Assembly: GCA_027051905.1 (NCBI GenBank)
Contig: JALUGO010000027.1
Location: forward strand, 1-64,000
DNA: 64,000 bases
Direction of reading: 5' to 3'
Source: Desulfurobacteriaceae bacterium
GTDB lineage: Bacteria > Aquificota > Aquificia > Desulfurobacteriales > Desulfurobacteriaceae
Shown: one piece after another, positions 1 to 64,000 of the stretch
Position numbering within the stretch: position 1 is the first letter of the stretch
Layout of the letters: each line of letters opens with the position of its first letter
The notes under the pieces: generated by a model
What the model was told of the DNA's origin: nothing
Databases searched by the model: none
The model's input: only the letters and a program-made list of their open reading frames with translations
Translations under genes and position numbers: made by a program

Positions 1-127
1 CGGAGACAACGTAACCTTTGAGGTCGAGCTTTTAAAGCCTGTAGCTATTGAGGAAGGGCTCAGGTTCGCTATTCGTGAAGGTGGAAGAACAGTAGGTGCC
101 GGTGTTGTTACTGAAATTCTTGACTAA
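1..127 (+). CDS. tuf: Elongation factor Tu, C-terminal end (partial)
   Basis: Last 41 codons of EF-Tu, which enters from the left edge; its start lies outside the window. EF-Tu carries aminoacyl-tRNA to the ribosomal A site as a GTP complex. The visible part is the end of the last beta-barrel domain and contains the family's hallmark [19 protein letters not shown]. The stop is followed 16 bases later by rpsJ, the classic junction of the str and S10 operons, so tuf is probably cotranscribed with the ribosomal genes that follow. Confidence 0.97.
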
Positions 128-143
128 TTAGAGAGGGGTAGTT

Positions 144-455
144 ATGGCTCAGGACCGCATTAGGATAAAGTTAACGGCCTATGACCATAGGCTTCTTGAT
201 AGATCCGTTCAGGAAATAATTGATACAGTTAAAAGGACTGGCGCTATTGTCGCCGGTCCTATACCGCTTCCCACAAAGCGTTCCTGGTGGAGTGTTATCA
301 GGTCTCCACACAAGTATAAATACTCTCAGGAACAGTTTGAGATAAGGAAGCACAGGAGGCTCCTTGACATAAAGAATCCCAAACCTCAGACCGTGGAAGC
401 TTTAATGGACCTGAAGCTTCCCGCCGGTGTTGATGTAGAGATAAAGCTTGATTAA
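144..455 (+). CDS. rpsJ: Ribosomal protein S10
   Basis: Small-subunit protein S10 (103 aa, normal length), part of the 30S head. In many bacteria it also acts as NusE in antitermination; that second role is family knowledge, not seen here. The diagnostic loop [20 protein letters not shown] lies near residues 53-72, preceded by a less usual WW pair at 48-49. The ATG follows GAGAGGGG with good spacing. It is the first gene of the long S10-spc-alpha run; no separate promoter is visible in the 16 bases after tuf. Confidence 0.97.
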
Positions 456-470
456 TGAAGAGGTGAAAAA

Positions 471-1094
471 ATGAAGGGTATATTAGGAAGAAAAGTTGGA
501 ATGACTCAAATATTCACAGAAGACGGTAAAGCGATAGCTGTTACCGTCATTGAAGCAGGTCCATGCACAGTTGTTCAAAAGAAAACTCCTGAAAAAGATG
601 GTTATTCTGCTCTCCAGCTTGGATTTATGGAAAAAAACAAACACGAGAGCAAGTTCCCCAAACCTCTCCTTGGCCACTTTAAGAAAGCCGGCATAAAGCC
701 CACAAGGTGGCTAAAGGAGGTTAAGTTTGACAACGTAGATGAGTATGCCGTTGGCGACAAAATAACTGTTGAGATCTTTAAACCCGGTGAGAAGGTTGAC
801 ATTACCGGAACTTCAAAGGGAAGAGGATTTGCAGGTTACCACAAACGCCACGGTTTCGGAGGCGGTAGAAGGTCTCACGGTTCAGACTTTCACGAGGGAC
901 CCGGTTCTATTGGTGCCTGTGCAGATCCAGGAAGAGTTCACAAAGGAAAAAGGATGGCAGGACACTACGGTAACGAGACTGTTACCGTAAAGAACCTTGA
1001 GATCGTTGACGTTATTCCTGAGAAGAACCTTCTCCTTGTTAAGGGTGCAGTTCCCGGACACAAAGGCGGACTTGTAATAGTCAAAGGAAAGTAA
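471..1094 (+). CDS. rplC: Ribosomal protein L3
   Basis: Large-subunit protein L3 (207 aa), one of the first proteins in 50S assembly, with an extension reaching toward the peptidyl transferase centre. The signature block runs from about residue 120 ([19 protein letters not shown]) through PGSIG and GKRMAG. Where E. coli L3 carries the glutamine methylated by PrmB (PGSIGQNQTPG), this protein has [11 protein letters not shown], so that modification site is absent. The ATG follows GAAGAGGTG; the next gene, rplD, starts 10 bases after the stop. Confidence 0.97.
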
Positions 1095-1104
1095 GGGGTG
1101 AAAG

Positions 1105-1731
1105 ATGGAGATAAAGGTAGTTAACCCTCAGAATCAGGAAGTTGGAACGGTAGAAATTAAAGAGGAGATAGCAAAGGCTCCGATAAAGCAGCATGCCGTT
1201 TGGGAAACGGTTAAGTGGCAGCTTGCAAAACGCAGGCGCGGAACCCATTCAACCAAAACCCGCGGCGAAGTAAGGGGTGGTGGAAGGAAACCCTGGCCTC
1301 AGAAGCACACCGGAAGAGCCCGTCAGGGTTCCATCAGAGCTCCACAGTGGGTCGGTGGTGGTGTTGTCCATGGACCAAAGCCGAGGGACTACTCCTACAA
1401 CCTTCCTAAAAAGGTAAGGAAAGTTGCCCTTAAGAGCGTTATCTCCGGTAGAATCCAGGAAGGCAACTTCATCGTTGTCGAGGATTTCTCCTTTGAGAAG
1501 CCAAAAACAAAGCAGGCTGTTGAGTTCCTGAAGAACCTAGGGCTTGAAAACGAGAAAGTCCTCCTTGTAGTTCCTTCAGACTTTGATGAGAACACCTACC
1601 TTTCATTCAGAAACCTGCCAAATGTAAAGGTTCTTCCTATAGAAGGACTCAACGTTTACGACGTTCTCTGCTACAACAAGTGTGTCTTCTTTAAGTCAAC
1701 TCTATCCAAGTTAGAGGAGAGGTTATCATGA
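1105..1731 (+). CDS. rplD: Ribosomal protein L4
   Basis: Large-subunit protein L4 (208 aa), which lines the peptide exit tunnel with a long basic loop. That loop is visible at about residues 45-85 (KRRRGTHSTKTRGEVRGGG, then KPWPQKHTGRARQGSIRAP). E. coli L4 also represses its own operon, but no comparable leader can be judged here because the operon start is outside the window. The stop overlaps the rplW start by four bases (ATGA), implying translational coupling. Confidence 0.96.
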   Translation: MEIKVVNPQNQEVGTVEIKEEIAKAPIKQHAVWETVKWQLAKRRRGTHSTKTRGEVRGGGRKPWPQKHTGRARQGSIRAPQWVGGGVVHGPKPRDYSYNLPKKVRKVALKSVISGRIQEGNFIVVEDFSFEKPKTKQAVEFLKNLGLENEKVLLVVPSDFDENTYLSFRNLPNVKVLPIEGLNVYDVLCYNKCVFFKSTLSKLEERLS

Positions 1732-2051
1732 GAACTCCCTATGATATAATCCTGCGCCCTATCGTTACCGAGAAGAGCGTAAGGCTTGCAAACCTTGAGG
1801 TTAAGAGCTCCAAAACAAAGGAGCCAAGGAAGATTACAAAGGTAACTTTTGAAGTGGCTATGGACGCCACAAAGCCGGAGATAAAGGAAGCTGTTGAGAA
1901 GATCTTCGGCGTTAAGGTTGAAAAGGTCAACACAATGATAGTTAAGGGAAAGAGAAAAGGAATCAGGTTCTTCCGCGGAAGGAAGAAAGACTGGAAGAAG
2001 GCAGTTGTTACTCTTAAGCCCGGCTACGAAATTGACCTTGAGAAACTCTAA
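1728..2051 (+). CDS. rplW: Ribosomal protein L23
   Basis: Large-subunit protein L23 (107 aa), at the tunnel exit, where it docks trigger factor and SRP. The N-terminal RTPYDIILRPIVTEKSVRL and the C-terminal KKAVVTLKPGYEIDL are typical. A lysine-rich insertion near residues 25-40 replaces the shorter loop of many homologues. The start overlaps the rplD stop (ATGA). Confidence 0.95.
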   Translation: MRTPYDIILRPIVTEKSVRLANLEVKSSKTKEPRKITKVTFEVAMDATKPEIKEAVEKIFGVKVEKVNTMIVKGKRKGIRFFRGRKKDWKKAVVTLKPGYEIDLEKL

Positions 2052-2067
2052 GTGAAGGGGTTAGAAA

Positions 2068-2895
2068 ATGGGAATCAAGAGGTTTAAGCCATACACGCCA
2101 TCAAGGCGTTTTATGACAGTTTCAGACTTTGCCGAGATTACAAAAACTGAACCTGAAAAGTCCCTTACAGTTGGATTTGTAAGGGGAACAGGTAGAAATA
2201 ACCAGGGTAGAATTACCTGCCGCCATAAGGGAGGCGGTCATAAGCGCCGTTACAGGATAATTGACTTCAGGCGCGACAAAATTGGAATTCCCGCTAAAGT
2301 TGCTGCAATTGAGTATGACCCCAACAGGTCTGCCCGTATTGCACTCCTCGTTTATGCCGACGGAGAAAAGCGTTACATCATCTGGCCTGAAGGGCTTAAA
2401 GTTGGAGATACTGTCGTTTCAGGTCCCGATGCCGAAATAAAGGTTGGGAATGCACTTCCTTTGAGAAACATTCCTGTTGGAACTATCGTTCACAACGTTG
2501 AGCTTAAGCCAGGAAAGGGTGGTCAGCTTGCAAGAGCTGCCGGTTCCTTTGCCCAGCTCATGGGTAAGGTTGGAGACTACGCTCAACTGAGACTCCCCTC
2601 TGGAGAGTTAAGACTTGTTCACCTTGACTGTATGGCAACCATTGGTCAGGTAGGAAACCTTGACCACGAGAACATCGTTATCGGTAAGGCAGGTCGTTCA
2701 AGGTGGTTAGGTATCAGACCAACCGTTCGTGGAACAGCCATGAACCCTGTTGACCACCCCCACGGTGGTGGTGAAGGTAGAACCTTTGGTAAGCACCCGG
2801 TTACTCCATGGGGTCAGCCTACCAAAGGTTACAAGACAAGGCGTTCTAAGAAATACTCAGACAGGTTTATCATTAAACGCCGCAACCAGAAGTAG
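2068..2895 (+). CDS. rplB: Ribosomal protein L2
   Basis: Large-subunit protein L2 (275 aa), essential for subunit joining and close to the peptidyl transferase centre. The C-terminal [13 protein letters not shown] motif, which includes the conserved histidine equivalent to E. coli H229, is intact, as is the N-terminal [18 protein letters not shown]. Length matches the family. The ATG follows GAAGGGG; rpsS begins 9 bases after the stop. Confidence 0.98.
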
Positions 2896-2904
2896 GAGGT
2901 TTAA

Positions 2905-3183
2905 ATGGGACGTTCACTAAAGAAGGGGCCCTACGTTAACCCCAAGATACTGAAGAAAGTCCGTAAAATGAACGAAACGGGAGAGAAGAAAGTAATCAAG
3001 GTATGGGATAGGGCCTGCACAATAGTTCCCGAGTTTATCGGTCACACCTTTGCCGTTTACAACGGCCAGAAGTTCATTCCCGTTTACGTAACTGAGCAGA
3101 TGGTTGGCCATAGACTTGGAGAGTTCTCCCTTACAAGAACTTTCCGCGGCCATGCAGGTCAAAAAGTAGCCAAGAAGAAGTAA
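2905..3183 (+). CDS. rpsS: Ribosomal protein S19
   Basis: Small-subunit protein S19 (92 aa), in the 30S head, where it pairs with S13 and touches the A-site tRNA. The N-terminal [11 protein letters not shown] and the C-terminal [18 protein letters not shown] are family hallmarks. The start follows AGGAGG at spacing 6. Confidence 0.97.
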
Positions 3184-3196
3184 GGAGAGGTAAAAG

Positions 3197-3595
3197 ATGG
3201 CTGTTGAACAGAGAGATTATTATCAGGCAGGCGAAAGGGGATTTGAAACCCCATCTGAAGCAAGGGCTATATGGAGAAGAGCGAGAATGTCTGCCTCTAA
3301 AGTGAGGCTGGTTGTTGACCTTATCAGGGGCAAGCACGTTGACAACGCCCTCGCAATTCTCCAGAACAGCCCAAAGAAGGCTGCCCGTATGGTTGAGAAG
3401 GTTTTAAAGAGTGCTATTGCAAACGCTGAGCAAAAAGGTTTAGACCCTGAAGAGCTCATCGTTAAGAGGGCTTACGTTGATGAAGGCCCTACAATGAAGA
3501 GGGTAAGGCCCAGGGCTATGGGAAGGGCCAACATCAGGCACAGGAGAACCTGCCACATTACCGTTGTGGTAGGTAAACCTGAGGAGAAAAAGTAA
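3197..3595 (+). CDS. rplV: Ribosomal protein L22
   Basis: Large-subunit protein L22 (132 aa), a wall component of the exit tunnel. The core begins near residue 22 ([19 protein letters not shown]) and the tunnel hairpin is at about 98-120 ([20 protein letters not shown]). Compared with the usual ~110 aa form it has about 20 extra N-terminal residues ([19 protein letters not shown]). The ATG at 3197 has AGGAGAGG at proper spacing, and no alternative start with a ribosome binding site is seen downstream, so the extension is probably real. Confidence 0.95.
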
Positions 3596-3610
3596 TTTCG
3601 GAGGTAAACC

Positions 3611-4309
3611 TTGGGACAGAAAGTTCACCCGATAGGATTCAGACTTGGAATCACCAAGGACTGGGAGTCCAAGTGGGTTGTTAAGGAGAAGAAGAAGTTT
3701 GTTGACACTCTTCACGAAGACCTTAAGATCCGTGAGCTTATCAAGAAGAAGTACTACCATGCAGGTATTGCCAGGATTGATATTGAGAGAACCCTGGATA
3801 AGATCAACATCAGGATCTGGGCGGCAAGACCCGGTCTTCTTATTGCAAGGAAGGGAGCTGAGGTAAAAGCTCTCAGGCGTTTTCTTGAAGAGCTTACAGG
3901 AAAGAGCGTTTACATCAACATTGAAGAAGTTAAATATCCTCAGCTTAACGCCCAGTTAGTTGCTGAAAACGTTGCTTCACAGCTAGAGCGCCGTGTGGCG
4001 TTCAGGCGTGCTATGAAAAGGGTTATTGCCGACGCTATGAAGGCCGGCGCAAAAGGAATTAAGGTTCAGTGCGCCGGAAGACTTGGCGGTGCCGATATGG
4101 CGAGGAAGGAGTGGTATAGAGAAGGTCGTGTTCCGTTGCAGACTATCCGCGCCGACATAGATTATGGCACTGCCATTGCCAAGACCAAATATGGTGTTAT
4201 TGGCGTTAAGGTCTGGATCTACAAGGGAGACGTTTATAAGGATGAAACTGAAGAACTCCTCAAGAAGATTGAGAAGGAAGTAAAACAAGAGATGGCGAGA
4301 GGTGAGTAA
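3611..4309 (+). CDS. rpsC: Ribosomal protein S3
   Basis: Small-subunit protein S3 (232 aa), at the mRNA entry tunnel, where it contributes helicase activity. The N-terminal [13 protein letters not shown], the KH domain ([19 protein letters not shown], about residues 78-96) and the C-terminal [10 protein letters not shown] block are all present. The start is TTG behind GGAGG; no ATG lies near the conserved N-terminus. It ends two bases before rplP. Confidence 0.96.
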
Positions 4310-4311
4310 CC

Positions 4312-4740
4312 ATGTTAATGCCGAGGAGAACCAAATACAGAAAGCAGCAGAGAGGAAGATTAAAGGGTAAGTCTTACAGGGCAAACAAACTTGCCTTTGG
4401 TGATTACGGCATTCAAGCCCTTGAGCCTCACTACGTTACAACCAACCAGATTGAGGCTGCAAGGGTTGCCATGACAAGAACTATGAAAAGGGGTGGTAAG
4501 GTCTGGATCCGTATCTTCCCGGATAAACCTTACACAAAAAAGCCCCTTGAAACCCGTATGGGTAAAGGTAAGGGTAACGTTGAAACCTGGGTGGCAAAAG
4601 TTCTTCCCGGCCGCATAATGTTTGAAATTGCCGGGGTTCCGGAAGATGTTGCAATGGAAGCCCTCAGGCTTGCCATTCACAAACTTCCCATGAAGTGCAG
4701 GATTGTTAAAAGGGAAGAAACCCCAGCTGGTGAGGAGTAA
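4312..4740 (+). CDS. rplP: Ribosomal protein L16
   Basis: Large-subunit protein L16 (142 aa), which helps position tRNA in the A site. It begins [15 protein letters not shown] and carries [16 protein letters not shown] near residue 62, both diagnostic. The first ATG (4312) fits homologues starting MLMP; the second ATG, two codons later, is a possible alternative. The ribosome binding site GAGAGGTGAG sits inside the 3' end of rpsC. Confidence 0.96.
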
Positions 4741-4743
4741 GAG

Positions 4744-4944
4744 ATGAAGAAATACACAGAGGAGCTTAGGAAAAAGTCAAATGAGGAGCTCCTTAAGATG
4801 GTAAAGGAGCTCAAAGAGAAACTCCTTAAACTACGTTTTAAAAACGCTTTCGGTCAACTTGAGAACCCAATGGACATCAGGAAGACCAGACGTCAGATTG
4901 CCCGCATTCTTACAATTTTAAGAGAGCGTGGCGTTAAGGCTTAA
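4744..4944 (+). CDS. rpmC: Ribosomal protein L29
   Basis: Large-subunit protein L29 (66 aa), next to L23 at the tunnel exit. Short helical protein with the family patterns [20 protein letters not shown] and [18 protein letters not shown]. The GGTGAGGAG ribosome binding site overlaps the end of rplP, three bases upstream in gene spacing. Confidence 0.95.
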
Positions 4945-4955
4945 CGGAGGAGACA

Positions 4956-5261
4956 ATGGCAGAAAGGGTTAACAGGAGAAAGGTAAGGATTGGCGTCGTT
5001 GTAAGTGACAAGATGGATAAAACTGTCGTTGTTCGCGTTACAAGGGAGTTCCGCCACCCTGTTTACGGTAAAAGAGTTAAGTTTTCCAAGAAGTATATGG
5101 CACACGACGAGAACAACCAGTGCCAGGTTGGAGACGTTGTAAAGATTATGGAGACAAGACCTCTCTCCCGCCACAAGAGGTGGAGAGTGGTTGAGATTAT
5201 TGAAAAGGCCAAGAAACTTGGAGAGGTTTCCGAAGAAACTCCGGAAACCACACAGGAGTAA
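4956..5261 (+). CDS. rpsQ: Ribosomal protein S17
   Basis: Small-subunit protein S17 (101 aa), a primary binder of 16S rRNA. The OB-fold core ([53 protein letters not shown]) is complete. About 15 residues rich in Glu and Lys extend beyond the usual C-terminus. The ATG follows GGAGG. Confidence 0.95.
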
Positions 5262-5283
5262 ATCCTTCTAAAGGAGTGTAGCG

Positions 5284-5652
5284 ATGATTCAGGTTCAAAC
5301 TTACCTAAACGTTGCGGACAACACAGGAGCTAAAAAGGTTCAGTGCATAAGGGTTCTCGGAGGCTCCAACAGGAAGTATGCTTCCCTTGGAGACCAGATA
5401 GTTGTTACTGTAAAAGACGCTGCTCCCAACGCTACTGCCAAGAAGGGAGAGGTTTATAGGGCAGTAGTTGTTAGAACCAAAAAAGAAGTTCGTCGTCCTG
5501 ACGGAACCTACATAAAGTTTGACGACAACGCAGTTGTTCTCCTCAACAAACAGGGTGAGCCCCTTGGAACCCGTATACTTGGGCCTGTTGCCCGTGAGGC
5601 AAGGCAGAAAGGGTTCACAAAGGTTACAACCCTTGCTCCGGAAGTTATATAA
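5284..5652 (+). CDS. rplN: Ribosomal protein L14
   Basis: Large-subunit protein L14 (122 aa, exact family length), part of the intersubunit bridge with S12/16S. It starts [20 protein letters not shown] and ends [17 protein letters not shown], both typical. The ATG follows AAAGGAG. Confidence 0.97.
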
Positions 5653-5664
5653 GGGAGGAATCTA

Positions 5665-6018
5665 ATGGCTAAGAAGAAGTTCAAGATAAAGGCTGGCGAT
5701 AAGGTCGTTGTTATAGCCGGCAAAGACAAGGGAAAAGTAGGTAAAGTTCTCAAGGTTCTTCCTGAAGAGGAAAGAGTAATTGTTGAGGGTGTAAGGCTTG
5801 TTAAGAAGCACCTTCGCCCCAGCCAGAAATACCCTGAAGGGGGAATCATTGAGAAGGAAGCCCCCATCCATATAAGCAACGTTATGCTTGTTGATCCAAA
5901 GACAGGTAAGCCTACAAGAGTTGGAATTAAGTTTGTTGACGGCAAAAAAGTTCGTTACGCAAAGCGCTCTGGCGAAATTATTGACGAGATAAGCAAACCC
6001 CAGAAGGCGGGTCGGTAA
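5665..6018 (+). CDS. rplX: Ribosomal protein L24
   Basis: Large-subunit protein L24 (117 aa), an assembly initiator. The KOW motif lies at residues 9-30 ([20 protein letters not shown]), followed by [20 protein letters not shown] and the C-terminal [13 protein letters not shown]. The start follows GGGAGG. Confidence 0.96.
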
Positions 6019-6039
6019 TCCGCTAACTAAGGAGGAGTG

Positions 6040-6597
6040 ATGGCTGAAGAGAAATACGTCCCAAGACTCAAGAAGAAGTACAAGGAAGAAGTTATCCCAG
6101 CACTTATGAAGAAGTTCGGCTACAAGAACGTTATGGAAGTTCCCAGAATTGAAAAGATTGTAGTTAACATGGGTGTAGGTGAGGCCGTTCAGAACATCAA
6201 AGCATTAGAAAACGCAATGAACGACCTTGCCTTAATCACCGGACAGAAGCCTTCCGTTAGGAGGGCAAAGAGATCTGAGGCTGGTTTCAAGCTCCGCAAG
6301 GGTATGCCTATCGGAGCTAAAGTTACCCTGAGAAGAGACAGGATGTGGGATTTCCTTGACAGGCTCATCTCAATGGCCCTTCCAAGGGTTAGGGACTTTA
6401 AAGGTCTCTCTCCCAAGTCCTTTGATGGAAGGGGTAACTACAACTTTGGTCTTGAAGAGCAAACTGTTTTCCCCGAAATTGACTACGACAAAGTTGACAA
6501 AATCAGGGGAATGAACATTACTATCGTAACAACTGCCGAAACTGACGAGGAGGCAAAGGCCCTTCTTGAAGCTTTAGGATTCCCATTCAGGAAATAA
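6040..6597 (+). CDS. rplE: Ribosomal protein L5
   Basis: Large-subunit protein L5 (185 aa), which binds 5S rRNA and contacts the P-site tRNA. Diagnostic stretches are [35 protein letters not shown] and [19 protein letters not shown]. An in-frame GTG lies three bases earlier at 6037, but GGAGG (6031-6035) is better spaced for the ATG at 6040, so that start is used. Confidence 0.96.
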
Positions 6598-6610
6598 TCA
6601 GGAGGAGTAG

Positions 6611-6796
6611 ATGGCAAGGAAAGCACTGATAGTTAAGGCTCAGAAGGAGCCAAAGTATAAGGTCAGAAAGTATAACAGGTGTCCCCTGTGTGGACGCCCG
6701 AGGGGATACATCAGGGCCTTTGGAATGTGCAGGCTCTGCTTCAGAACACTTGCCCTTCAGGGTAAAATCCCTGGCGTTAGAAAGGCAAGCTGGTAA
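6611..6796 (+). CDS. rpsN: Ribosomal protein S14, zinc-binding type
   Basis: Small-subunit protein S14 (61 aa) of the short zinc-ribbon (type Z) class. Four cysteines at 24, 27, 40 and 43 (CPLC and CRLC) form the zinc site. The surrounding [18 protein letters not shown] is typical. It is encoded between rplE and rpsH as usual; the ATG follows AGGAGG. Confidence 0.97.
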
Positions 6797-6822
6797 AAAC
6801 TTGTAGGAGAGGTAGAAGAGCC

Positions 6823-7245
6823 ATGATGATGGATAGTGTTGCAGATTTCCTTACCCGTATAAGGAACGCAAACCTTGTTTACCACGAGACTGTAGATGCT
6901 CCCTATTCAAAGGTTAACGAGGCTATAGCCAAGATCCTTAAAGAAGAAGGGTTTATCAGAGATTACGAAATACTTGAGGAACCGTTTAAAAGAGCCAAAA
7001 ACCCTGAGAACAAGAAGAAGATCATCAGGATCCATATGAAATACGGTCCTAATAAGGAAAGGGTTATCAACGAGATTAAGAGGGTTTCAAAGCCAGGTAG
7101 GCGTATCTACGTTGGTAAAGACGAAATTCCTCTCGTTAAGGCCGGTCTTGGAGTGGCTATTCTCTCTACAAACAAGGGGATTATTCCTGGCTATAAGGCC
7201 AGAAAGCTCGGAGTTGGCGGAGAAGTTCTTTGCTACGTATGGTAA
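6823..7245 (+). CDS. rpsH: Ribosomal protein S8
   Basis: Small-subunit protein S8 (140 aa), a primary 16S binder and the spc-operon repressor in E. coli. It shows [19 protein letters not shown] at the N-terminus and [29 protein letters not shown] at the C-terminus (two overlapping typical blocks). Three ATG codons stand in a row (6823, 6826, 6829); AGGAGAGG at 6805-6812 best suits the first, but the choice changes only one or two residues. Confidence 0.95.
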
Positions 7246-7266
7246 AACCACTAAAGGAGTGTGGAG

Positions 7267-7809
7267 ATGTCAAGGATAGGAAGGCTTCCGGTTGAGATAC
7301 CACAGGGCGTAACTGTAGAGGTAAAGCCTGGAAACCACGTTATTGTTAAGGGTCCTAAAGGGCAGCTTGAGTTCACGTTTAACCCTAAGCTCACAATTAA
7401 GGTTGAGGACAACAAGGTTATTGTTGAGAGGCCTAACGATGAGAAGCAGATGAGAGCTCTCCATGGAACAACCAGAGCTCTCATCAACAACATGGTTATT
7501 GGCGTTTCAAAGGGCTTTGAGAAAGTTCTTGAGGTTAAAGGTCTTGGTTACAGGGCTTTTGTTAAGGGAAACACTCTAGAACTTCATCTTGGTTTCTCCC
7601 ACCCTGTCCTCTACAAGATTCCTGAGGGAATTCAAATAGAAGTTGACAGGGAAAACAACATCTACGTTCGCGGAATTGACAAGCAGAAGGTTGGTCAGGT
7701 TGCAGCAGAAATCCGCTCCTTCAGGCCGCCTGAGCCCTACAAGGGTAAAGGTATTAGGTACAGAGGTGAGAAGATCATCCTCAAAGCCGGTAAATCTGCT
7801 AAGAAGTAA
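7267..7809 (+). CDS. rplF: Ribosomal protein L6
   Basis: Large-subunit protein L6 (180 aa), near the GTPase centre. It begins SRIGRLPVEIPQGVTVEV and ends PEPYKGKGIRYRGEKIILKAG-like, both standard. A GTG two codons earlier (7261) would directly abut the AAAGGAG site (7253-7259), whereas the ATG at 7267 is seven bases from it and matches family N-termini. Confidence 0.96.
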   Translation: MSRIGRLPVEIPQGVTVEVKPGNHVIVKGPKGQLEFTFNPKLTIKVEDNKVIVERPNDEKQMRALHGTTRALINNMVIGVSKGFEKVLEVKGLGYRAFVKGNTLELHLGFSHPVLYKIPEGIQIEVDRENNIYVRGIDKQKVGQVAAEIRSFRPPEPYKGKGIRYRGEKIILKAGKSAKK

Positions 7810-7827
7810 CTTTAGAGGGGAGAGAAA

Positions 7828-8193
7828 ATGGCAAAGCTTACAAGGCGTGAAAGGATTGCTAAGAAGCATAGAAGAGTTAGGAAGAAGATATTTGGAACTC
7901 CTGAAAGGCCAAGGCTTGCGGTTTACAAGAGCCTCAAGCACATCTACGCTCAGATTATTGACGATACAAAAGGCGTTACTCTAGTTGCCGCTTCAACTCT
8001 TGATAAGGAGCTCAGAGACAAACTCCCTGAGCTCACAAAGACTGAAGAAGCAAGGGAAGTGGGTAAGCTCATTGCCCAGCGTGCCCTTGAGAAGGGGATT
8101 AAAAAGGTTGTCTTTGACCGTGGCGGTTTTATCTACCACGGCCGTATAAAGGCTCTGGCTGAAGGCGCCAGAGAAGGTGGACTTGAATTTTAG
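7828..8193 (+). CDS. rplR: Ribosomal protein L18
   Basis: Large-subunit protein L18 (121 aa), which brings 5S rRNA into the particle with L5. Recognisable blocks are [21 protein letters not shown] and the C-terminal [20 protein letters not shown] (20 residues). The ATG follows AGGGGAGAG. Confidence 0.96.
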
Positions 8194-8204
8194 GGAGGTA
8201 GTTG

Positions 8205-8762
8205 ATGGCTAAGAGAGTTAGACCTGAAGGACTTGATCTGAAAGAGAGGCTTGTCCATATCAACAGGAACGCTAAAGTTGTTACAGGTGGTAGGAAATTC
8301 AGCTTTACAGCTTTCGTTGTTGTTGGAGACGGCAAAGGAGTTGTAGGCTTCGGTAGAGGTAAGGCTGCAGAGGTTCCAGACGCCATAAGGAAGGCGACTG
8401 AAGATGCGAAGAAGAACCTCATTAAAGTTCCCGTAGTTGACGGAACCATTCCCTTTGAGGTTGAAGCGAAATTTGGCGGTTCAAAGGTTATAATGAGGCC
8501 TGCCGCTCCCGGTACCGGAGTTATTGCATCTGCTCCTGTCCGTGCAGTTCTTGAGTCTGCAGGTGTTACAGACATTCTCACAAAGGTTATTGGTTCTACA
8601 AACCCTCACACAGTTGTAAGGGCTGTTCTTAAAGGCCTTGAGCAGCTCAAAACTCCCGAAGAGTTCGCTAAACTTCGCGGCGTTCCTGTTGAGGAGCTCC
8701 GCAAGCGCTGGAAGCTCCCCGGCAGGAGAGTGACAAAAGAAGGTGAAATTGTCAGGAGGTAG
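8205..8762 (+). CDS. rpsE: Ribosomal protein S5
   Basis: Small-subunit protein S5 (185 aa), involved in decoding accuracy. The dsRBD-like N-terminal domain (residues ~12-75) contains [20 protein letters not shown] and [17 protein letters not shown]; the C-terminal domain has [20 protein letters not shown]. An in-frame TTG at 8202 precedes the ATG at 8205; GGGAGG spacing and homologues favour the ATG. The stop leads into rpmD within two bases. Confidence 0.96.
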
Positions 8763-8764
8763 TG

Positions 8765-8950
8765 ATGGCAAAGGTTAAGATAACCCTCATCAGAGGGCTT
8801 GCTGGCAAGAGCAAGAGGAAAAAGGCAACTCTGGCAGCCCTTGGTCTCCACAAGAGGGGCGCTACAACCGTTAAAGAGCTCAACCCTGCGATTGAAGGGA
8901 TGATTGAGAAGGTTAAAGAACTCGTAAAAGTAGAACCTGTGGAGGAGTAA
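8765..8950 (+). CDS. rpmD: Ribosomal protein L30
   Basis: Large-subunit protein L30 (61 aa). The fold signature is [20 protein letters not shown] followed by [11 protein letters not shown]. The AGGAGG site lies inside the rpsE stop region. The GTG at 8762 is in frame but adds only one residue; the ATG at 8765 is better spaced. Confidence 0.95.
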
Positions 8951-8951
8951 A

Positions 8952-9410
8952 ATGGGACTTGAGCTACATAACTTAAAACCAAACCCTGGAGCAGTTAGAG
9001 AGAAAAAACGCGTAGGTAGGGGTCACGGCTCAGGCCACGGAAAGACGTCCGGTAGAGGTCAGAAAGGACAGACTGCTCGCTCTGGATGGAAGGGTGGAAC
9101 AAGACCAGGATTTGAGGGTGGACAGACTCCCCTCTACATGAGATTTCCAAAGAGAGGGTTCTCAAACGCTCCGTTTAAGAAAGAATACGCTGTAATCAAC
9201 GTTGGAGACCTCAACGAGGCTTTTGAGGAGGGAACTGAGATTACGCCGGAGCTCCTCAGAGAAACCGGCCTTGTTAAGAGGAAACTCCCGATAAAAATCC
9301 TTGGAGACGGCGAGCTTACAAAGAAGTTCGTTGTCAAAGCTCACAAGTTTTCTGCCTCTGCAAAAGAAAAAATTGAGGCTGCTGGCGGTTCCTGGGAGGA
9401 GATAGCTTAA
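8952..9410 (+). CDS. rplO: Ribosomal protein L15
   Basis: Large-subunit protein L15 (152 aa), a late assembly protein. The long glycine-rich basic N-terminus ([18 protein letters not shown], then [20 protein letters not shown]) is unmistakable, and [15 protein letters not shown] closes it. The start ATG overlaps the rpmD stop region; GGAGGAG sits in the end of rpmD. Confidence 0.96.
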
Positions 9411-9420
9411 GGAGAATTAA

Positions 9421-10755
9421 ATGAACTTAGCAAAAATAGTTGCTAACGTTACGGAAGTTCCGGAGCTCCGAAGGAGATTCCTTTTTACCCTGGCCATCCT
9501 GGCCGTTTTCCGGCTGGGGGCCCATATTCCAGTTCCCGGCATAAACGTTCAGGCTCTAATAGAGTTCTTCCAGAAGGCCCAGGGAACAGTATTTGGAATG
9601 ATGGACATCTTCTCCGGCGGAGCTCTAAGGAAGCTAACGGTATTTGCCCTTGGCGTAATGCCCTACATCAGCTCCGCTATCATAATGCAACTTTTAACAG
9701 TTGCAATTCCATCTATAGAGAAGCTGGCAAAAGAGGAAGGAGAATACGGTCGAAGAAAAATTGCCCAGTATACCCGTTACGGCGCAGTTCTGCTGGCCTT
9801 TATCCAGGCTTTAGGTATATCCATCGGCCTCCAGAGTTTAACAAGTCCTTCTGGTGTTCCGGTAGTACCCAATCCAGGATTTACCTTCATGTTTGTTACA
9901 GTCACAACCTTGACGGCCGGCGCAACATTCTTGATGTGGCTTGGAGAAAAAATAACAGAAAAAGGCATAGGCAACGGTATGTCCCTTTTAATCTTTGCAG
10001 GAATCGTTTCGCGTATTCCAAACGCTGTCATAACAATGCTCACAATGCTCAAAAACGGCGACATGTCTCTCTTCAAAGCCATAGGCGTCATCGCAATTAT
10101 TGTTGGGATGATTGCGGCAATTGTTTATATCCAGGAGGCTGAAAGAAGAGTTCCCCTACAGTATGCCAAAAGAACTGTTGGGCGGCAGGCTACCGGAAAA
10201 TACACAAGCTACTTACCCGTCAAACTTAACCCCTCTGGCGTTATGCCGATAATTTTTGCAGCTTCTGTTCTCATGTTTCCGGCTACCGTTGTCCGGTTTA
10301 TTCACCATCCCATAGCCCAGGCTATTTACGACGCTTTAATGCCGGGAACAACCCTATACATGGTCGTTTATGGTGCCCTGATTTTCTTCTTTACATACTT
10401 TTACACAGCAATAATCTTCAACCCTGAAGAAATTGCCGAGAACCTCAACAAAGCTGGAGGTTTCATACCGGGCGTAAGAGCTGGAACCGATACTGCAAAA
10501 TACTTAGACAGAATTGTTTCCAGGCTCACCTTCGCTGGTGCTGTCTTCTTAACTTTAGTCGCCATCATCCCGCTGATAATTACACAGCAGATGCACCTGC
10601 CATTCTACTTCGGTGGAACTGCTATCCTTATTGTCGTGGGAGTCGCCCTCGATACACTAAGAAGAATGGAAGCTTTTGCACTTTCTCTCTCCTACGAAGG
10701 GTTCTTTCGTAGAAGACAGAGAAGATTCCGCCTTGGAACCGGAGGTTCAAAATGA
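9421..10755 (+). CDS. secY: Preprotein translocase subunit SecY
   Basis: Core channel of the Sec translocase (444 aa), about ten membrane helices. Recognisable features: plug/TM2 region with DIFSGGALRKLTVFALGVMP near residue 60, the cytosolic loop YAKRTVGRQATG near 246, and the C-terminal EGFFRRRQRRFRLG. It exports unfolded proteins together with SecE, SecG and SecA. Its position between rplO and adk is standard; the stop overlaps the adk start (ATGA). Confidence 0.97.
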   Translation: MNLAKIVANVTEVPELRRRFLFTLAILAVFRLGAHIPVPGINVQALIEFFQKAQGTVFGMMDIFSGGALRKLTVFALGVMPYISSAIIMQLLTVAIPSIEKLAKEEGEYGRRKIAQYTRYGAVLLAFIQALGISIGLQSLTSPSGVPVVPNPGFTFMFVTVTTLTAGATFLMWLGEKITEKGIGNGMSLLIFAGIVSRIPNAVITMLTMLKNGDMSLFKAIGVIAIIVGMIAAIVYIQEAERRVPLQYAKRTVGRQATGKYTSYLPVKLNPSGVMPIIFAASVLMFPATVVRFIHHPIAQAIYDALMPGTTLYMVVYGALIFFFTYFYTAIIFNPEEIAENLNKAGGFIPGVRAGTDTAKYLDRIVSRLTFAGAVFLTLVAIIPLIITQQMHLPFYFGGTAILIVVGVALDTLRRMEAFALSLSYEGFFRRRQRRFRLGTGGSK

Positions 10756-11315
10756 TTAAAGTTGTCTTCTTAGGTCCACCAGGAGCCGGTAAAGGAACGC
10801 AAGCCCAAAGAATAGCTGAAAAATACGGAGTTCCTCACATATCAACAGGAGATATCCTCAGAGCTGCTGTTAAAGAGGGAACAGAGCTGGGAAAAATTGC
10901 AAAGTCTTACATGGACAGAGGAGAACTGGTTCCAGATGACATAATAATTGGCATTATAAGAGAAAGGCTTTCCGAATCTGATGTTAAAGAGAAGGGATTC
11001 ATCTTAGACGGTTTCCCAAGAACCCTTACCCAGGCAGAAGCTCTAGACAGAATGCTTGAAGAGCTTTCCATGCCACTTGACAGGGTAATCTACCTTAACG
11101 TTGACGACGAAGAAATTGTTAAAAGGCTCCTCTCAAGGGGAAGAGCAGACGACACAGAAGATGTTATAAGGAATAGACTCAAAGTCTACAGAGAACAGAC
11201 TGCTCCTCTCATAGACTACTACTCTGAAAAGTGCATCCTTGCAGAAGTTTACGGTGTTGGAGATATAGACAAAATAACAAAGAAAATCGAGGAACTTTTA
11301 GGACTGGAAGGTTAA
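10752..11315 (+). CDS. adk: Adenylate kinase
   Basis: Catalyses ATP + AMP = 2 ADP. The P-loop GPPGAGKGTQAQ is at residues 8-19, the AMP site STGDILR near 30-36, and the FILDGFPRTLTQAEAL block near 78-93. At 187 aa it is the short type: the LID (around RADDTEDVIRNRL) has no cysteines, so no zinc site is expected. Translationally coupled to secY by a four-base overlap. Confidence 0.97.
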   Translation: MIKVVFLGPPGAGKGTQAQRIAEKYGVPHISTGDILRAAVKEGTELGKIAKSYMDRGELVPDDIIIGIIRERLSESDVKEKGFILDGFPRTLTQAEALDRMLEELSMPLDRVIYLNVDDEEIVKRLLSRGRADDTEDVIRNRLKVYREQTAPLIDYYSEKCILAEVYGVGDIDKITKKIEELLGLEG

Positions 11316-11318
11316 GCA

Positions 11319-12089
11319 TTGAAGAAAACCAAGCACGGAATAATCCTCAAAACCCCTGAAGAGATAGCCAAACTTCGGACTGCTGCCGCCACAACTATGG
11401 AAATTTTATTAAAGGTTGCTGAACAGGTTGCTCCCGGTATTACAGCCCTCGACATAGATAAACTTGCAAGAAGCTACTGCAAAAACTATGGTGTTAAACC
11501 CGCTTTTTTAGGCTACGGGGGATTCCCCGGAGCCATCTGTGTTTCCGTTAACGAAGAAGTTGTCCATGGATTGCCAACGAAGAGAAAGGTTTTTAAAGAG
11601 GGAGATATCGTCTCCCTCGACTTTGGAGCAGTAGTAGACGGCTGGATAGGGGACGTTGCCGTTACAGTTCCCGTTGGGAAAATAAGTGAAAACGCTCAGA
11701 AACTTATAGATGTTACGAGGGAAGCCCTTTACAGGGGAATAGAGGCTGCAAAAGTAGGTGGAAAACTGATAGACATATCAAGAGCTATTCAGAAATACGT
11801 TGAATCCCATGGTTTTAACGTTACGAGGGGTTATGCCGGCCATGGGATAGGCCGTTCACTTCACGAAGAACCACAGATAACAAACTACGTGTATAAAGGG
11901 TATCCAGATATAACCCTGGAACCCGGAATGACATTCGCCATTGAACCCATGGTTAACGAAGGAACTGGAAGGGTAAAGGTTAAGAGAGATAAATGGACAG
12001 TTGTAACCAAAGACGGTAAACTCTCTGCCCATTTTGAGCATGATATTGCCCTAACAGAGAACGGGACTATAATTATGTCCGCAATTTAG
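11319..12089 (+). CDS. map: Methionine aminopeptidase, type I
   Basis: Removes the initiator methionine from nascent proteins (256 aa). The pita-bread fold ligands are visible: two Asp in SLDFGAVVDGWIGDVAV, His in GYAGHGIGRSLHEEPQI, Glu in EPMVNEG and Glu in HFEHDIALTENG. The start is taken as TTG at 11319, three bases after adk, because no ATG or GTG precedes the conserved KTPEEIAKL; the ribosome binding site (GGAAGG within the adk end) is modest, so the start is less certain than the gene. Confidence 0.95.
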   Translation: MKKTKHGIILKTPEEIAKLRTAAATTMEILLKVAEQVAPGITALDIDKLARSYCKNYGVKPAFLGYGGFPGAICVSVNEEVVHGLPTKRKVFKEGDIVSLDFGAVVDGWIGDVAVTVPVGKISENAQKLIDVTREALYRGIEAAKVGGKLIDISRAIQKYVESHGFNVTRGYAGHGIGRSLHEEPQITNYVYKGYPDITLEPGMTFAIEPMVNEGTGRVKVKRDKWTVVTKDGKLSAHFEHDIALTENGTIIMSAI

Positions 12090-12110
12090 CAAATAGCTTC
12101 AGGAGAGATA

Positions 12111-12329
12111 ATGGCAAAGGAGAAGGGCATCCAGGTAGAAGGAAAAGTAGTAGAAGCTTTACCAAATGCTTACTTCAAAGTAGAGCTTGATAACGGACAT
12201 CAGGTTCTTGCCCATGCATCTGGAAAGATGAGGGTTCACTTTATCAGAATACTGCCAGGCGACCGTGTGGTCGTTGAGCTCAGCCCCTACGATTTAACAA
12301 GGGGAAGAATTATCTACAGGAAAGGATAA
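12111..12329 (+). CDS. infA: Translation initiation factor IF-1
   Basis: IF-1 (72 aa, family length) occupies the A site during initiation. The OB-fold signature [20 protein letters not shown] and the C-terminal [19 protein letters not shown] are standard. AGGAGAG precedes the ATG. It sits between map and rpmJ as in most bacteria. Confidence 0.97.
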
Positions 12330-12389
12330 TAAAACCGTCCCTTCACATACCGCGGCTAATGGCACGAAACACAAAAGGAGAGGTTGAAG

Positions 12390-12506
12390 ATGAAGGTAAG
12401 ACCGTCCGTCAAGAAGATCTGCCCCAAGTGTAAGATTATCAGGCGCAAAGGGGTGGTAAGAGTTATCTGTGAAAACCCAAAGCACAAACAGAGACAAGGT
12501 AAGTAA
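12390..12506 (+). CDS. rpmJ: Ribosomal protein L36
   Basis: Smallest ribosomal protein, 38 aa. It starts [20 protein letters not shown] and keeps the zinc ligands Cys11, Cys14, Cys27 and His32, so it is the zinc-bound form. AGGAGAGG precedes the ATG. The 60-base gap after infA shows no clear promoter. Positioned before rpsM as usual. Confidence 0.96.
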
Positions 12507-12517
12507 GGAGGAAAGCT

Positions 12518-12898
12518 GTGGCGAGGATAGCTGGAGTTGACATTCCAGACAACAAGAAGGTTCCCTATTCCCTTGCCTACATCTACGGCATAGGGATAAA
12601 GAGCGGTTTTAAAATCTGCGAAAAAGCGGGAATCGACCCTGAAAAAAGGGTTAAAGACCTGACAGAAGAAGAGATTGCAAAGATAAGGAAAATCATAGAA
12701 AACGAATACAAAGTTGAAGGTGACCTCAGAAAAGAGATTGCAATGAACATTAAACGCCTCATTGAAATCGGTTGCTACAGAGGCGTTCGTCACAGGCTTG
12801 GTCTCCCTGTTCGTGGTCAGAGGACAAGGACAAATGCAAGAACCCGTAAGGGACCAAGGAAGACCGTTGCAGGTAAGAAAAAGGCACCTAAGAAGTAA
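12518..12898 (+). CDS. rpsM: Ribosomal protein S13
   Basis: Small-subunit protein S13 (126 aa), at the head near the P site. It begins with GTG behind [26 protein letters not shown] is diagnostic, followed by [20 protein letters not shown] and the basic tail [18 protein letters not shown]. Confidence 0.97.
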
Positions 12899-12914
12899 TT
12901 AAAGGAGGTAATTG

Positions 12915-13307
12915 ATGGCCAGGCCTAAGAAAGGCGGTAAGAAAAAGCAGAAGAAGACTGTCGGTTTTGCCATAGCCCACATTCAGACAACGTTTAACAA
13001 CACGATCGTTACATTTACCGACAAAGAGGGAAATACACTCTGCTGGGAAAGCGGAGGAACCGTGGGGTTTAAAGGAACAAGGAAGAGCACCCCTTACGCT
13101 GCTCAGCTTGCAGCTACAAAAGCTGCCCAGAGGGCTATGAAGGAGTTTGGCGTTAAGGACGTTGAGATAAGGATTAAGGGAAACGGTGGCGGAAGGGAAA
13201 CCGCCATTAAGGCAATAGCTGCAGCTGGTCTTAACGTTAAGGTTATTCGTGACGTTACTCCAATTCCTCACGATGGCTGCAGACCACCAAAGAGAAGAAG
13301 GGTTTAA
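12915..13307 (+). CDS. rpsK: Ribosomal protein S11
   Basis: Small-subunit protein S11 (130 aa), which lines the mRNA exit. The block [19 protein letters not shown] and the C-terminal [19 protein letters not shown] identify it. A TTG at 12912 is in frame but the ATG at 12915 has better spacing from AGGAGG. Confidence 0.97.
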
Positions 13308-13319
13308 CGGAGGTAGTAG

Positions 13320-13946
13320 ATGGGTAGGTATACAGGACCAAAGTGGCGGATTGCCAGAAGGCTCGGCGTTAACATATACGTTGGTGAGGAGAAGTCCCAG
13401 AAGGGTAAGTCTATTCTTGACAGAAGACCATATGCTCCCGGTCAGCACGGCCGTTCCCGTAGAAAAATCTCCTACTACGGCCGGCAGCTTATGGAAAAAC
13501 AGAAAGTTAAGTATTACTATGGCGTTAGGGAACGCCAGTTCAGGCGTTTCTACGAGATGGCCGAACGTATGAGAGGCCAGACTGGTGAAAACCTCCTCAG
13601 GCTCCTTGAAAGCAGGCTAGACAACGTTGTTTACAGACTTGGGTTTGGTAAGTCCCACAGACACGCAAGACAGCTTGTTGTTCACGGCCACATCCTTGTA
13701 AACGGAAAGAAGGTTGACAGACCTTCCTACCTGGTTAAACCAGGAGACGTTATAGAGGTTAAGGAGAAAAGCAGAGATATTCCTCAAATTAAAGAAGGAA
13801 TAGAGCTTGCTCAGAGAAGGGGCATCCCTTCATGGCTTGAACTTGATGCTGAAAACTTTAAGGGAGTTGTAAAAGCTGAACCTACACGTGAAGAGATTGA
13901 AATCCCAATTGAAGAGCACCTGATTGTTGAGCTCTACTCTAAGTAA
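13320..13946 (+). CDS. rpsD: Ribosomal protein S4
   Basis: Small-subunit protein S4 (208 aa), a primary 16S binder. The N-terminal [15 protein letters not shown] and the S4 RNA-binding domain (residues ~98-160, [14 protein letters not shown] then [18 protein letters not shown]) are complete. There are no cysteines in the N-terminal domain, so this is the zinc-free form. AACGGAGG precedes the ATG. Confidence 0.97.
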
Positions 13947-13972
13947 TAGCTAACGTTTTGCGGAGGAAAATA

Positions 13973-14920
13973 ATGGTTGAGTTTATAACTCCCGATAAGT
14001 TTAAGTGGGAGGAGCATACCGACACCTACGGCCGCTTTGTTGTTGAACCTTTAGAGAAGGGATACGGTATAACTGTTGGAAACGCTCTCAGAAGGGTTCT
14101 TCTATCTTCAATCGAAGGTGCAGCCCCTACAGCTGTTAAGTTCGAAGGAGCTTACCACGAATTCACTACACTTCCAGGTGTAGTTGAGGATGTAACAGAA
14201 ATAGTCCTCAACATAAAAAAACTCAGATTTATTCTTCATGGAGATGGTCCTGTATTCATCGAACTTAAGAAAAAAGGGCCAGGCAAAGTATACGCTAAAG
14301 ACTTTAACCTGCCTTCCCAGGTGGAGCTCCTTACCCCTGACCAAGAAATAGCCACCCTTGACAACGAAAATGCTGAGATTGAAATACACCTCCGCATAGA
14401 CAGGGGAAAGGGATTTGTTCTCTCTGAAGATATTCAGGAGATTTTCGAAATAACTACTCTCGGCTGGATTCCACTCGATGCGGACTTCTCCCCCATTAAA
14501 AAGGTCACGTTTAAGGTTGAAGATACAAGGGTTGGTAGAAGAACAGACTACAACAAACTGACTTTTGAAATATGGACGGATGGAAGCATTTCTCCCAAGG
14601 ATGCACTGGTAAGAGCATCCAACATTCTTATAGACCACTTCTCGCTAATCAGGGACAGACTTGTTGAAGCTTTATTTGCCGCTGAAGAAGCAAAAGAGAA
14701 GGCAGAGACATCTGAACTGCTATCCCAGACCCTTGAAGATGCCGGTTTAACAGGAAGGGCCTTAAAAGTCCTTAAAGAACACGGCATAGAGACTGTAGGA
14801 GATCTTGTAAGGCTTACAAAACCTGAACTTGAGGCTCTAAAGGGGCTTGGTAAGAAGTCCATAGCCGAAATCGAGAAGTTCCTATCTTCTCTCGGACTTG
14901 AGTTGGGAGGTAAGGAGTAA
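13973..14920 (+). CDS. rpoA: RNA polymerase alpha subunit
   Basis: Alpha subunit (315 aa). The N-terminal assembly domain has FVVEPLEKGYGITVGNALRR near residue 18; the C-terminal DNA- and activator-binding domain (~250-310) contains the helix-hairpin-helix VGDLVRLTKPELEALKGLG. A TTG further upstream (13958) is in frame but lies over the ribosome binding site; the ATG at 13973 follows GGAGG directly. Stop and rplQ start overlap by one base. Confidence 0.97.
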   Translation: MVEFITPDKFKWEEHTDTYGRFVVEPLEKGYGITVGNALRRVLLSSIEGAAPTAVKFEGAYHEFTTLPGVVEDVTEIVLNIKKLRFILHGDGPVFIELKKKGPGKVYAKDFNLPSQVELLTPDQEIATLDNENAEIEIHLRIDRGKGFVLSEDIQEIFEITTLGWIPLDADFSPIKKVTFKVEDTRVGRRTDYNKLTFEIWTDGSISPKDALVRASNILIDHFSLIRDRLVEALFAAEEAKEKAETSELLSQTLEDAGLTGRALKVLKEHGIETVGDLVRLTKPELEALKGLGKKSIAEIEKFLSSLGLELGGKE

Positions 14921-15309
14921 TGAGACATAGAGTTAAAGGAAAAAAGCTGGGAAGACCCACTGAGCACAGGATCTTAATGCTAAGGAACCTCGTCACAGAC
15001 CTGATGGAACACGGAAAGGTAATTACCACCATTGCGAGAGCAAAAGAACTTCGCCGCATGGCCGATAAACTTATAACAAAGGCCAAACAGGAAGACAAAG
15101 TTAAGGCTATAAGAGACGTTCTTGCAATTGTAACCAGGAAGGAAGTCGCTTATAAAATTGTTAACGAAATAGCTCCAAAGTATAAAGATAGAAACGGCGG
15201 CTACACAAGATTACTTCACTACGATTTCAGAAAGGGAGACGCTGCACCAACTGCTATTGTTATGCTCGTAGAGACGGAAGAGGAATCTTCAGAATCCAAA
15301 GAGGAGTAA
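14920..15309 (+). CDS. rplQ: Ribosomal protein L17
   Basis: Large-subunit protein L17 (129 aa), the last gene of the operon. It starts MRHRVKGKKLGRPTEHRILM and has RLLHYDFRKGDAAPTAIVML near the C-terminus. The start overlaps the rpoA stop (TAATG). A strong hairpin terminator follows 20 bases after the stop. Confidence 0.97.
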   Translation: MRHRVKGKKLGRPTEHRILMLRNLVTDLMEHGKVITTIARAKELRRMADKLITKAKQEDKVKAIRDVLAIVTRKEVAYKIVNEIAPKYKDRNGGYTRLLHYDFRKGDAAPTAIVMLVETEEESSESKEE

Positions 15310-15328
15310 TAGCAGCTTTAAGTGCCTC

Positions 15329-15354
15329 AAAGCCCCCAGATGGGGGCTTTTTTA
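15329..15354. terminator. Bidirectional terminator between rplQ and minE
   Basis: Perfect stem AGCCCCC / GGGGGCT (15331-15337 with 15342-15348) around an AGAT loop. It is flanked by A's on one side and a run of T's (15348-15353) on the other, so it works as an intrinsic terminator for the + ribosomal operon and can also serve the convergent minCDE operon. Confidence 0.9.
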
Positions 15355-15609
15355 TTTGTTCTTCACAGGAACTTCTATCTCTATCTTACCCTGCTCACTA
15401 TCACCTTCAGGAATGTGAATGTTAACCCCTTTAGTATCTATAAATGGAAAATCCTCAAGAGCTTTAAGGATAGCTTCTTTCACTGCTTCAACAGCATTTG
15501 GAGGAAGCCCTGCTCTGTCGTATCTAAGTATCAGTTGCAGTCTCTTTTTCGCAACCTCCTTTGCTGGAGGTCTCCCAAAAGCCTCCCTCAATTTATCTAC
15601 AAACCCCAT
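15352..15609 (-). CDS. minE: Cell division topological specificity factor MinE
   Basis: MinE (85 aa) drives MinD off the membrane and sets the pole-to-pole pattern that confines MinC to the cell ends. Typical features: a short N-terminal membrane/MinD-contact helix (FVDKLREAFGR), KEVAKKRLQLILRYDRAGL near residues 17-35, and the C-terminal dimer domain ending in IEIEVPVK. It overlaps the minD stop by one base and ends in the terminator. Confidence 0.92.
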   Translation of the reverse strand: MGFVDKLREAFGRPPAKEVAKKRLQLILRYDRAGLPPNAVEAVKEAILKALEDFPFIDTKGVNIHIPEGDSEQGKIEIEVPVKNK

Positions 15610-16406
15610 TATTCACTCCCAAAAAGTCTTTTTAGTTTTTCTAAGAAACCTTCAGAGTATGTAAGTTTGGGAATGGGGATCTCCTTTCCTAACAATCTAT
15701 CAGCTATGTTCCTGAGCTCTCTCCCTGCAATTGAATCCTCAAAGAGGACAGCAGGCTCTCCCCTGTTTATGTAAGAAACCATGTTCTTATCTTCGGGAAC
15801 AACCCCCAGAAGGTCAAGGCTCAACACCTGCAGAACATCATCAACGTCTAACATATCCCCCCTTGCAACTTTTTTAGGATCTATTCGGTTTATCACCAGC
15901 TTGGGCTCCGGTTTTTGCATTACATCACAGAGCCCCACTACCCTATCAGCATCTCTGATTGAGGCCATCTCTGGATTGGCTACTACGATTATCGTATCTG
16001 CAGGCGTTACTGCTGTTTTGAATCCCTCTTCTATCCCCGCCGGAGAATCGATGAATATAAAATCAAACTTGTCTCTGAGGTCCTCCACGATATTTACAAG
16101 GTCTTCAGGCTTAACTGCACTCTTATCTTTAGTTTGAGCAGCTGGAAGAAGATAGAGGTTTTTCGTTCTCTTATCCCTCACCAGAGCTTTTTCTGGAGGA
16201 ACAACACCTTCAATAACGTGAACGATGTCGTAAACTATTCTGTTTTCAAGCCCCAGAACAAGGTCAAGGTTTCTCAGACCTATATCTGCATCAATAGCCA
16301 CAACTTTATAACCCTTCATTGCAAGGGCTGTTGCAACGTTCGCCGTTACGGTACTTTTCCCAACTCCTCCTTTCCCAGAGGTTACGCAGATAACCTTGTC
16401 TGCCAT
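15609..16406 (-). CDS. minD: Septum site-determining ATPase MinD
   Basis: MinD (265 aa), a ParA-like membrane ATPase that recruits MinC. The deviant Walker A, SGKGGVGKSTVTANVA, is at residues 10-25; the switch regions (VVAIDADIGLRNLDL and FIFIDSPAGIEEGF) follow. The C-terminal LEKLKRLFG is the amphipathic membrane-targeting helix. Its start overlaps the minC stop by one base, implying coupled translation. Confidence 0.96.
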   Translation of the reverse strand: MADKVICVTSGKGGVGKSTVTANVATALAMKGYKVVAIDADIGLRNLDLVLGLENRIVYDIVHVIEGVVPPEKALVRDKRTKNLYLLPAAQTKDKSAVKPEDLVNIVEDLRDKFDFIFIDSPAGIEEGFKTAVTPADTIIVVANPEMASIRDADRVVGLCDVMQKPEPKLVINRIDPKKVARGDMLDVDDVLQVLSLDLLGVVPEDKNMVSYINRGEPAVLFEDSIAGRELRNIADRLLGKEIPIPKLTYSEGFLEKLKRLFGSE

Positions 16407-17056
16407 TAATTTCTCCCCGTTTTATAGTCTATTTTTATTTTGCCATTTTTTACTGCAATTTTAAAATTTGTATACGACTCATTTCTTTCAAAAGAGACCT
16501 GCCTACCACACACCTCTACAAGAGGCGCCTGAAAGTAAAGGGATCTAACTTCACACTCGCTCTTCCCAATACCAGCCCGAACAAATCCCATTAAATTCCC
16601 CATAACGTAAACGTTTCCCCCTGCCTCCACCTCTGCTCCTGGATTAACATCACCCATAATTACTATATCGCCCGTTGATGTTATTTTATCTCCTGAACGA
16701 AGAGTTTTCTTAATAAATTTTACCTCCTCTGTTTCTGCTCTTTCCTTTATCTTTTCAAGTTCCATACTAGAAAGGTCACAAGGAACCCCCAACCTTATAC
16801 AGAGCTCCCTGTTTTCCCTCAGGTTGGTCTTAAAACCACAAAAGGTAATTCCGTCCAAAGTTACAAAGTAACTACACAGATCTTCAACTTCCTCCATTGA
16901 AAGCTTATAGTTCTCTACAGAGAGTATGAACCTAGAGCCCTTTAAAAGTTGCCTTTTCTCAAGAATGAACTTTTTGATATCTTCTAAGTTAAAGTTAGAA
17001 TCATCTGTCAGGAGTTCAATTGCTATTACGTTGGTTCCTCTAAGTTTGTAGCTCAT
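16406..17056 (-). CDS. minC: Septum site-determining protein MinC
   Basis: MinC (216 aa) inhibits FtsZ polymerisation away from midcell. The C-terminal beta-helix domain (~105-205) has GDKITSTGDIVIMGDVNPGA and GNVYVMGNLMGFVRAG, which bind MinD; the N-terminal ~100 residues are the weakly conserved FtsZ-binding domain. First gene of minCDE, divergent from speB across 48 bases; no convincing promoter hexamers were found there. Confidence 0.93.
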   Translation of the reverse strand: MSYKLRGTNVIAIELLTDDSNFNLEDIKKFILEKRQLLKGSRFILSVENYKLSMEEVEDLCSYFVTLDGITFCGFKTNLRENRELCIRLGVPCDLSSMELEKIKERAETEEVKFIKKTLRSGDKITSTGDIVIMGDVNPGAEVEAGGNVYVMGNLMGFVRAGIGKSECEVRSLYFQAPLVEVCGRQVSFERNESYTNFKIAVKNGKIKIDYKTGRN

Positions 17057-17104
17057 TTTTCTCTCCTTTTACCGAATTTAATTCTAACAGGATCTGGAGG
17101 GTTA

Positions 17105-17908
17105 ATGAAGTTTCTTGCCTCAAAAGAGAGTGGAAAAATAGTGATCTTTGGAGTTCCCTACGACTCCACCACCTGCTTCAGACCGGGAGCAAGATTTGCC
17201 CCTGAAGGAATTCGTTTCTTCTCCGAGAACCTGGAAGAGTATAGCCTCGCCCTTGGAAAATCTCTTGAAGATGTCGACTTCTGTGATGCCGGAAATATCG
17301 AGGTTCCAGCAGATCCAGAAAAGATGGTTGAAGCTGTCTATTCCTTTGCCAGAAGAGTAGAAGTTCCCGTTCTTTTAGGAGGAGAACACTCCGTTACCTA
17401 CCCCGTTGTTAAAGCGTTATCTGAACGCTTCAAAAACTTGACTGTAGTTCACTTTGACGCTCACGCAGATCTAAGGAACAACTACTCCGGAACACCCTAC
17501 TCCCACGCCTGTGTCATGAAAAGAATTCTGGAGCTCGGGGTTTCAATTGTTCAGGTTGGAATAAGAAGTGCAACCAGAGAAGAGACAGAACTCCGAAATA
17601 GGAATCCAAACATAACCGTTATTAACTCTCTAACTGAACTGCTCACCCTTCTTCCACGTATAAATACTCCACTTTACTTCTCTATAGACATAGACTTTTT
17701 TGACCCTGCTTACGCCCCAGGAACAGGAACTCCCGAACCTCCCGGAGCTTCTCCAGTTGAATTCTTTAACCTTATCTATAAATTACCAGCCATCAACCTG
17801 GTGGGTTTTGACGTAGTAGAAGTTTCTCCCCCATACGACCCGAGCGGCATCACTCAGATGCTTGCAGCAAAGATTGTAAGGGAGCTTTTACTAAAGTTCT
17901 GGGGGTGA
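17105..17908 (+). CDS. speB: Agmatinase / arginase-family ureohydrolase
   Basis: 267 aa ureohydrolase. The two-manganese site is complete: GGEHSVTYPV (His), FDAHADLR (Asp-His-Asp) and SIDIDFFDPAYAPGTGTPEP (Asp-Asp). It would hydrolyse agmatine to putrescine and urea or, as in Thermus, N1-aminopropylagmatine to spermidine; the adjoining aminopropyltransferase makes the second plausible, but sequence alone does not decide. The ATG follows GGAGGG; the stop overlaps the speE ribosome binding region. Confidence 0.92.
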   Translation: MKFLASKESGKIVIFGVPYDSTTCFRPGARFAPEGIRFFSENLEEYSLALGKSLEDVDFCDAGNIEVPADPEKMVEAVYSFARRVEVPVLLGGEHSVTYPVVKALSERFKNLTVVHFDAHADLRNNYSGTPYSHACVMKRILELGVSIVQVGIRSATREETELRNRNPNITVINSLTELLTLLPRINTPLYFSIDIDFFDPAYAPGTGTPEPPGASPVEFFNLIYKLPAINLVGFDVVEVSPPYDPSGITQMLAAKIVRELLLKFWG

Positions 17909-17910
17909 GG

Positions 17911-18774
17911 ATGCTCTGGTTTACCGAATACTACAGCGGAGAGGGAATGGAGCTCTCCGGAACAGGATTAACCGTCAGGGTAAAGTCTGCACTGAGAAAG
18001 AAAACGCCGTTTCAGGAGCTCCTCCTTTTAGAAACAGAAGACTGGGGAAGGATGCTCGTTTTAGATGGAGCCATTCAGACAACAGAAAAAGACGAATTTA
18101 TCTACCACGAGATGATAGTTCACCCTGCCGCTTTTACCCTCACCCGACAGATAGAAAGGGTTTTGGTTATAGGTGGTGGAGACGGAGGAACCGTTAGAGA
18201 GGTTCTAAAACACAACCCTATCCAGATAGACATGGTTGAGATAGACAGAGACGTTGTTGAATTTTCAAAAGAGCACTTACCTTCCATCTCTTGCAGCATT
18301 GATGACGAAAGGGTAAACCTCATATTTGAAGACGGTAGAGAGTTTGTAAAAAACAGGAAAGAGGTTTACGACCTCATAGTAGTTGACTGTTCAGACCCTG
18401 TAGGCCCTTCCAGAGTTCTCTACGAAGAGAGTTTCTACAGAGATGCTGCTAAAGCCCTAAAACCCGGTGGAATCTTTGTTACGCAGTCAGAATCCCCTTT
18501 TGCACAGAAGCGAATCCACCTGAAAATAGTTGAAGAGCTCTCAAAAGTGTTTAAAAGCGTTCGTCCCTATCTTGCATTTATTCCAACTTACCCTTCTGGA
18601 ATGTGGAGTTTTACAATTGCGTCAAACGAGTTAGACCCCTTAAAAGTCCCCTATTCTTCCCTTGACAACCTCTACAGAGAATTTACTAAAAGAAACGGAG
18701 AACTCAGGTATTACAATCCTAAAATCCACTACGGAGCCTTCGCAATACCAAACTTTGTATACAGGGAGGAGTAA
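17911..18774 (+). CDS. speE: Aminopropyltransferase (spermidine synthase family)
   Basis: 287 aa. Transfers aminopropyl from decarboxylated SAM to putrescine or agmatine, releasing methylthioadenosine. Motifs: GGGDGGTVREVLKH (nucleotide loop, ~residue 85), EIDRDVVEFSKEHLP, and VDCSDPVGPSRVLYEESFY with the catalytic Asp. A GTG two codons earlier (17905) overlaps the speB stop; the ATG at 17911 is preferred because its N-terminus LWFTEYYSGEG resembles family starts. Substrate preference is undetermined. Confidence 0.92.
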   Translation: MLWFTEYYSGEGMELSGTGLTVRVKSALRKKTPFQELLLLETEDWGRMLVLDGAIQTTEKDEFIYHEMIVHPAAFTLTRQIERVLVIGGGDGGTVREVLKHNPIQIDMVEIDRDVVEFSKEHLPSISCSIDDERVNLIFEDGREFVKNRKEVYDLIVVDCSDPVGPSRVLYEESFYRDAAKALKPGGIFVTQSESPFAQKRIHLKIVEELSKVFKSVRPYLAFIPTYPSGMWSFTIASNELDPLKVPYSSLDNLYREFTKRNGELRYYNPKIHYGAFAIPNFVYREE

Positions 18775-18776
18775 AA

Positions 18777-19832
18777 ATGGAAATACTTGAACAGATTGCA
18801 AGAGAGGCAGAAGCCAACACTCAGGTTCCTGCCTACCCACGAAGTGTTGAAAAGGTAATCGCTGCTGTAATGTCTTCCCCAAACTTCTGGAAAATTGTTG
18901 ACCTGTCGGACGAACCTCTTCCGCTGGTTGCCGAAATTTTAAAACTCTTAAACAAACACGACCTTGTTGTTTTCGAGGGAACTCAGATTCTTCTTACAGA
19001 AGCCGGAGCCGAGCTTGCAAGGAAACTTGGAATTGAACCTTTTGTTTCTCACAGGTGCCCAACCTGTAAAGGAAGAAGCGTTGTTATCGATGAATCCTTA
19101 AAATCGGCCTTTGAAAAGTTCCTCAAAATACAGGAAAACAGACCCCCTGCTATTCACCAGTTTGACCAGGGTTACGTTACACCTGAGAACACATTTGCAA
19201 GGGTGGCCCTTGCAGACGACAGAGGAGACCTCAGGGGTAAAAAGGTCGTTGTCCTGGGAGACGATGATCTTATGAGTATTGCTCTCGCACTAACAGGCCT
19301 ACCTGCCAAAGTAACAATTCTTGAAATTGACGAAAGGCTTGTAAACTTCATTAAAGAAGTTTCAGATGAGTATAATCTCAACATAGACGCCAGAGTTCAT
19401 GACCTCCGCCAGCCTCTTCCCGAAGACGTTGTTGGCGCTTACGACACATTTTTCACAGATCCACCTGAAACCGTTGAGGCAATAAAGGCATTTGTTGGAA
19501 GGGGAGTGGCAACGCTCAAAGGGCCAAGGTGCGCCGGTTACTTCGGAGTTACCCGCAGGGAGTCTTCAGTTGATAAGTGGAGAAGAATTCAGGAAGTTCT
19601 CATCAATATGGGACTTGTTATTACAGACCTCCTTCACAACTTCAACGAGTATGTAAACTGGGACTACTACGAGGAGATGAGAGGTTGGCAGCTCAGCCCT
19701 GTTAAAGAACCTCCTAAGGAAATATGGTATAGATCAACGCAATTTAGAGTTGAAACTGTTAGAGGCTTCAAGGGCTTCAACGAACCCATCGTTGGAGACA
19801 TCTACAACGACGCAGAGAGCTCCACAACTTAA
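18777..19832 (+). CDS. bpsA: N4-bis(aminopropyl)spermidine synthase (branched-chain polyamine synthase)
   Basis: 351 aa protein of the BpsA family, which adds two aminopropyl groups to one nitrogen of spermidine to make a branched quaternary polyamine used by thermophiles. Visible features: an N-terminal winged-helix-like region, a CPTCKGR segment near residue 94, a SAM-fold core with the acidic GDDDLMSIALALTG loop (~158-171), LEIDERLVNFI, and FFTDPPETVEAI. Begins two bases after speE, so the three genes form an operon. Confidence 0.88.
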   Translation: MEILEQIAREAEANTQVPAYPRSVEKVIAAVMSSPNFWKIVDLSDEPLPLVAEILKLLNKHDLVVFEGTQILLTEAGAELARKLGIEPFVSHRCPTCKGRSVVIDESLKSAFEKFLKIQENRPPAIHQFDQGYVTPENTFARVALADDRGDLRGKKVVVLGDDDLMSIALALTGLPAKVTILEIDERLVNFIKEVSDEYNLNIDARVHDLRQPLPEDVVGAYDTFFTDPPETVEAIKAFVGRGVATLKGPRCAGYFGVTRRESSVDKWRRIQEVLINMGLVITDLLHNFNEYVNWDYYEEMRGWQLSPVKEPPKEIWYRSTQFRVETVRGFKGFNEPIVGDIYNDAESSTT

Positions 19833-19834
19833 AC

Positions 19835-20776
19835 CTAACCGGCGGGTCTTCTGCCCGCCCTCTCTATCATCCATTTAAAGAGTTTAACAACGAAAGGGCC
19901 AACTATGTTCTGAACAACACTGTAAAAGACCGCCGGGAGTGCAGCAAGAGCTCCCCAGTGGGAAACAGCCAGAACCGTTGCAAGCCCCGAATTCTGCATT
20001 GCCGTTTCAATAGAAATTGTTATCCTTTCAACTTTAGGAATTCCCAAAACCCTTGGAATAACGTATCCCAGCCAGAAACCAAAGAGCAGGTGAAGGAGAG
20101 CTCCCAAAATCAGAAACTCAAAACTTATCAGAGGAAGTGAAACAATTCTATCCCTTCCGGCTGCAACAACGTAACCCACAATAAGAACAACTACAACCGT
20201 TGAATACGCCGGAAGATAATGCTTTACCTTTTCCAAAGTCTGGCTGAACTTACTATCTAACCAGATACCTAAAACAACAGGAATAAAAGTTATCTGGATC
20301 ATGTCTAAAAAAAGTTTAAAAGCATCAACTTTTACAACTTTTCCTGCAAAAACTTTCGTAAGAATGGGAGTAAGAAACGGGGAAACAACGGTGTTTATAC
20401 CTGAAAGGGTCAAAGAAAGTGCAAGGTTAGCTCCAGCAAGGAAGTTATAGACGTTTGAGACTACTCCAGTGGGACAGGCTCCAGTCAGAATCTGACCTGC
20501 CATAAAATCATCAGGCAATTTAGAGTATAGCGTAAGTGCAACTAACCAACCCAAAAGCGGCATCACAGAGTATTGAGTTAGAAGACCTATTAAAACTACT
20601 TTCGGTTTTCTTAATATCGATTTAAAGTTTTCAGCTTTTAGAGTTAGTCCCATCGAGAGTATAACGGAACCAAGGAGAGGTTTAATGGCAGGTTTAAGAG
20701 GCAAAAAGAGCTGAGGAAACTTTAAAGATACAGGAGCAACAATCAAAACCCAGAGCCACAACAAACGAGCTACCAT
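19835..20776 (-). CDS. Bile acid:sodium symporter (BASS) family transporter
   Basis: 313 aa integral membrane protein with about nine or ten hydrophobic helices. Family marks include SVILSMGLTLKAENF near residue 36, GACPTGVVSNVYNFLAGANL near 105 and SIETAMQNSGLATVLAVSHW near 260, the crossed-helix motifs that bind sodium and a carboxylate. Substrate is unknown (relatives move pantoate, pyruvate or bile acids). The ATG follows GGAGGAGG. Its 3' end converges on bpsA with two bases between; a GGCGGG/CCCGCC stem inside its last codons (19841-19859) may help stop transcription. Confidence 0.85.
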   Translation of the reverse strand: MVARLLWLWVLIVAPVSLKFPQLFLPLKPAIKPLLGSVILSMGLTLKAENFKSILRKPKVVLIGLLTQYSVMPLLGWLVALTLYSKLPDDFMAGQILTGACPTGVVSNVYNFLAGANLALSLTLSGINTVVSPFLTPILTKVFAGKVVKVDAFKLFLDMIQITFIPVVLGIWLDSKFSQTLEKVKHYLPAYSTVVVVLIVGYVVAAGRDRIVSLPLISFEFLILGALLHLLFGFWLGYVIPRVLGIPKVERITISIETAMQNSGLATVLAVSHWGALAALPAVFYSVVQNIVGPFVVKLFKWMIERAGRRPAG

Positions 20777-20904
20777 TCCTCCTCCAGAAAAGACTAAGAA
20801 GGTCTGATAATGGCGAATTCAAAGTAGAGTTTACCTGAAATTCTGAAGGCAGGTAAGGAATGATTGAATTATCAGAAACTGGCAGGTTTTTAATGATTTT
20901 TATT

Positions 20905-21257
20905 TGGTGGAGGTGGCGGGATTCGAACCCGCGTCCGGAGATGCGGCCCAGGTAGCTTCTACAGGCTTAGCCTGTGTTTTACCATCTCGCTCCGGGGTTA
21001 GCCCACAGGCAGGCGCCCCGGAGCCAGCCCTCTCTTTTCTCGGGAGCTCCCCCGAGGGCGAGGGAAGCTCCCCAGCCCGCCTCTCTGTCGCCCTACCCGG
21101 AGCCGACGGGCGGAGCTCCGGGGGACGTCGCTGCGCTAATTAGGCAGCGAGAGCAAGTTCTTCGTTGGCAACTATTTTCGGTGCCTTTTTTACGAGGTTG
21201 GCTCCTCGGCCTGCCGCTACCTGAACCTCTGCATCCCCGTCGAAACCAGTCACCCCC
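20905..21257 (-). ncRNA. ssrA: Transfer-messenger RNA (tmRNA)
   Basis: About 353 nt. On the minus strand the 5' end GGGGGTGACTGGTTTCGACG and the 3' end GGTTCGAATCCC...CCACCTCCACCA form the alanine-tRNA-like half; GGGGGUG pairs with CACCUCC with one G-U, and CCA is encoded. The tag frame follows UAGUU at 21169 down to 21140 and reads ANEELALAA then stop, close to the E. coli tag ANDENYALAA. tmRNA with SmpB rescues stalled ribosomes. The region between is very GC-rich (pseudoknots). Confidence 0.96.
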
Positions 21258-21288
21258 ATATTCAGCTGTCAGGTATAAATATAGCTTG

Positions 21289-21303
21289 GCACAAATTTTG
21301 TGC
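21289..21303. repeat. Perfect palindrome upstream of tmRNA
   Basis: GCACAAA-T-TTTGTGC, seven-base arms, between the end of mtnP and the start of ssrA on the minus strand. It could be an operator for ssrA or a weak mtnP terminator; no T run follows it, and a TATATT-like -10 lies just downstream on the minus strand (21278-21283). Confidence 0.4.
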
Positions 21304-21325
21304 AAGTCCAGAAAGTTCTTGATTT

Positions 21326-22198
21326 TTAAAGTCTAAACAGCCATTCTTTCCAGTTGTCTCCTATCTTTCCTTTCCGCCTGTAGCGCTCCATCAGCCTGGG
21401 GCAGGAACAGTTTCTATCGTAACTGTTAAGTTTTTCAGTAACTCTCAGAACTATTTCGGGAAAGAGTGAAACAGCTCGTTCAACCCTCTCCTTCTCATTT
21501 TCTCTCAGCATCCCCTCAAAAAGAACTCCCTCTTTAAAGGAGCTTTCCACTATTCCTTCAGCATAGTTTGTTACGTAACATATAGTTCCGTAACACATCT
21601 CAAGCTCTCTAGCAAGGAAAACTTCAGGAACGACTGTCATTCCAACGAGCTCTGCTCCCAGACGCTTGAACATCTCTATTTCTGCTCTTGTTTCAAGCCT
21701 TGGTCCTTCTGTGCAGACATAAGTTCCTCTGTTGTGGTAAGTCTCCTTCATCTCTTTTAACGATTCGATAAGGGCTTTTCTGACTCCAGGACAGAATAGA
21801 GGACTCTGTCTTACAAATCCCAGCCCGCCATTTTCAAAAAAGGTTCCTCTTCTCTGCCTGGTAAAGTCGATAACGTCATCGATAACCACAAAGTTCCCAG
21901 GTCTGAAATCAGATTTAAGAGATCCTGGTCCCGTCCAGGAAACAATGGTTTCCACTCCAAGCTCTTTTGCTGCGTAAATGTTTGCCCTATAGTTGACAAA
22001 CGGAGCTGTTGTGTCGTAGTCTTTCTCGCCGTGCCGTGAAAGAAACAGATACTCAAAACCGTCAGGGTGTTTGATTTTGTAAACCGGGTTTGATAGTCCG
22101 TAGGGAGTATCGAGCCTTTTAACCTCTAATACTTTTCCAAACCTTCCTTTATCTAAAGTGTAGGCTCCACTTCCCCCAATTACCAGGACTTTAGCCAC
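21326..22198 (-). CDS. mtnP: S-methyl-5'-thioadenosine phosphorylase (MTAP/PNP family)
   Basis: 290 aa. Cleaves methylthioadenosine, the by-product of SpeE and BpsA, to adenine and methylthioribose-1-phosphate. Family marks: VIGGSGAY at the N-terminus, FLSRHGE near 53, VCTEGPRLETRAEIEMF near 161 and GAELVGMTVVPEVFLARELE near 182, with YVTNYAEGI. A carboxy tail with CSCPRLMERYR is unusual. It could instead prefer methylthioinosine. Starts with GTG behind AAGGAG, overlapping the queF stop by eight bases. Confidence 0.88.
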   Translation of the reverse strand: MAKVLVIGGSGAYTLDKGRFGKVLEVKRLDTPYGLSNPVYKIKHPDGFEYLFLSRHGEKDYDTTAPFVNYRANIYAAKELGVETIVSWTGPGSLKSDFRPGNFVVIDDVIDFTRQRRGTFFENGGLGFVRQSPLFCPGVRKALIESLKEMKETYHNRGTYVCTEGPRLETRAEIEMFKRLGAELVGMTVVPEVFLARELEMCYGTICYVTNYAEGIVESSFKEGVLFEGMLRENEKERVERAVSLFPEIVLRVTEKLNSYDRNCSCPRLMERYRRKGKIGDNWKEWLFRL

Positions 22199-22682
22199 GG
22201 TTTCTCCTTATTTCCGGAGGGGTTATCCTGTGCAGCTTAAAACGTTCTTTAGCAAGTTCTTCAACCCAGTCGATTTTCCTAAACCTCTGAACAAAAGGGT
22301 CTATGGATATTCCACCCCTTGGATTAAACTCTCCATAAACTTCTATATAGAAGGGGTTGAGAAGTTTGAAAAGGTCGTCTGCTATCTGGTTAACAGTGTC
22401 TTCATGGAATCCTCTGGCGTTTCGATATGAAAAGAGATAAAGCTTGAGGGATTTACTCTCAACCAACCATCTATCAGGGATATACTGGATGTAAATTGTT
22501 GCAAAGTCTGGCTGGCCGGTTATAGGACACAGTGTTGTAAACTCAGGACAGTTAAAGGAAACCCAGTAAATTCTGTCGGGGAATCTGTTCGGAAATTTTT
22601 CCAGAAGCTCCGGTCTATAATCGAAGGTATACTCAGTTTTTTTCCCCAACTTTGAAACAGTTCCAAAATTTTTTCTCTCCAA
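22191..22682 (-). CDS. queF: NADPH-dependent 7-cyano-7-deazaguanine reductase
   Basis: 163 aa, the short QueF form that reduces preQ0 to preQ1 for queuosine in tRNA. The catalytic Cys and substrate region read FNCPEFTTLCPITGQPDFAT (about residues 48-67); the NADPH-binding block ESKSLKLYLFSYRNARGFHE follows. TTG start with AGGAG seven bases away. No preQ1 aptamer was recognised in the 176 bases upstream. Confidence 0.94.
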   Translation of the reverse strand: MERKNFGTVSKLGKKTEYTFDYRPELLEKFPNRFPDRIYWVSFNCPEFTTLCPITGQPDFATIYIQYIPDRWLVESKSLKLYLFSYRNARGFHEDTVNQIADDLFKLLNPFYIEVYGEFNPRGGISIDPFVQRFRKIDWVEELAKERFKLHRITPPEIRRNRG

Positions 22683-22753
22683 CGTAGATTCTCCTGTAGG
22701 TTTCTGGAATTTTACTACGGGCTTCTGAATGGTGATTCAAAGTTTGGAAAGAG

Positions 22754-22775
22754 GGGGCAGCTATGATGCTGCCCC
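22754..22775. terminator. GC-rich hairpin upstream of queF
   Basis: Perfect eight-base stem GGGGCAGC / GCTGCCCC with a TATGAT loop. On the minus strand it lies after tRNA-Glu and before queF; the following CTCTTTCC is only partly T-rich. Likely a tRNA-Glu terminator or attenuator. Confidence 0.5.
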
Positions 22776-22787
22776 TTTCTCCATAAA

Positions 22788-22811
22788 GGGGAGGGAGGGG
22801 GAAAAGGGGGG
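22788..22811 (+). other. G-run tract (possible G-quadruplex; C-rich on minus strand)
   Basis: Four G runs of 4, 3, 5 and 6 bases separated by A, A and AAAA fit the G3+N1-7 quadruplex rule. On the minus strand, which is transcribed after tRNA-Glu, it is a C-rich, G-free stretch of the sort that loads Rho. Function unproven. Confidence 0.5.
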
Positions 22812-22858
22812 ATTATAAAAACAATCCACCCGATTACAGATCAGTCGTATGGCTAAAT

Positions 22859-22936
<78 letters not shown>

Positions 22937-22951
22937 GTTTTGGTAAGGGAG

Positions 22952-22980
22952 AATATATGCTACCTATCTTCCCGTGTCAA
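22952..22980 (-). promoter_or_regulatory. Sigma-70-type promoter of tRNA-Glu
   Basis: Minus strand TTGACA (22975-22980), 17-base spacer, TATATT (22952-22957), about 15 bases before the tRNA. Confidence 0.88.
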
Positions 22981-23034
22981 CCCACTGCACGATTTCAATA
23001 CATAGTGGACACCCTGATGAACTGCTTTAACAAC

Positions 23035-23058
23035 GGCCAGCACCAGAAGGTGCTGACC
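23035..23058 (-). terminator. Hairpin after metE
   Basis: Ten-base stem around a four-base loop, 13 bases past the metE stop. In minus-strand RNA every position pairs (one G-U), whereas the + strand has a C-A mismatch, supporting a role in the metE transcript. No strong T run follows. Confidence 0.5.
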
Positions 23059-23071
23059 AGAAGTAAAAACC

Positions 23072-25234
23072 CTAATGTTTTTGTCTTAAACGCTTAGCAA
23101 GATTAACAAGGTTTCTGAGAGCTGGAATAACCTCTTCCCAGCGCCTTGTTTTAAGACCACAGTCTGGATTTACCCAGAAGTTCTCTTTTGGAATCACCCT
23201 GAGAGCTCTATCAACAATCTCTTTCATCTCTTCAACAGTTGGGACATAAGGAGAGTGGATGTCCCACACTCCAAGGCCTATCTGTCTGTCAAAATTAACC
23301 TTTTCAAAGGCTTCTATGATGTCCCCCTTAGAGCGCGTTGCCTCAATGGAAATAACGTCAAAGTCCATGTCTAAAATGTACTCAATAATCTCTCCAAACT
23401 CTGAATAACACATGTGTGTGTGCACCTGAGTTTCCGGTTTAACTGAGGAGTGGCAGAGGCGGAAGGACTTAACTGCCCAATCAAAATATTCTTTCCAGTT
23501 CCTTTTCTTAATGGGAGCTTTCTCTCTGATTGCCGGCTCGTCTATCTGGACAATGCCAATTCCAGCCTTTTCATAGTCTGCAATTTCATCTTTCAGGGCA
23601 AGGGCTATCTGGTAAGCAACCTCTTCAGTCGGAATGTCTTCCCTTATATAGCTCCAGGCGATGATTGTTACAGGGCCTGTAAGCATCCCTTTAACGGGCT
23701 TTTCGGTAAGGCTCTGAGCGAAAGCTATCTCTCTGACAGTCATCTGACCTTCTCTTTCTACGTCTCCGTAGATGATAGGAGGCCTGTAACATCTTGTTCC
23801 GTAAGAGATAACCCAGCCGTTCCCGGTTGTTGCGATTCCCTTCATCTTCTCAGCGAAAAACTCAACCATGTCTGTCCTTTCAAACTCTCCGTGGACGAAG
23901 ACGTCTAAGCCGAGGTCTTCCTGTATCTGGATAGCTTTGGCTATCTCTCCTCTTATGAAGGTGTTGTAGTCTTCCTGAGAGAGTTTTCCTTTCCTGTAAA
24001 GGAGCCTTACCCTTCTAACTTCTTCTGTTTGGGGGAATGAGCCTATTGTTGTTGTCGGGAAGAGAGGAAGTTTGAATCTCTCTTTCTGAACTTTAACCCT
24101 TTCTCTGTATTCCGGCTTCCTGATGAAGTCCTCTTCTTTCAGAGAGGATACCCTTTCCTTGACATGGGGGAGCTCCCCAAAGGGAACGTTTATTCCCTTA
24201 ACCCACTCTTTCGCTTCCTCTGTTTTACCTGAAAGCACGTTGCTGATGAGTTTAATCTCTTTCAACTTCTCCTCTGCAAAGGCAACCTTCTGGAGAAGTT
24301 CTTCCGGAAGCGTTGCACCGGAGAGACTCACCGGGAGGTGAAAGAGAGGTGCTGCGTTTGCGATAACAACGTTCTCTCCGAGCTCTTTTACAAGTTCCGC
24401 TGTTTTAAAGAGGTCATTCCTCCAGACGTTTCTTCCATCAACAACTTCAGCAAAAAGGGTTTTGTCGTTTCTGTTTATCTCTTTAAGCTGTTTCAGATTT
24501 TCTCCTCTGTCGTGAACAAGGTCAACGCCAATTCCAGAAACGGGAAGGTTGAAGAGGAGCTCCAGCCTATCTACGCTGTCGTAGTAAGTAAAAAGGTTTA
24601 CAGAACAGTTTGCCTTCTCAAAGAGAGAGTAGGCCTCTTCAACAGCCTTCCACTCTTCGTCTGAAAGTTCCAAAACAAAGGCAGGGTCGTCTAAATGGAG
24701 TGATTTAAACTCTCTCTCATTTGCATATTCAACAAGGAGTTCCACAAGCTCTTTAAGGGCTCCAGCAAAGTATTCCGGCTTTAACCCTTTCGAGAGCTTT
24801 AAGAATGTAAATGGTGCAATAACGTGAACATTTTCCCTTGCTTCTTCGTGCCTATCCCACACGGATTTTGTTAGCTTAAACTGAGGTTTTCTACCTTCAA
24901 AGTCTGGAACGAGGTAGTGATAGTTTGTGTTAAACCACTTTGTCATCTCAAGGGCGTTTTTGCCCCGGCAGAGGTCGAAATAGCCGTCTAAGCTCTCTGC
25001 CGTGTAGACTCCAAAAAGAAGCGCCGTGTCAAGCATGGGATCGTAGAGGGTCATCTCTCCCTGAGGGTAGGAATCAACAAATCGGCTGTAGGTCTCCTCT
25101 CTCTTCTCGTTGAGTTTTTTAATTCCTGAGAGGAGTTCTTCTTCTGTAACCTTTCCAGCCCAGTAGCCCTCAATAAGCCGCTTGAACTCCCTCTGCTTTC
25201 CCAGTCTTGGGAAGCCGTAAGCGTAGGTTTTCAT
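23072..25234 (-). CDS. metE: Cobalamin-independent methionine synthase
   Basis: 720 aa. Transfers methyl from 5-methyl-THF-glutamate to homocysteine without B12. The N-terminal barrel starts YGFPRLGKQREFKRLIEGYW; the catalytic C-terminal barrel has TTIGSFPQTEEVRRVR near residue 395, IVQIDEPAIREKAP, the zinc ligands in HTHMCYSEF and EATRSKGDI, and a last Cys in NPDCGLKTRRW. ATG start with AGGAGGT six bases away; that site is buried in a riboswitch hairpin, so expression should fall when B12 is plentiful. This implies a B12-dependent MetH elsewhere. Confidence 0.96.
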   Translation of the reverse strand: MKTYAYGFPRLGKQREFKRLIEGYWAGKVTEEELLSGIKKLNEKREETYSRFVDSYPQGEMTLYDPMLDTALLFGVYTAESLDGYFDLCRGKNALEMTKWFNTNYHYLVPDFEGRKPQFKLTKSVWDRHEEARENVHVIAPFTFLKLSKGLKPEYFAGALKELVELLVEYANEREFKSLHLDDPAFVLELSDEEWKAVEEAYSLFEKANCSVNLFTYYDSVDRLELLFNLPVSGIGVDLVHDRGENLKQLKEINRNDKTLFAEVVDGRNVWRNDLFKTAELVKELGENVVIANAAPLFHLPVSLSGATLPEELLQKVAFAEEKLKEIKLISNVLSGKTEEAKEWVKGINVPFGELPHVKERVSSLKEEDFIRKPEYRERVKVQKERFKLPLFPTTTIGSFPQTEEVRRVRLLYRKGKLSQEDYNTFIRGEIAKAIQIQEDLGLDVFVHGEFERTDMVEFFAEKMKGIATTGNGWVISYGTRCYRPPIIYGDVEREGQMTVREIAFAQSLTEKPVKGMLTGPVTIIAWSYIREDIPTEEVAYQIALALKDEIADYEKAGIGIVQIDEPAIREKAPIKKRNWKEYFDWAVKSFRLCHSSVKPETQVHTHMCYSEFGEIIEYILDMDFDVISIEATRSKGDIIEAFEKVNFDRQIGLGVWDIHSPYVPTVEEMKEIVDRALRVIPKENFWVNPDCGLKTRRWEEVIPALRNLVNLAKRLRQKH

Positions 25235-25242
25235 GCTGCTAC

Positions 25243-25278
25243 CTCCTGTGGGTGTTTTGATTTCAACACCCGCAGGAG
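25243..25278 (-). promoter_or_regulatory. Expression-platform hairpin hiding the metE ribosome binding site
   Basis: Fourteen-base arms (25243-25256 and 25265-25278) with 13 of 14 pairs and an eight-base loop. One arm contains most of the AGGAGGT (25241-25247) that serves metE. Formation would block ribosome access, the usual translational output of cobalamin riboswitches in Gram-negative bacteria. Confidence 0.85.
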
Positions 25279-25364
25279 CTCCAAGGCGGGAAAAGAAAAA
25301 GGGATACCCTCTCCTTTCCCGCGCCCCGAACCCCCGCAGGACGCGAAGGGGTGGGTCTCCCCAC

Positions 25365-25540
25365 CCATCACGGGCCGGTCTCCCGGCTCGCAGGGTTTAT
25401 CAGGTCAGTGCCTTCCCAGAACGGTGGCTAAACACCTATCCGTTCCAGTGGCAAAGACCCATAGTTTTTCCCTGCTCACGGTTGCGAGGACAGCGCCGGA
25501 CTTTCACCGGACTTCCCGTTCACCCGTGACAGGCAACAAT
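25365..25540 (-). promoter_or_regulatory. Cobalamin riboswitch aptamer (metE leader)
   Basis: On the minus strand the leader shows the conserved order of a B12 aptamer: GGGTGAACGGGAA, then CCGGTGAAAGTCCGG, then the CTGTCCTCGCAACCGTGA segment, a variable arm, GGGAAGGCAC, and the B12 box GCCGGGAGACCGGCC (25373-25389). About 300 bases of leader without a gene separate metE from the small ORF upstream, and the aptamer plus platform fill it. Boundaries are approximate. Confidence 0.93.
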
Positions 25541-25562
25541 TTATGCTGATAACAGAAAAATG

Positions 25563-25679
25563 CTACTTTTTCTTTTTCTGGTGAAGAATAAGCTCAAAGT
25601 TATCATAAAGCTCATCCAGCAGATACCAGACGATGAAAACGCCAACAGCCAGGAGAAACATCAAACTGAACCACATCAT
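25563..25679 (-). CDS. Predicted 38-aa single-pass membrane protein
   Basis: Not recognised. The reading frame encodes one hydrophobic helix (roughly residues 3-21, WFSLMFLLAVGVFIVWYLL), an acidic stretch DELYDNFE, and a KKKK tail. AAGGGGG precedes the tandem ATG. It ends about 22 bases before the riboswitch aptamer on the same strand. The topology resembles tiny subunits that dock on larger membrane complexes, but no partner is adjacent. Existence rests on ribosome binding site, hydrophobic pattern and placement only. Confidence 0.5.
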   Translation of the reverse strand: MMWFSLMFLLAVGVFIVWYLLDELYDNFELILHQKKKK

Positions 25680-25761
25680 TCCCCCTTTGTTTATTGGTTT
25701 TTCACAAATCTACAACTGTGTAAAATAAATTATAAACAAAGTTTTTAATCAGGAGGTCAAG

Positions 25762-26043
25762 TTGAAAATCGCCATAAGAATTAAAGAAGGGAAAATCTCT
25801 CTAAAGTTCTCAGAAGGGGAAGAAGCATTCATATCCTTCGGAATCGATAGAGAAAAGAAGGTTATCGTGGTAAGCACAACTTACGTTCCAGAAAACCACA
25901 GAGGAAAAGGAATTGCCGGAATGCTTTCAGAAAAACTGGTTGAATTCGCAGATGAAAACGGTTACAAAATTTACCCCCTCTGCTCATATACTCAGAAGTT
26001 CCTCGAAAGGAAAAGACCAGACCTTATAGCCGGGAGAGAGTAG
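25762..26043 (+). CDS. Small GNAT-family N-acetyltransferase (COG2388 type)
   Basis: 93 aa, the size of the minimal GNAT group that lacks the first strands of the fold. The acetyl-CoA loop is visible as YVPENHRGKGIAGMLSEKLV (residues ~48-67), followed by GYKIYPLCSYTQKFLERKRP, the C-terminal hallmark. Substrate unknown. TTG start behind a perfect AGGAGGT. The stop overlaps the start of the methyltransferase gene by one base. Confidence 0.8.
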   Translation: MKIAIRIKEGKISLKFSEGEEAFISFGIDREKKVIVVSTTYVPENHRGKGIAGMLSEKLVEFADENGYKIYPLCSYTQKFLERKRPDLIAGRE

Positions 26044-26825
26044 TGGAGGTAGTTGTTACTACAGACAGAAAACCTACACCTGAGATGGTAGTTGAGGCCG
26101 AAAGACTGGCGGAGAAGCTGGGAGCTCCCCTCGTCAAACGCCGCCACAACACGATAAACGCCATAAAAAAGCGATTCGGGAAAAACGTTCTTGTTGTTAA
26201 CAGAGATTTAACCCTTACACTTCACACGTTAAAGGGGCAGAAACTTTTTTTCCACCCGGGGCTTTTTAAAATAAGGCTCCTCAACTACCTTGCCGGCGGA
26301 AAAGAAGCCATGGTTGAGGCTATGGCTCTGAAGGAGGGGGAAACCGTTTTAGACTGTAACCTTGGCCTTGCCCAGGATGCCCTCATGGCCGCCTTTGTAA
26401 GCAAAAGGGAAGTTGTAGGGGTTGAGAAAGACCCGGTTATCTACGAGATAGTGAGGAGGGGACTTAAGAAGTATAGACCCGAAGGTAAGCTGAAGGTAGC
26501 AGATTTTGCCTTTAAACTGGTAAAACCCGTTTTAGGAGATAACTACGAGTTCCTGAAATATCAGCCGGATAAGTCTTACGATATTGTCTATTTCTCTCCC
26601 ATGTTCATAAAACCCAAGTGGCACTGTAGCGTAATGTCTCCATTCAGGGAGGTCGCCGTCAAGGATTTTGTTTCTCCTGAAACCCTTAAAGAGGCTGAAA
26701 GAGTTGCGAGAAAAAGGGTTGTTATAAAGGTAAACAAAGGAGTTAAGGAGCTCTTTCCATTTCTAGAGGACTACGAAGTTCAGGAGAGCTCTACAAACGT
26801 TGAGTACCTCTACAAGGAAATGTAA
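26043..26825 (+). CDS. Class I SAM-dependent methyltransferase, RsmJ-like
   Basis: 260 aa. An N-terminal ~80-residue part (VTTDRKPTPEMVVEAERLAE) precedes a Rossmann methyltransferase core: EGETVLDCNLGLAQDALMAA (motif I, ~100-119), VVGVEKDPVIYEIV (motif II) and DIVYFSPMF (motif IV). Overall order resembles RsmJ/DUF548 rRNA guanine methyltransferases, though motif I is unusual (N-L-G-L instead of G-x-G). GTG start overlapping the GNAT stop; GGGAGAG lies upstream. Target RNA or protein is not known. Confidence 0.65.
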   Translation: MEVVVTTDRKPTPEMVVEAERLAEKLGAPLVKRRHNTINAIKKRFGKNVLVVNRDLTLTLHTLKGQKLFFHPGLFKIRLLNYLAGGKEAMVEAMALKEGETVLDCNLGLAQDALMAAFVSKREVVGVEKDPVIYEIVRRGLKKYRPEGKLKVADFAFKLVKPVLGDNYEFLKYQPDKSYDIVYFSPMFIKPKWHCSVMSPFREVAVKDFVSPETLKEAERVARKRVVIKVNKGVKELFPFLEDYEVQESSTNVEYLYKEM

Positions 26826-26847
26826 ATAGTTATCAGTATTATTAAAC

Positions 26848-26876
26848 TAGACCAAATTGTTGAGTTCTCGTATAAT
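26848..26876 (+). promoter_or_regulatory. Probable tpx promoter
   Basis: TAGACC (26848-26853), 17-base spacer, perfect TATAAT (26871-26876), 31 bases before the tpx ATG. Confidence 0.65.
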
Positions 26877-26907
26877 TTCTACAAACAAATTTCAAACAGG
26901 AGGTAAC

Positions 26908-27414
26908 ATGGCTGAAACAGTAACCCTTAAAGGGAATCCCGTTGTTCTTGCAGGCCCCACACTCAACGTAGGAGATGAAGCGCCTGTTGCCTGCGTTGTA
27001 AAGAGTGACCTCTCTGAAAAGGCAGTTGGAGGCAAAAAAGAGAAAGTTCAGCTTATTATCACTGTCCCATCCCTCGATACCCCTGTCTGCGAAACGGAAA
27101 CCAGAAGGTTCAACGAACTTCTAAAAGGTCTCGACGTTGACGTAACTGTCATCTCAATGGACCTTCCTTTCGCAGAGAAAAGGTTCTGCGAAAGTTTCAG
27201 CATTTCGAACATAGACGTTGCCTCAGACTTCAGGTATAGAGACATGGAAAAGTTTGGTGTTCTTATAGCCGAAGGTGCCCTCAAAGGTCTCTTAGCAAGG
27301 GCTGTCTTTATCGTTGACAGAGAAGGGAAGGTAGCCTACAAGCAGCTCGTTCCCGAAATAACCCAGGAACCAAACTACGATGAAGTTCTTGAAGCCCTTA
27401 AGAAGGCCCTCTAA
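26908..27414 (+). CDS. tpx: Thiol peroxidase, atypical 2-Cys peroxiredoxin
   Basis: 168 aa. Reduces peroxides with thioredoxin as donor. Peroxidatic Cys61 lies in PSLDTPVCETETRRF and resolving Cys94 in FAEKRFCESFSISN, the spacing of E. coli Tpx; an extra Cys29 (PVACVV) is present. A longer frame opens at a TTG 51 bases upstream, but the ATG at 26908 sits behind AGGAGGT and matches family N-termini. It has its own promoter and a small hairpin after the stop. Confidence 0.95.
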   Translation: MAETVTLKGNPVVLAGPTLNVGDEAPVACVVKSDLSEKAVGGKKEKVQLIITVPSLDTPVCETETRRFNELLKGLDVDVTVISMDLPFAEKRFCESFSISNIDVASDFRYRDMEKFGVLIAEGALKGLLARAVFIVDREGKVAYKQLVPEITQEPNYDEVLEALKKAL

Positions 27415-27428
27415 GGGGCTTTCCCCTT
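27413..27428 (+). terminator. Possible tpx terminator
   Basis: AAGGGG / CCCCTT stem with CTTT loop directly at the tpx stop, followed by a loosely T-rich stretch. The rest of the 240-base gap to nrdA holds a second CCCC/GGGG-TTTT hairpin near 27490-27515, a TTGAAC palindrome and no gene. Confidence 0.45.
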
Positions 27429-27513
27429 GAAATTTTCTCCTCTTTTCATCCAGGAGATTTCCACTCCATGAGAACTCCCCCTTTAAGCCCCCTGTTTCAA
27501 GGAATACGGGGTT

Positions 27514-27529
27514 TTGAACAACCGTTCAA
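27514..27529. repeat. Inverted repeat upstream of nrdA
   Basis: TTGAAC-AACC-GTTCAA, a perfect six-base inverted repeat in the nrdA upstream gap; a further TTGAAC half-site occurs near 27595. Operator-like, but the cognate regulator is unknown; it does not match an NrdR box. Confidence 0.35.
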
Positions 27530-27656
27530 GCCGGATTTTACCACCTGAGAGACCTCCATAAAAGGAAAGCCAAACAATAAATTTTCGAATTTGCCTTGAA
27601 CGTGCCCCCCAGAGAGTGGTTAAATGATTAATCGGGAAACCGGCAGAGGAGGGTTC

Positions 27657-29951
27657 ATGAACAGAATAACCGTTGTTAAAAGGAAGGGAAACAGAGAGCC
27701 CCTCAACATTGAAAAGATCAGGAAAGTCATCAACTGGGCAGCTGAAGGGCTGAACATCAACACCCTGAAACTTGAAGCCAAACTCAAACTTCACTTCTTT
27801 GACGGTATAACCACACGCCAGATTCATGAGGCCGTTATAAACACTGCCCTTCAGCTTACAACTCCAGAAGAGCCCGACTGGAGAATACTTGCGGGGAGGC
27901 TTTTTATCTTCAACCTCTACAAGGAAGTCTCCATCAGAAGGGGAACCAGTAAGCTGGCCTACGTTGGAGGAGGAGAGGAGTATTTAAGAGTTGTTAAAGA
28001 TTTAGTTGAAAAAGGACTCTATACCGAGGAACTCCTTAAAAACTACACAGAAGATGAGCTTGTAGAGGCAGGGAATTACCTGAAGCTTGAGTACGACTTC
28101 CTTTACGACTACGCTGGAGCAAACCTTCTGGCAAAGAGATACCTCTGCATTTACGAGGATTTCCCCATAGAGCTCCCACAGGAGATGTTCATGACCATCT
28201 CCCTCATGCTCGCAATAAACGAACCAAAAGAGAAAAGACTCAAGATTGCCAAACACTTCTACGACCTTATAGCGGGAAAGAAGCTCTCCCTTGCTACTCC
28301 CATACTTATCAACCTGCGCCGCCCGAACGGAAACCTCTCCTCTTGTTTCATAACGGCAATGGATGACAACCTTGACTCCATCATGTACACGGCAAACCAG
28401 GTTGCCCAGATATCAAAGAGGGCTGGCGGAGTGGGAGTAAACCTCTCCCGGATAAGGGCGCAAGGTTCCTGGATTAAAAAGGTGTTCGGTGCAAGCGGCG
28501 GAATCGTTCCCTGGACGAAAATCCTCAACGACGTTGCCGTTGCAGTAAATCAGGAGGGGAAGAGAGCTGGAGCCGTTACCGTTGCCTTAGACGTGTGGCA
28601 CTTAGATATCTACGACTTCTTAGAGCTGAAAACGGAAAATGGAGACCTGAGGCGTAAAGCCTTTGACATATTCCCTCAGGTTGTTGTTCCAGACCTCTTT
28701 ATGGAGAGGGTGAAATTTGACCAGGAGTGGCTCCTTGTAGACCCTTACGAGGTTGAGAAGAAGTTCGGCTACAAACTTTACGAACTCTGGGGAGAGGAGT
28801 TTGAGAAAGCCTACATGCACGTAGAGGCAGAGAGCGATAAACTGAAGCTAAAAAAGAAGGTAAGGGCGAAGGAGCTCCTTAAAGAAATCCTCAAAACCCA
28901 GGTTGCAACAGGTCTTCCCTACATCTTCTTCAAAGACACTGCAAACAGGCTCAACCCGTTAAAGCACGACGGCTACATAGGAAACGGAAACCTCTGTATG
29001 GAGAGCTTCTCAAACTTCAGACCTTCCAAAGGCTTTAAAACCTATATGAAAGATGGGAAGATAGTTAGCGAGATAGAGGAACCCGGCCTTGTTCACACCT
29101 GCAACCTCCTCTCTATTAACCTTGCAAATATTGAAAATGATGAGGAGCTTGAAGAGGCCGTTAGGGCTGCAGTCAGAATTCTTGATAACACGATAGAGCT
29201 TACAACTCCACCGATTTTAGAGAGCAAACTCCACAACGATAGGTATAGAACAATAGGAGTAGGAACCCTCGGGCTTGCAGACTACCTGGCAAAACGGGAG
29301 ATACCCTACGGCAGACAGTCTTTAAAAGTGATTGACGAGCTCTACGAGAAAATTGCCTACTACGGAATAGACGAGAGTATAAACCTTGCTAAGAAGAGGG
29401 GAGTTTTCCCAGCCTACGAGGGTTCAGACTGGAGCAGAGGGGTAATAATAGGGAAGGACGCGGAATACCTCTCTGAGAAAACCTACCTCAAGGGGAAGTG
29501 GCTGGAGCTCCTCTCAAAACTCAAAAAGTATGGAATCAGAAACGGCCAGCTCTTTGCGATAGCTCCAAACACGAGCTCAGGCCTTCTGCAGGGGGCAACT
29601 CCGGGAGTTCTCCCGCCGTTCTCAAGATTCTACATAGATAAAAACCAGAAGCAGGCGGTTCCTATCTGTCCTCCCTACATAAAGGAGAGATTCTGGTTCT
29701 ACAGGGAAAGCAAGTTTATGGACCAGAAAGAGGTTATTGACGTAATCTCAACGATCCAGAAGTGGGTTGACAGCGGAATATCAATGGAGCTCCTTTTTAA
29801 CCTCAACCTCGGAATCAGAGCGAAGGACATCTACGAAACCGTTATGTACGCCTGGGAGAAAGGGATAAAGACCATCTACTACGTGAGAACAGTTCAGAAA
29901 GACAGTCAGGGAGCTCTCAAGAAAGAGGAGTGCATCGCCTGTGCAAATTAG
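27657..29951 (+). CDS. nrdA: Ribonucleoside-diphosphate reductase, alpha subunit (class I)
   Basis: 764 aa. Makes deoxyribonucleotides with the NrdB radical cofactor. An N-terminal ATP-cone (ITVVKRKGNREPLNIEKIRK) suggests dATP control. Catalytic parts: first Cys in NGNLSSCFITAM (~residue 225), NGNLCMESFSNF (active-site Asn/Cys/Glu, ~440), paired Tyr in TIYYVRTV near the end, and the C-terminal shuttle CIACAN. An in-frame ATG at 27624 exists, but the ATG at 27657 sits behind GAGGAGGG and gives the normal ATP-cone start. Confidence 0.95.
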   Translation: MNRITVVKRKGNREPLNIEKIRKVINWAAEGLNINTLKLEAKLKLHFFDGITTRQIHEAVINTALQLTTPEEPDWRILAGRLFIFNLYKEVSIRRGTSKLAYVGGGEEYLRVVKDLVEKGLYTEELLKNYTEDELVEAGNYLKLEYDFLYDYAGANLLAKRYLCIYEDFPIELPQEMFMTISLMLAINEPKEKRLKIAKHFYDLIAGKKLSLATPILINLRRPNGNLSSCFITAMDDNLDSIMYTANQVAQISKRAGGVGVNLSRIRAQGSWIKKVFGASGGIVPWTKILNDVAVAVNQEGKRAGAVTVALDVWHLDIYDFLELKTENGDLRRKAFDIFPQVVVPDLFMERVKFDQEWLLVDPYEVEKKFGYKLYELWGEEFEKAYMHVEAESDKLKLKKKVRAKELLKEILKTQVATGLPYIFFKDTANRLNPLKHDGYIGNGNLCMESFSNFRPSKGFKTYMKDGKIVSEIEEPGLVHTCNLLSINLANIENDEELEEAVRAAVRILDNTIELTTPPILESKLHNDRYRTIGVGTLGLADYLAKREIPYGRQSLKVIDELYEKIAYYGIDESINLAKKRGVFPAYEGSDWSRGVIIGKDAEYLSEKTYLKGKWLELLSKLKKYGIRNGQLFAIAPNTSSGLLQGATPGVLPPFSRFYIDKNQKQAVPICPPYIKERFWFYRESKFMDQKEVIDVISTIQKWVDSGISMELLFNLNLGIRAKDIYETVMYAWEKGIKTIYYVRTVQKDSQGALKKEECIACAN

Positions 29952-29952
29952 T

Positions 29953-29981
29953 TTGAATCAGGACGGAAGACGTGATATATT
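29953..29981 (+). promoter_or_regulatory. Probable promoter for the NYN-domain gene
   Basis: TTGAAT (29953-29958), 17-base spacer, TATATT (29976-29981), starting right after the nrdA stop. Confidence 0.65.
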
Positions 29982-30021
29982 TAGAATGTGAGATTATAGA
30001 AACAAATATGCTAAAGATTAT

Positions 30022-30069
30022 GGGAGGCTCCCCCTCCCAACATTATCTATCCGGGAGGCTCCCCCTCCC
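30022..30069 (+). repeat. Two identical 17-nt hairpin units between nrdA and the NYN gene
   Basis: GGGAGGCTCCCCCTCCC occurs at 30022-30038 and 30053-30069, 14 AT-rich bases apart. Each copy can fold on itself (GGGAGG with CCTCCC, loop CTCCC). Both lie between the predicted promoter and the GTG start, so they would be in the leader of the downstream gene. Confidence 0.8.
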
Positions 30070-30099
30070 GTTACTACCTTCAATTCCAAGAGGTGGCCG

Positions 30100-31098
30100 G
30101 TGAAAACGGCCATTTACGTTGATTTTGATAACATCTACGGTGGAATCCTTGACAAGTTAGGAATTCCTGCAGATCAAAAACTTCAGAGAAGAGTAACAAA
30201 TTTTCAGATTCATTTCCTAAAAGAAGTTCTCTCTAAGTTTTTCCGTCAACTGAAAGAAACATTAATTATGGTAGAGCCAACACATAAGTCCAATCACAAT
30301 CCGCTCTGTATAAAAGTCTTTGCAGAATATGAAAATCTACCTCTTTCAACGAGATTTTCTCCAAGTATGCCTATCTTCCTTTACAATATTGGTGTTGTTC
30401 CTGTTAACCCTTTCATTGCTTCGTCAAAGAAGAAAAAAAATAGAAATGCTGCTGATGTATCTTTGGTTCTGACTGCCATTGAAGATCTTATAGTAAAGTC
30501 AATACCTGCAGATGCTGTTATTATCTGCACATGTGATATTGACCTTTATCCTTTAATCCTCTGGTTGAGGGAGCACACCGGAAAAGAGATAATTCTTGGA
30601 GGGTTTCCGGATAGAACGAGTCGTTTGTATGATGCGGTTCTTGTAGGGAAGCGTTTAGAGCTTGATTCCTATTTGGTAGAAGCAATAGGAGAGGTTTTTT
30701 ACTCTTTTAACAATCCTGAAATTGCTGAAGACTGGTTATTTCAGTTGAAAGAGAACGATTTTGAGTTCTTGAAGAACCTGATGGATAGGTTTAAGCTATC
30801 GGAAAACTTACTGGTGAATAGGTATAAATTGGAGTTCCTGAAGGAAGAAAGAAAGAAAATAGTTGAAACTGGAGAACTGGAAGAAGAATTAGTTGAAGTA
30901 TGCAAAGAGTTTAGTTCTAAACTCTTAGAAGGACTAAAAGACTGGCTAGGAAAACATGAATATGCCTCAACAGGTCTAATAATTAAAAATTGGTTACCAA
31001 GGTGGAAACTCAATATTGATATTTCAGAGGCAAATGAATGCTTAAGAAAGATAATAGAGGATAAAGAACTCTTAGCAGAAAAAAAATTTAGTTTTTGA
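30100..31098 (+). CDS. NYN (PIN-like) domain protein
   Basis: 332 aa. The first ~190 residues look like a NYN/LabA-type metal-dependent RNase fold: VDFDN at 7-11, a conserved ADVSLVLTAIEDLI near 117, and a CDIDLYPLI strand near 148, giving the acidic pocket. The C-terminal ~130 residues are helical and may be a winged-helix or oligomer part. GTG start behind GAGGTGG. By eye it is AT-richer than nrdA and nrdB, which flank it, and it has its own promoter and leader, suggesting insertion. Nuclease activity and target are inference. Confidence 0.75.
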   Translation: MKTAIYVDFDNIYGGILDKLGIPADQKLQRRVTNFQIHFLKEVLSKFFRQLKETLIMVEPTHKSNHNPLCIKVFAEYENLPLSTRFSPSMPIFLYNIGVVPVNPFIASSKKKKNRNAADVSLVLTAIEDLIVKSIPADAVIICTCDIDLYPLILWLREHTGKEIILGGFPDRTSRLYDAVLVGKRLELDSYLVEAIGEVFYSFNNPEIAEDWLFQLKENDFEFLKNLMDRFKLSENLLVNRYKLEFLKEERKKIVETGELEEELVEVCKEFSSKLLEGLKDWLGKHEYASTGLIIKNWLPRWKLNIDISEANECLRKIIEDKELLAEKKFSF

Positions 31099-31169
31099 AA
31101 TGGAAGATGCAGAAAATGGTTTTATTAAGGGTAGATTTTTAAAGTTAAAACCAAACTCTGGGGGTAGTG

Positions 31170-32228
31170 ATGTCTGATCTAAAGAAGGAACTTATGAAAC
31201 CCCGTCCGATATTTAACCCTGAAGGGAACGACGACCCTGCAAAGAGGGGAATTCTCTACGGAGATACAACAAACATCTTCAACCTGAATGTTATTAAGTA
31301 CGAGTGGGCTCCTAAGCTCTACCGTGTTATGATGGCAAACTTCTGGATCCCTGAAACCGTTGACCTTACTCAAGACGTTCAGGACTACAAAGAGCTTACA
31401 GACGACGAGAGGCAGGCCTACGACGAGATACTCTCATTTTTAGTCTTCCTTGACTCTATTCAAACAACAAACATTCCAAATATAGCCGCTTACGTAAAGG
31501 CTCCTGAGATAACTATTGACCTCTCAATCCACGCCTACCAGGAGGCCATACACTCACAGAGCTACGGCTACACAATTGAGTCTGTTGTTCCGGCAGAGAA
31601 GAGGGAAGAGGTCTACTACTGGTGGAAGAAAGACCCGATACTCTTTGAGAGGAACAAATACATTGCAGACATCTACCAGAAGTTTCTTGAAGATCCGACA
31701 ATGGAAAACTACGGTGAAGTCCTTATTGGGAACTATCTTTTAGAGGGACTCTACTTCTACAACGGCTTTATGTTCTTCTACAACCTTGCCTCAAGGAACC
31801 TGATGCAAGGAACGGCAGACATAATCAGGTATATAAACAGGGACGAACTAACCCACGTAATCCTCTTTGAGCACTTTATGAAAGATCTTACAGATGAAGG
31901 GTTTAAGAAGTATTTAACAAAGGATAAGATCTACGAGATGTTTAAAATTGCCGTAGAACAGGAGCAGCGGTTCAGCAAGAAGGTTATAGGGAACAAGATT
32001 TTGGGAATGAACGAACAGTCTATTGAGGACTACACCTACTACATAGCCAACAAGAGGTTGAAGGCCTTAGGCCTTGAACCTATTTTCCCTGATAGGCCTA
32101 ATCCTTATGAACACCTTGAGAGGATTGCAGATACCGGCGGAGAGGGTAACGTTAAGGCAAACTTCTTTGAGGCAACTGTTACAAGTTACAACCAGGCAAG
32201 TGCCGTTGAAGGGTGGGACGAGATTTAG
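31170..32228 (+). CDS. nrdB: Ribonucleoside-diphosphate reductase, beta subunit
   Basis: 352 aa, carries the di-metal/tyrosyl radical cofactor. Metal ligands are recognisable: Asp in FLDSIQ, Glu and His in QEAIHSQSY, Glu in LLEGLYFYNGF, and Glu/His in RDELTHVILF. The Tyr of HSQSY corresponds to the radical Tyr122 of E. coli NrdB. The GTG one codon earlier (31167) is possible; the ATG at 31170 follows GGGGGTAG. No clear own promoter; the nrdA transcript or the NYN promoter may serve it. Confidence 0.95.
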   Translation: MSDLKKELMKPRPIFNPEGNDDPAKRGILYGDTTNIFNLNVIKYEWAPKLYRVMMANFWIPETVDLTQDVQDYKELTDDERQAYDEILSFLVFLDSIQTTNIPNIAAYVKAPEITIDLSIHAYQEAIHSQSYGYTIESVVPAEKREEVYYWWKKDPILFERNKYIADIYQKFLEDPTMENYGEVLIGNYLLEGLYFYNGFMFFYNLASRNLMQGTADIIRYINRDELTHVILFEHFMKDLTDEGFKKYLTKDKIYEMFKIAVEQEQRFSKKVIGNKILGMNEQSIEDYTYYIANKRLKALGLEPIFPDRPNPYEHLERIADTGGEGNVKANFFEATVTSYNQASAVEGWDEI

Positions 32229-32236
32229 GAACTTCT

Positions 32237-32260
32237 CAGGGTACTCCTCTGAGTACCCTG
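32237..32260. terminator. Hairpin between nrdB and the FIST-GGDEF gene
   Basis: Perfect ten-base stem CAGGGTACTC / GAGTACCCTG with a CTCT loop, between convergent genes. T run is weak on both sides. Confidence 0.7.
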
Positions 32261-32287
32261 CTCTATAACAAAAAGTTTGTCAGTTAC

Positions 32288-34312
32288 TTAAGCAGTTTCA
32301 TACCGGTTACCACCTTTTTCTTTTGCCATATACATAATCTTATCGGCATTAGAAATTATTTCTTCCAGTTTCTCTATATCTTTAAAAACTTTTATGCCTA
32401 TACTCAGACTTACGGGTCTATTTATCTCTGGCTGTTTGTGATTGCCAACTCTTGATAGAATCCTTCTGGCTACAGATATCGCCTTTTCAAGAGCCTCTTT
32501 CCTTGAATCTCCAATGTCAGTTAGAAAAACTACAAATTCATCTCCTGCATACCTAACAGCTACATCCGTTTTCCTGATAGATTTTCTAATACTATCTGCC
32601 ACAAACTTTAAAACTTTATCTCCCACATCGTGACCATAAGTATCGTTAATTTCCTTAAACTTATCTATATCTAAGAACAAGAGAGCATTCCATCTGTTAG
32701 AAACCTTGAGTTCCTGTTCCAGTTTCCTAAGAATTCTTCTGTTATAGAGCTCTGTTAAAGGATCGTAATTGGCCAGAAATTCCACTTTCTTATCACTTGT
32801 TATATCCTGAAAAACATGGATCAAAATATCTTTATTCTCCTGCTTAAAGAATCTCACAAATCCCCTAACCCACTTTATCTTTCCATCGACAACCATCCTG
32901 AAGTCAACTTCAGACTCCCCTAATTCCAGCACTTTATTAATAGCATTTTTTACAAGCTCTTTATCTTCATAGTAAATCAGCTTTTCTAGGACAAATTTTG
33001 CATCGATATTCATCGACTTTACGGTAGTATGATCTATTCCAAGAACTCTTTTGGCATTCTCTGAAACAAAAGGACAGAACCACTTACAGCCTGATTCCCT
33101 TTCAAGAATTATTATGCAGCTTTTTGTGTGTGAAAGTCCAGACTCTATTACCTCAAGTTCATCTCCTGTTCTCTTAAGAAGGTGAAAAACAGGAGAGTAT
33201 GTTTTAAAAATTTCCGATCTTTTATAAGGATAGAGCAGATTTTCATCAATAAATGGAACTTTGTTGTTCTCCTCTTTTATAGCTACTCCAGCCACTGTAA
33301 GGGTTTCGTTAAGTACCAGCCCCTCTTCATTAGGTTTCTTAAAAAACTCACCATGGGTAAAGAAACCAACGTTAGGAACATTCATAAACAGCATCAGTTC
33401 AAGCTCAGCGAGCTCTCTGAGGAAATTCTTTCTGGCTATACACGAAAATATGAAAACTTCAGAGCTTTTCCTGGCAACTTCCTTCAGCTCTCTTATTTCC
33501 TCTCTTTTAGGAGTAAACCCTCTTAAAACTCCAGTAGAGAATCTTACTTTTGTCCCCCGCGGAATGTGGCCAGAAAACCCAAGGGAACCATCAGAAAACT
33601 TTTTAATACAGGCTCTTGCTACTTTCAAGCCACCTTTGTGATAAACAAGGGGATAGTTTATCCCTATGTCAGGAAGAGACTCTTCAACTTCTTTACCTAA
33701 AAACTTACCATAAAACCGAGATGCAGGGATTCCATCTATTTTAAAAACTCTGCTCTTTTCTGCTTCCGTAACAATATGGTAGTCACCTATTTCCTCCCAA
33801 TCAAAAAGATAAGACTGAAAGATTTTCAAATTATCAGCACACAGCAGAATACCAACGGCCCCTTCTGTTATTAACGTGTCGTTATAACAAACGGCAGTCT
33901 GCAAGTTCGGATTTGGAGCACTTGCCATTCCACCAGCAATAGCAATTTCCGGGCAGTTTTCCGATATTATCTTTATCAGAGTTTCTCCATCTGTATTTGT
34001 TCCATCACTTAGAAGAATGAGGATACATTTCGATAAATCTACATTTAAACTTCTAACATATTCTGAAATCTCTCTACCAACCTTTTCTGAATTTCCCTGT
34101 GAAAAAACAGTTTTAACTAAACTAATATCCTCAAAGTTAAACGGGTAGGTAATGTTCCCGGTTTCAAAAACCTTTGATCGGAAGATAAAAGCTCCTGTTG
34201 TAGCTCCGACAACTTCGGCATTAGAAATCTTGTGTATTCGCGAAGATAGATCAATCAGCTCTTCAGGGGTTCCTGTAGTAAACAAAAGCTTTACTTCAGA
34301 TTTTTTATCCAT
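32288..34312 (-). CDS. FIST-PAS-GGDEF signalling protein (predicted diguanylate cyclase)
   Basis: 674 aa, no clear membrane helices. Residues ~20-200 match FIST N (NAEVVGATTGAF, AIAGGMASAPN), ~210-350 FIST C (FSTGVLRGFTPKREE), ~385-500 a PAS-like sensor ending HVFQDIT, and ~510-670 a GGDEF domain (YDPLTELYNRRIL; YAGDEFVVF). The signature is AGDEF, usually active, and an RxxD inhibitory site (RKTD) lies five residues before it. It likely makes c-di-GMP in response to a small ligand bound by FIST; ligand unknown. Confidence 0.88.
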   Translation of the reverse strand: MDKKSEVKLLFTTGTPEELIDLSSRIHKISNAEVVGATTGAFIFRSKVFETGNITYPFNFEDISLVKTVFSQGNSEKVGREISEYVRSLNVDLSKCILILLSDGTNTDGETLIKIISENCPEIAIAGGMASAPNPNLQTAVCYNDTLITEGAVGILLCADNLKIFQSYLFDWEEIGDYHIVTEAEKSRVFKIDGIPASRFYGKFLGKEVEESLPDIGINYPLVYHKGGLKVARACIKKFSDGSLGFSGHIPRGTKVRFSTGVLRGFTPKREEIRELKEVARKSSEVFIFSCIARKNFLRELAELELMLFMNVPNVGFFTHGEFFKKPNEEGLVLNETLTVAGVAIKEENNKVPFIDENLLYPYKRSEIFKTYSPVFHLLKRTGDELEVIESGLSHTKSCIIILERESGCKWFCPFVSENAKRVLGIDHTTVKSMNIDAKFVLEKLIYYEDKELVKNAINKVLELGESEVDFRMVVDGKIKWVRGFVRFFKQENKDILIHVFQDITSDKKVEFLANYDPLTELYNRRILRKLEQELKVSNRWNALLFLDIDKFKEINDTYGHDVGDKVLKFVADSIRKSIRKTDVAVRYAGDEFVVFLTDIGDSRKEALEKAISVARRILSRVGNHKQPEINRPVSLSIGIKVFKDIEKLEEIISNADKIMYMAKEKGGNRYETA

Positions 34313-34370
34313 ACTAAACCCTTCCCCCTATTAATGTTACAAACAGCTAAAAGAACTATCCTATTCATAA

Positions 34371-35297
34371 TTATATTTCTTCTATTCTCAGATTCTCAAA
34401 GATCTCTCTAACCAATTCTTTTCTACATAGTTTTGTCCCCTCTTCCATAACGGTTGCTGTTCCGCAGGCAACTCCAAGCTTTACAGAATCAATCACACTG
34501 TTTCCAGCATAAATTCCGTAAGCAAACCCTCCAACCAGAGAATCCCCTGCTCCTACTGTGTTTTTAACTTCAACCTTTGGAGGAACAATCCTGAACGTCC
34601 CCTCATCACATACGCAAACGGCTCCAAACTCTCCAAGGGAGACAATCACAACTTCAACTCCAGACTGTTTTACATTCCTGGCTGCATTAACAACATCGTT
34701 CAGACTTAAAAGAGGATGACCTATCAACCTTTCCAGTTCGTATTTGTTTGGCTTTATTGCAAAGGGCTTTTTTTCAACAGCTTTCCTGAGAAGCTCTCCA
34801 TCGGCATCCACAATAACCTTCGTTCTCGTTTCTTTAAAATTCTCAACTATTTCACCGTAAAACGTTTCTCTCAATCCCGGAGGAACACTCCCTCCAAGTA
34901 TAAGAACTTCTGGTTCATAACACTCACAAACCGTTTGTTTCAGTTTCTCCAGCTCTTCAAAGTTTAAAGGAGCCCCCCTCGCTGCAATCAGTATATGCTT
35001 CCCTTTTTCTTTCTGCTCTAGAATTGTATTAACCCTGGTTTCAGCCGCTATCTTAACGATTATCGATGAAACTCCCTCTTCCTCAAGAAGTTTCTTGACA
35101 CATTCTCCGGTGCATCCTCCCAATGGAAGAGCAAGGTATGAATCGTTGCAGAACCTTGCTACCACTCTTGCTGCATTTACTCCCTTTCCCCCAGGCGACA
35201 GCAAAGGGTTATCTACCCGGTTAGTATCATCTTCTTTAAGTGCTCCTGTGTAGTAGTAAATATCCAGACAAGGATTCGGGCAAAGGGAAAGGAGCAT
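34371..35297 (-). CDS. PfkB-family sugar kinase (1-phosphofructokinase-like)
   Basis: 308 aa. Ribokinase fold: LCPNPCLDIYYY start, GGKGVNAARVVARFC near 38 and the catalytic NTVGAGDSLVGGF near 244-256, whose Asp is the base. The ordering resembles 1-phosphofructokinase/tagatose-6-phosphate kinase; the substrate cannot be fixed from sequence and no PTS genes are adjacent. ATG with AGGAGG. Last gene of the rplS-infB transcription unit, seven bases after the small unknown gene. Confidence 0.8.
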   Translation of the reverse strand: MLLSLCPNPCLDIYYYTGALKEDDTNRVDNPLLSPGGKGVNAARVVARFCNDSYLALPLGGCTGECVKKLLEEEGVSSIIVKIAAETRVNTILEQKEKGKHILIAARGAPLNFEELEKLKQTVCECYEPEVLILGGSVPPGLRETFYGEIVENFKETRTKVIVDADGELLRKAVEKKPFAIKPNKYELERLIGHPLLSLNDVVNAARNVKQSGVEVVIVSLGEFGAVCVCDEGTFRIVPPKVEVKNTVGAGDSLVGGFAYGIYAGNSVIDSVKLGVACGTATVMEEGTKLCRKELVREIFENLRIEEI

Positions 35298-35304
35298 TTC
35301 CTCC

Positions 35305-35592
35305 TCACTTTCTCCTTTCTGAAAACAGTGCCTTCACCTTTGGCCACAGAACTTCCCACTCAGCATAAGCTGCTTCTATAACCCCCATTACGGGATCTTC
35401 CTCAGACCAGTTCTCTGGAAGATAGGAATCTAAAATTTCTTCCAAAAACTTAGATAGAGCCTCTTTAAAAGCCTGTTCAGAGTGTCTTTCCCGAACTTCT
35501 GAGATTGCCTTAGAGAGGGCTTCTTCTCTGCTGAAGCCCTCTCCAAGGTATCTTTCATAGGTTTTCTCAAGATCCTTTTTTGCCTTCTCCAC
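35305..35592 (-). CDS. Conserved-looking small protein of unknown function (95 aa)
   Basis: Not recognised. A charged, mostly helical protein with an N-terminal KAKKDLEKTYERYLGEGFSR pattern and a hydrophobic/aromatic C-terminal part (GVIEAAYAEWEVLWPKVKAL). No membrane segment, signal or cysteine. It is wedged between infB (two bases before, GTG start) and the PfkB kinase (seven bases after), so it is expressed with them. Possibly a kinase partner or a helper of translation; neither is shown by sequence. Confidence 0.65.
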   Translation of the reverse strand: MEKAKKDLEKTYERYLGEGFSREEALSKAISEVRERHSEQAFKEALSKFLEEILDSYLPENWSEEDPVMGVIEAAYAEWEVLWPKVKALFSERRK

Positions 35593-35593
35593 T

Positions 35594-38212
35594 TTAAGAC
35601 TCTCTATTCAGCTTTTCTATAGTATAGCATTCTATTATGTCTCCTACCTTTATATCGTTGAAATTCTCCAGACCTACACCACACTCGTAACCTGCCTGAA
35701 CCTCCCTCACGTCATCTTTAAACCTTTTGAGGGAAGCTATCTTACCGTCATAGATAACTATCCCATCACGAACAAGCCGAACGTTTGCGTTTCTTCTTAT
35801 TACCCCATCCTTAACATAGCAACCAGCAACCGTTCCCACCTTTGGAACTTTAAACGTTGCACGAACTTCTGCAGAACCAAGGTATACTTCCTTTTCCTCC
35901 GGCTCCAGAAGACCTTCCATAGCCCTCTTAATTTCATCAACTATGTCGTAAATAACTCTGTAAGTCCTGACATCAACTTTTTCCCTCTCCGCAGCTTTAC
36001 GGGCTGCTGAGTCAGGACGAACGTTAAAGCCAATAACGATTGCGTTTGAAGCAGCTGCAAGCATCACGTCGTTCTCTGTTATGGGGCCAACACCTGCGTG
36101 GATTACATTTACCTTGACTTTGTCTGTAGAAAGCTCCTCTAAAGACTTCCTTATGGCCTCTATAGATCCTTGAGCATCTGCCTTGAGAACAACATTGAGC
36201 TCCTTAACCTCTCCAGCCTGCATCTGGTTGAAGAGCTCTTCGAGGCTGACTTTCTTCTCTTTCTCAAGGGCAGACTGTCTTGCAAGCTCCTGCCTCTTAG
36301 CTGCAATCTCCCTTGCCTTCTCCAGAGATTCAACAACATAGAACTTGTCTCCAGCAAGGGGAACGTCCTCAAGACCTAAAACCTCAACAGGTGTTGCGGG
36401 GCCGGCCTCTTTTACGGGTCTTCCCTTGTCGTCAAACATAGCTCTTATCTTTCCTGCATAAAGGCCTGCAACGATTGCATCTCCAACTTTTAGTGTTCCG
36501 TTCTGGACTAAAAGCGTTGCAACGGGTCCTCTCTTCTTATCGAGCTTTGCCTCAAGAACTACGCCCCTTGCAGGCTTGTTGGGATTGGCCTTGAGCTCCA
36601 TTATGTCTGCCTGGAGGGCTATCATCTCAAGGAGTTCGTCAACGCCCTCTCCCGTTTTTGCAGAGACCGGAACCATCACCGTATCGCCACCCCAATCTTC
36701 AGGGATAAGGCCGTGCTGGGTTAGCTCCTGCTTAACCCTTTCAGGATTGGCTCCCGGTTTGTCTATCTTGTTTATTGCAACGATTATGGGAACTCCTGCA
36801 GCCTTTGCATGGTTAATGGCTTCAACTGTTTGGGGCATAACGCCGTCGTCTGCTGCAACAACAAGAACTGCTATGTCTGTTACCTGAGCTCCCCTTGCCC
36901 TCATTGCCGTAAAGGCTTCGTGGCCGGGGGTGTCAAGGAATACCAGCTTTTTCTTCCCTTCGCTGGTCTCTGCCTCAACTACAGAAGCTCCAATGTGCTG
37001 GGTAATTCCTCCGGCCTCTCTCTCTGCAACTTTTGTGTTCCTTATGTAATCAAGGAGAGTTGTTTTACCGTGGTCTACGTGTCCCATAACTGTGATAACC
37101 GGAGGCCTGGGCTGGAGGTCTTCCTCCCTGTCTGGGGTCTCCTGGAGCTCCGCCTCAAGTGCAGCTTCTTCTTCAGCTCCTTCAAGTTTCACTACTTTGC
37201 CATATTTCTCAGCAACTTTCTGAGCCGTTTCAAAGTCTATAGGCTGATTAATCGCAATGAACTTTCCAAGGGCTATTAAGTCCTGAAGAAGCTGGTTGGG
37301 TTCAACTTCTAATTTCTCTGCAAACTCACGAACGGAGATAACTTCTGGTATAACAACGGTTCTTGCTCTCTCCTCTTCTTCAATGAGCCTCTGGAGCTGT
37401 TCTTCTTCTGAAAGCTCCTCAAATGGAACTTCCTCGACCACTTCTTCTTTCTTTTTTTTCTTCCTCTTCTTCTTCTTAGCCCTGTTTTTCTCCTCAATTC
37501 TCCTCATAAGCTCTTCAAATTTCTTCTGATCTTCAAGCTCCTTCTGTTCTCTCTTCTTCTGGGCAAGTATCTCCTCCTGTGTCCTTGGCTTTTCCTTATC
37601 CTTTTCCCGAGCTTCCTTTGTTGAAGCTACCAACTGCTCAAGCTGCTCTCTCGTAACTCTTTCATCAACTGCTTTTTTCTCAAGTTTTTCCGGACGCCTC
37701 CTATCTCTCTGTGAACGGGGAGTCTTTTCCCTTTTCTCCCTTTGACGGCGGCGCTCTCCCTCTTCTCTCCTGGGTCTTCTACGACGTCTCCTCCTTGCAA
37801 GCTCTTCAGGGGAGAGAATTCTAACTTCAGAAGTCCTTCTCGGTTTTTCCTCTCTCTTCTCTTCCTTGGCCTCTTCCTTCTCAGTTTTTTCTTCCTGAGT
37901 TACCTTAACCTCAGGCTTCTCAGTTTCCTTAGCTTTTTCCTGAGGTTCACTCTCCCTTTTCGGTTGAGTCTCAACAGCCTCAACCGGGAACTCCTCTCTC
38001 TTATCCTCAGCTGGAGGAACCTTCATTTCCTCTTTTTCTTCAACCACAACAACAGGCTGGAGGAACTCTTTAACTATTCTTACCTGTTTCTCATCAAGGC
38101 TTGACTGAGCGCTCTTAACGTTTATGTCAAGCTCTTCTCTAAGCTTCTCTATGAGCTCCTTTGAAGACATGCCGAGCTCTTTTGCAAGCTGGTGAACCCT
38201 TACCTTTGCCAA
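35594..38212 (-). CDS. infB: Translation initiation factor IF-2
   Basis: 872 aa. GTPase that places fMet-tRNA in the P site. The N-terminal IF2-N domain ([20 protein letters not shown]) is followed by a very charged Glu/Lys/Arg linker to about residue 270, a second IF2-N module, then the GTPase: [12 protein letters not shown] (~378), [15 protein letters not shown], and C-terminal domains with [19 protein letters not shown] start with AGGAGG eight bases away. Confidence 0.97.
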
Positions 38213-38275
38213 AACGAAACCTCCTGAAACGGTTAAGCCTTAATATAGACGGCTGGCAAATTATAGCAACAAGGT

Positions 38276-38626
38276 CTAAAAGACATTTTCAAGGTGATCT
38301 TCTACCCTGCCATCAACGACAGAGATGGCATCAAAGCGGATAGAACTATACCTGACTGGGGTTTCCGACAGGAACTTTAGAGCTGTTTTCCTGATCTTAT
38401 TCACTTTTGATGGAGTGATTGACTCAAGGGGGGAGCTTAGCGAATTTCTCTTCCTGTGTTTAACTTCAACAAACACAATAGTTTCTGTTGAAGGGTCGTA
38501 GGCGATGATGTCAACCTCTCCGAAGGAGCTCCTGTAGTTTTTCCTTATAATAGAGTAGCCTCTCCTCAACAGGTAACGGGAAGCTATCTCTTCTCCCTCT
38601 TTCCCTCTCTCCTGAGACCTTCCCAA
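38276..38626 (-). CDS. yraN: YraN family (UPF0102) nuclease-fold protein
   Basis: 116 aa, restriction-endonuclease-like fold. Diagnostic: [30 protein letters not shown] and VFVEVKHRK, giving the E-x-D...E-x-K catalytic pattern. Function in the family is unsettled (Holliday junction or recombination links). TTG start behind AGGAGG. The first 38 codons overlap the end of rnhB in another frame (116 bases), unusually long for neighbours. Confidence 0.88.
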   Translation of the reverse strand: MGRSQERGKEGEEIASRYLLRRGYSIIRKNYRSSFGEVDIIAYDPSTETIVFVEVKHRKRNSLSSPLESITPSKVNKIRKTALKFLSETPVRYSSIRFDAISVVDGRVEDHLENVF

Positions 38627-39215
38627 AGCTCCTCCTGTGTATGGACGTTATTCCAAGCTCTTTTATCGCTTTTACATGTGCCTTTGTTGGGTATCCTTTA
38701 TGTCTTTCAAAACTGTAGCCAGGGAAAATTTTCGCAAGTTCTTCCATTATGTAGTCTCTTGTTACCTTTGCAACAACGCTTGCACAGGCGCAGGAGAAAC
38801 TTCTCTCGTCTCCTTTGGGGATTGCAAGAATTTTACCTGCAAACTGAGGGATTTTTAGGTAATCTGTTATGAAAAAATCCGGCTCAACAGAGAGCTCCTC
38901 CACCGCTCTCCTTGCCGCTAGAACCGTAGCCTGGTAGATGTTTAGTTTGTCTATTTCTGTTGAGTCTGCGAATCCCACCCCAACTGAGATTGCAGTTTTA
39001 AAAATCCTGTAAAAGAGCTCCCTCCTTTCCCTCTCTTTCAGTTTTTTTGAGTCCTTAAATAGAAAAGGATTGACGTTCTGCGGGAAGACAACGGCTGCTG
39101 CCACAACCGGCCCTGCTAAAGGACCCCTTCCCGCCTCGTCAATCCCTGCAATAAGTTTATACCCCTTTTTCCAGAGGCTTCTCTCAATTGAGATGATTAC
39201 TTCTTGGTCATCCAC
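38511..39215 (-). CDS. rnhB: Ribonuclease HII
   Basis: 234 aa. Removes ribonucleotides from DNA-RNA hybrids. Acidic active site: [19 protein letters not shown] (Asp-Glu, ~22-40), an Asp in FFITDYLKI, and later [12 protein letters not shown] and [11 protein letters not shown]. About 30 residues past [10 protein letters not shown] are extra, and these overlap yraN. The start is taken as GTG at 39215, within the last codons of rplS; its ribosome binding site is too close, so the true start could be a few codons later. Confidence 0.92.
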
Positions 39216-39568
39216 TCCTTCTTCTCTTTAATACGGGCAGCCTTACCCTTCCTCTCTCTGAGGTAGTAAAGCCTTGCCCTTCTTACAATACCTCTCTTGA
39301 GAACTTCTATCTTCTCAACAACCGGAGCGTAGAGCGGGAAAGTCCTTTCAATCCCAACTCCGTAAGAGACTTTCCTAACGGTAAATGTAGCATCTGTTCC
39401 AGAGCCTCTCTTCCTTATTACAACTCCTTCAAAGGCCTGGATTCTCTCCTTGTCTCCCTCTTTTATCTTTACGTGAACCCTTACAGTGTCTCCAACCCTG
39501 AAGTTGGGTATCTCTTTCTGAGTGTATTTTTCCTGAACTACTCTCATGAGTTCGTCAAGCCCAGCCAT
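39197..39568 (-). CDS. rplS: Ribosomal protein L19
   Basis: Large-subunit protein L19 (123 aa) at the subunit interface. [20 protein letters not shown] and [15 protein letters not shown] plus [15 protein letters not shown] identify it. ATG with GGAGGTTTC upstream. It has a good promoter of its own and begins the rplS-rnhB-yraN-infB unit; in most bacteria it follows trmD, which is absent here. Confidence 0.96.
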
Positions 39569-39606
39569 AACTGAAACCTCCGCCTAATGCCGATTTGTGC
39601 GGCGTG

Positions 39607-39634
39607 ATTTTATAGGAAGTTTTTAAAAAGTCAA
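39607..39634 (-). promoter_or_regulatory. Promoter of rplS
   Basis: Minus strand TTGACT (39629-39634), 16-base spacer, TAAAAT (39607-39612), 39 bases before the rplS ATG and just after tRNA-Arg. Confidence 0.75.
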
Positions 39635-39646
39635 GAAAATAAAAAA

Positions 39647-39723
39647 TGGTGCGCCCGGCAGGATTCGAACCTGCGACCTCGAGATTAGGAATCTCGCGCT
39701 CTATCCTACTGAGCTACGGGCGC
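39647..39723 (-). tRNA. tRNA-Arg (CCU)
   Basis: Full cloverleaf on the minus strand, GCGCCCGTAGCTCAG to GGGCGCACCA with CCA encoded. Anticodon loop TTCCTAA gives CCU. Followed by a T-rich stretch on the minus strand. Confidence 0.97.
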
Positions 39724-39735
39724 ACGGCAGTAGGT

Positions 39736-39764
39736 AAAATAGGCCGTGCAATTAAAAGTGTCAA
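39736..39764 (-). promoter_or_regulatory. Promoter of tRNA-Arg
   Basis: Minus strand TTGACA (39759-39764), 17-base spacer, TATTTT (39736-39741), 12 bases before the tRNA. Confidence 0.88.
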
Positions 39765-39796
39765 CGTTATTTTTAAAATCAGACTGGAGGCTTTGG

Positions 39797-40966
39797 ATGT
39801 TAAGGTTTTTTACTGCTGGTGAGAGTCACGGCAAAGGGATATTTGCATACCTTGAGGGGATTCCTGCAAACTTTCCGCTTGACTTTGACTTTATAAACGG
39901 GGAGCTCTCAAGGAGGCAGAAGGGTTACGGCCGCGGCGGAAGAATGAAGATAGAGAGGGACAGGGTTGAGTTCCTCTCAGGAGTAAGGCTTGGGAAGACC
40001 CTTGGAAGTCCAATTTTAATGGCTGTCTGGAACAAAGACTATAAAAACTGGGAAGAGATAATGAAGCCGGAGCCGGGGGAGCTCCCTCCAGAAAAACGGG
40101 TTACAAGGCCCCGCCCCGGCCACGCAGACCTTTCCGGTATTCTGAAGTTTGGCTTTGATGATATAAGGAACGTTCTTGAGAGGTCTTCAGCGAGAGAAAC
40201 TGCTGGGAGGGTTGCTGCGGGAGCTCTCTGCAAAAACGTTCTGCGGGAGCTCGGCGTAGAGATTGGAAGTTACGTTGTTTCAATTGGTTCTGTAAAGATT
40301 GAAGAAGAGGAGGTTAAAGAGCTTTCCTTGTTTGAAAGGTTTAAAAGGGCTGAAGAGTCTGAAGTAAGGGTTCCTCTCCCTGAAAAGGATAACCTGTTTA
40401 AAGAGGAGATAGATAGGGCAAGGAGAGAAGGAGAGAGTTTAGGGGGAACGTTTGTCGTCTTTGCAGTCGGTATGCCTCCGGGAGTTGGAGCTCACACTCA
40501 GTGGGACAGGAGGTTGGACGGCAGAATAGCCCAGGCAGTCATGTCAATTCAGGCAATTAAGGGAGTAGAGATTGGGCTCGGGTTTAAGGGGGCGGAGCTC
40601 CCCGGGTCAAAAGTCCACGATGAGATCTTCTACTCTAAGGAAAAAGGGTTTTACAGAGAGACAAACAGGGCTGGCGGTCTTGAAGGGGGAATGACAAACG
40701 GAGAACCTATAATCATAAAGGCTGCAATGAAGCCGATTCCTACCCTCTACAACCCTTTAAGAAGCATTGACATAGAGACGAAAGAGCCCTTTGAGGCATC
40801 AATTGAGAGATCTGACGTCTGTGCAGTTCCGGCAGCTTCTGTTGTTGCTGAAGCGATGCTTGCAATAACCCTTCTCTCTGCAGTTTTAGAGGAGTTTCCA
40901 GCTTCAGACTTTAACAGGCTGAAAAGGTGGTGGGAAGACTACAGAAAAGAAGTTATGAGCCGTTAG
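39797..40966 (+). CDS. aroC: Chorismate synthase
   Basis: 389 aa. Converts EPSP to chorismate with reduced FMN, the last shikimate step. Recognisable blocks: FFTAGESHGKGIFAYLEG at the start, RQKGYGRGGRMKIE, RPRPGHADLSGILKFGFDDI, RSSARETAGRVAAGAL and GGMTNGEPIII. A longer in-frame opening upstream starts with TTG, but the ATG at 39797 sits six bases after GGAGG and gives the family N-terminus. Its end overlaps the convergent peptidase gene by four bases. Confidence 0.96.
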   Translation: MLRFFTAGESHGKGIFAYLEGIPANFPLDFDFINGELSRRQKGYGRGGRMKIERDRVEFLSGVRLGKTLGSPILMAVWNKDYKNWEEIMKPEPGELPPEKRVTRPRPGHADLSGILKFGFDDIRNVLERSSARETAGRVAAGALCKNVLRELGVEIGSYVVSIGSVKIEEEEVKELSLFERFKRAEESEVRVPLPEKDNLFKEEIDRARREGESLGGTFVVFAVGMPPGVGAHTQWDRRLDGRIAQAVMSIQAIKGVEIGLGFKGAELPGSKVHDEIFYSKEKGFYRETNRAGGLEGGMTNGEPIIIKAAMKPIPTLYNPLRSIDIETKEPFEASIERSDVCAVPAASVVAEAMLAITLLSAVLEEFPASDFNRLKRWWEDYRKEVMSR

Positions 40967-41799
40967 AGCCTTTCCTTCATAACAATCATCGGGTCTGCCC
41001 TCTGTCCCTCAACGTAGAAGCCGAAGTGGAGGTGCGGGCCCGTAGACCTTCCTGTTGATCCCACTTTCCCGACAACCTGCCCTGCCTTTACGAACTGCCC
41101 TTCCTTAACGGTTATTTTTGAGAGGTGGGCATAGAGGGTGTGGATCCCAAGGCCGTGGTCAATTACTACGGTGTTCCCTGTAAAATAGAGGTTCCTTGCA
41201 AGAACAACTTTTCCCGAAAGGGCAACGTGAACAGGCGTTCCTCTTTTAGCCCTGAAGTCTGTTCCCCAGTGGATTGAACGTTTTTTGCCGTTGATTATTC
41301 TCCTTGCCCCAAAAGGGGTTGAAATAGAGAGGTTTTTTAAGGGAGGACAGAGCTTTTTCTCCTTAAACTTTTTAGAAGTAACCTGGTGAAAAACCCTTCT
41401 CAGCAGCCTGCTTTCCCTTATGACTCTCTTCAGAAGTTCTCCTTTTAAAGGCCTTGTCTTTACCCATATTCTTGAAACTCTATAATGTTTTGGCTTTACC
41501 TTTTCTAATTTAAAAAACGTTCTCCTCCCGTTTTCATAGAGAGACAGTGAGAAAACTCCTTTCTGAACTCTGTATGGAATGACGAAGAAAACCTCTTCTG
41601 CTCCGCTTACGCTTTTAAAAACGTAACGCTTTCCTCTGTATCCTAAAACGACTTTTAACTCATTTACAGGCCGATCAACCTCAAACTTCCCAAGGCTTCC
41701 AGGATACGTAAACGGCAGGTAGAGTTCAACGGATTTTCCGTAAGATACAGATAAAAGAAGTGTTAACAGTAAGAAAATGGTTTTAAACGCTGTTTTCAT
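40963..41799 (-). CDS. M23-family metallopeptidase, exported
   Basis: 278 aa. An N-terminal signal peptide (KTAFKTIFLLLTLLLSVSYG) is followed by a beta-rich domain and a C-terminal lysostaphin-type domain with the zinc ligands HWGTDFRAKRGTPVH (H-x3-D) and HLHFGF, plus GNTVVIDHGLGIHTLYAHLS. It either cuts peptidoglycan cross-bridges or activates an amidase; the zinc-site residues are intact, so activity is plausible. Acts in the periplasm. Confidence 0.92.
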   Translation of the reverse strand: MKTAFKTIFLLLTLLLSVSYGKSVELYLPFTYPGSLGKFEVDRPVNELKVVLGYRGKRYVFKSVSGAEEVFFVIPYRVQKGVFSLSLYENGRRTFFKLEKVKPKHYRVSRIWVKTRPLKGELLKRVIRESRLLRRVFHQVTSKKFKEKKLCPPLKNLSISTPFGARRIINGKKRSIHWGTDFRAKRGTPVHVALSGKVVLARNLYFTGNTVVIDHGLGIHTLYAHLSKITVKEGQFVKAGQVVGKVGSTGRSTGPHLHFGFYVEGQRADPMIVMKERL

Positions 41800-41843
41800 A
41801 TTGTGGATTTTACCAGTTTTGATTTGTATTCTTCTTTATTGAG

Positions 41844-41938
41844 TGGCGGAGGGGGCGGGATTCGAACCCGCGGTACCCCTTGTGGGGGTACACACGATTT
41901 CCAATCGTGCCCCTTCAGCCAGGCTCGGGCACCCCTCC
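41844..41938 (-). tRNA. tRNA-Ser (GGA)
   Basis: Minus-strand cloverleaf of 95 nt with a long variable arm, GGAGGGGTGCCCGAG to CCCCTCCGCCA, CCA encoded. Anticodon loop TTGGAAA gives GGA. Confidence 0.97.
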
Positions 41939-41950
41939 GTGCAGAGAGCA

Positions 41951-41979
41951 AATATAGTCTATTTAAATGTGGTTGACAA
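41951..41979 (-). promoter_or_regulatory. Promoter of tRNA-Ser
   Basis: Minus strand TTGTCA (41974-41979), 17-base spacer, TATATT (41951-41956), 12 bases before the tRNA. Its -35 shares bases with the rplM promoter. Confidence 0.85.
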
Positions 41980-42001
41980 GATAGATTCCCTTTAGTAAAT
42001 T
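41973..42001 (+). promoter_or_regulatory. Promoter of rplM
   Basis: TTGACA (41973-41978), 17-base spacer, TAAATT (41996-42001), about 60 bases before the rplM ATG. Confidence 0.8.
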
Positions 42002-42022
42002 TCCGCTGCCCGCTACATTTTC

Positions 42023-42041
42023 GGCGTTAAAACAAAACGCC
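42023..42041 (+). promoter_or_regulatory. Leader hairpin of rplM
   Basis: GGCGTT / AACGCC with a seven-base A-rich loop in the 60-base rplM leader. It could be an autoregulatory site for L13, as leaders of this operon are in some bacteria, but it was not matched to a known family. Confidence 0.4.
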
Positions 42042-42060
42042 ATTTGTCTGGAGGAAACAG

Positions 42061-42489
42061 ATGAAAACCTTTATGCAGAGGAAGGAGGACGTTCAGAGGG
42101 AGTGGTACCTGGTTGACGCTACAGGGAAGACCCTTGGCCGTTTAGCTTCCGAGATTGCAAAGATCCTCATGGGTAAGCACAAGCCCACCTACACTCCCCA
42201 CGTTGACGGCGGAGACTTTGTAGTTGTTGTTAACGCAGAGAAGATCCATGCAACAGGTAAAAAGCTTGACAAGAAGATCTACTACAAGCACACGGGCTAC
42301 CCTGGAGGTCTTAAGGAGACAACGCTGAGGGAGATGCTCCAGAAGAAGCCCGAAGAAGTGATCAGGCTTGCAGTTAGGGGAATGCTTCCAAAGAACAAGC
42401 TCAGGGACAGGAGAATGAAGAGGCTCAAGGTTTATGCAGGGCCAGAACATCCCCACAAAGCACAGAACCCTAAACCCCTTGAGCTTTAA
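42061..42489 (+). CDS. rplM: Ribosomal protein L13
   Basis: Large-subunit protein L13 (142 aa), an early assembly protein. [20 protein letters not shown], the KMYYRHSGYPGG-like block (here [15 protein letters not shown]) and [20 protein letters not shown] are diagnostic. ATG behind GGAGG; rpsI follows after 11 bases. Confidence 0.97.
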
Positions 42490-42500
42490 CGGAGGAGATA

Positions 42501-42911
42501 ATGGCTGAAGTTAGATACTACGGAACGGGAAAGAGGAAGACTGCAATAGCCAGAGTTTGGCTCATACCGAACGGCGAAGGTAAAATAGTAGTAAGGGTTT
42601 CAAAGAAGAAAGAGATTCCTGCTGAAGAATACTTTGGAAGGCTTGCACTCCTGAAAATAATGCAGCAGCCCTTTGATGTTACGGGAACGAACGGAAGGTT
42701 TGACGTCCTCTGCACTCTTAAAGGTGGCGGAAAGTCTGCTCAAGCAGATGCCGTAAAGTACGGTATTGCAAAAGCTCTCCTTGCCTTTAACCCTGAGCTC
42801 AGGCCAACACTCAAGAAGGCTGGATTCCTGACAAGGGATGCCCGTATCAAGGAGAGGAAGAAGTACGGACAGAGGGGAGCCCGTGCAAGGTACCAGTGGT
42901 CCAAGCGTTAA
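42501..42911 (+). CDS. rpsI: Ribosomal protein S9
   Basis: Small-subunit protein S9 (136 aa), whose tail touches the P-site t[19 protein letters not shown] start and the invariant C-terminal RARYQWSKR are present. The argC reading frame begins inside its last codons. Confidence 0.97.
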
Positions 42912-43929
42912 GGTTGCCGTTGTTGGCGCTTCGGGATATACGGGGGCGGAGCTCCTCCGCCTCCTTACACTCCATCCTTACGTGGAAGTTATCTCTATAA
43001 CCTCCCGACAGTTTGCAGGAAAACCGTTAACTGAGGTTTTTCCTCACTTCATCAGAGCTCCCTTTGAAAACCTCACCTTTGAAGAATTCTCTGTTGAGAA
43101 AGTCTCACAGGCCGACGTTGTTTTTTTGTGTCTTCCACACAGAGCCTCCTTTCCCATTGTGAAAGAGCTCTTCTACGCGAAAGAAGACCTGAGAATTATT
43201 GATTTCAGCGCAGACTTTAGATTCTCAAACCCTGAAACTTACGAAAAGGTTTACGGCGTTGAACACACGGCCAAAGAGCTCTTTAAAGAGTCTGCCTACG
43301 GCCTTCCAGAGATAAACAGAGAAGAGATAAAAAAGAAGAGGATAATTGCAAACCCTGGCTGCTATCCAACAAGTGCTATCCTTGCCCTCTATCCTGCAGT
43401 TGAAAAAGGTTTAATAGACAGCTCCTGCTCTGTTGTCGTTGACAGTAAGTCTGGCGTTACGGGAGCGGGAAGGAAGGCAAACCTTTCACTCCTCTTCTGC
43501 GAGGTTAACGAAGGGTTTAAGGCCTACTCTGTTGAAGGACACAGGCACTCTTACGAGATTGCTGAGAAACTGAATCTATCAGCAGTGCGATTTACGCCAC
43601 ACCTTGTTCCTATGAACAGGGGAATTTTGACAACCATCTACTTTAAGACTGAGGCGAGCAAAGAAGAACTTCTCTCCGTTTACGAAGAGTTCTACAGAAA
43701 TGAGTTCTTCGTAAGGCTCAGGAAAGAGCCACCTAACACAAAAGATGTTGCCGGAACAAACTTCTGTGACATCTACGTAACGAAAGAAGAATCAACCGGT
43801 CTTGCAGTTGTTATCTCCGTAATAGACAACATCGGAAAAGGCGCCTCCTCTCAGGCTGTTCAGAACATGAACATTTTGTGCGGTTTTCCTGAGGAAACCG
43901 GTCTGAAAATCTTCAGTCAGTGGATTTAA
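42883..43929 (+). CDS. argC: N-acetyl-gamma-glutamyl-phosphate reductase
   Basis: About 348 aa. Reduces N-acetylglutamyl phosphate with NADPH in arginine synthesis. The NADP motif [18 protein letters not shown] and catalytic Cys in [15 protein letters not shown] are clear; [17 protein letters not shown] follows. No start codon exists between the rpsI stop and the conserved core, so the gene must begin inside rpsI: GTG at 42883 behind GAGGGGAG is the best choice (29-base overlap); an ATG at 42838 would add 15 unlikely residues. Confidence 0.93.
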
Positions 43930-43940
43930 CTTTCTTCCGG

Positions 43941-43969
43941 TTGTTCCTTTAAACAAATCAAAATATAAT
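43941..43969 (+). promoter_or_regulatory. Promoter of lysC
   Basis: TTGTTC (43941-43946), 17-base spacer, perfect TATAAT (43964-43969), 37 bases before the lysC ATG. Confidence 0.8.
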
Positions 43970-44005
43970 CTACCTTTAACTTAATCAAATCCCGGAGGAA
44001 GTTTT

Positions 44006-45238
44006 ATGGCTTTAGTCGTTCAGAAGTTTGGCGGAACCTCCATGGGAAGTATAGACAGGATTGTAAATAAAGTTGCTCAAAAAGTTATAAAGGAAAAGGA
44101 GAAGGGAAACGACGTTGTTGTTGTTGTCTCTGCAATGGCAGGAGAAACAGACAGACTGATAAACCTCGTTAAGTCAATAACTGAAGAGCCCAATGAGAGA
44201 GATATGGATTTTGTCGTATCAACCGGTGAGCAGGTATCTGCAGGTCTTCTCTCAATTGCCCTTAACCACATGGGCTATCCGGCAGTTGCCCTCTCTGGCT
44301 GGCAGGCGGGAATAAAGACCGATAAAGCTTTTACTAAAGCGAGGATTTTAGAAATAGATACAGACCGGATAAGAAATCTACTGAAAGAGGGAAAAATTGT
44401 TGTAATTACTGGATTTCAGGGCATTACAGAGGAAGGGGACATAACTACCCTTGGAAGAGGAGGTTCCGACACTTCTGCCGTTGCAATCGCTGCAGCCCTT
44501 AAGGCCGACAGGTGTGACATCTACACAGACGTTGACGGAGTTTACACTGCAGACCCAAGAATAGTTCCGGAAGCAAGAAGAATTCCGGTTCTTTCTTATG
44601 AGGAAATGTTAGAACTTGCCTCATTAGGTGCGAAGGTTCTTCAGATAAGGTCTGTTGAGTTTGCAATGAAGTATAGTGTTCCGTTGAGGGTAAGGAGCAC
44701 CTTTACAGAGGATGAGGGAACGCTTATTAAGGAGGAAGATGAGACGATGGAAAGGGTTGTTGTAAGGGGTATAGCCCACAACAAAAACGAGGCAAGAATT
44801 ACGGTTGAGAGGGTTCCAGACAAGCCGGGAATTGCTGCAAAGCTATTTGATGCTCTCGCCGAGGCCAACATTCCCGTTGACATGATTGTCCAGAACGTCT
44901 CCGTTGACGGCTACACAGACATCTCCTTTACAGTTGAGAAAAACGATGCAGCAAAGGCTGAGAAGATAACAAAAGAGGTTGCGAAAGAAATTGGAGCAAG
45001 GGGCGTTATAAGGGATGACAAAATTGCGAAGGTTTCCATTGTCGGCCTTGGGATGAGGAGCCACGCAGGTGTTGCTGGGAAAGTCTTTGAAACCCTTGCT
45101 AAATATGGGATTAACATTCTAATGATCTCAACCTCTGAGATAAAAATTTCCTGCATAATTGATGAGAAGTTTACAGAGCTTGCCGTTCGTGTTCTTCACG
45201 AGGCTTTCGGGCTTGATAAGGATGAAAGAGAGCGTTAA
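44006..45238 (+). CDS. lysC: Aspartate kinase
   Basis: 410 aa. Phosphorylates aspartate, entry to Lys/Thr/Met synthesis. Kinase core: [26 protein letters not shown], and [19 protein letters not shown] near 150; two C-terminal ACT domains (from ~265, [20 protein letters not shown] and [20 protein letters not shown]) indicate feedback control by an end-product amino acid. Ends by overlapping the start of a small membrane-protein gene. Confidence 0.96.
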
Positions 45239-45458
45239 AGAGAAGATTGGTATTTATAAAGAAGTATTCAAAAGCCTATTTAACCTGTTTCTTATAACGG
45301 TAAGTGGCTCTTTTGCTCTCTTTTCCCGTGAGAAAGGAAGCATTTTTGCTTTAATCGGTTTTGGCGTTTCACTCTGGCTTGCATTAGTTTTAACACTGTT
45401 GTGGCGCTACATGTTGAACTTAGTTGAGGAGATTGAGGATGACAGACCATCTAATTGA
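45222..45458 (+). CDS. Predicted 78-aa two-helix membrane protein
   Basis: Not recognised. Begins with ATG inside the last codons of lysC (17-base overlap; GATAAGG upstream). After a basic amphipathic start ([18 protein letters not shown]) come two hydrophobic helices at about 19-34 and 41-60, linked by a short SREKGS turn, and an acidic tail ending near EEIEDDR. A longer frame upstream is a shadow of lysC. The coupling to lysC and to the next tiny gene suggests coexpression rather than a shared pathway. Confidence 0.6.
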
Positions 45459-45552
45459 AACCATTAACTTTTTACTTGCTCTGTTGTTGGTTATCTCTAT
45501 CGTTGTTTTAACAGGGTTTATAGCTTTCTACCGGGGAAAGGAAGCAAAGTAG
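45439..45552 (+). CDS. Predicted 37-aa single-pass membrane protein
   Basis: Not recognised. ATG within the end of the preceding small gene (20-base overlap), with GGAGATTGAGG as ribosome binding region. One hydrophobic helix fills residues ~10-30 ([20 protein letters not shown]), then a basic end YRGKEAK. cimA starts within 14 bases. Overlap, ribosome binding site and clean membrane pattern argue it is translated; a function is not inferable. Confidence 0.55.
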
Positions 45553-45565
45553 AGGAGTAATGGGT

Positions 45566-47167
45566 ATGGTTTACATATACGATACAACTCTTAGGGATGG
45601 AGCTCAGACCAGGGGAGTTTCTTTCTCTTTGGAGGATAAGCTCAGGATAACACAAGCTTTAGACGACCTGGGAATTCACTACGTAGAGGGCGGCTGGCCC
45701 GGTTCAAACCCGAAAGACCTTGCATACTTTGAGGCCGTTAGAGGCCTTGATTTAAAGAATGCGAAAATTGTTGCTTTCAGCTCAACAAAGAGGAAGGGTT
45801 TAAAGATAGAAGAAGATGCCAACATTCAACAGCTTGTAAAAACAGAAGTTCCTGCAGTTACGGTTTTTGGTAAGTCGTGGGATTTACACGCAACTTTAGG
45901 GCTTGGAATTTCACTTGAGGAGAACTTAGAGCTCATCTACGACACCATTTCTTACCTGAAGCGCTACTTTGATGAGGTCTTCTTTGATGCGGAGCACTTT
46001 TTTGACGGCTATAAGTCCAACCCGGAGTATGCTTTAAAAACTCTATTGGTTGCTGAAGAGGCGGGAGCAGACTGTTTGGTTCTCTGTGATACAAACGGCG
46101 GGACTCTCTGGTATGAGACTGAAGAGATAATAGACGCTGTTCTTGAAAGAGTTAAGGCTCCTATTGGCATCCACGCCCACAACGACTCAGACATGGCCGT
46201 TGTTAATTCTCTTATTGCCGTTAGGAAAGGGGCTGTTCAGGTTCAGGGAACGATAAATGGCCTTGGTGAGAGGACTGGAAACGCAAATCTCTGTTCAATC
46301 ATTCCCAACTTAGTTCTAAAGATGAAGGTTGAGTCAATACCTGAGGAGAACCTGAAAAAGCTCTACTCTGTTTCAAGGTTGGTTTCGGAGCTCTCCAATC
46401 GCCCTCACCCTGTAAACCTGCCCTACGTTGGAGAAAACGCCTTTGCCCACAAGGCCGGCGTTCACGTTTCTGCAGTTGAGAAAAACCCGAAGCTCTACGA
46501 ACACATTGAGCCGGAAAAGGTTGGTAATAAGCGGAAGATTATGGTTTCGGAGCTCTCCGGAAAGAGCAACATCATCAGCAAGGCAAGGGAACTTGGAATA
46601 GAGCTCTCAAAAGACTCTCCTGCTGTTAAGAAGATCCTTGAAAAGATTAAAGAGCTTGAGGCTCAGGGTTACCACTTTGAGGGGGCAGAGGGCTCCTTTG
46701 AGCTCCTTCTTAAAGAGGCCTTAGGGCTTACGAAAAAATATTTTGAGCTTAAAGGTTTCAGGGTTCTAACTGAGAAAAGGGCAGAAAACGAGGAGGCCTA
46801 CGCAGAGGCTACGATAAAGGTTGAAATTCCGGAAGAGATTGCAAAAGAGAGGGGGATAGAGGACAGGTTTGAGCACACAGCTGCAGAGGGTAGAGGCCCT
46901 GTAGAGGCACTTGATAAGGCCCTCAGAAAGGCCCTTGAGAAGTTCTACCCGTCAATAAAGGAGGTAAAGCTTACAGACTACAAAGTCCGAATCCTCAACG
47001 AGGCTGCCGGAACTGCGGCGTCTCCGAGGGTTCTCATTGAGTCAACAGACGGAAAGAGGAAGTGGGGAACAGTTGGAGTTTCTCCAAACGTTATAGAGGC
47101 TTCCTGGTTAGCCCTTGCCGACGCTATAAAGTATAAACTTATGAAAGATGATGAGAATAATGTATAA
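45566..47167 (+). CDS. cimA: (R)-citramalate synthase
   Basis: 533 aa. Condenses acetyl-CoA and pyruvate to citramalate, the threonine-independent route to isoleucine. Shares the DRE-TIM barrel: [14 protein letters not shown] with metal Asp, [19 protein letters not shown] (two His), [16 protein letters not shown]; the regulatory LeuA-dimer-like C-terminal domain (~400-530) includes [13 protein letters not shown]. Length and the GVSFS/WPGSNP stretches favour CimA over LeuA. ATG at 45566 is eight bases from GAGGAG, better than the ATG at 45560. Confidence 0.9.
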
Positions 47168-47200
47168 TAAAAGAAATTTCTAATCTTTCGGGGAGGAGAG

Positions 47201-47737
47201 ATGAACAGTAACGTGAAAATTTTAGGGGGATTGGGTTCTCTATTTTTAGTTCTGAGCTTTATTCCTTACGTTGGAGCCGTTTTAGGTATTGCAGGGCTCA
47301 TTCTCCTGATTTTGGCAGTCAAACAGTTTGCAGATGGTGAGGGCAGAGGGGAAATCTTCTCAATTTTCCTTAGGGGAATTCTTGTCAGCATCATCGGTGG
47401 CATTGTTGGTGCGGTTATTATGTTTGCAGGATTCGGTTCCGCTGCGACGGGGAACTCCGGGGCTTTAAGCTGGCTCATTGCCGGAATTGGGGGGCTGATA
47501 GTTTATGCTGCCTCTGTTTACGGAAACTACTACGTAAAGCAGGCTTTTGAAGAGATAACTCTTATAACGGGGAACACCCTCTTTGCCTGGGCTGGAAAGC
47601 TCCTTTTCTGGGGAGCAATTCTGATGATCGTTCTAATTGGAAGCCTTGTTGTTTGGGTTGGCTGGATACTTTCTGCCGTAGCGTTTTTCACAACAGAGGA
47701 GAAGAAAAGCGAGAGTGTTGTAGAGAGCTCCGGCTAG
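47201..47737 (+). CDS. DUF996-family membrane protein
   Basis: 178 aa integral membrane protein with about five hydrophobic stretches. The opening KILGGLGSLFLVLSFIPYVG and LILLILAVKQFADGEGRGEI matches the uncharacterised DUF996 family. A glycine-rich middle (ISIIGGIVGAVIMFAGFGSA-like) and an acidic tail are seen. AGGAGAG precedes the ATG. Function unknown. Confidence 0.75.
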   Translation: MNSNVKILGGLGSLFLVLSFIPYVGAVLGIAGLILLILAVKQFADGEGRGEIFSIFLRGILVSIIGGIVGAVIMFAGFGSAATGNSGALSWLIAGIGGLIVYAASVYGNYYVKQAFEEITLITGNTLFAWAGKLLFWGAILMIVLIGSLVVWVGWILSAVAFFTTEEKKSESVVESSG

Positions 47738-47745
47738 AGTATTGA

Positions 47746-47862
47746 GTGAGGGAGCTCCGCAACCTCAAGAGAGACTACCAGTTCTACCTGAGGGAACTTG
47801 AGAGGTTTATGGAGTCTCTGAAAGGGAGAATCTGCCAGGTTCAGGAAAGGTTCAGCCTTTAA
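47746..47862 (+). CDS. Possible 38-aa helical peptide
   Basis: An open frame from GTG with a charged, heptad-like pattern (RELRNLKRDYQFYLRELERF) and one Cys. It lies after the DUF996 gene and overlaps the end of mutS on the opposite strand by 11 bases. The ribosome binding site is poor, so this is a weak call. Confidence 0.25.
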   Translation: MRELRNLKRDYQFYLRELERFMESLKGRICQVQERFSL

Positions 47863-50413
47863 GGTTGTAGGTTTTAAGGAGCTCCTTGAGCCTTGCAAGG
47901 AGCATAAGAGCTTCAAGGGGAGTAGTTGTTGAGATCTCCACCCTTTCAATCTCGTCTAAAATCCGTTTGACTTCGGAGGGAAGCTCTTCCTTTTCCTTCA
48001 CGCTATAGGTCTCTTTCCTCTCTGCAACTGAGAAGAGAGGGAGCTCCTCTCTTTTCCCTCCTCTCCTGCCCTCTTCCCTCTCCAAACTCTCAAGGATTTC
48101 TTTTGCCCTGTCAACAACCTCTTTAGGAAGACCTGCAAGTTCTGCAACGTGAATTCCGTAAGACTTCTCAGAAGCTCCCGGCAAAAGCCTGTGGGTAAAG
48201 AGGATTTTCCCGTCAACCTCTTTTACCTCAACGTGGTAGTTCTTAACTCCTTCAACCTCTCCCTCAAGCTCTGTCAGTTCGTGGTAGTGGGTTGCAAAGA
48301 GGGTCTTGGCTCCAACCTTCTCTGCTAAGAACTCAACGACAGCCCTTGCTATGCTCATTCCGTCGTAAGTGCTGGTTCCTCTCCCTATCTCGTCAAGTAT
48401 TACAAGGCTCTTTTCTGTAGCGTTTTTGAGGATGTTTGCCGTTTCAACCATCTCCATCATGAAAGTTGATAGACCTCGGCTTAAGTTGTCTGCAGCTCCA
48501 ACCCGTGTGAATATCCTGTCAACAATGCCAACTTTTGCAGACTCAGCGGGAACAAAGGAACCCATCTGGGCCATTAGCGTTATTAGAGCCGTCTGCCTTA
48601 AGAAAACAGACTTTCCGCCCATGTTTGGGCCTGTGATTATGAGAACCCTCTCATTCCTGTTTAAACGGGTGTCGTTTGGAATGAACTCATCTTCTAAGAA
48701 CTTTTCAAGAACCGGGTGTCTTCCCCCCTTTATCTCAACTGAGTAGGAGTCTGTAATTTGAGGTTTTGTGTAACCTCTCTCCTGGGCAACCTTTGCAAGT
48801 GAGAGGAGAACGTCAACGGTTGCAACAATTTCGGCAGACCTGGCAATTCTTCCGGCGTTTTCGGTTATGTAGCGGCGGAGCTCTGTAAATAGCTGGTACT
48901 CTATTTTCTCAATCCTCTCCTGGGCAGAGAGAACCTTTTCCTCAAACTCTTTAAGCTCCGGTGTTATGAACCTTTCGGCGTTAACTAACGTCTGCTTCCT
49001 TATGTAGTCTTTGGGAACTAAGTGTAGATTGGGCTTTGAGACCTCAATGTAATAGCCGAAAACGTTGTTGAAACCAACCTTTAAACTCTGAATTCCCGTC
49101 CTTTTCCTCTCCCTCTCCTCTATCTCCTTTATTATCCTCTCTCCGTTCTCCTTTATCTCCCTTAAGCTGTCAAGTTCTTCGTTTACTCCTCTCCTTATGA
49201 GGCCACCCTCACGGGATGTAAAGGGTGGGTTATCAACAAGAACTCTGTCTATCTCGCAGAAAACGTCGTAGAGGTCGTCAAACCGGGATGAGAGCTCTGA
49301 AAGGAGCGGAGAGTGGAACTCAGAGAGGAGTTTCTTTATCTCCGGGAATACCCTGAGAGAGTTCCTTAGGGCAGAAACGTCTTTCGGGTTTGCTATTCCA
49401 GAGGAGATTTTGGTTAAAAGCCTCTCAACGTCGTAAACTTTACTCAGTTTCTCCCTCAGCTCGTCTGCTAAAAAGAAACTGTCTACAAACTCCTCAACGG
49501 CAGAGAGCCTTTCCTCTATCTCTTTTCTGTTTTTTAAGGGATGGAGTATCCAGAACTTTAAAAGCCTCCTTCCCATTCCAGTTTTTGTTCTGTTTAGAAC
49601 GTTAAAGAGTGTAGCTGAAGAAAGCTTGTCGTATAGGGGCTCAACAAGCTCTAAGTTCCTCTGCGTGTGGGGGTCTAAGTAGATAAACCGCTCTCCGGTA
49701 TACCTTCTCGGCTCTTTCAGCTTTGGAACGAATTCAATCTGTGTCTCCTTGACGAATGAGAGGAGAGCTCCCAGAACCTTCTCCTCTTCCCTGGACGTTG
49801 CCTCGGGGGTTTTCTCTTCTTTAAAAAACGTCTCGTCCTTTTCCTGAATGAAGCTCTCAGGGAAGACTTCCGTTACAACTTCTTTCGGAAACTTTGGGGG
49901 AACGATAATCTCTTTAGGCTTGAACTTTGCGATGAGGGACTGGAGCTCCTCCCTGCTCATACTGGTGAAGTAGAGATCTCCGCTTGAGAGCTCCGTCCAG
50001 GCAACGGCAAACCTCTCCTTCTTTGGATAAATGGCCATTAAAAACCGGTCTTCCGTCTCGTCCTCAAAGTAGGTTCCCGGGGTAATTACCCGAACAACGC
50101 CCCTCTTTACAACCTTCTTTCCCGGTTTTGGCTCTTCTAACTGCTCGCAAATTGCAACCTTGTAGCCTTTCCTTACCAGCTTTGCTATGTAACCTTCAAC
50201 GGCGTGGTAGGGAACGCCGCACATTGGAGCCTTCTCTCCGCCCTTTCCAAAGGAGCGCTTAGTGAGGGCTATCTCAAGTTCCCTTGCGGCGACCTCTGCA
50301 TCGTCAAAGAACATCTCGTAGAAGTCGCCCATTCTGAACATTAAAATTGCGTCTTTATACTTCTCTTTCAGTTCCAAATACTGCTTAAGAGCCGGAGTTA
50401 TCTTCTTTGACAA
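47852..50413 (-). CDS. mutS: DNA mismatch repair protein MutS
   Basis: 853 aa. The mismatch-binding N-terminus has KYKDAILMFRMGDFYEMFFD with the Phe-x-Glu wedge (F-Y-E), followed by connector, lever/clamp and the ATPase: ITGPNMGGKSVFLRQTALI (~610), DEIGRGTSTYDGMSIA and FATHYHELTEL. Domain order and length fit MutS1 (not MutS2). TTG start behind GGAGGAG, within yacG (29-base overlap). Confidence 0.97.
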   Translation of the reverse strand: MSKKITPALKQYLELKEKYKDAILMFRMGDFYEMFFDDAEVAARELEIALTKRSFGKGGEKAPMCGVPYHAVEGYIAKLVRKGYKVAICEQLEEPKPGKKVVKRGVVRVITPGTYFEDETEDRFLMAIYPKKERFAVAWTELSSGDLYFTSMSREELQSLIAKFKPKEIIVPPKFPKEVVTEVFPESFIQEKDETFFKEEKTPEATSREEEKVLGALLSFVKETQIEFVPKLKEPRRYTGERFIYLDPHTQRNLELVEPLYDKLSSATLFNVLNRTKTGMGRRLLKFWILHPLKNRKEIEERLSAVEEFVDSFFLADELREKLSKVYDVERLLTKISSGIANPKDVSALRNSLRVFPEIKKLLSEFHSPLLSELSSRFDDLYDVFCEIDRVLVDNPPFTSREGGLIRRGVNEELDSLREIKENGERIIKEIEERERKRTGIQSLKVGFNNVFGYYIEVSKPNLHLVPKDYIRKQTLVNAERFITPELKEFEEKVLSAQERIEKIEYQLFTELRRYITENAGRIARSAEIVATVDVLLSLAKVAQERGYTKPQITDSYSVEIKGGRHPVLEKFLEDEFIPNDTRLNRNERVLIITGPNMGGKSVFLRQTALITLMAQMGSFVPAESAKVGIVDRIFTRVGAADNLSRGLSTFMMEMVETANILKNATEKSLVILDEIGRGTSTYDGMSIARAVVEFLAEKVGAKTLFATHYHELTELEGEVEGVKNYHVEVKEVDGKILFTHRLLPGASEKSYGIHVAELAGLPKEVVDRAKEILESLEREEGRRGGKREELPLFSVAERKETYSVKEKEELPSEVKRILDEIERVEISTTTPLEALMLLARLKELLKTYNLKG

Positions 50414-50555
50414 AAATCTCCTCCTCTACTCTGTATTCCTCGTTGAGCCACTTTGAGAGGTCTGCCAGTTTGCACTTTTCAGAGCAGAAAGGGCGGTAGG
50501 GGTTGTTTTCCCAGTTTGTCTCTTTTCCGCAGTTTGGACACTTTACTTTCTTCAA
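50385..50555 (-). CDS. yacG: YacG-type zinc protein
   Basis: 56 aa. The CPNCG...CSEKC arrangement (Cys6, Cys9, Cys24, Cys28) and RPFCSEKCKLADLSKWLNEE identify YacG, a small zinc protein reported to inhibit gyrase in E. coli. TTG start with GAGGA just upstream. It overlaps mutS by 29 bases, so the two are likely coupled; yacG more often sits by coaE or pilD. Confidence 0.85.
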   Translation of the reverse strand: MKKVKCPNCGKETNWENNPYRPFCSEKCKLADLSKWLNEEYRVEEEIFVKEDNSGS

Positions 50556-50622
50556 GCCGTCCTCAGAATAGGGTTTCCCGTCTTAAATTAGACGGAGAAC
50601 TCTTTAAATCAAGGTTTGGGGT

Positions 50623-51567
50623 ATGGAAACTGTAGTTGATAAGGAACATGCAGGGAAGCGGTTAGACCAGTTCCTCTCTGAGGTTGCAGATATATCAAGG
50701 TCTCAGGCCAAAGAACTGATTGAAGAGGGACTGGTTCTCATTGACGGGAAGATGCCGAAAAAACCCTCTCAGAAAGTTAAAGAGGGGCAAAGGGTTGAGT
50801 TTGAGATTCCGGAGCCTGAACCCTTGGAGCTCCAGCCTGAAAACATTCCTTTAGACGTTGTTTACGAAGACAGAGACGTAATCGTTATCAACAAGCCGGC
50901 AGGTCTTGTAGTTCACCCTGCCCCCGGCCACTACTCAGGAACCCTTGTCAACGCCCTCCTTTACCACTGTAAAGACCTTGAGGGGATAAACGGAACATTG
51001 AGGCCGGGAATCGTCCACAGGTTGGATAAAGACACTGCAGGCCTTTTGGTTGTTGCAAAGAACGACCTTGCCCAGAGGTCTTTAGTTGAGCAGTTTAAGA
51101 GTAGAAGCGTTGGAAGGCTTTACAGAGCTCTCCTCCTCGGAATTCCAAAAAAAGAGAGGGACAGAATAGTTCTACCCATTGGAAGAGACAGGTTTGACAG
51201 AAAGAAGTTCTCTCCAAACACAACCTCCCCCAAAGAAGCGATTACAAACTACTGGATTACAGAGAAGTTCCCTGAATTTAACGTTTCTGAGGTTGAGTGC
51301 AAGTTAGAAACCGGAAGAACCCACCAGATAAGGGTTCACATGTCTTCTTTAGGCCATCCTCTCTTAGGAGATAGGACTTACGGTTATAAGCCGTCAAGGA
51401 TAAAAGATGAAAACTTGAGGAAACTTATAGACGAAATGGGAATGCACGCCCTCTGTGCCTACTATCTTTCTTTTGACCACCCGAGAACGGGTAAGAGAAT
51501 GGAGTTCAGGGTGGAGCTCCCTCCCGGTTACCGTAAAGTTCTCTCCTACCTGAAGGGTGAGGAGTAG
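50623..51567 (+). CDS. rluD: Ribosomal large subunit pseudouridine synthase (RluD/RluC family)
   Basis: 314 aa. An S4 RNA-binding domain (residues ~12-60, KRLDQFLSEVADISRSQAKE) precedes the catalytic RsuA/RluD domain with GIVHRLDKDTAGLLVVAKND, whose Asp is the nucleophile, and TGRTHQIRVHMSSLGHP. RluD in E. coli modifies helix 69 of 23S rRNA; which sites are modified here is not provable. Starts at ATG behind GGTTTGGGG. Confidence 0.93.
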   Translation: METVVDKEHAGKRLDQFLSEVADISRSQAKELIEEGLVLIDGKMPKKPSQKVKEGQRVEFEIPEPEPLELQPENIPLDVVYEDRDVIVINKPAGLVVHPAPGHYSGTLVNALLYHCKDLEGINGTLRPGIVHRLDKDTAGLLVVAKNDLAQRSLVEQFKSRSVGRLYRALLLGIPKKERDRIVLPIGRDRFDRKKFSPNTTSPKEAITNYWITEKFPEFNVSEVECKLETGRTHQIRVHMSSLGHPLLGDRTYGYKPSRIKDENLRKLIDEMGMHALCAYYLSFDHPRTGKRMEFRVELPPGYRKVLSYLKGEE

Positions 51568-51607
51568 CATTTGGTAATGTTTACTGAAAACTTTTTGGAG
51601 GGATGGA

Positions 51608-52060
51608 TTGAACTTTCTGATGGAGCTCCTTGCAACAGGCCTTTTCACCGGGAAACTTCCGAAAATGCCCGGAACCTGGGGTTCAATATTTGCAGCTATC
51701 TGCTGCTACTTTTTCTGGCCTGAAAACGTTTACGTTCAGCTTTTAGTTATCGGAATTACCTTTTTAATCAGCGTTGTCTCTGCCGATTATGTTTCTAAAA
51801 AGCTTGGAGATAAAGACCCGGATGAAGTTGTAATAGATGAAATTTTAGGAATAGAGATAACCTTTTTTGGCCTTCACGCTGCCCACAACGTTAAACTGGC
51901 GTTTTTAGGTCTAATTCTATTCAGAGTTATTGATATAATGAAACCTCCGCCTATTAAGTGGTTTGAGAAGTTTCCCGGCGGTTGGGGAATAACTGTTGAC
52001 GACGCCGTTGCGGGGGTTATCTCAAACGTTCTTCTAAGGCTTCTTGGAGGTTTTCTGTAA
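51608..52060 (+). CDS. pgpA: Phosphatidylglycerophosphatase A
   Basis: 150 aa inner-membrane phosphatase that makes phosphatidylglycerol. GKLPKMPGTWGSIFAA, the acidic DEVVIDEILGIEITFFGL (Asp/Glu metal site), DIMKPPPIKWFEKFPGGWGI and DDAVAGVISNVL are family blocks, with several hydrophobic helices. TTG start behind GGAGGG. The stop overlaps the next ATG (TAATG). Confidence 0.92.
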   Translation: MNFLMELLATGLFTGKLPKMPGTWGSIFAAICCYFFWPENVYVQLLVIGITFLISVVSADYVSKKLGDKDPDEVVIDEILGIEITFFGLHAAHNVKLAFLGLILFRVIDIMKPPPIKWFEKFPGGWGITVDDAVAGVISNVLLRLLGGFL

Positions 52061-53478
52061 TGTTTAAAAAGATTTTGATTGCAAACAGAGGAGAGGTTGC
52101 AACAAGGGTTATAAGAGCCTGTAAGGAGCTTGGAATAAAAACCGTTGCCATCTACTCTGAAGCAGACGTTAACTCACTCCACGTTAAAAAGGCCGATGAG
52201 GCCTACCTCATCCACGGAGATCCTATAAAGGCTTACCTCAACTACTACAAAATCGTTGATATAGCCAAAAGAGCCGGGGCTGAGGCCATCCATCCCGGTT
52301 ACGGCTTCCTCTCTGAAAGGGCAGACTTTGCAGAGTATGCAAGGAAACAGGGAATTGAGTTTATAGGCCCTTCAGTTGAACACCTTAAGATCTTCGGAAG
52401 CAAAATTGAGTCCAAAAAACTTATGAAAGAGCTTGGTGTTCCCGTTGCGGAAGGAAGCGAAAAGCCCATTGCCGACGTTGAAGAGGCTAAAGAGGTTGCT
52501 AAGAAAATTGGCTACCCTGTGATGATCAAGGCAGCCCACGGAGGAGGTGGTAGAGGTTTAAGGGTTGCGAGGAACGAGAAAGAGCTCGTCTCCCAGTTCC
52601 AGCTTGCCGTTAAAGAGGCTGAAGCGGCTTTCGGCAAGGGAGAGGTCTTCATAGAGAAGTTCATAGAGAACCCCCGCCACATAGAGATTCAGATAGTTGC
52701 AGATAAACACGGGAACGTTGTCCACCTTGGAGAGAGGGACTGTTCACTCCAGAGAAGACACCAGAAAGTTCTAGAGATAGCGCCGTCTCCCGTTCTCACA
52801 AGGCGTCAGAGAGAAAAGCTCGGAAAGATCTGTGTTGAAGCGGCAAGAGCTATCGGCTACTACGGTGTTGGAACCTGGGAATTCCTGATGGATAAGTATG
52901 GGAACTTCTACTTTATGGAAGTTAACCCGAGGCTTCAGGTTGAACACACAATAACTGAAGAGATTACAGGTATAGACATCGTTCAGGAGCAGATAAGAAT
53001 AGCTGCCGGAATGGGTCTTTCGTTTTCTCAGAAAAACGTTCATATAAACGGTTTTGCCTTCCAGTTCAGGATAAACGCCGAAGACCCAACAAAAGACTTC
53101 GTTCCCGTTCCGGGGACTATTACAGCTTACTACTCTCCCGGTGGAATAGGGGTAAGGATAGACGGCGTTGTCTATAAAGGTTACACCATTCCACCCTACT
53201 ACGACTCAATGGTTGCAAAGCTCATCGTTTGGGGAAGGAACTGGGACGAGACCATTAGGCGTTCAAGGAGAGCCCTCGGAGAGTTCGTAATAAGGGGCGT
53301 TCCTACAACGATTCCATTCTTCAAGAAAATTCTCAACGACCCTGAGTTTGTAAAGGGGCAGTTTGATACTTCATTTATAGACAGAAAGATTAAGGAGTTC
53401 ACATTCATTCAGGAGACAGACCCTGAAGTTCTTGCACTTGCAATATCTGCAGCAATTGCTGCCCACCACGGGCTTTAA
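52060..53478 (+). CDS. pycA: Biotin carboxylase subunit of a two-subunit pyruvate (or 2-oxoglutarate) carboxylase
   Basis: 472 aa ATP-grasp enzyme that carboxylates biotin. KILIANRGEVATRVIRACKE start, IHPGYGFLSER, the ATP lid KAAHGGGGRGLRVARNEKEL and the base region MEVNPRLQVEHTITEEITGI. Length and the separate B subunit fit the archaeal/Aquificales two-subunit enzymes rather than acetyl-CoA carboxylase. In Hydrogenobacter a near-identical pair carboxylates 2-oxoglutarate for the reductive TCA cycle, so the acceptor is open. Confidence 0.9.
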   Translation: MFKKILIANRGEVATRVIRACKELGIKTVAIYSEADVNSLHVKKADEAYLIHGDPIKAYLNYYKIVDIAKRAGAEAIHPGYGFLSERADFAEYARKQGIEFIGPSVEHLKIFGSKIESKKLMKELGVPVAEGSEKPIADVEEAKEVAKKIGYPVMIKAAHGGGGRGLRVARNEKELVSQFQLAVKEAEAAFGKGEVFIEKFIENPRHIEIQIVADKHGNVVHLGERDCSLQRRHQKVLEIAPSPVLTRRQREKLGKICVEAARAIGYYGVGTWEFLMDKYGNFYFMEVNPRLQVEHTITEEITGIDIVQEQIRIAAGMGLSFSQKNVHINGFAFQFRINAEDPTKDFVPVPGTITAYYSPGGIGVRIDGVVYKGYTIPPYYDSMVAKLIVWGRNWDETIRRSRRALGEFVIRGVPTTIPFFKKILNDPEFVKGQFDTSFIDRKIKEFTFIQETDPEVLALAISAAIAAHHGL

Positions 53479-53498
53479 AGACGTTTAGGAGGAGTTTA

Positions 53499-55355
53499 AT
53501 GGGAAGGAAGATACAGTTCACAGACGTAACACTGCGAGATGCCCACCAGTCCCTCTTTGCAACCCGTATGAAAACAAGGGACATGGTTGAGATAGCTCCG
53601 GTTATAGATAAGGCCGGTTTCTGGTCTGTTGAAATGTGGGGTGGAGCAACCTTTGACGTCTGCCTCAGGTTCCTAAGGGAAGACCCCTGGGAGAGGCTGA
53701 AAACCTTAAGGAAGCTCATGCCAAACTCTCGCCTTCAGATGCTCTTAAGGGGTCAAAACCTTGTTGGCTACAGGCACTACCCCGACGACGTTGTAAGGGC
53801 CTTTGTGAGGAAGGCTGCCGAGAACGGAATAGACGTCTTCAGAATATTTGACGCTTTAAACGACCTTAGAAACGTAGAGGTTGCCGTTGAAACTGCGAAA
53901 GAGATGGGGAAAATCGTTGAGGGAGCTCTCTCCTACACCATCAGTCCCGTTCATACAGAAGACCTCTACATAGAGCTTGCCCTTGAGTTTAAAGAGATGG
54001 GAGCAGACGTAATCACCATCAAAGATATGGCCGGTCTTCTTTCCCCTGAAAAGGCTTACTCTCTGGTTAAAGCCCTTAAAGAGGAAGTTGGCCTTCCCGT
54101 CCACGTTCATACCCACTGCACAAGCGGTATGGCTGAGATGGCACAGCTGAAGGCTGCAGAGGCGGGAGCCGACATCTTTGACGTAGCAATCTCCCCTATG
54201 GCTTCGGATACTTCCCACCCTGCAGTAGAAACTATGGCCTACGCTCTTGGAGAGTTTGGGTTTGAGATGAACCTTGATAAATCTGCTCTCAAGAAAATGG
54301 CTCACCACTTTAAAGAGGTTCGTAAGAAATACAAAAAGTACGACATAGACTTTAAGGGAATAGATGCCGCAGTCCTTGAGCACCAGATACCCGGAGGAAT
54401 GATATCCAACCTTATAAACCAGCTAAAAGAACAGGGAGCTCTTGACAGGTTAGAGGAAGTTCTTGAAGAAGTGCCACGGGTTCGTGAAGACCTTGGATAC
54501 CCGCCACTTGTCACTCCTACAAGCCAGATTGTTGGAACTCAGGCCGTTTTGAACGTTCTGGCTGGTGAGCGCTACAAGATGATTACCCAGGAGACGAAAA
54601 ACTACGTTAAGGGACTCTACGGAAGACCGCCTGCTCCTATAAAGGAGGAGATTATCAAAAAGGTTCTTGGAGACGAGGAGCCCATTACCTGCAGGCCTGC
54701 AGACCTTCTCCAGCCGGAGCTTGATAAGTGCAGAGAGGAGATTAAAGACCTTGCAAGGAGCGAGGAAGACGTTCTCTCCTACTGCCTCTTCCCCAAAGTT
54801 GCTAGGGAGTTCTTTGAGTGGAGAGAGAAGGTTGAAAAGGGAGAGATTCCTGCCATTTCAGAGGAAGACCTCCACGACATGGAGGAAGAGGAAAGAAAGT
54901 GTCCTCAACCCCTTGCTCCAACAGAGTTTATAGTTAACGTCCATGGTGAGAGCTACCACGTTAAGATAGCGGGTGTTGGCCATAAGAAAGAGGGTAAAAA
55001 GCCCTACTTCATTAAGATTGATGGAAGGCTTGAAGAGGTTATGGTTGAACCTCTTGTTGAGATTGTTCCAACGAGGGAAGAGGTTGAGATTGCAGGGGAA
55101 CTCACCAGCGCTTCAAAGAGGCCCAGGGCTACAAAAGAGGGAGACGTTACCTCTCCTATGCCTGCGAAAGTAGTTGAGATTAAAGTTAAAGAAGGAGACA
55201 GGGTTAACGAAGGTGACGTTGTTGCCATAGTTGAAGCTATGAAGATGCAGAACGAGGTTCACGCTCCTATCAGCGGTGTTGTTAAGGCCATTTACGTTAA
55301 ACCGGGAGACAACGTTAACCCGGATGAAGCCCTTATGACAATTGAACCTGAGTAG
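53499..55355 (+). CDS. pycB: Carboxyltransferase-biotin carrier subunit (pyruvate/2-oxoglutarate carboxylase B)
   Basis: 618 aa. DRE-TIM carboxyltransferase (TDVTLRDAHQSLFATRMKTR with metal Asp; HVHTHCTSGMAEMAQLKAAE with His ligands; IDAAVLEHQIPGGMISNL), a linker, then a C-terminal biotinyl domain with VAIVEAMKMQNEVHAPISGV, where the Lys of AMKM is biotinylated. It moves the carboxyl from biotin to the acceptor keto acid. Directly follows the biotin carboxylase by 20 bases. Confidence 0.92.
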   Translation: MGRKIQFTDVTLRDAHQSLFATRMKTRDMVEIAPVIDKAGFWSVEMWGGATFDVCLRFLREDPWERLKTLRKLMPNSRLQMLLRGQNLVGYRHYPDDVVRAFVRKAAENGIDVFRIFDALNDLRNVEVAVETAKEMGKIVEGALSYTISPVHTEDLYIELALEFKEMGADVITIKDMAGLLSPEKAYSLVKALKEEVGLPVHVHTHCTSGMAEMAQLKAAEAGADIFDVAISPMASDTSHPAVETMAYALGEFGFEMNLDKSALKKMAHHFKEVRKKYKKYDIDFKGIDAAVLEHQIPGGMISNLINQLKEQGALDRLEEVLEEVPRVREDLGYPPLVTPTSQIVGTQAVLNVLAGERYKMITQETKNYVKGLYGRPPAPIKEEIIKKVLGDEEPITCRPADLLQPELDKCREEIKDLARSEEDVLSYCLFPKVAREFFEWREKVEKGEIPAISEEDLHDMEEEERKCPQPLAPTEFIVNVHGESYHVKIAGVGHKKEGKKPYFIKIDGRLEEVMVEPLVEIVPTREEVEIAGELTSASKRPRATKEGDVTSPMPAKVVEIKVKEGDRVNEGDVVAIVEAMKMQNEVHAPISGVVKAIYVKPGDNVNPDEALMTIEPE

Positions 55356-55366
55356 GAGGGATCTTT

Positions 55367-55489
55367 ATGAAAAGGCTCTTCCTTGGAACTCTTCTCCTGG
55401 TTCTTTTGGGCGGAGCCTTTTCCTCCTGTTGCTGGGGACCTTGTCGTCACTGCCATCAGCATAAATGTTGCTGCCAAACTACACCTTGA
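55367..55489 (+). CDS. Cys/His-rich 40-aa putative lipoprotein
   Basis: Not recognised. ATG seven bases after GGAGGG and 11 bases past pycB. A signal-like start (KRLFLGTLLLVLLGGAFSS) leads to C21, which fits a lipobox, then CWGPCRHCHQHKCCCQ: seven Cys and three His in the 20-residue mature part. That density suggests metal or heme binding in the periplasm; no known family was recognised. Its stop overlaps the -35 of the SRP RNA promoter. Confidence 0.6.
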   Translation: MKRLFLGTLLLVLLGGAFSSCCWGPCRHCHQHKCCCQTTP

Positions 55490-55514
55490 CTTTACTGACA
55501 TTCAGAGTTAACTT
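55486..55514 (+). promoter_or_regulatory. Probable promoter of SRP RNA
   Basis: TTGACT (55486-55491), 17-base spacer, TAACTT (55509-55514), placing the transcript start at the SRP RNA 5' end near 55522. Confidence 0.6.
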
Positions 55515-55521
55515 GTTATTT

Positions 55522-55614
55522 GCCGGGGTCTCCACAACGCCCGGAGGGTGAACCCCGCCAGGCCCGGAAGGGAGCAACGGTAAGCCTGAAGGGCGTGTGT
55601 GGTAAGGCTCCGGT
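55522..55614 (+). ncRNA. ffs: Signal recognition particle RNA, small (4.5S-like)
   Basis: About 93 nt hairpin. The conserved Ffh-binding apex is visible (GGCCCGGAAGGGAGCAACGG with the GGAA tetraloop and AGCA internal loop); the ends GCCGGGGUCU and AGGCUCCGGU pair throughout. Followed by a T run (55614-55618). SRP RNA with Ffh targets membrane proteins to SecY. Confidence 0.93.
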
Positions 55615-55617
55615 TTT

Positions 55618-56634
55618 TCATTTCCTCAAAATCAAGGAAAGCGCTCTTGTTACATTTTCAACCAGGGGAATCACCTCAGAATAGTTCATTCTTTTAGGTC
55701 CAATAACTCCAATAACTCCACTGTTTTTGAATCCCACGCTAAACTTACCCAGAACAAAACTTATAGAAGGTAGAGGTTCTGGTTCCAATTCAGACCCAAG
55801 AATAACACCAATCCTTTTTTTCTCACTCAGAAAACCCTTTAAAATCTCCAAGAAAAGCGTCTTCTCTTCCAGCAACTCAAGAACCTGCTTCAACCTTCCT
55901 ACGTCTCCTGAAACCATATTAACCACATTGGAAGTCCCGTGTATCTCCAGATGGTCAACTTCATTCAGAGACTTTAAAATGTAAGAGCTAATTCGAAACG
56001 TCAGATCAGAAATTTCCCGCCTTAAACTCTCTATTTCTTCCACCAGCTCTTTTTTTACCTGCTTCAGCGTTTTTCCTCTGAACTTCTGGGTAAGTAACTT
56101 TGAAATTTTGGAAAGCTCGTTCTTTGAAACAGAAACTGTAACCACCTTGTGAAGAACGTAATCCGGCTTGAAGTTAACTACTATAAGAACCTTTTCTGAA
56201 GACACCTTCAGAAGGGATATACTTTCTACTGTAAGTTCTTCCGTAAGGTTCACACCAAAACCGATATAACCTGTCCGAGACTGAATAAAATCGAGAACCT
56301 TTGCGAGAATCTCATCTCTATCATTAACTTTTTCCACTTTTAGGTAGTCTATGAGCCTGTTAACAAGAGTTTCGTCCTCCTCCCCCAGTGCCAGAAAAAG
56401 GCTGTTTATGTAAACCTTCAGTCCTTCATCGGTAGGCACCCTTCCTGCGGAAATATGAGGCTGGTAGAGGTAACCTTTATCTTCAAGATCAGCCATTACA
56501 TTTCTTATAGTTGCAGGACTGAATGGAAGAGAGTAGGTTTTCTGGAGGGTTCTTGAACCAACCGGTATTCCTTCCTTTAGATAAAGCTCTATAATTTTTA
56601 AAAGGATATCCCTCTCTCTTTCTGTAAGGTTCAT
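55618..56634 (-). CDS. hrcA: Heat-inducible transcription repressor HrcA
   Basis: 338 aa. The N-terminal winged helix (LTERERDILLKIIELYLKEG, VGSRTLQKTYSL, FSPATIRNVMADLEDKGYL) and the middle GYIGFGVNLTEELTVESISL plus C-terminal SFVLGKFSVGFKNSGVIGVI (20 residues) identify it. It normally binds CIRCE and represses groE/dnaK; no dnaK or groE is adjacent and no CIRCE is seen here. AAGGAG precedes the ATG. The upstream DNA is a transposon remnant. Confidence 0.93.
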   Translation of the reverse strand: MNLTERERDILLKIIELYLKEGIPVGSRTLQKTYSLPFSPATIRNVMADLEDKGYLYQPHISAGRVPTDEGLKVYINSLFLALGEEDETLVNRLIDYLKVEKVNDRDEILAKVLDFIQSRTGYIGFGVNLTEELTVESISLLKVSSEKVLIVVNFKPDYVLHKVVTVSVSKNELSKISKLLTQKFRGKTLKQVKKELVEEIESLRREISDLTFRISSYILKSLNEVDHLEIHGTSNVVNMVSGDVGRLKQVLELLEEKTLFLEILKGFLSEKKRIGVILGSELEPEPLPSISFVLGKFSVGFKNSGVIGVIGPKRMNYSEVIPLVENVTRALSLILRK

Positions 56635-56667
56635 GTTTACAAAACTCCTTATTGGTCTCAGCTACCT

Positions 56668-57898
56668 TTAATATAACCCGTGAACTACTGAGATTCTCGC
56701 TTCAACGAGTGCAACAGCACTCTCCACGGGCATAAGTTCGGGCCGTTCCACCCCTACCGCTCGTAAGGTGAACGACCCCTTTAGTATCCTCAGTCCCTCC
56801 TTTAGCAGGTTTAGGGTTGCGTTGTAGTTCCTGTCGTGTTCTGCTCCACAATTGGGACACTTCCATTTCCTATCAAACAGCTTAAGGTTCTCGTTCTTAT
56901 ATCCACATTCAGAGCAGAGCTTTAAAGATGGATAGAACGGGTTTACCTTGATGAGCTTCCTGCCGTAGAGCTTCGCTTTATACTCTAGATATGAGATGAA
57001 CCTCCTCCTGCTCGCATCTACTATGTGTTTGGAAAGGTTGCTGTTTTTGAGTAATCCCTTGACGTTTAAGTCCTCTACTATTACGGCTTGGTTATCGCCG
57101 ATTATCCTCTTGCTTAGCTTGTGGAGAAAGTCATTCCTCTGATTTACTACTTTCTCGTGGAGTTTCGCTATTCTCCTTTGAAGTTTTAGGTATCTGTTGC
57201 TACCTTTTACCTTCCTTGACAGTTTCCTCTGGAGCTTCTTAAGTTTTTCTTCCGTCCTTAACAGGTTTCTCGGGTTTTCTATCTTCTTTCCTGCTGACAG
57301 AGTGCAGAAGTGGGTAAGTCCAACATCTATTGCTACTACTTTGTCCATCTCCGGTAGTGATTCTATCTCTCTATCAACCTATCAACGAGAACGTTAAGGT
57401 AGAGCTTACCTGATGAAAGTTTGGTTATGGAAACGCTTTTCATCTTCCCTTCTATCTCTCTATGCTTTTTGAACTTTATCGGTGTTTTGAGTCTCGGTAT
57501 TTTGATTTCGTCTCCTTCCATGCGGAAATATTGCGGTATTGATACGCTGTTCACCATCTTTTGCTCTTGAACCTGGGAAATTTTGTAAGTCCTTTAAAGA
57601 AGTTTCTGAACGCTCTATCAAGCCACTTTACAGTCTCTTGAAGTGATTGACTGTTGGCTCCTTTGAGAAAGGAGAACTCCTTTTTCAGTTTAGGTAGGAG
57701 TCTCTTATACTCGTAGTAATTCTACTTCTTACCCTCCGCTTCGTAATTCTTTTTTGCTATTTCAAGGAGCTTGTCGTAAACAAACCTACAATGCCCTAAT
57801 TCTACCTGTCCTTTTTTCGGATAAAGCCTAAACCTGTGTTGAGTTAACTCATATTCAACGCACAATCCGAACAACAACTTACGCCGTGCGCTATACAT
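56668..57898 (-). pseudogene. tnpB: Decayed IS200/IS605-family tnpB
   Basis: A TnpB-like gene broken into three frames. Part 1 (down to 57722) carries HRFRLYPKKGQVELGHCRFV and ends in a TAG; the same frame continues to KFPRFKSKRW near 57560. Part 2 (57557-57363) has VSIPQYFRMEGDEIKIPRL. Part 3 (57348-56668) holds the RuvC core AIDVGLTHF, VIVEDLNVKGL, HDRNYNATLNLL and a Cys4 zinc finger (CSEC...CPNC). At least one stop and two frameshifts; no tnpA partner. The RuvC residues remain, so decay is recent. Upper bound of the gene is approximate. Confidence 0.88.
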
Positions 57899-57935
57899 TG
57901 CCTTCGAAAAGGAGAGGATTAGCGCAAAATTTCTC

Positions 57936-58451
57936 CTAAAAACCAAGCTCAAGGTATGTATCTTTGTATTGAACATATCTGAGAGCATGTTCTTTTAGTT
58001 TCTGAACTTCTTCATCTGAGAGCTCTCTCTTTAATTCAGCAGGGAAACCCATTATCAGTGAATTCGGAGGGAACTTCTTTCCCGGAGGAACCAGCGTTCC
58101 CGCTGCAACTATAGAGTTTTCCCCGATAACAGCACCGTCGAGAATAATGGCGCCAATACCTATCAGGCAGTTATCCCCAATTGTGCATCCATGAAGCTTA
58201 ACAGCATGGCCAACTGTAACGAAGTTTCCAATTACCGTTGGATTGGTTTTGTTGGTTACATGAACTACCGTTCCATCCTGAATAGAGGTGCATTTACCAA
58301 CTTTAATGTAGTTCACATCCCCTCTGAGAATTGCTCCAAACCAGATAGAACTGTCGTCTCCGATTTCAACATCCCCTATAACGGTTGCATTTTCAGCTAT
58401 GAAAACTCTTTTCCCTATTTTAGGCTTAAGATTTCCATACTCTCTGATCAA
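57936..58451 (-). CDS. Gamma-carbonic-anhydrase-like hexapeptide-repeat protein (YrdA/PaaY family)
   Basis: 171 aa left-handed beta helix with repeats such as GDVEIGDDSSIWFGAILRGD and NFVTVGHAVKLHGCTIGDNC. Potential metal histidines occur in VVHV and GHAVKLHG, spaced as in Cam-family enzymes. Activity as carbonic anhydrase is not certain for this subgroup. Trimeric cytosolic protein. Its end abuts the tnpB remnant; GGAGGTGAGG precedes the ATG. Confidence 0.85.
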   Translation of the reverse strand: MIREYGNLKPKIGKRVFIAENATVIGDVEIGDDSSIWFGAILRGDVNYIKVGKCTSIQDGTVVHVTNKTNPTVIGNFVTVGHAVKLHGCTIGDNCLIGIGAIILDGAVIGENSIVAAGTLVPPGKKFPPNSLIMGFPAELKRELSDEEVQKLKEHALRYVQYKDTYLELGF

Positions 58452-58478
58452 CTCCTCACCTCCGGAAACTTTTTCTCC

Positions 58479-58511
58479 ATTCTAACACCAAATTCTGTTT
58501 GTTAGAATTTG
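58479..58511. repeat. Overlapping alternative inverted repeats before rpe
   Basis: ATTCTAACA (58479-58487) pairs with TGTTAGAAT (58500-58508), nine of nine. The inner CAAATTCT (58489-58496) pairs with AGAATTTG (58504-58511), eight of eight. The right arms overlap, so the hairpins exclude each other. The site lies between divergent genes, 20 bases before the rpe ATG. Confidence 0.6.
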
Positions 58512-58530
58512 CCAACACGGAGGGTAAATC

Positions 58531-59187
58531 ATGGCTTTGCTTGCTCCATCCATTCTCTCTGCAAACTTCGCCTGCCTGGAAAGGGACATAAAAGAGGCAG
58601 AGACAGCAGGTGCCGACATTCTTCACGTTGACGTTATGGACGGCCGTTTTGTTCCAAACATTACAATAGGTATCCCTGTTGTTGAATCCTTAAAGAAGGT
58701 GACGGAGCTCCCCTTAGACGTCCACCTCATGATTGTTGAACCGGAAAAGTATATTCCTGAGTTTATAAAGGCAGGAGCTAACTGGTTATCGTTCCATTTT
58801 GAGGCTACAGTTCATCACCACAGAACGGTTGAACAGATAAAAGAGCTTGGAGCAAAAGCAGGCATTGTTATCAACCCTTCAACTCCTGTATCCTTCCTAG
58901 AAGAAATCCTTCCCTTCCTTGATTTCGTTCTTGTAATGTCTGTAAATCCCGGATTTGGAGGCCAGAAGTTTATCCCAACTTCACTTGAGAAAATCAGAAA
59001 GCTGAAAAGTCTAAAGGAAAAGCTCAACAAGAATCTTCTCATAGAGGTGGACGGCGGGATAAAGGTAAGCAACGTGGAATCTGTTGTAAAGGCTGGAGCT
59101 GACGTTATAGTTGCAGGGTCAGCCATTTTTAAAGGCGATATATCGTCCAACGTTAGAGCGTTTAAGGAAATTCTTAAAAACTATTAG
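58531..59187 (+). CDS. rpe: Ribulose-phosphate 3-epimerase
   Basis: 218 aa TIM barrel interconverting ribulose-5-P and xylulose-5-P. LLAPSILSANFACLERDIKE start, HVDVMDGRFVPNITIG (metal His/Asp), HLMIVEPEKYI, VMSVNPGFGGQKFIPTSLEK and LIEVDGGIKVSNV complete the active site. ATG behind CGGAGGG. Followed by prs with a 12-base gap. Confidence 0.96.
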   Translation: MALLAPSILSANFACLERDIKEAETAGADILHVDVMDGRFVPNITIGIPVVESLKKVTELPLDVHLMIVEPEKYIPEFIKAGANWLSFHFEATVHHHRTVEQIKELGAKAGIVINPSTPVSFLEEILPFLDFVLVMSVNPGFGGQKFIPTSLEKIRKLKSLKEKLNKNLLIEVDGGIKVSNVESVVKAGADVIVAGSAIFKGDISSNVRAFKEILKNY

Positions 59188-59199
59188 CGGGGAGAAGCT

Positions 59200-60150
59200 A
59201 TGAAACAGGTAAAGCTCATAACGGGAACGGCAAACCCTGAGCTTGCAAAGAGAGTGGCGGCAAACCTTGGAGTTCCCCTTGCCGACGTAAAAGTTGGAAG
59301 GTTCAGTGACGGAGAGATTCAGGTAGTGATAAACGAGAGTGTAAGAGACTGCGACGTTTTTATCGTTCAGTCTCTGTGCAGGCCGGCAAACGACAACATA
59401 ATGGAGCTCCTCATCATAGCCGACGCCCTTAAAAGGGCATCTGCAGGCAGAATAACAGCCGTTATCCCTTACTACGCATACGGAAGACAGGACAGAAAGG
59501 TCAACCCCAGAGACCCAATCAGCGCTAAGGTTGTTGCAGACGTTATAACTACCGCCGGAGTAAACCACGTTGTAGTTGTCGATCTCCACGCAAAGCAGGT
59601 TGAGGGTTTTTTTGACATTCCGGTAGACCACCTTGAAGCAAGACCGGTGTTAACAGACTATTTCTTAAGACTTGGAATGGGAGGAGAGGATACTGTAGTA
59701 GTGTCTCCAGATATTGGAGGAGTTGCAAGAGCCAGGAACTTTGCAAAGGTTTTAGGCTCTCCTATAGCGATAATCGATAAAAGAAGGCCAAAACCAAACG
59801 TCTCTGAAGTTATGAACATAATAGGCGATGTGAAGAACAAAAAGGCCATTATCATAGACGACATAATAGACACGGCCGGAACAATTGTTAATGCAGCAAC
59901 AGCAATTAAAGAAGCTGGAGCCACGGAGGTTTACGCTGCCTGCACCCACCCCGTTTTCTCCGGCCCCGCTGTTGAAAGGCTTTCCGGAGCCGTTAAAAAC
60001 GGGATTATTAAGGAGATTGTTGTTACAGACACCATTCCTCTGCAGGAGGAGTTTGAAGGGGTTAAAGTCCTCTCCGTTTCCGGAATGCTTGCAGAAGCCA
60101 TAAGGAGAATCCACTATGGAGAGTCCATAAGCCAGATGTTCAACTTCTGA
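59200..60150 (+). CDS. prs: Ribose-phosphate pyrophosphokinase
   Basis: 316 aa. Makes PRPP from ribose-5-P and ATP. NPELAKRVAANLGVPLADV, GRFSDGEIQVVINESVRDCD, PYYAYGRQDRKVNPRDPISA and the PRPP loop IIDDIIDTAGTIVNAA are intact. ATG after GCGGGGAG. Linked to rpe by pentose-phosphate metabolism; its last codons overlap the convergent pseudopilin by 11 bases. Confidence 0.97.
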   Translation: MKQVKLITGTANPELAKRVAANLGVPLADVKVGRFSDGEIQVVINESVRDCDVFIVQSLCRPANDNIMELLIIADALKRASAGRITAVIPYYAYGRQDRKVNPRDPISAKVVADVITTAGVNHVVVVDLHAKQVEGFFDIPVDHLEARPVLTDYFLRLGMGGEDTVVVSPDIGGVARARNFAKVLGSPIAIIDKRRPKPNVSEVMNIIGDVKNKKAIIIDDIIDTAGTIVNAATAIKEAGATEVYAACTHPVFSGPAVERLSGAVKNGIIKEIVVTDTIPLQEEFEGVKVLSVSGMLAEAIRRIHYGESISQMFNF

Positions 60151-60685
60151 TTACAAATGTTAGGGGGAGCTCCCTTCCCCCCTCCACCTTCAACACCAGC
60201 TTTAAAAGCCTTTCTCCAGCTCCCTTAACCCAGCTACCTCCCGAAAGATGATAAACCTCAAGTGAGAGCACTTTTGAGGAGATAAAAGCATCTATACCGG
60301 CTTCTGAAGTGGAGTTTAAGCGGTATTCTGTTCTTATCAGGTAGCGTTTTTCTCCGTTTTTATAGAGCCAGTATTTAACCCTGCATATTCCGGGGAAGTA
60401 GTAACAATTCTCCGTGTAGAACCCTATCCACTTAACGTTTCCATCTGTATCCCTAACCACAGACAGGTTCCCATACCTCGTATTTATCGATTCAAAATCC
60501 CTAAGGAAAAGGTAGAAAAGAGGAGAAACCAAAGACTGAAGCTGGCTATTTTCAACGGCTGCCCTGCCGGTTCTTTCAACGGCTGAGAAGAAAAAGTAAG
60601 CTACCGTAATCAAAAAAGCCGAAATGGCAACGGCAATGAGAAGCTCTATAAGAGTAAAGCCTTTACCTTGCCTCGTAAAGCTCAA
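60140..60685 (-). CDS. Type II/IV pseudopilin (GspJ-like)
   Basis: 181 aa. Short basic leader then the prepilin motif GFTLIELLIAVAISAFLI with the cleavage Gly and Glu at +5, a single hydrophobic helix, and a periplasmic C-terminal domain. Size and order after a GspI-like gene suggest a minor pseudopilin J. It starts inside the end of the preceding gene (23-base overlap). Confidence 0.78.
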   Translation of the reverse strand: MSFTRQGKGFTLIELLIAVAISAFLITVAYFFFSAVERTGRAAVENSQLQSLVSPLFYLFLRDFESINTRYGNLSVVRDTDGNVKWIGFYTENCYYFPGICRVKYWLYKNGEKRYLIRTEYRLNSTSEAGIDAFISSKVLSLEVYHLSGGSWVKGAGERLLKLVLKVEGGRELPLTFVIRS

Positions 60686-60989
60686 CTAAAACTCCCCTAT
60701 CAGGCGTTCCAGATTCAACCTTTACGACTCTGAAACCCATAAGGTCTTCAAAATTCTGATTTACTTTAACTCTGTAACCCAGAACATCAACTTCCTCATC
60801 GTTGAACGTTTTTCCTCCGTAGATAATTGCGTTAAGAGCATTGTGGGCAGCAACTGTAGAAAGGGTTGTTTTAAGAAGGAGATCTGTAGAGTCAGCACTT
60901 CTTCCCGCCAGAACTATGAAAACTCCAAAAGCCATTCCGGCAATGGCAACTGCAACTAAAACTTCCAGTAGAGTAAAACCTTTCTTCAA
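60663..60989 (-). CDS. Type II/IV pseudopilin (GspI-like)
   Basis: 108 aa. KKGFTLLEVLVAVAIAGMAF is a prepilin start with cleavage Gly and Glu at +5. The ~80-residue remainder (ending VLVELYEAR) is short, as in GspI. The TTG at 60989 sits five bases after GGAGG and gives a three-residue leader; a longer frame upstream reads through pdxJ antisense and is rejected. Where the rest of the secretion or pilus genes lie is not shown. Confidence 0.78.
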   Translation of the reverse strand: MKKGFTLLEVLVAVAIAGMAFGVFIVLAGRSADSTDLLLKTTLSTVAAHNALNAIIYGGKTFNDEEVDVLGYRVKVNQNFEDLMGFRVVKVESGTPDRGVLVELYEAR

Positions 60990-61040
60990 CTCAACCTCCG
61001 GCGATATTTTATACTTTAAACCAGAATCAGGGAGGTAACC

Positions 61041-61775
61041 ATGGGAAAAAGAGTAAGACTTGGAGTTAACATAGACCACGTTGCAACTGTTAGAAACGCA
61101 AGAAGAACTTTTGAACCTGATCCTGTTCACGCTGCAGTAATTGCAGATCTTGCCGGTGCCGACCAGATAACCCTTCACGTTAGAGAAGACAGAAGGCACG
61201 TCAACGAAAGAGACCTAAAACTCATAAAGGAACTCATTCACTCAAGGGTAAACCTTGAAATGGCGGCAACCGACGAGATGGTCGAGATAGCCCTCTCTGT
61301 AAAACCCCACCAGGTAACGCTGGTTCCTGAAAAAAGAGAGGAGATAACAACAGAAGGTGGCCTTGACGTTATCTCTCAGAAGGAGGCACTTCAGAATGTA
61401 GTTGAAAAGCTAAAGTCTTCTGGAATAACCGTTAACATCTTTATCGACCCAGACCCCGAACAGATAAGAGCTGCCGCTGAAGTTGGGGCAGACGCTGTGG
61501 AGCTCCACACAGGCCGCTATGCTGAAGCCTTTGCAGAAAACAGAGAAGAGGGAACAGAAAGGGAACTTCGCCGTTTAAGGGAAGCTGCGAGAGTTGCAAA
61601 AGAAGCAGGGCTAAAGGTTTACGCCGGCCACGGACTCACATACAAAAACGTAAAACCAGTTGCAGAAATCCCGGAGATTGAAGAGCTGAACATAGGCCAC
61701 TCAATAGTGGCAAACGCAATCCTTTTTGGTCTTAAAGAGGCTGTTGAGAAAATGAGAGAGCTCATTAACGGCTGA
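61041..61775 (+). CDS. pdxJ: Pyridoxine 5'-phosphate synthase
   Basis: 244 aa TIM barrel that closes the pyridine ring of vitamin B6 in the DXP-dependent path. [59 protein letters not shown] and [20 protein letters not shown] (20 residues) are diagnostic. ATG follows GGAGGT. A weak ATTTTC/GAAAAT hairpin follows the stop. Confidence 0.96.
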
Positions 61776-61790
61776 TTTTCAGGGGAAAAT

Positions 61791-61865
61791 TGGAGGCGGC
61801 GGGCGGAATCGAACCGCCGAATAAGGGATTTGCAGTCCCCTGCCTTACCACTTGGCTACGCCGCC
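61791..61865 (-). tRNA. tRNA-Cys (GCA)
   Basis: Minus strand, GGCGGCGTAGCCAAG to CGCCGCCTCCA, CCA encoded. Anticodon loop CTGCAAA gives GCA. Last of five tRNAs. Confidence 0.97.
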
Positions 61866-61869
61866 TTAA

Positions 61870-61945
61870 TGGAGCGGGCGACGGGACTTGAACCCGCGAC
61901 CCCAACCTTGGCAAGGTTGTGCTCTACCAACTGAGCTACGCCCGC
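61870..61945 (-). tRNA. tRNA-Gly (GCC)
   Basis: Minus strand, GCGGGCGTAGCTCAG to CGCCCGCTCCA, CCA encoded. Anticodon loop TTGCCAA gives GCC. Confidence 0.97.
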
Positions 61946-61949
61946 CCTG

Positions 61950-62035
61950 TGGTGCGGGAGGTGGGAGTCGAACCCACACGCCACGAGGGCACTGGATCCT
62001 AAGTCCAGCGCGTCTGCCAGTTCCGCCACTCCCGC
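61950..62035 (-). tRNA. tRNA-Leu (UAG)
   Basis: Minus strand, 86 nt with a long variable arm, GCGGGAGTGGCGGAA to CTCCCGCACCA, CCA encoded. Anticodon loop CTTAGGA gives UAG. Confidence 0.97.
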
Positions 62036-62047
62036 ATGGCGGAATTG

Positions 62048-62124
62048 TGGGGTGGGAGACGGGACTTGAACCCGCGACCGCCGGGGCCACAACCCGGCGC
62101 TCCACCAACTGAGCTACTCCCACC
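62048..62124 (-). tRNA. tRNA-His (GUG)
   Basis: Minus strand, CCA encoded, with the extra 5' G (62124) opposite C73 that marks tRNA-His. Anticodon loop TTGTGGC gives GUG. Confidence 0.97.
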
Positions 62125-62136
62125 ACAATAAATAAA

Positions 62137-62211
62137 TGGCTGGGGCGGCAGGATTCGAACCTGCGAATGGCGGATCCAAAGTCCGCTGCCTTACCGCTTG
62201 GCTACGCCCCA
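62137..62211 (-). tRNA. tRNA-Gln (UUG)
   Basis: Minus strand, TGGGGCGTAGCCAAG to CGCCCCAGCCA, CCA encoded. Anticodon loop CTTTGGA gives UUG. First of the five-tRNA cluster, four bases after ispE. Confidence 0.97.
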
Positions 62212-62214
62212 GCT

Positions 62215-63057
62215 CTACACTGCGGAGAGAAATTTATACCACCAGCCTGCCTTTTTCAAGGGGGTTAGGTCCAGGCTTTCGTTTTCTTCAAGGATTGCAA
62301 AGACAGAAGAGCCGCTTCCGCTCATTAGAGGTTTTAGTCCCATTTCCTCAAGGACTGACTTAACTTTTTTAACCTCTTTAACGCACTCAGCTTCGCTTTT
62401 CTCAAGGTCGTTTTCCATGTTCTCCTTAACCTCACCCAGCCTGTGGGCTACAAGTGGAGAGATTATCAGCTTTTCTGCATCTTCTGGAGTGATGTCTCTT
62501 TCTATTTTCGGCAGCTTCTGGTAAACCTCGACAGTTGAGCAGGAGAAGTTTGGATAGACTAAAAGGAGTTTAAAATTTCCAGGGTTGTAATGCCTGAGTT
62601 TCTCTCCTCTTCCAAAAGAAACTGCTAATCCACCTTTTATGAAGAAGGGAACGTCGCTTCCTATCTGTGCTGCCAGCTGGTGGAGCTCCCCCTCTCCCAG
62701 AGGTTCCCCGTAGAGGATGTTTAAACCTTTTAAAGTTGCCGCCGCGTTGGAGCTCCCTCCCCCAAGCCCCGCTCCAACGGGTATAACTTTCCTCAGGGTT
62801 ATCTTCACGTGGGGCTTTATTCCCGTTGCCTCTTTAAAGAGCTCTTTCGCCTTAACTATTAGGTTGCTCTTTCCCAGGGGTAGAGGCTGATTTCCCTCTA
62901 TTTCAAGCTCAAATCGGTCTGACGGAAGGAACGTGAGAGTATCAAAAAGGTTGACTGTGTGCATAACGGTTATCAATTCGTGATAACCGTCTGGCCTTTT
63001 TCCCTTAATCCATAGAGACAGATTAACTTTAGCCGGAGATGGCAGTATCAGTTTCAT
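62215..63057 (-). CDS. ispE: 4-diphosphocytidyl-2-C-methyl-D-erythritol kinase
   Basis: 280 aa GHMP kinase of the MEP isoprenoid pathway. LPSPAKVNLSLWIKGKRPDG with the catalytic Lys, the ATP loop PVGAGLGGGSSNAAATLKGL and C-terminal PLMSGSGSSVFAI are clear. The ATG at 63057 is preceded by no ribosome binding site; a TATAAT on the minus strand lies about 7-12 bases upstream, so the mRNA may be nearly leaderless. A longer open frame upstream reads into divergent DNA and is not used. Confidence 0.94.
   Translation of the reverse strand: MKLILPSPAKVNLSLWIKGKRPDGYHELITVMHTVNLFDTLTFLPSDRFELEIEGNQPLPLGKSNLIVKAKELFKEATGIKPHVKITLRKVIPVGAGLGGGSSNAAATLKGLNILYGEPLGEGELHQLAAQIGSDVPFFIKGGLAVSFGRGEKLRHYNPGNFKLLLVYPNFSCSTVEVYQKLPKIERDITPEDAEKLIISPLVAHRLGEVKENMENDLEKSEAECVKEVKKVKSVLEEMGLKPLMSGSGSSVFAILEENESLDLTPLKKAGWWYKFLSAV
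62231..62259 (-). promoter_or_regulatory. Promoter of the tRNA cluster inside ispE
   Basis: Minus strand TTGAAA (62254-62259), 17-base spacer, TAAATT (62231-62236), about 20 bases before tRNA-Gln and inside the last codons of ispE. Confidence 0.6.
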
Positions 63058-63104
63058 AGCGCTTAAATTATACTTTTGTTTGACTTCCGTTCTGGAGAGA
63101 GCTG

Positions 63105-64000
63105 TTGAGAGACGTTGTTTTCTTCCTCCACAGAGTTTACCCGGAGGGCGGTAGAGACGACATATCACTGAAAAACTTTGTGAGAGCTTTAAAAATGATA
63201 AAGACAAGGTTCAAGGTAGTTCCTCTGCATGCCCTCTTTGAGGAGAAAGATACTGTTCCAAGGGCTGCAATAACCTTTGACGATGGCTATGCCGACAACT
63301 TTGTCTACGCGTATCCGGTTTTGAAGGAGCTGGGAATTCCCGCACACATCTTTATAACTTCCAGAAGGATACTGGAATCGGGAAGGAGAAAAAACCTCTT
63401 AGACTACCGCGAAGGAAAAGCGGCTTTTAACGAGCTTTTCAGGCCGAAATCCATGTTTGATGCCCACGTTGAGTTCATCAGGAAAGGGAAATCGGAGGAG
63501 TTCCTGAGCTGGGAAGAGCTTGACTCCATGAGAGACGTGTTCACTTTCGGAGCTCATGGTAAATTTCACTTTTCCCATCCTGTCTCCTCTGAGGTTGTTG
63601 ATTTTTACGATGGTTCCAACTTCCACTGGAGTATGCTCCTCTATGAAGCAGAGCCCTTCGTGGGTCTTCCCCTCTTTAAAACGAGGAGCTCCCTTTCAGG
63701 AAGAGGATTTATTCCAAACCCTGAACTTATTGCGTTCTGCAGGGATTTTCCCAAGGAGGGAAACTGGAAAGAGAAGCTGTTAAGCGAGCTAAAGAATTTC
63801 GATTCCCCGGGAAGATTTGAGTCTGAAGAGGAGGCTAAAGAGAGGATAGGGCGGGAGCTCCAGGAAAGCAAAGAGGAGATTGAGAGCCGCCTTGGAGTGA
63901 AAGTTGATACTTTTGCCTGGCCTTTCGGACACTATTCTGAGTTCAGTAAGAGCATAGCCTCAGGGCTTTTCCAGTTCATCTTTACAATAAAGAAGGGACT
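63105..64000 (+). CDS. Polysaccharide deacetylase (NodB domain), truncated by window end
   Basis: Open to the right edge, 298 codons visible. The NodB pattern is AAITFDDGYADNFVYAYPVL (Asp-Asp metal/catalytic pair near residue 53), with FGAHGKFHFSHPVS supplying histidines around 150, and a later DTFAWPFGHYSEF. Removes acetyl groups from sugars in cell-surface polymers or peptidoglycan. No signal peptide seen. TTG start with GGAGAG five bases away; divergent from ispE. Confidence 0.85.
   Translation, partial: MRDVVFFLHRVYPEGGRDDISLKNFVRALKMIKTRFKVVPLHALFEEKDTVPRAAITFDDGYADNFVYAYPVLKELGIPAHIFITSRRILESGRRKNLLDYREGKAAFNELFRPKSMFDAHVEFIRKGKSEEFLSWEELDSMRDVFTFGAHGKFHFSHPVSSEVVDFYDGSNFHWSMLLYEAEPFVGLPLFKTRSSLSGRGFIPNPELIAFCRDFPKEGNWKEKLLSELKNFDSPGRFESEEEAKERIGRELQESKEEIESRLGVKVDTFAWPFGHYSEFSKSIASGLFQFIFTIKKG

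Follow-up and report, generated by a model that had tools for sequence, protein, structure and literature searches.

A cobalamin aptamer and a probable translational OFF switch in the metE leader of a Desulfurobacteriaceae bacterium

The metE leader and its cobalamin aptamer

The window, a stretch of 64,000 nucleotides from a Desulfurobacteriaceae bacterium (genome G000), carries on its minus strand an open reading frame (25234-23072) that was identified as MetE, the B12-independent methionine synthase, by its match to NF003556 (907.6 bits, cut-off 541). The leader of this gene, taken as the minus strand from about 25545 down to the ATG at 25234, begins with a cobalamin aptamer. This is followed, in the 3' direction, by hairpin H1, hairpin P13 with its loop L13, hairpin H2 and a hairpin over the Shine-Dalgarno (SD) sequence, H3. 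The features of the locus, listed with the evidence for each, are:

25356..25542, minus strand: cobalamin aptamer RF00174 (cmscan 95.5 bits, full-length)
25483..25490, minus strand: core of loop L5, UCCUCGCA, proposed kissing partner of L13 (sequence; UCCUC in 14/14 metE leaders)
25373..25389, minus strand: B12 box, GAGCCGGGAGACCGGCC (sequence; within the RF00174 alignment)
25349..25366, minus strand: hairpin H1, between the aptamer and P13 (compensatory changes at several pairs, 13 leaders)
25320..25345, minus strand: hairpin P13, CGCGUCC with GGGCGCG, the latter GGRCGCG in relatives (sequence and alignment)
25328..25337, minus strand: loop L13, GCGGGGGUUC, complementary to L5 or, alternatively, to the anti-sequestor (sequence, duplex estimates)
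25286..25322, minus strand: hairpin H2, a purine arm with a pyrimidine arm (free and constrained folds; alignment)
25272..25281, minus strand: anti-sequestor, GAGCUCCUGC, 10 pairs with L13, overlapping the 5' arm of H3 (alignment; folding with shuffle controls)
25243..25278, minus strand: SD hairpin H3, the sequestor, 13 pairs (fold; conservation; SD opening cost)
25241..25247, minus strand: Shine-Dalgarno sequence of metE, AGGAGGU (sequence)
23072..25234, minus strand: metE, B12-independent methionine synthase, 720 amino acids (NF003556)

The RF00174 match, obtained by running cmscan against Rfam, covers the full length of the model (1-189) at 25542-25356 on the minus strand, with 95.5 bits (E 1.6e-22) against a curated cut-off of 31.5 bits. 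RF00174 was the top family of its clan at this position, under permissive settings too, and related families scored lower. The initial annotation had proposed a B12 aptamer in the metE leader, and had named an Rfam covariance-model run on the minus strand as the check and the lack of a match as the outcome that would speak against it. The match obtained is well over the cut-off, GAGCCGGGAGACCGGCC lies exactly at 25373-25389, where the B12 box had been placed, and the gene downstream of the leader is indeed metE. The 361-nt metE leader folds at z -6.9, beyond chance. The preferred ligand is probably adenosylcobalamin, a form that can probably be made because a BtuR adenosyltransferase is encoded in the genome.

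A TAAA(A)TT-like motif is found directly 5' of the aptamer (about 25547-25540, minus strand) in most metE and btuF leaders. Judged by its letters, this motif is possibly a -10 element; a consensus promoter scan reported no promoter on the minus strand. Just upstream of the aptamer, a short open reading frame (25676-25560, minus strand) encodes a membrane-like peptide of about 38 amino acids, and its WYLLDELY motif and KKKK end are common to five members of the genus.

The Shine-Dalgarno hairpin is kept in intact leaders that carry the aptamer

Local folding gave a hairpin at 25243-25278 with two 14-nt arms, 13 pairs and one C-A mismatch, the same coordinates and pairs as had been described initially, and this hairpin (H3) is stable by itself. 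A 66-nt segment that includes it has a minimum free energy of -25.8 kcal/mol (z -3.7 against shuffles). The AGGAGGT had been described as contained in the hairpin, which is true of AGGAG, five of the seven SD bases, which lie in the stem; the last GU falls just outside.

The conservation of H3 was examined in a comparison set of 24 genomes of the order, G000 among them, from which 14 metE leaders were collected, 13 of them intact and one, from G018, with a deletion. H3 is kept in the 13 intact leaders, where all predicted pairs are standard and a U-A pair is exchanged for C-G as a compensatory change. At 60 °C, opening the SD around H3 was estimated to cost 8.1-10.3 kcal/mol in the 13 intact riboswitch leaders and 1.2-3.4 kcal/mol in seven aptamer-less metE leaders, i.e., the SD is predicted to be open in the latter (folding energies at 60-70 °C are extrapolated). 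H3 is missing from these aptamer-less leaders.

A candidate competing partner for the Shine-Dalgarno hairpin

L13 is invariant across the 13 intact leaders and P13 is nearly invariant, as is expected because these strands have two partners. L13 is complementary to the L5 core over 8 pairs (duplex estimate -11.8 kcal/mol), which predicts, from complementarity, a kissing loop with the aptamer. The alternative partner of L13 is the anti-sequestor, with which it has 10 complementary pairs in 12 of the 13 intact leaders (six of them with a bulge) and 6 pairs in the leader of G019. As L13 is invariant, compensatory change cannot probe this alternative pairing. The GCG at the base of H2 is at the same time the last part of the 3' strand of P13, and full H2 and full P13 are therefore mutually exclusive. 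The pairing of L13 with the anti-sequestor goes beyond what had been noted initially and is, on modelled folds, a good candidate for the competitor of the SD hairpin. Several microRNA families were matched over H2 at low Rfam scores, far under their cut-offs and typical of any long hairpin, and these matches were rejected.

The output region of each leader was folded freely and with an imposed bound state, in which P13 is formed and L13 is unavailable; the kissing-loop state was imposed rather than predicted because the folding program cannot model kissing loops. In the 13 intact leaders, the extrapolated cost of opening the ribosome footprint at 60 °C was 3.4-6.3 kcal/mol in the free state versus 9.6-13.7 kcal/mol in the imposed bound state. 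The bound-minus-free difference was 6.2-8.9 kcal/mol at 60 °C and 5.9-9.2 kcal/mol at 37 °C, in 13/13 intact leaders at either temperature. The G018 leader (L012) lacks the H2 3' arm together with a part of H3; here the difference was approximately zero and the SD was predicted to be open in both states. The deletion is possibly an assembly error (the assembly is 62% complete).

The dependence of this difference on sequence was evident when H2 and the spacer were shuffled in five leaders: the mean difference at 60 °C was then 1.7-2.6 kcal/mol, and only 0-2 of 100 shuffles reached the real value. Shuffling only the seven bases 5' of CCUGC mattered in four of the five leaders and had little effect in that of G019. 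The SD is still partly paired with the P13 5' strand in the minimum-energy fold of the free state, at an opening cost (1.8-3.9 kcal/mol at 60 °C) near that of the riboswitch-less leaders. At 37 °C, H3 retains about half of the free ensemble of G000.

Proposed mechanism and alternative explanations

Computation established the aptamer, the conservation of the helices, the pairings that exclude each other and, as described below, the co-occurrence with MetH. These results are consistent with a model in which the metE leader is very likely a translational OFF cobalamin riboswitch with a switching step at L13. When cobalamin is bound, L5 of the aptamer would kiss L13 and P13 would be locked; the anti-sequestor would then be left free, H3 would form and MetE would remain untranslated. 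When cobalamin is absent, the L13 strand, stacked on full H2, would pair with the anti-sequestor, i.e., the 5' arm of H3, and with this arm taken the SD would be released and MetE made. Such a switch would turn metE off when B12 is available, leaving methionine synthesis to the B12-dependent enzyme.

A translational output is favored over a transcriptional one because no terminator-like site was found 3' of the aptamer and because the SD is covered by the final hairpin, which is conserved. An output that is mainly transcriptional would have cobalamin favor termination at the U-rich arm of H2, or via Rho once translation is blocked, with H3 in a secondary role. The 3' arm of H2 is U-rich, as this would need, and the metE platform of Mycobacterium tuberculosis is apparently reinforced by Rho-dependent termination or mRNA decay (PMC11260477). 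However, a consensus terminator scan found no intrinsic terminator in the platform 3' of the aptamer, and H3, which is strongly conserved, has the SD at its end and no U tract. The U tract of H2 was itself rejected as a terminator: no terminator-like site was found there, and the tract lies within the stem, with CCCGC after it in every intact leader. A mainly transcriptional output is consequently regarded as unlikely.

It is more improbable still that H3 serves as a constitutive brake, or that its structure depends on heat, without coupling to an aptamer that acts on P13. The stability of the hairpin on its own would suit such an arrangement, as would the fact that the bound state of the folding test was imposed, but H3 is missing where the metE leader has no aptamer, and 12 of 13 leaders keep L13 as a rival partner of the H3 5' arm, in a pairing that depends on the sequence of H2 and the spacer. 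Finally, relics of the riboswitch before both metE and btuF in a related genome (G022) raise the question of whether the copy in the window has likewise decayed and no longer responds. This is scarcely credible, given that its score of 95.5 bits is the second-highest for RF00174 among the 24 genomes of the order, that its platform helices are intact and that the genome has genes for MetH, BtuF and BtuR.

Distribution of the riboswitch, MetH and cobalamin supply

RF00174 was found in 16 of the 24 genomes of the order, usually twice per genome, before metE and before the btuF-btuC transporter. MetH is encoded in exactly these 16 genomes, although the 24 genomes are related and so amount to fewer than 24 independent observations, with the absences of MetH and RF00174 falling in four genera. 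In the wider phylum, RF00174 was found in 19 of 136 genomes, and the three of these that lie outside the family also carry it before btuF; the spread of the platform beyond the family was judged from this search together with the metE loci of other groups without RF00174.

Two departures from the common gene content are informative. G022 is without MetH, yet it retains BtuR and the B12-dependent ribonucleotide reductase NrdJ, and the cobalamin riboswitches before its metE (L046, 200 bases) and btuF (L158) are decayed relics. In G010 and G019, MetH and the metE switch are present and the NrdJ matches are only weak and partial, and probably reflect a class I enzyme. Together, these patterns imply that the switch follows MetH rather than general B12 use. 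BtuF-like proteins were observed in genomes G011-G014 of genus g3, despite the absence there of MetH, BtuR, NrdJ and cobalamin aptamers.

The initial annotation had predicted from the leader that the organism would possess MetH and a supply of B12. The former is encoded in G000, and the latter looks like import rather than synthesis, with BtuF and BtuR present and neither CbiB nor CobS found. B12 is probably imported because CbiB was found in 0 of the 24 genomes; this absence across the order is stronger evidence than single absences in G000, such as that of CobS, as that genome is only about 84% complete. Synthesis as the source of B12 was rejected on the same two absences. The simplest reading of the supply is probably cobalamin import followed by adenosylation; the btuFCD genes of G000 have their own, second cobalamin aptamer.

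The MetH of G000 (C11:33976-36495) matches positions 2-869 of a 1182-position model, and its reactivation domain is therefore missing. A search for this domain as a separate protein (PF02965) gave no match in the 24 genomes and missed Thermotoga maritima too; a divergent, separate reactivation domain could still exist.

Comparison with known cobalamin riboswitches

The mechanism is already known from published metE switches, and the switch described here adds no new one. In M. tuberculosis, an anti-TIR element of the metE leader occludes the translation initiation region when ligand is bound; in the free state, its partner is an anti-anti-TIR, and the loop of the latter's hairpin is what L5 pairs with in the bound state (PMC11260477). 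The gene and the logic are the same as in the present case, but the lineage and sequence are different, upstream open reading frames also modify expression in M. tuberculosis, and the long extra hairpin between P13 and the SD hairpin (H2) is found here and not there. The M. tuberculosis switch has been tested experimentally, whereas the present one is known from computation. In Priestia megaterium metE, L5-L13 kissing stabilizes P13, and without ligand the bases on the P13 side pair with the 5' side of the output hairpin, with an intervening structured region on top (PMC10653944). The L5-L13/P13 logic and the topped free-state helix are thus shared with the leader described here; the output hairpin is a transcription terminator in P. 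megaterium and an SD hairpin here. Escherichia coli btuB is likewise a translational OFF switch in which cobalamin leads to an SD-hiding stem by way of anti-SD and anti-anti-SD sequences (PMC11162775), albeit in front of another gene and with another platform sequence.

Full-text searches of the open literature found no paper joining cobalamin riboswitches with Thermovibrio or Desulfurobacterium, and no earlier description of a Desulfurobacteriaceae metE switch. The leader is a textbook example from a thermophile lineage, and its anatomy, with exclusive helices and a competing strand, is unusually easy to read. Natural controls are at hand in the relatives without MetH, the decayed copy and the leader with a deletion, and a heat-stable platform might help to trap the bound and free states.

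The btuF riboswitch and the L5 base

The btuF riboswitch of the same genome (L002) has the aptamer family and the L13 core, GCGGGG, in common with the metE switch. Its platform is short, however: P13 adjoins the SD directly, and H1, H2 and H3, all present before metE, are missing. L5 reads UCCUC in 14/14 metE leaders and UCCCC in 15/15 btuF leaders, opposite the same L13 core. The kissing duplex was estimated at -11.8 kcal/mol for metE, which has one G-U pair, versus -14.8 kcal/mol for btuF, and is thus about 3 kcal/mol weaker in metE. It is conceivable, if somewhat doubtful, that the two switches are set to different thresholds via this one kissing-loop base; in that case, more B12 would be needed to shut off MetE than to shut off the importer. 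In the btuF leaders (L002 and others), P13 runs right up to the SD, and about 31 bases separate the aptamer match from the start codon.
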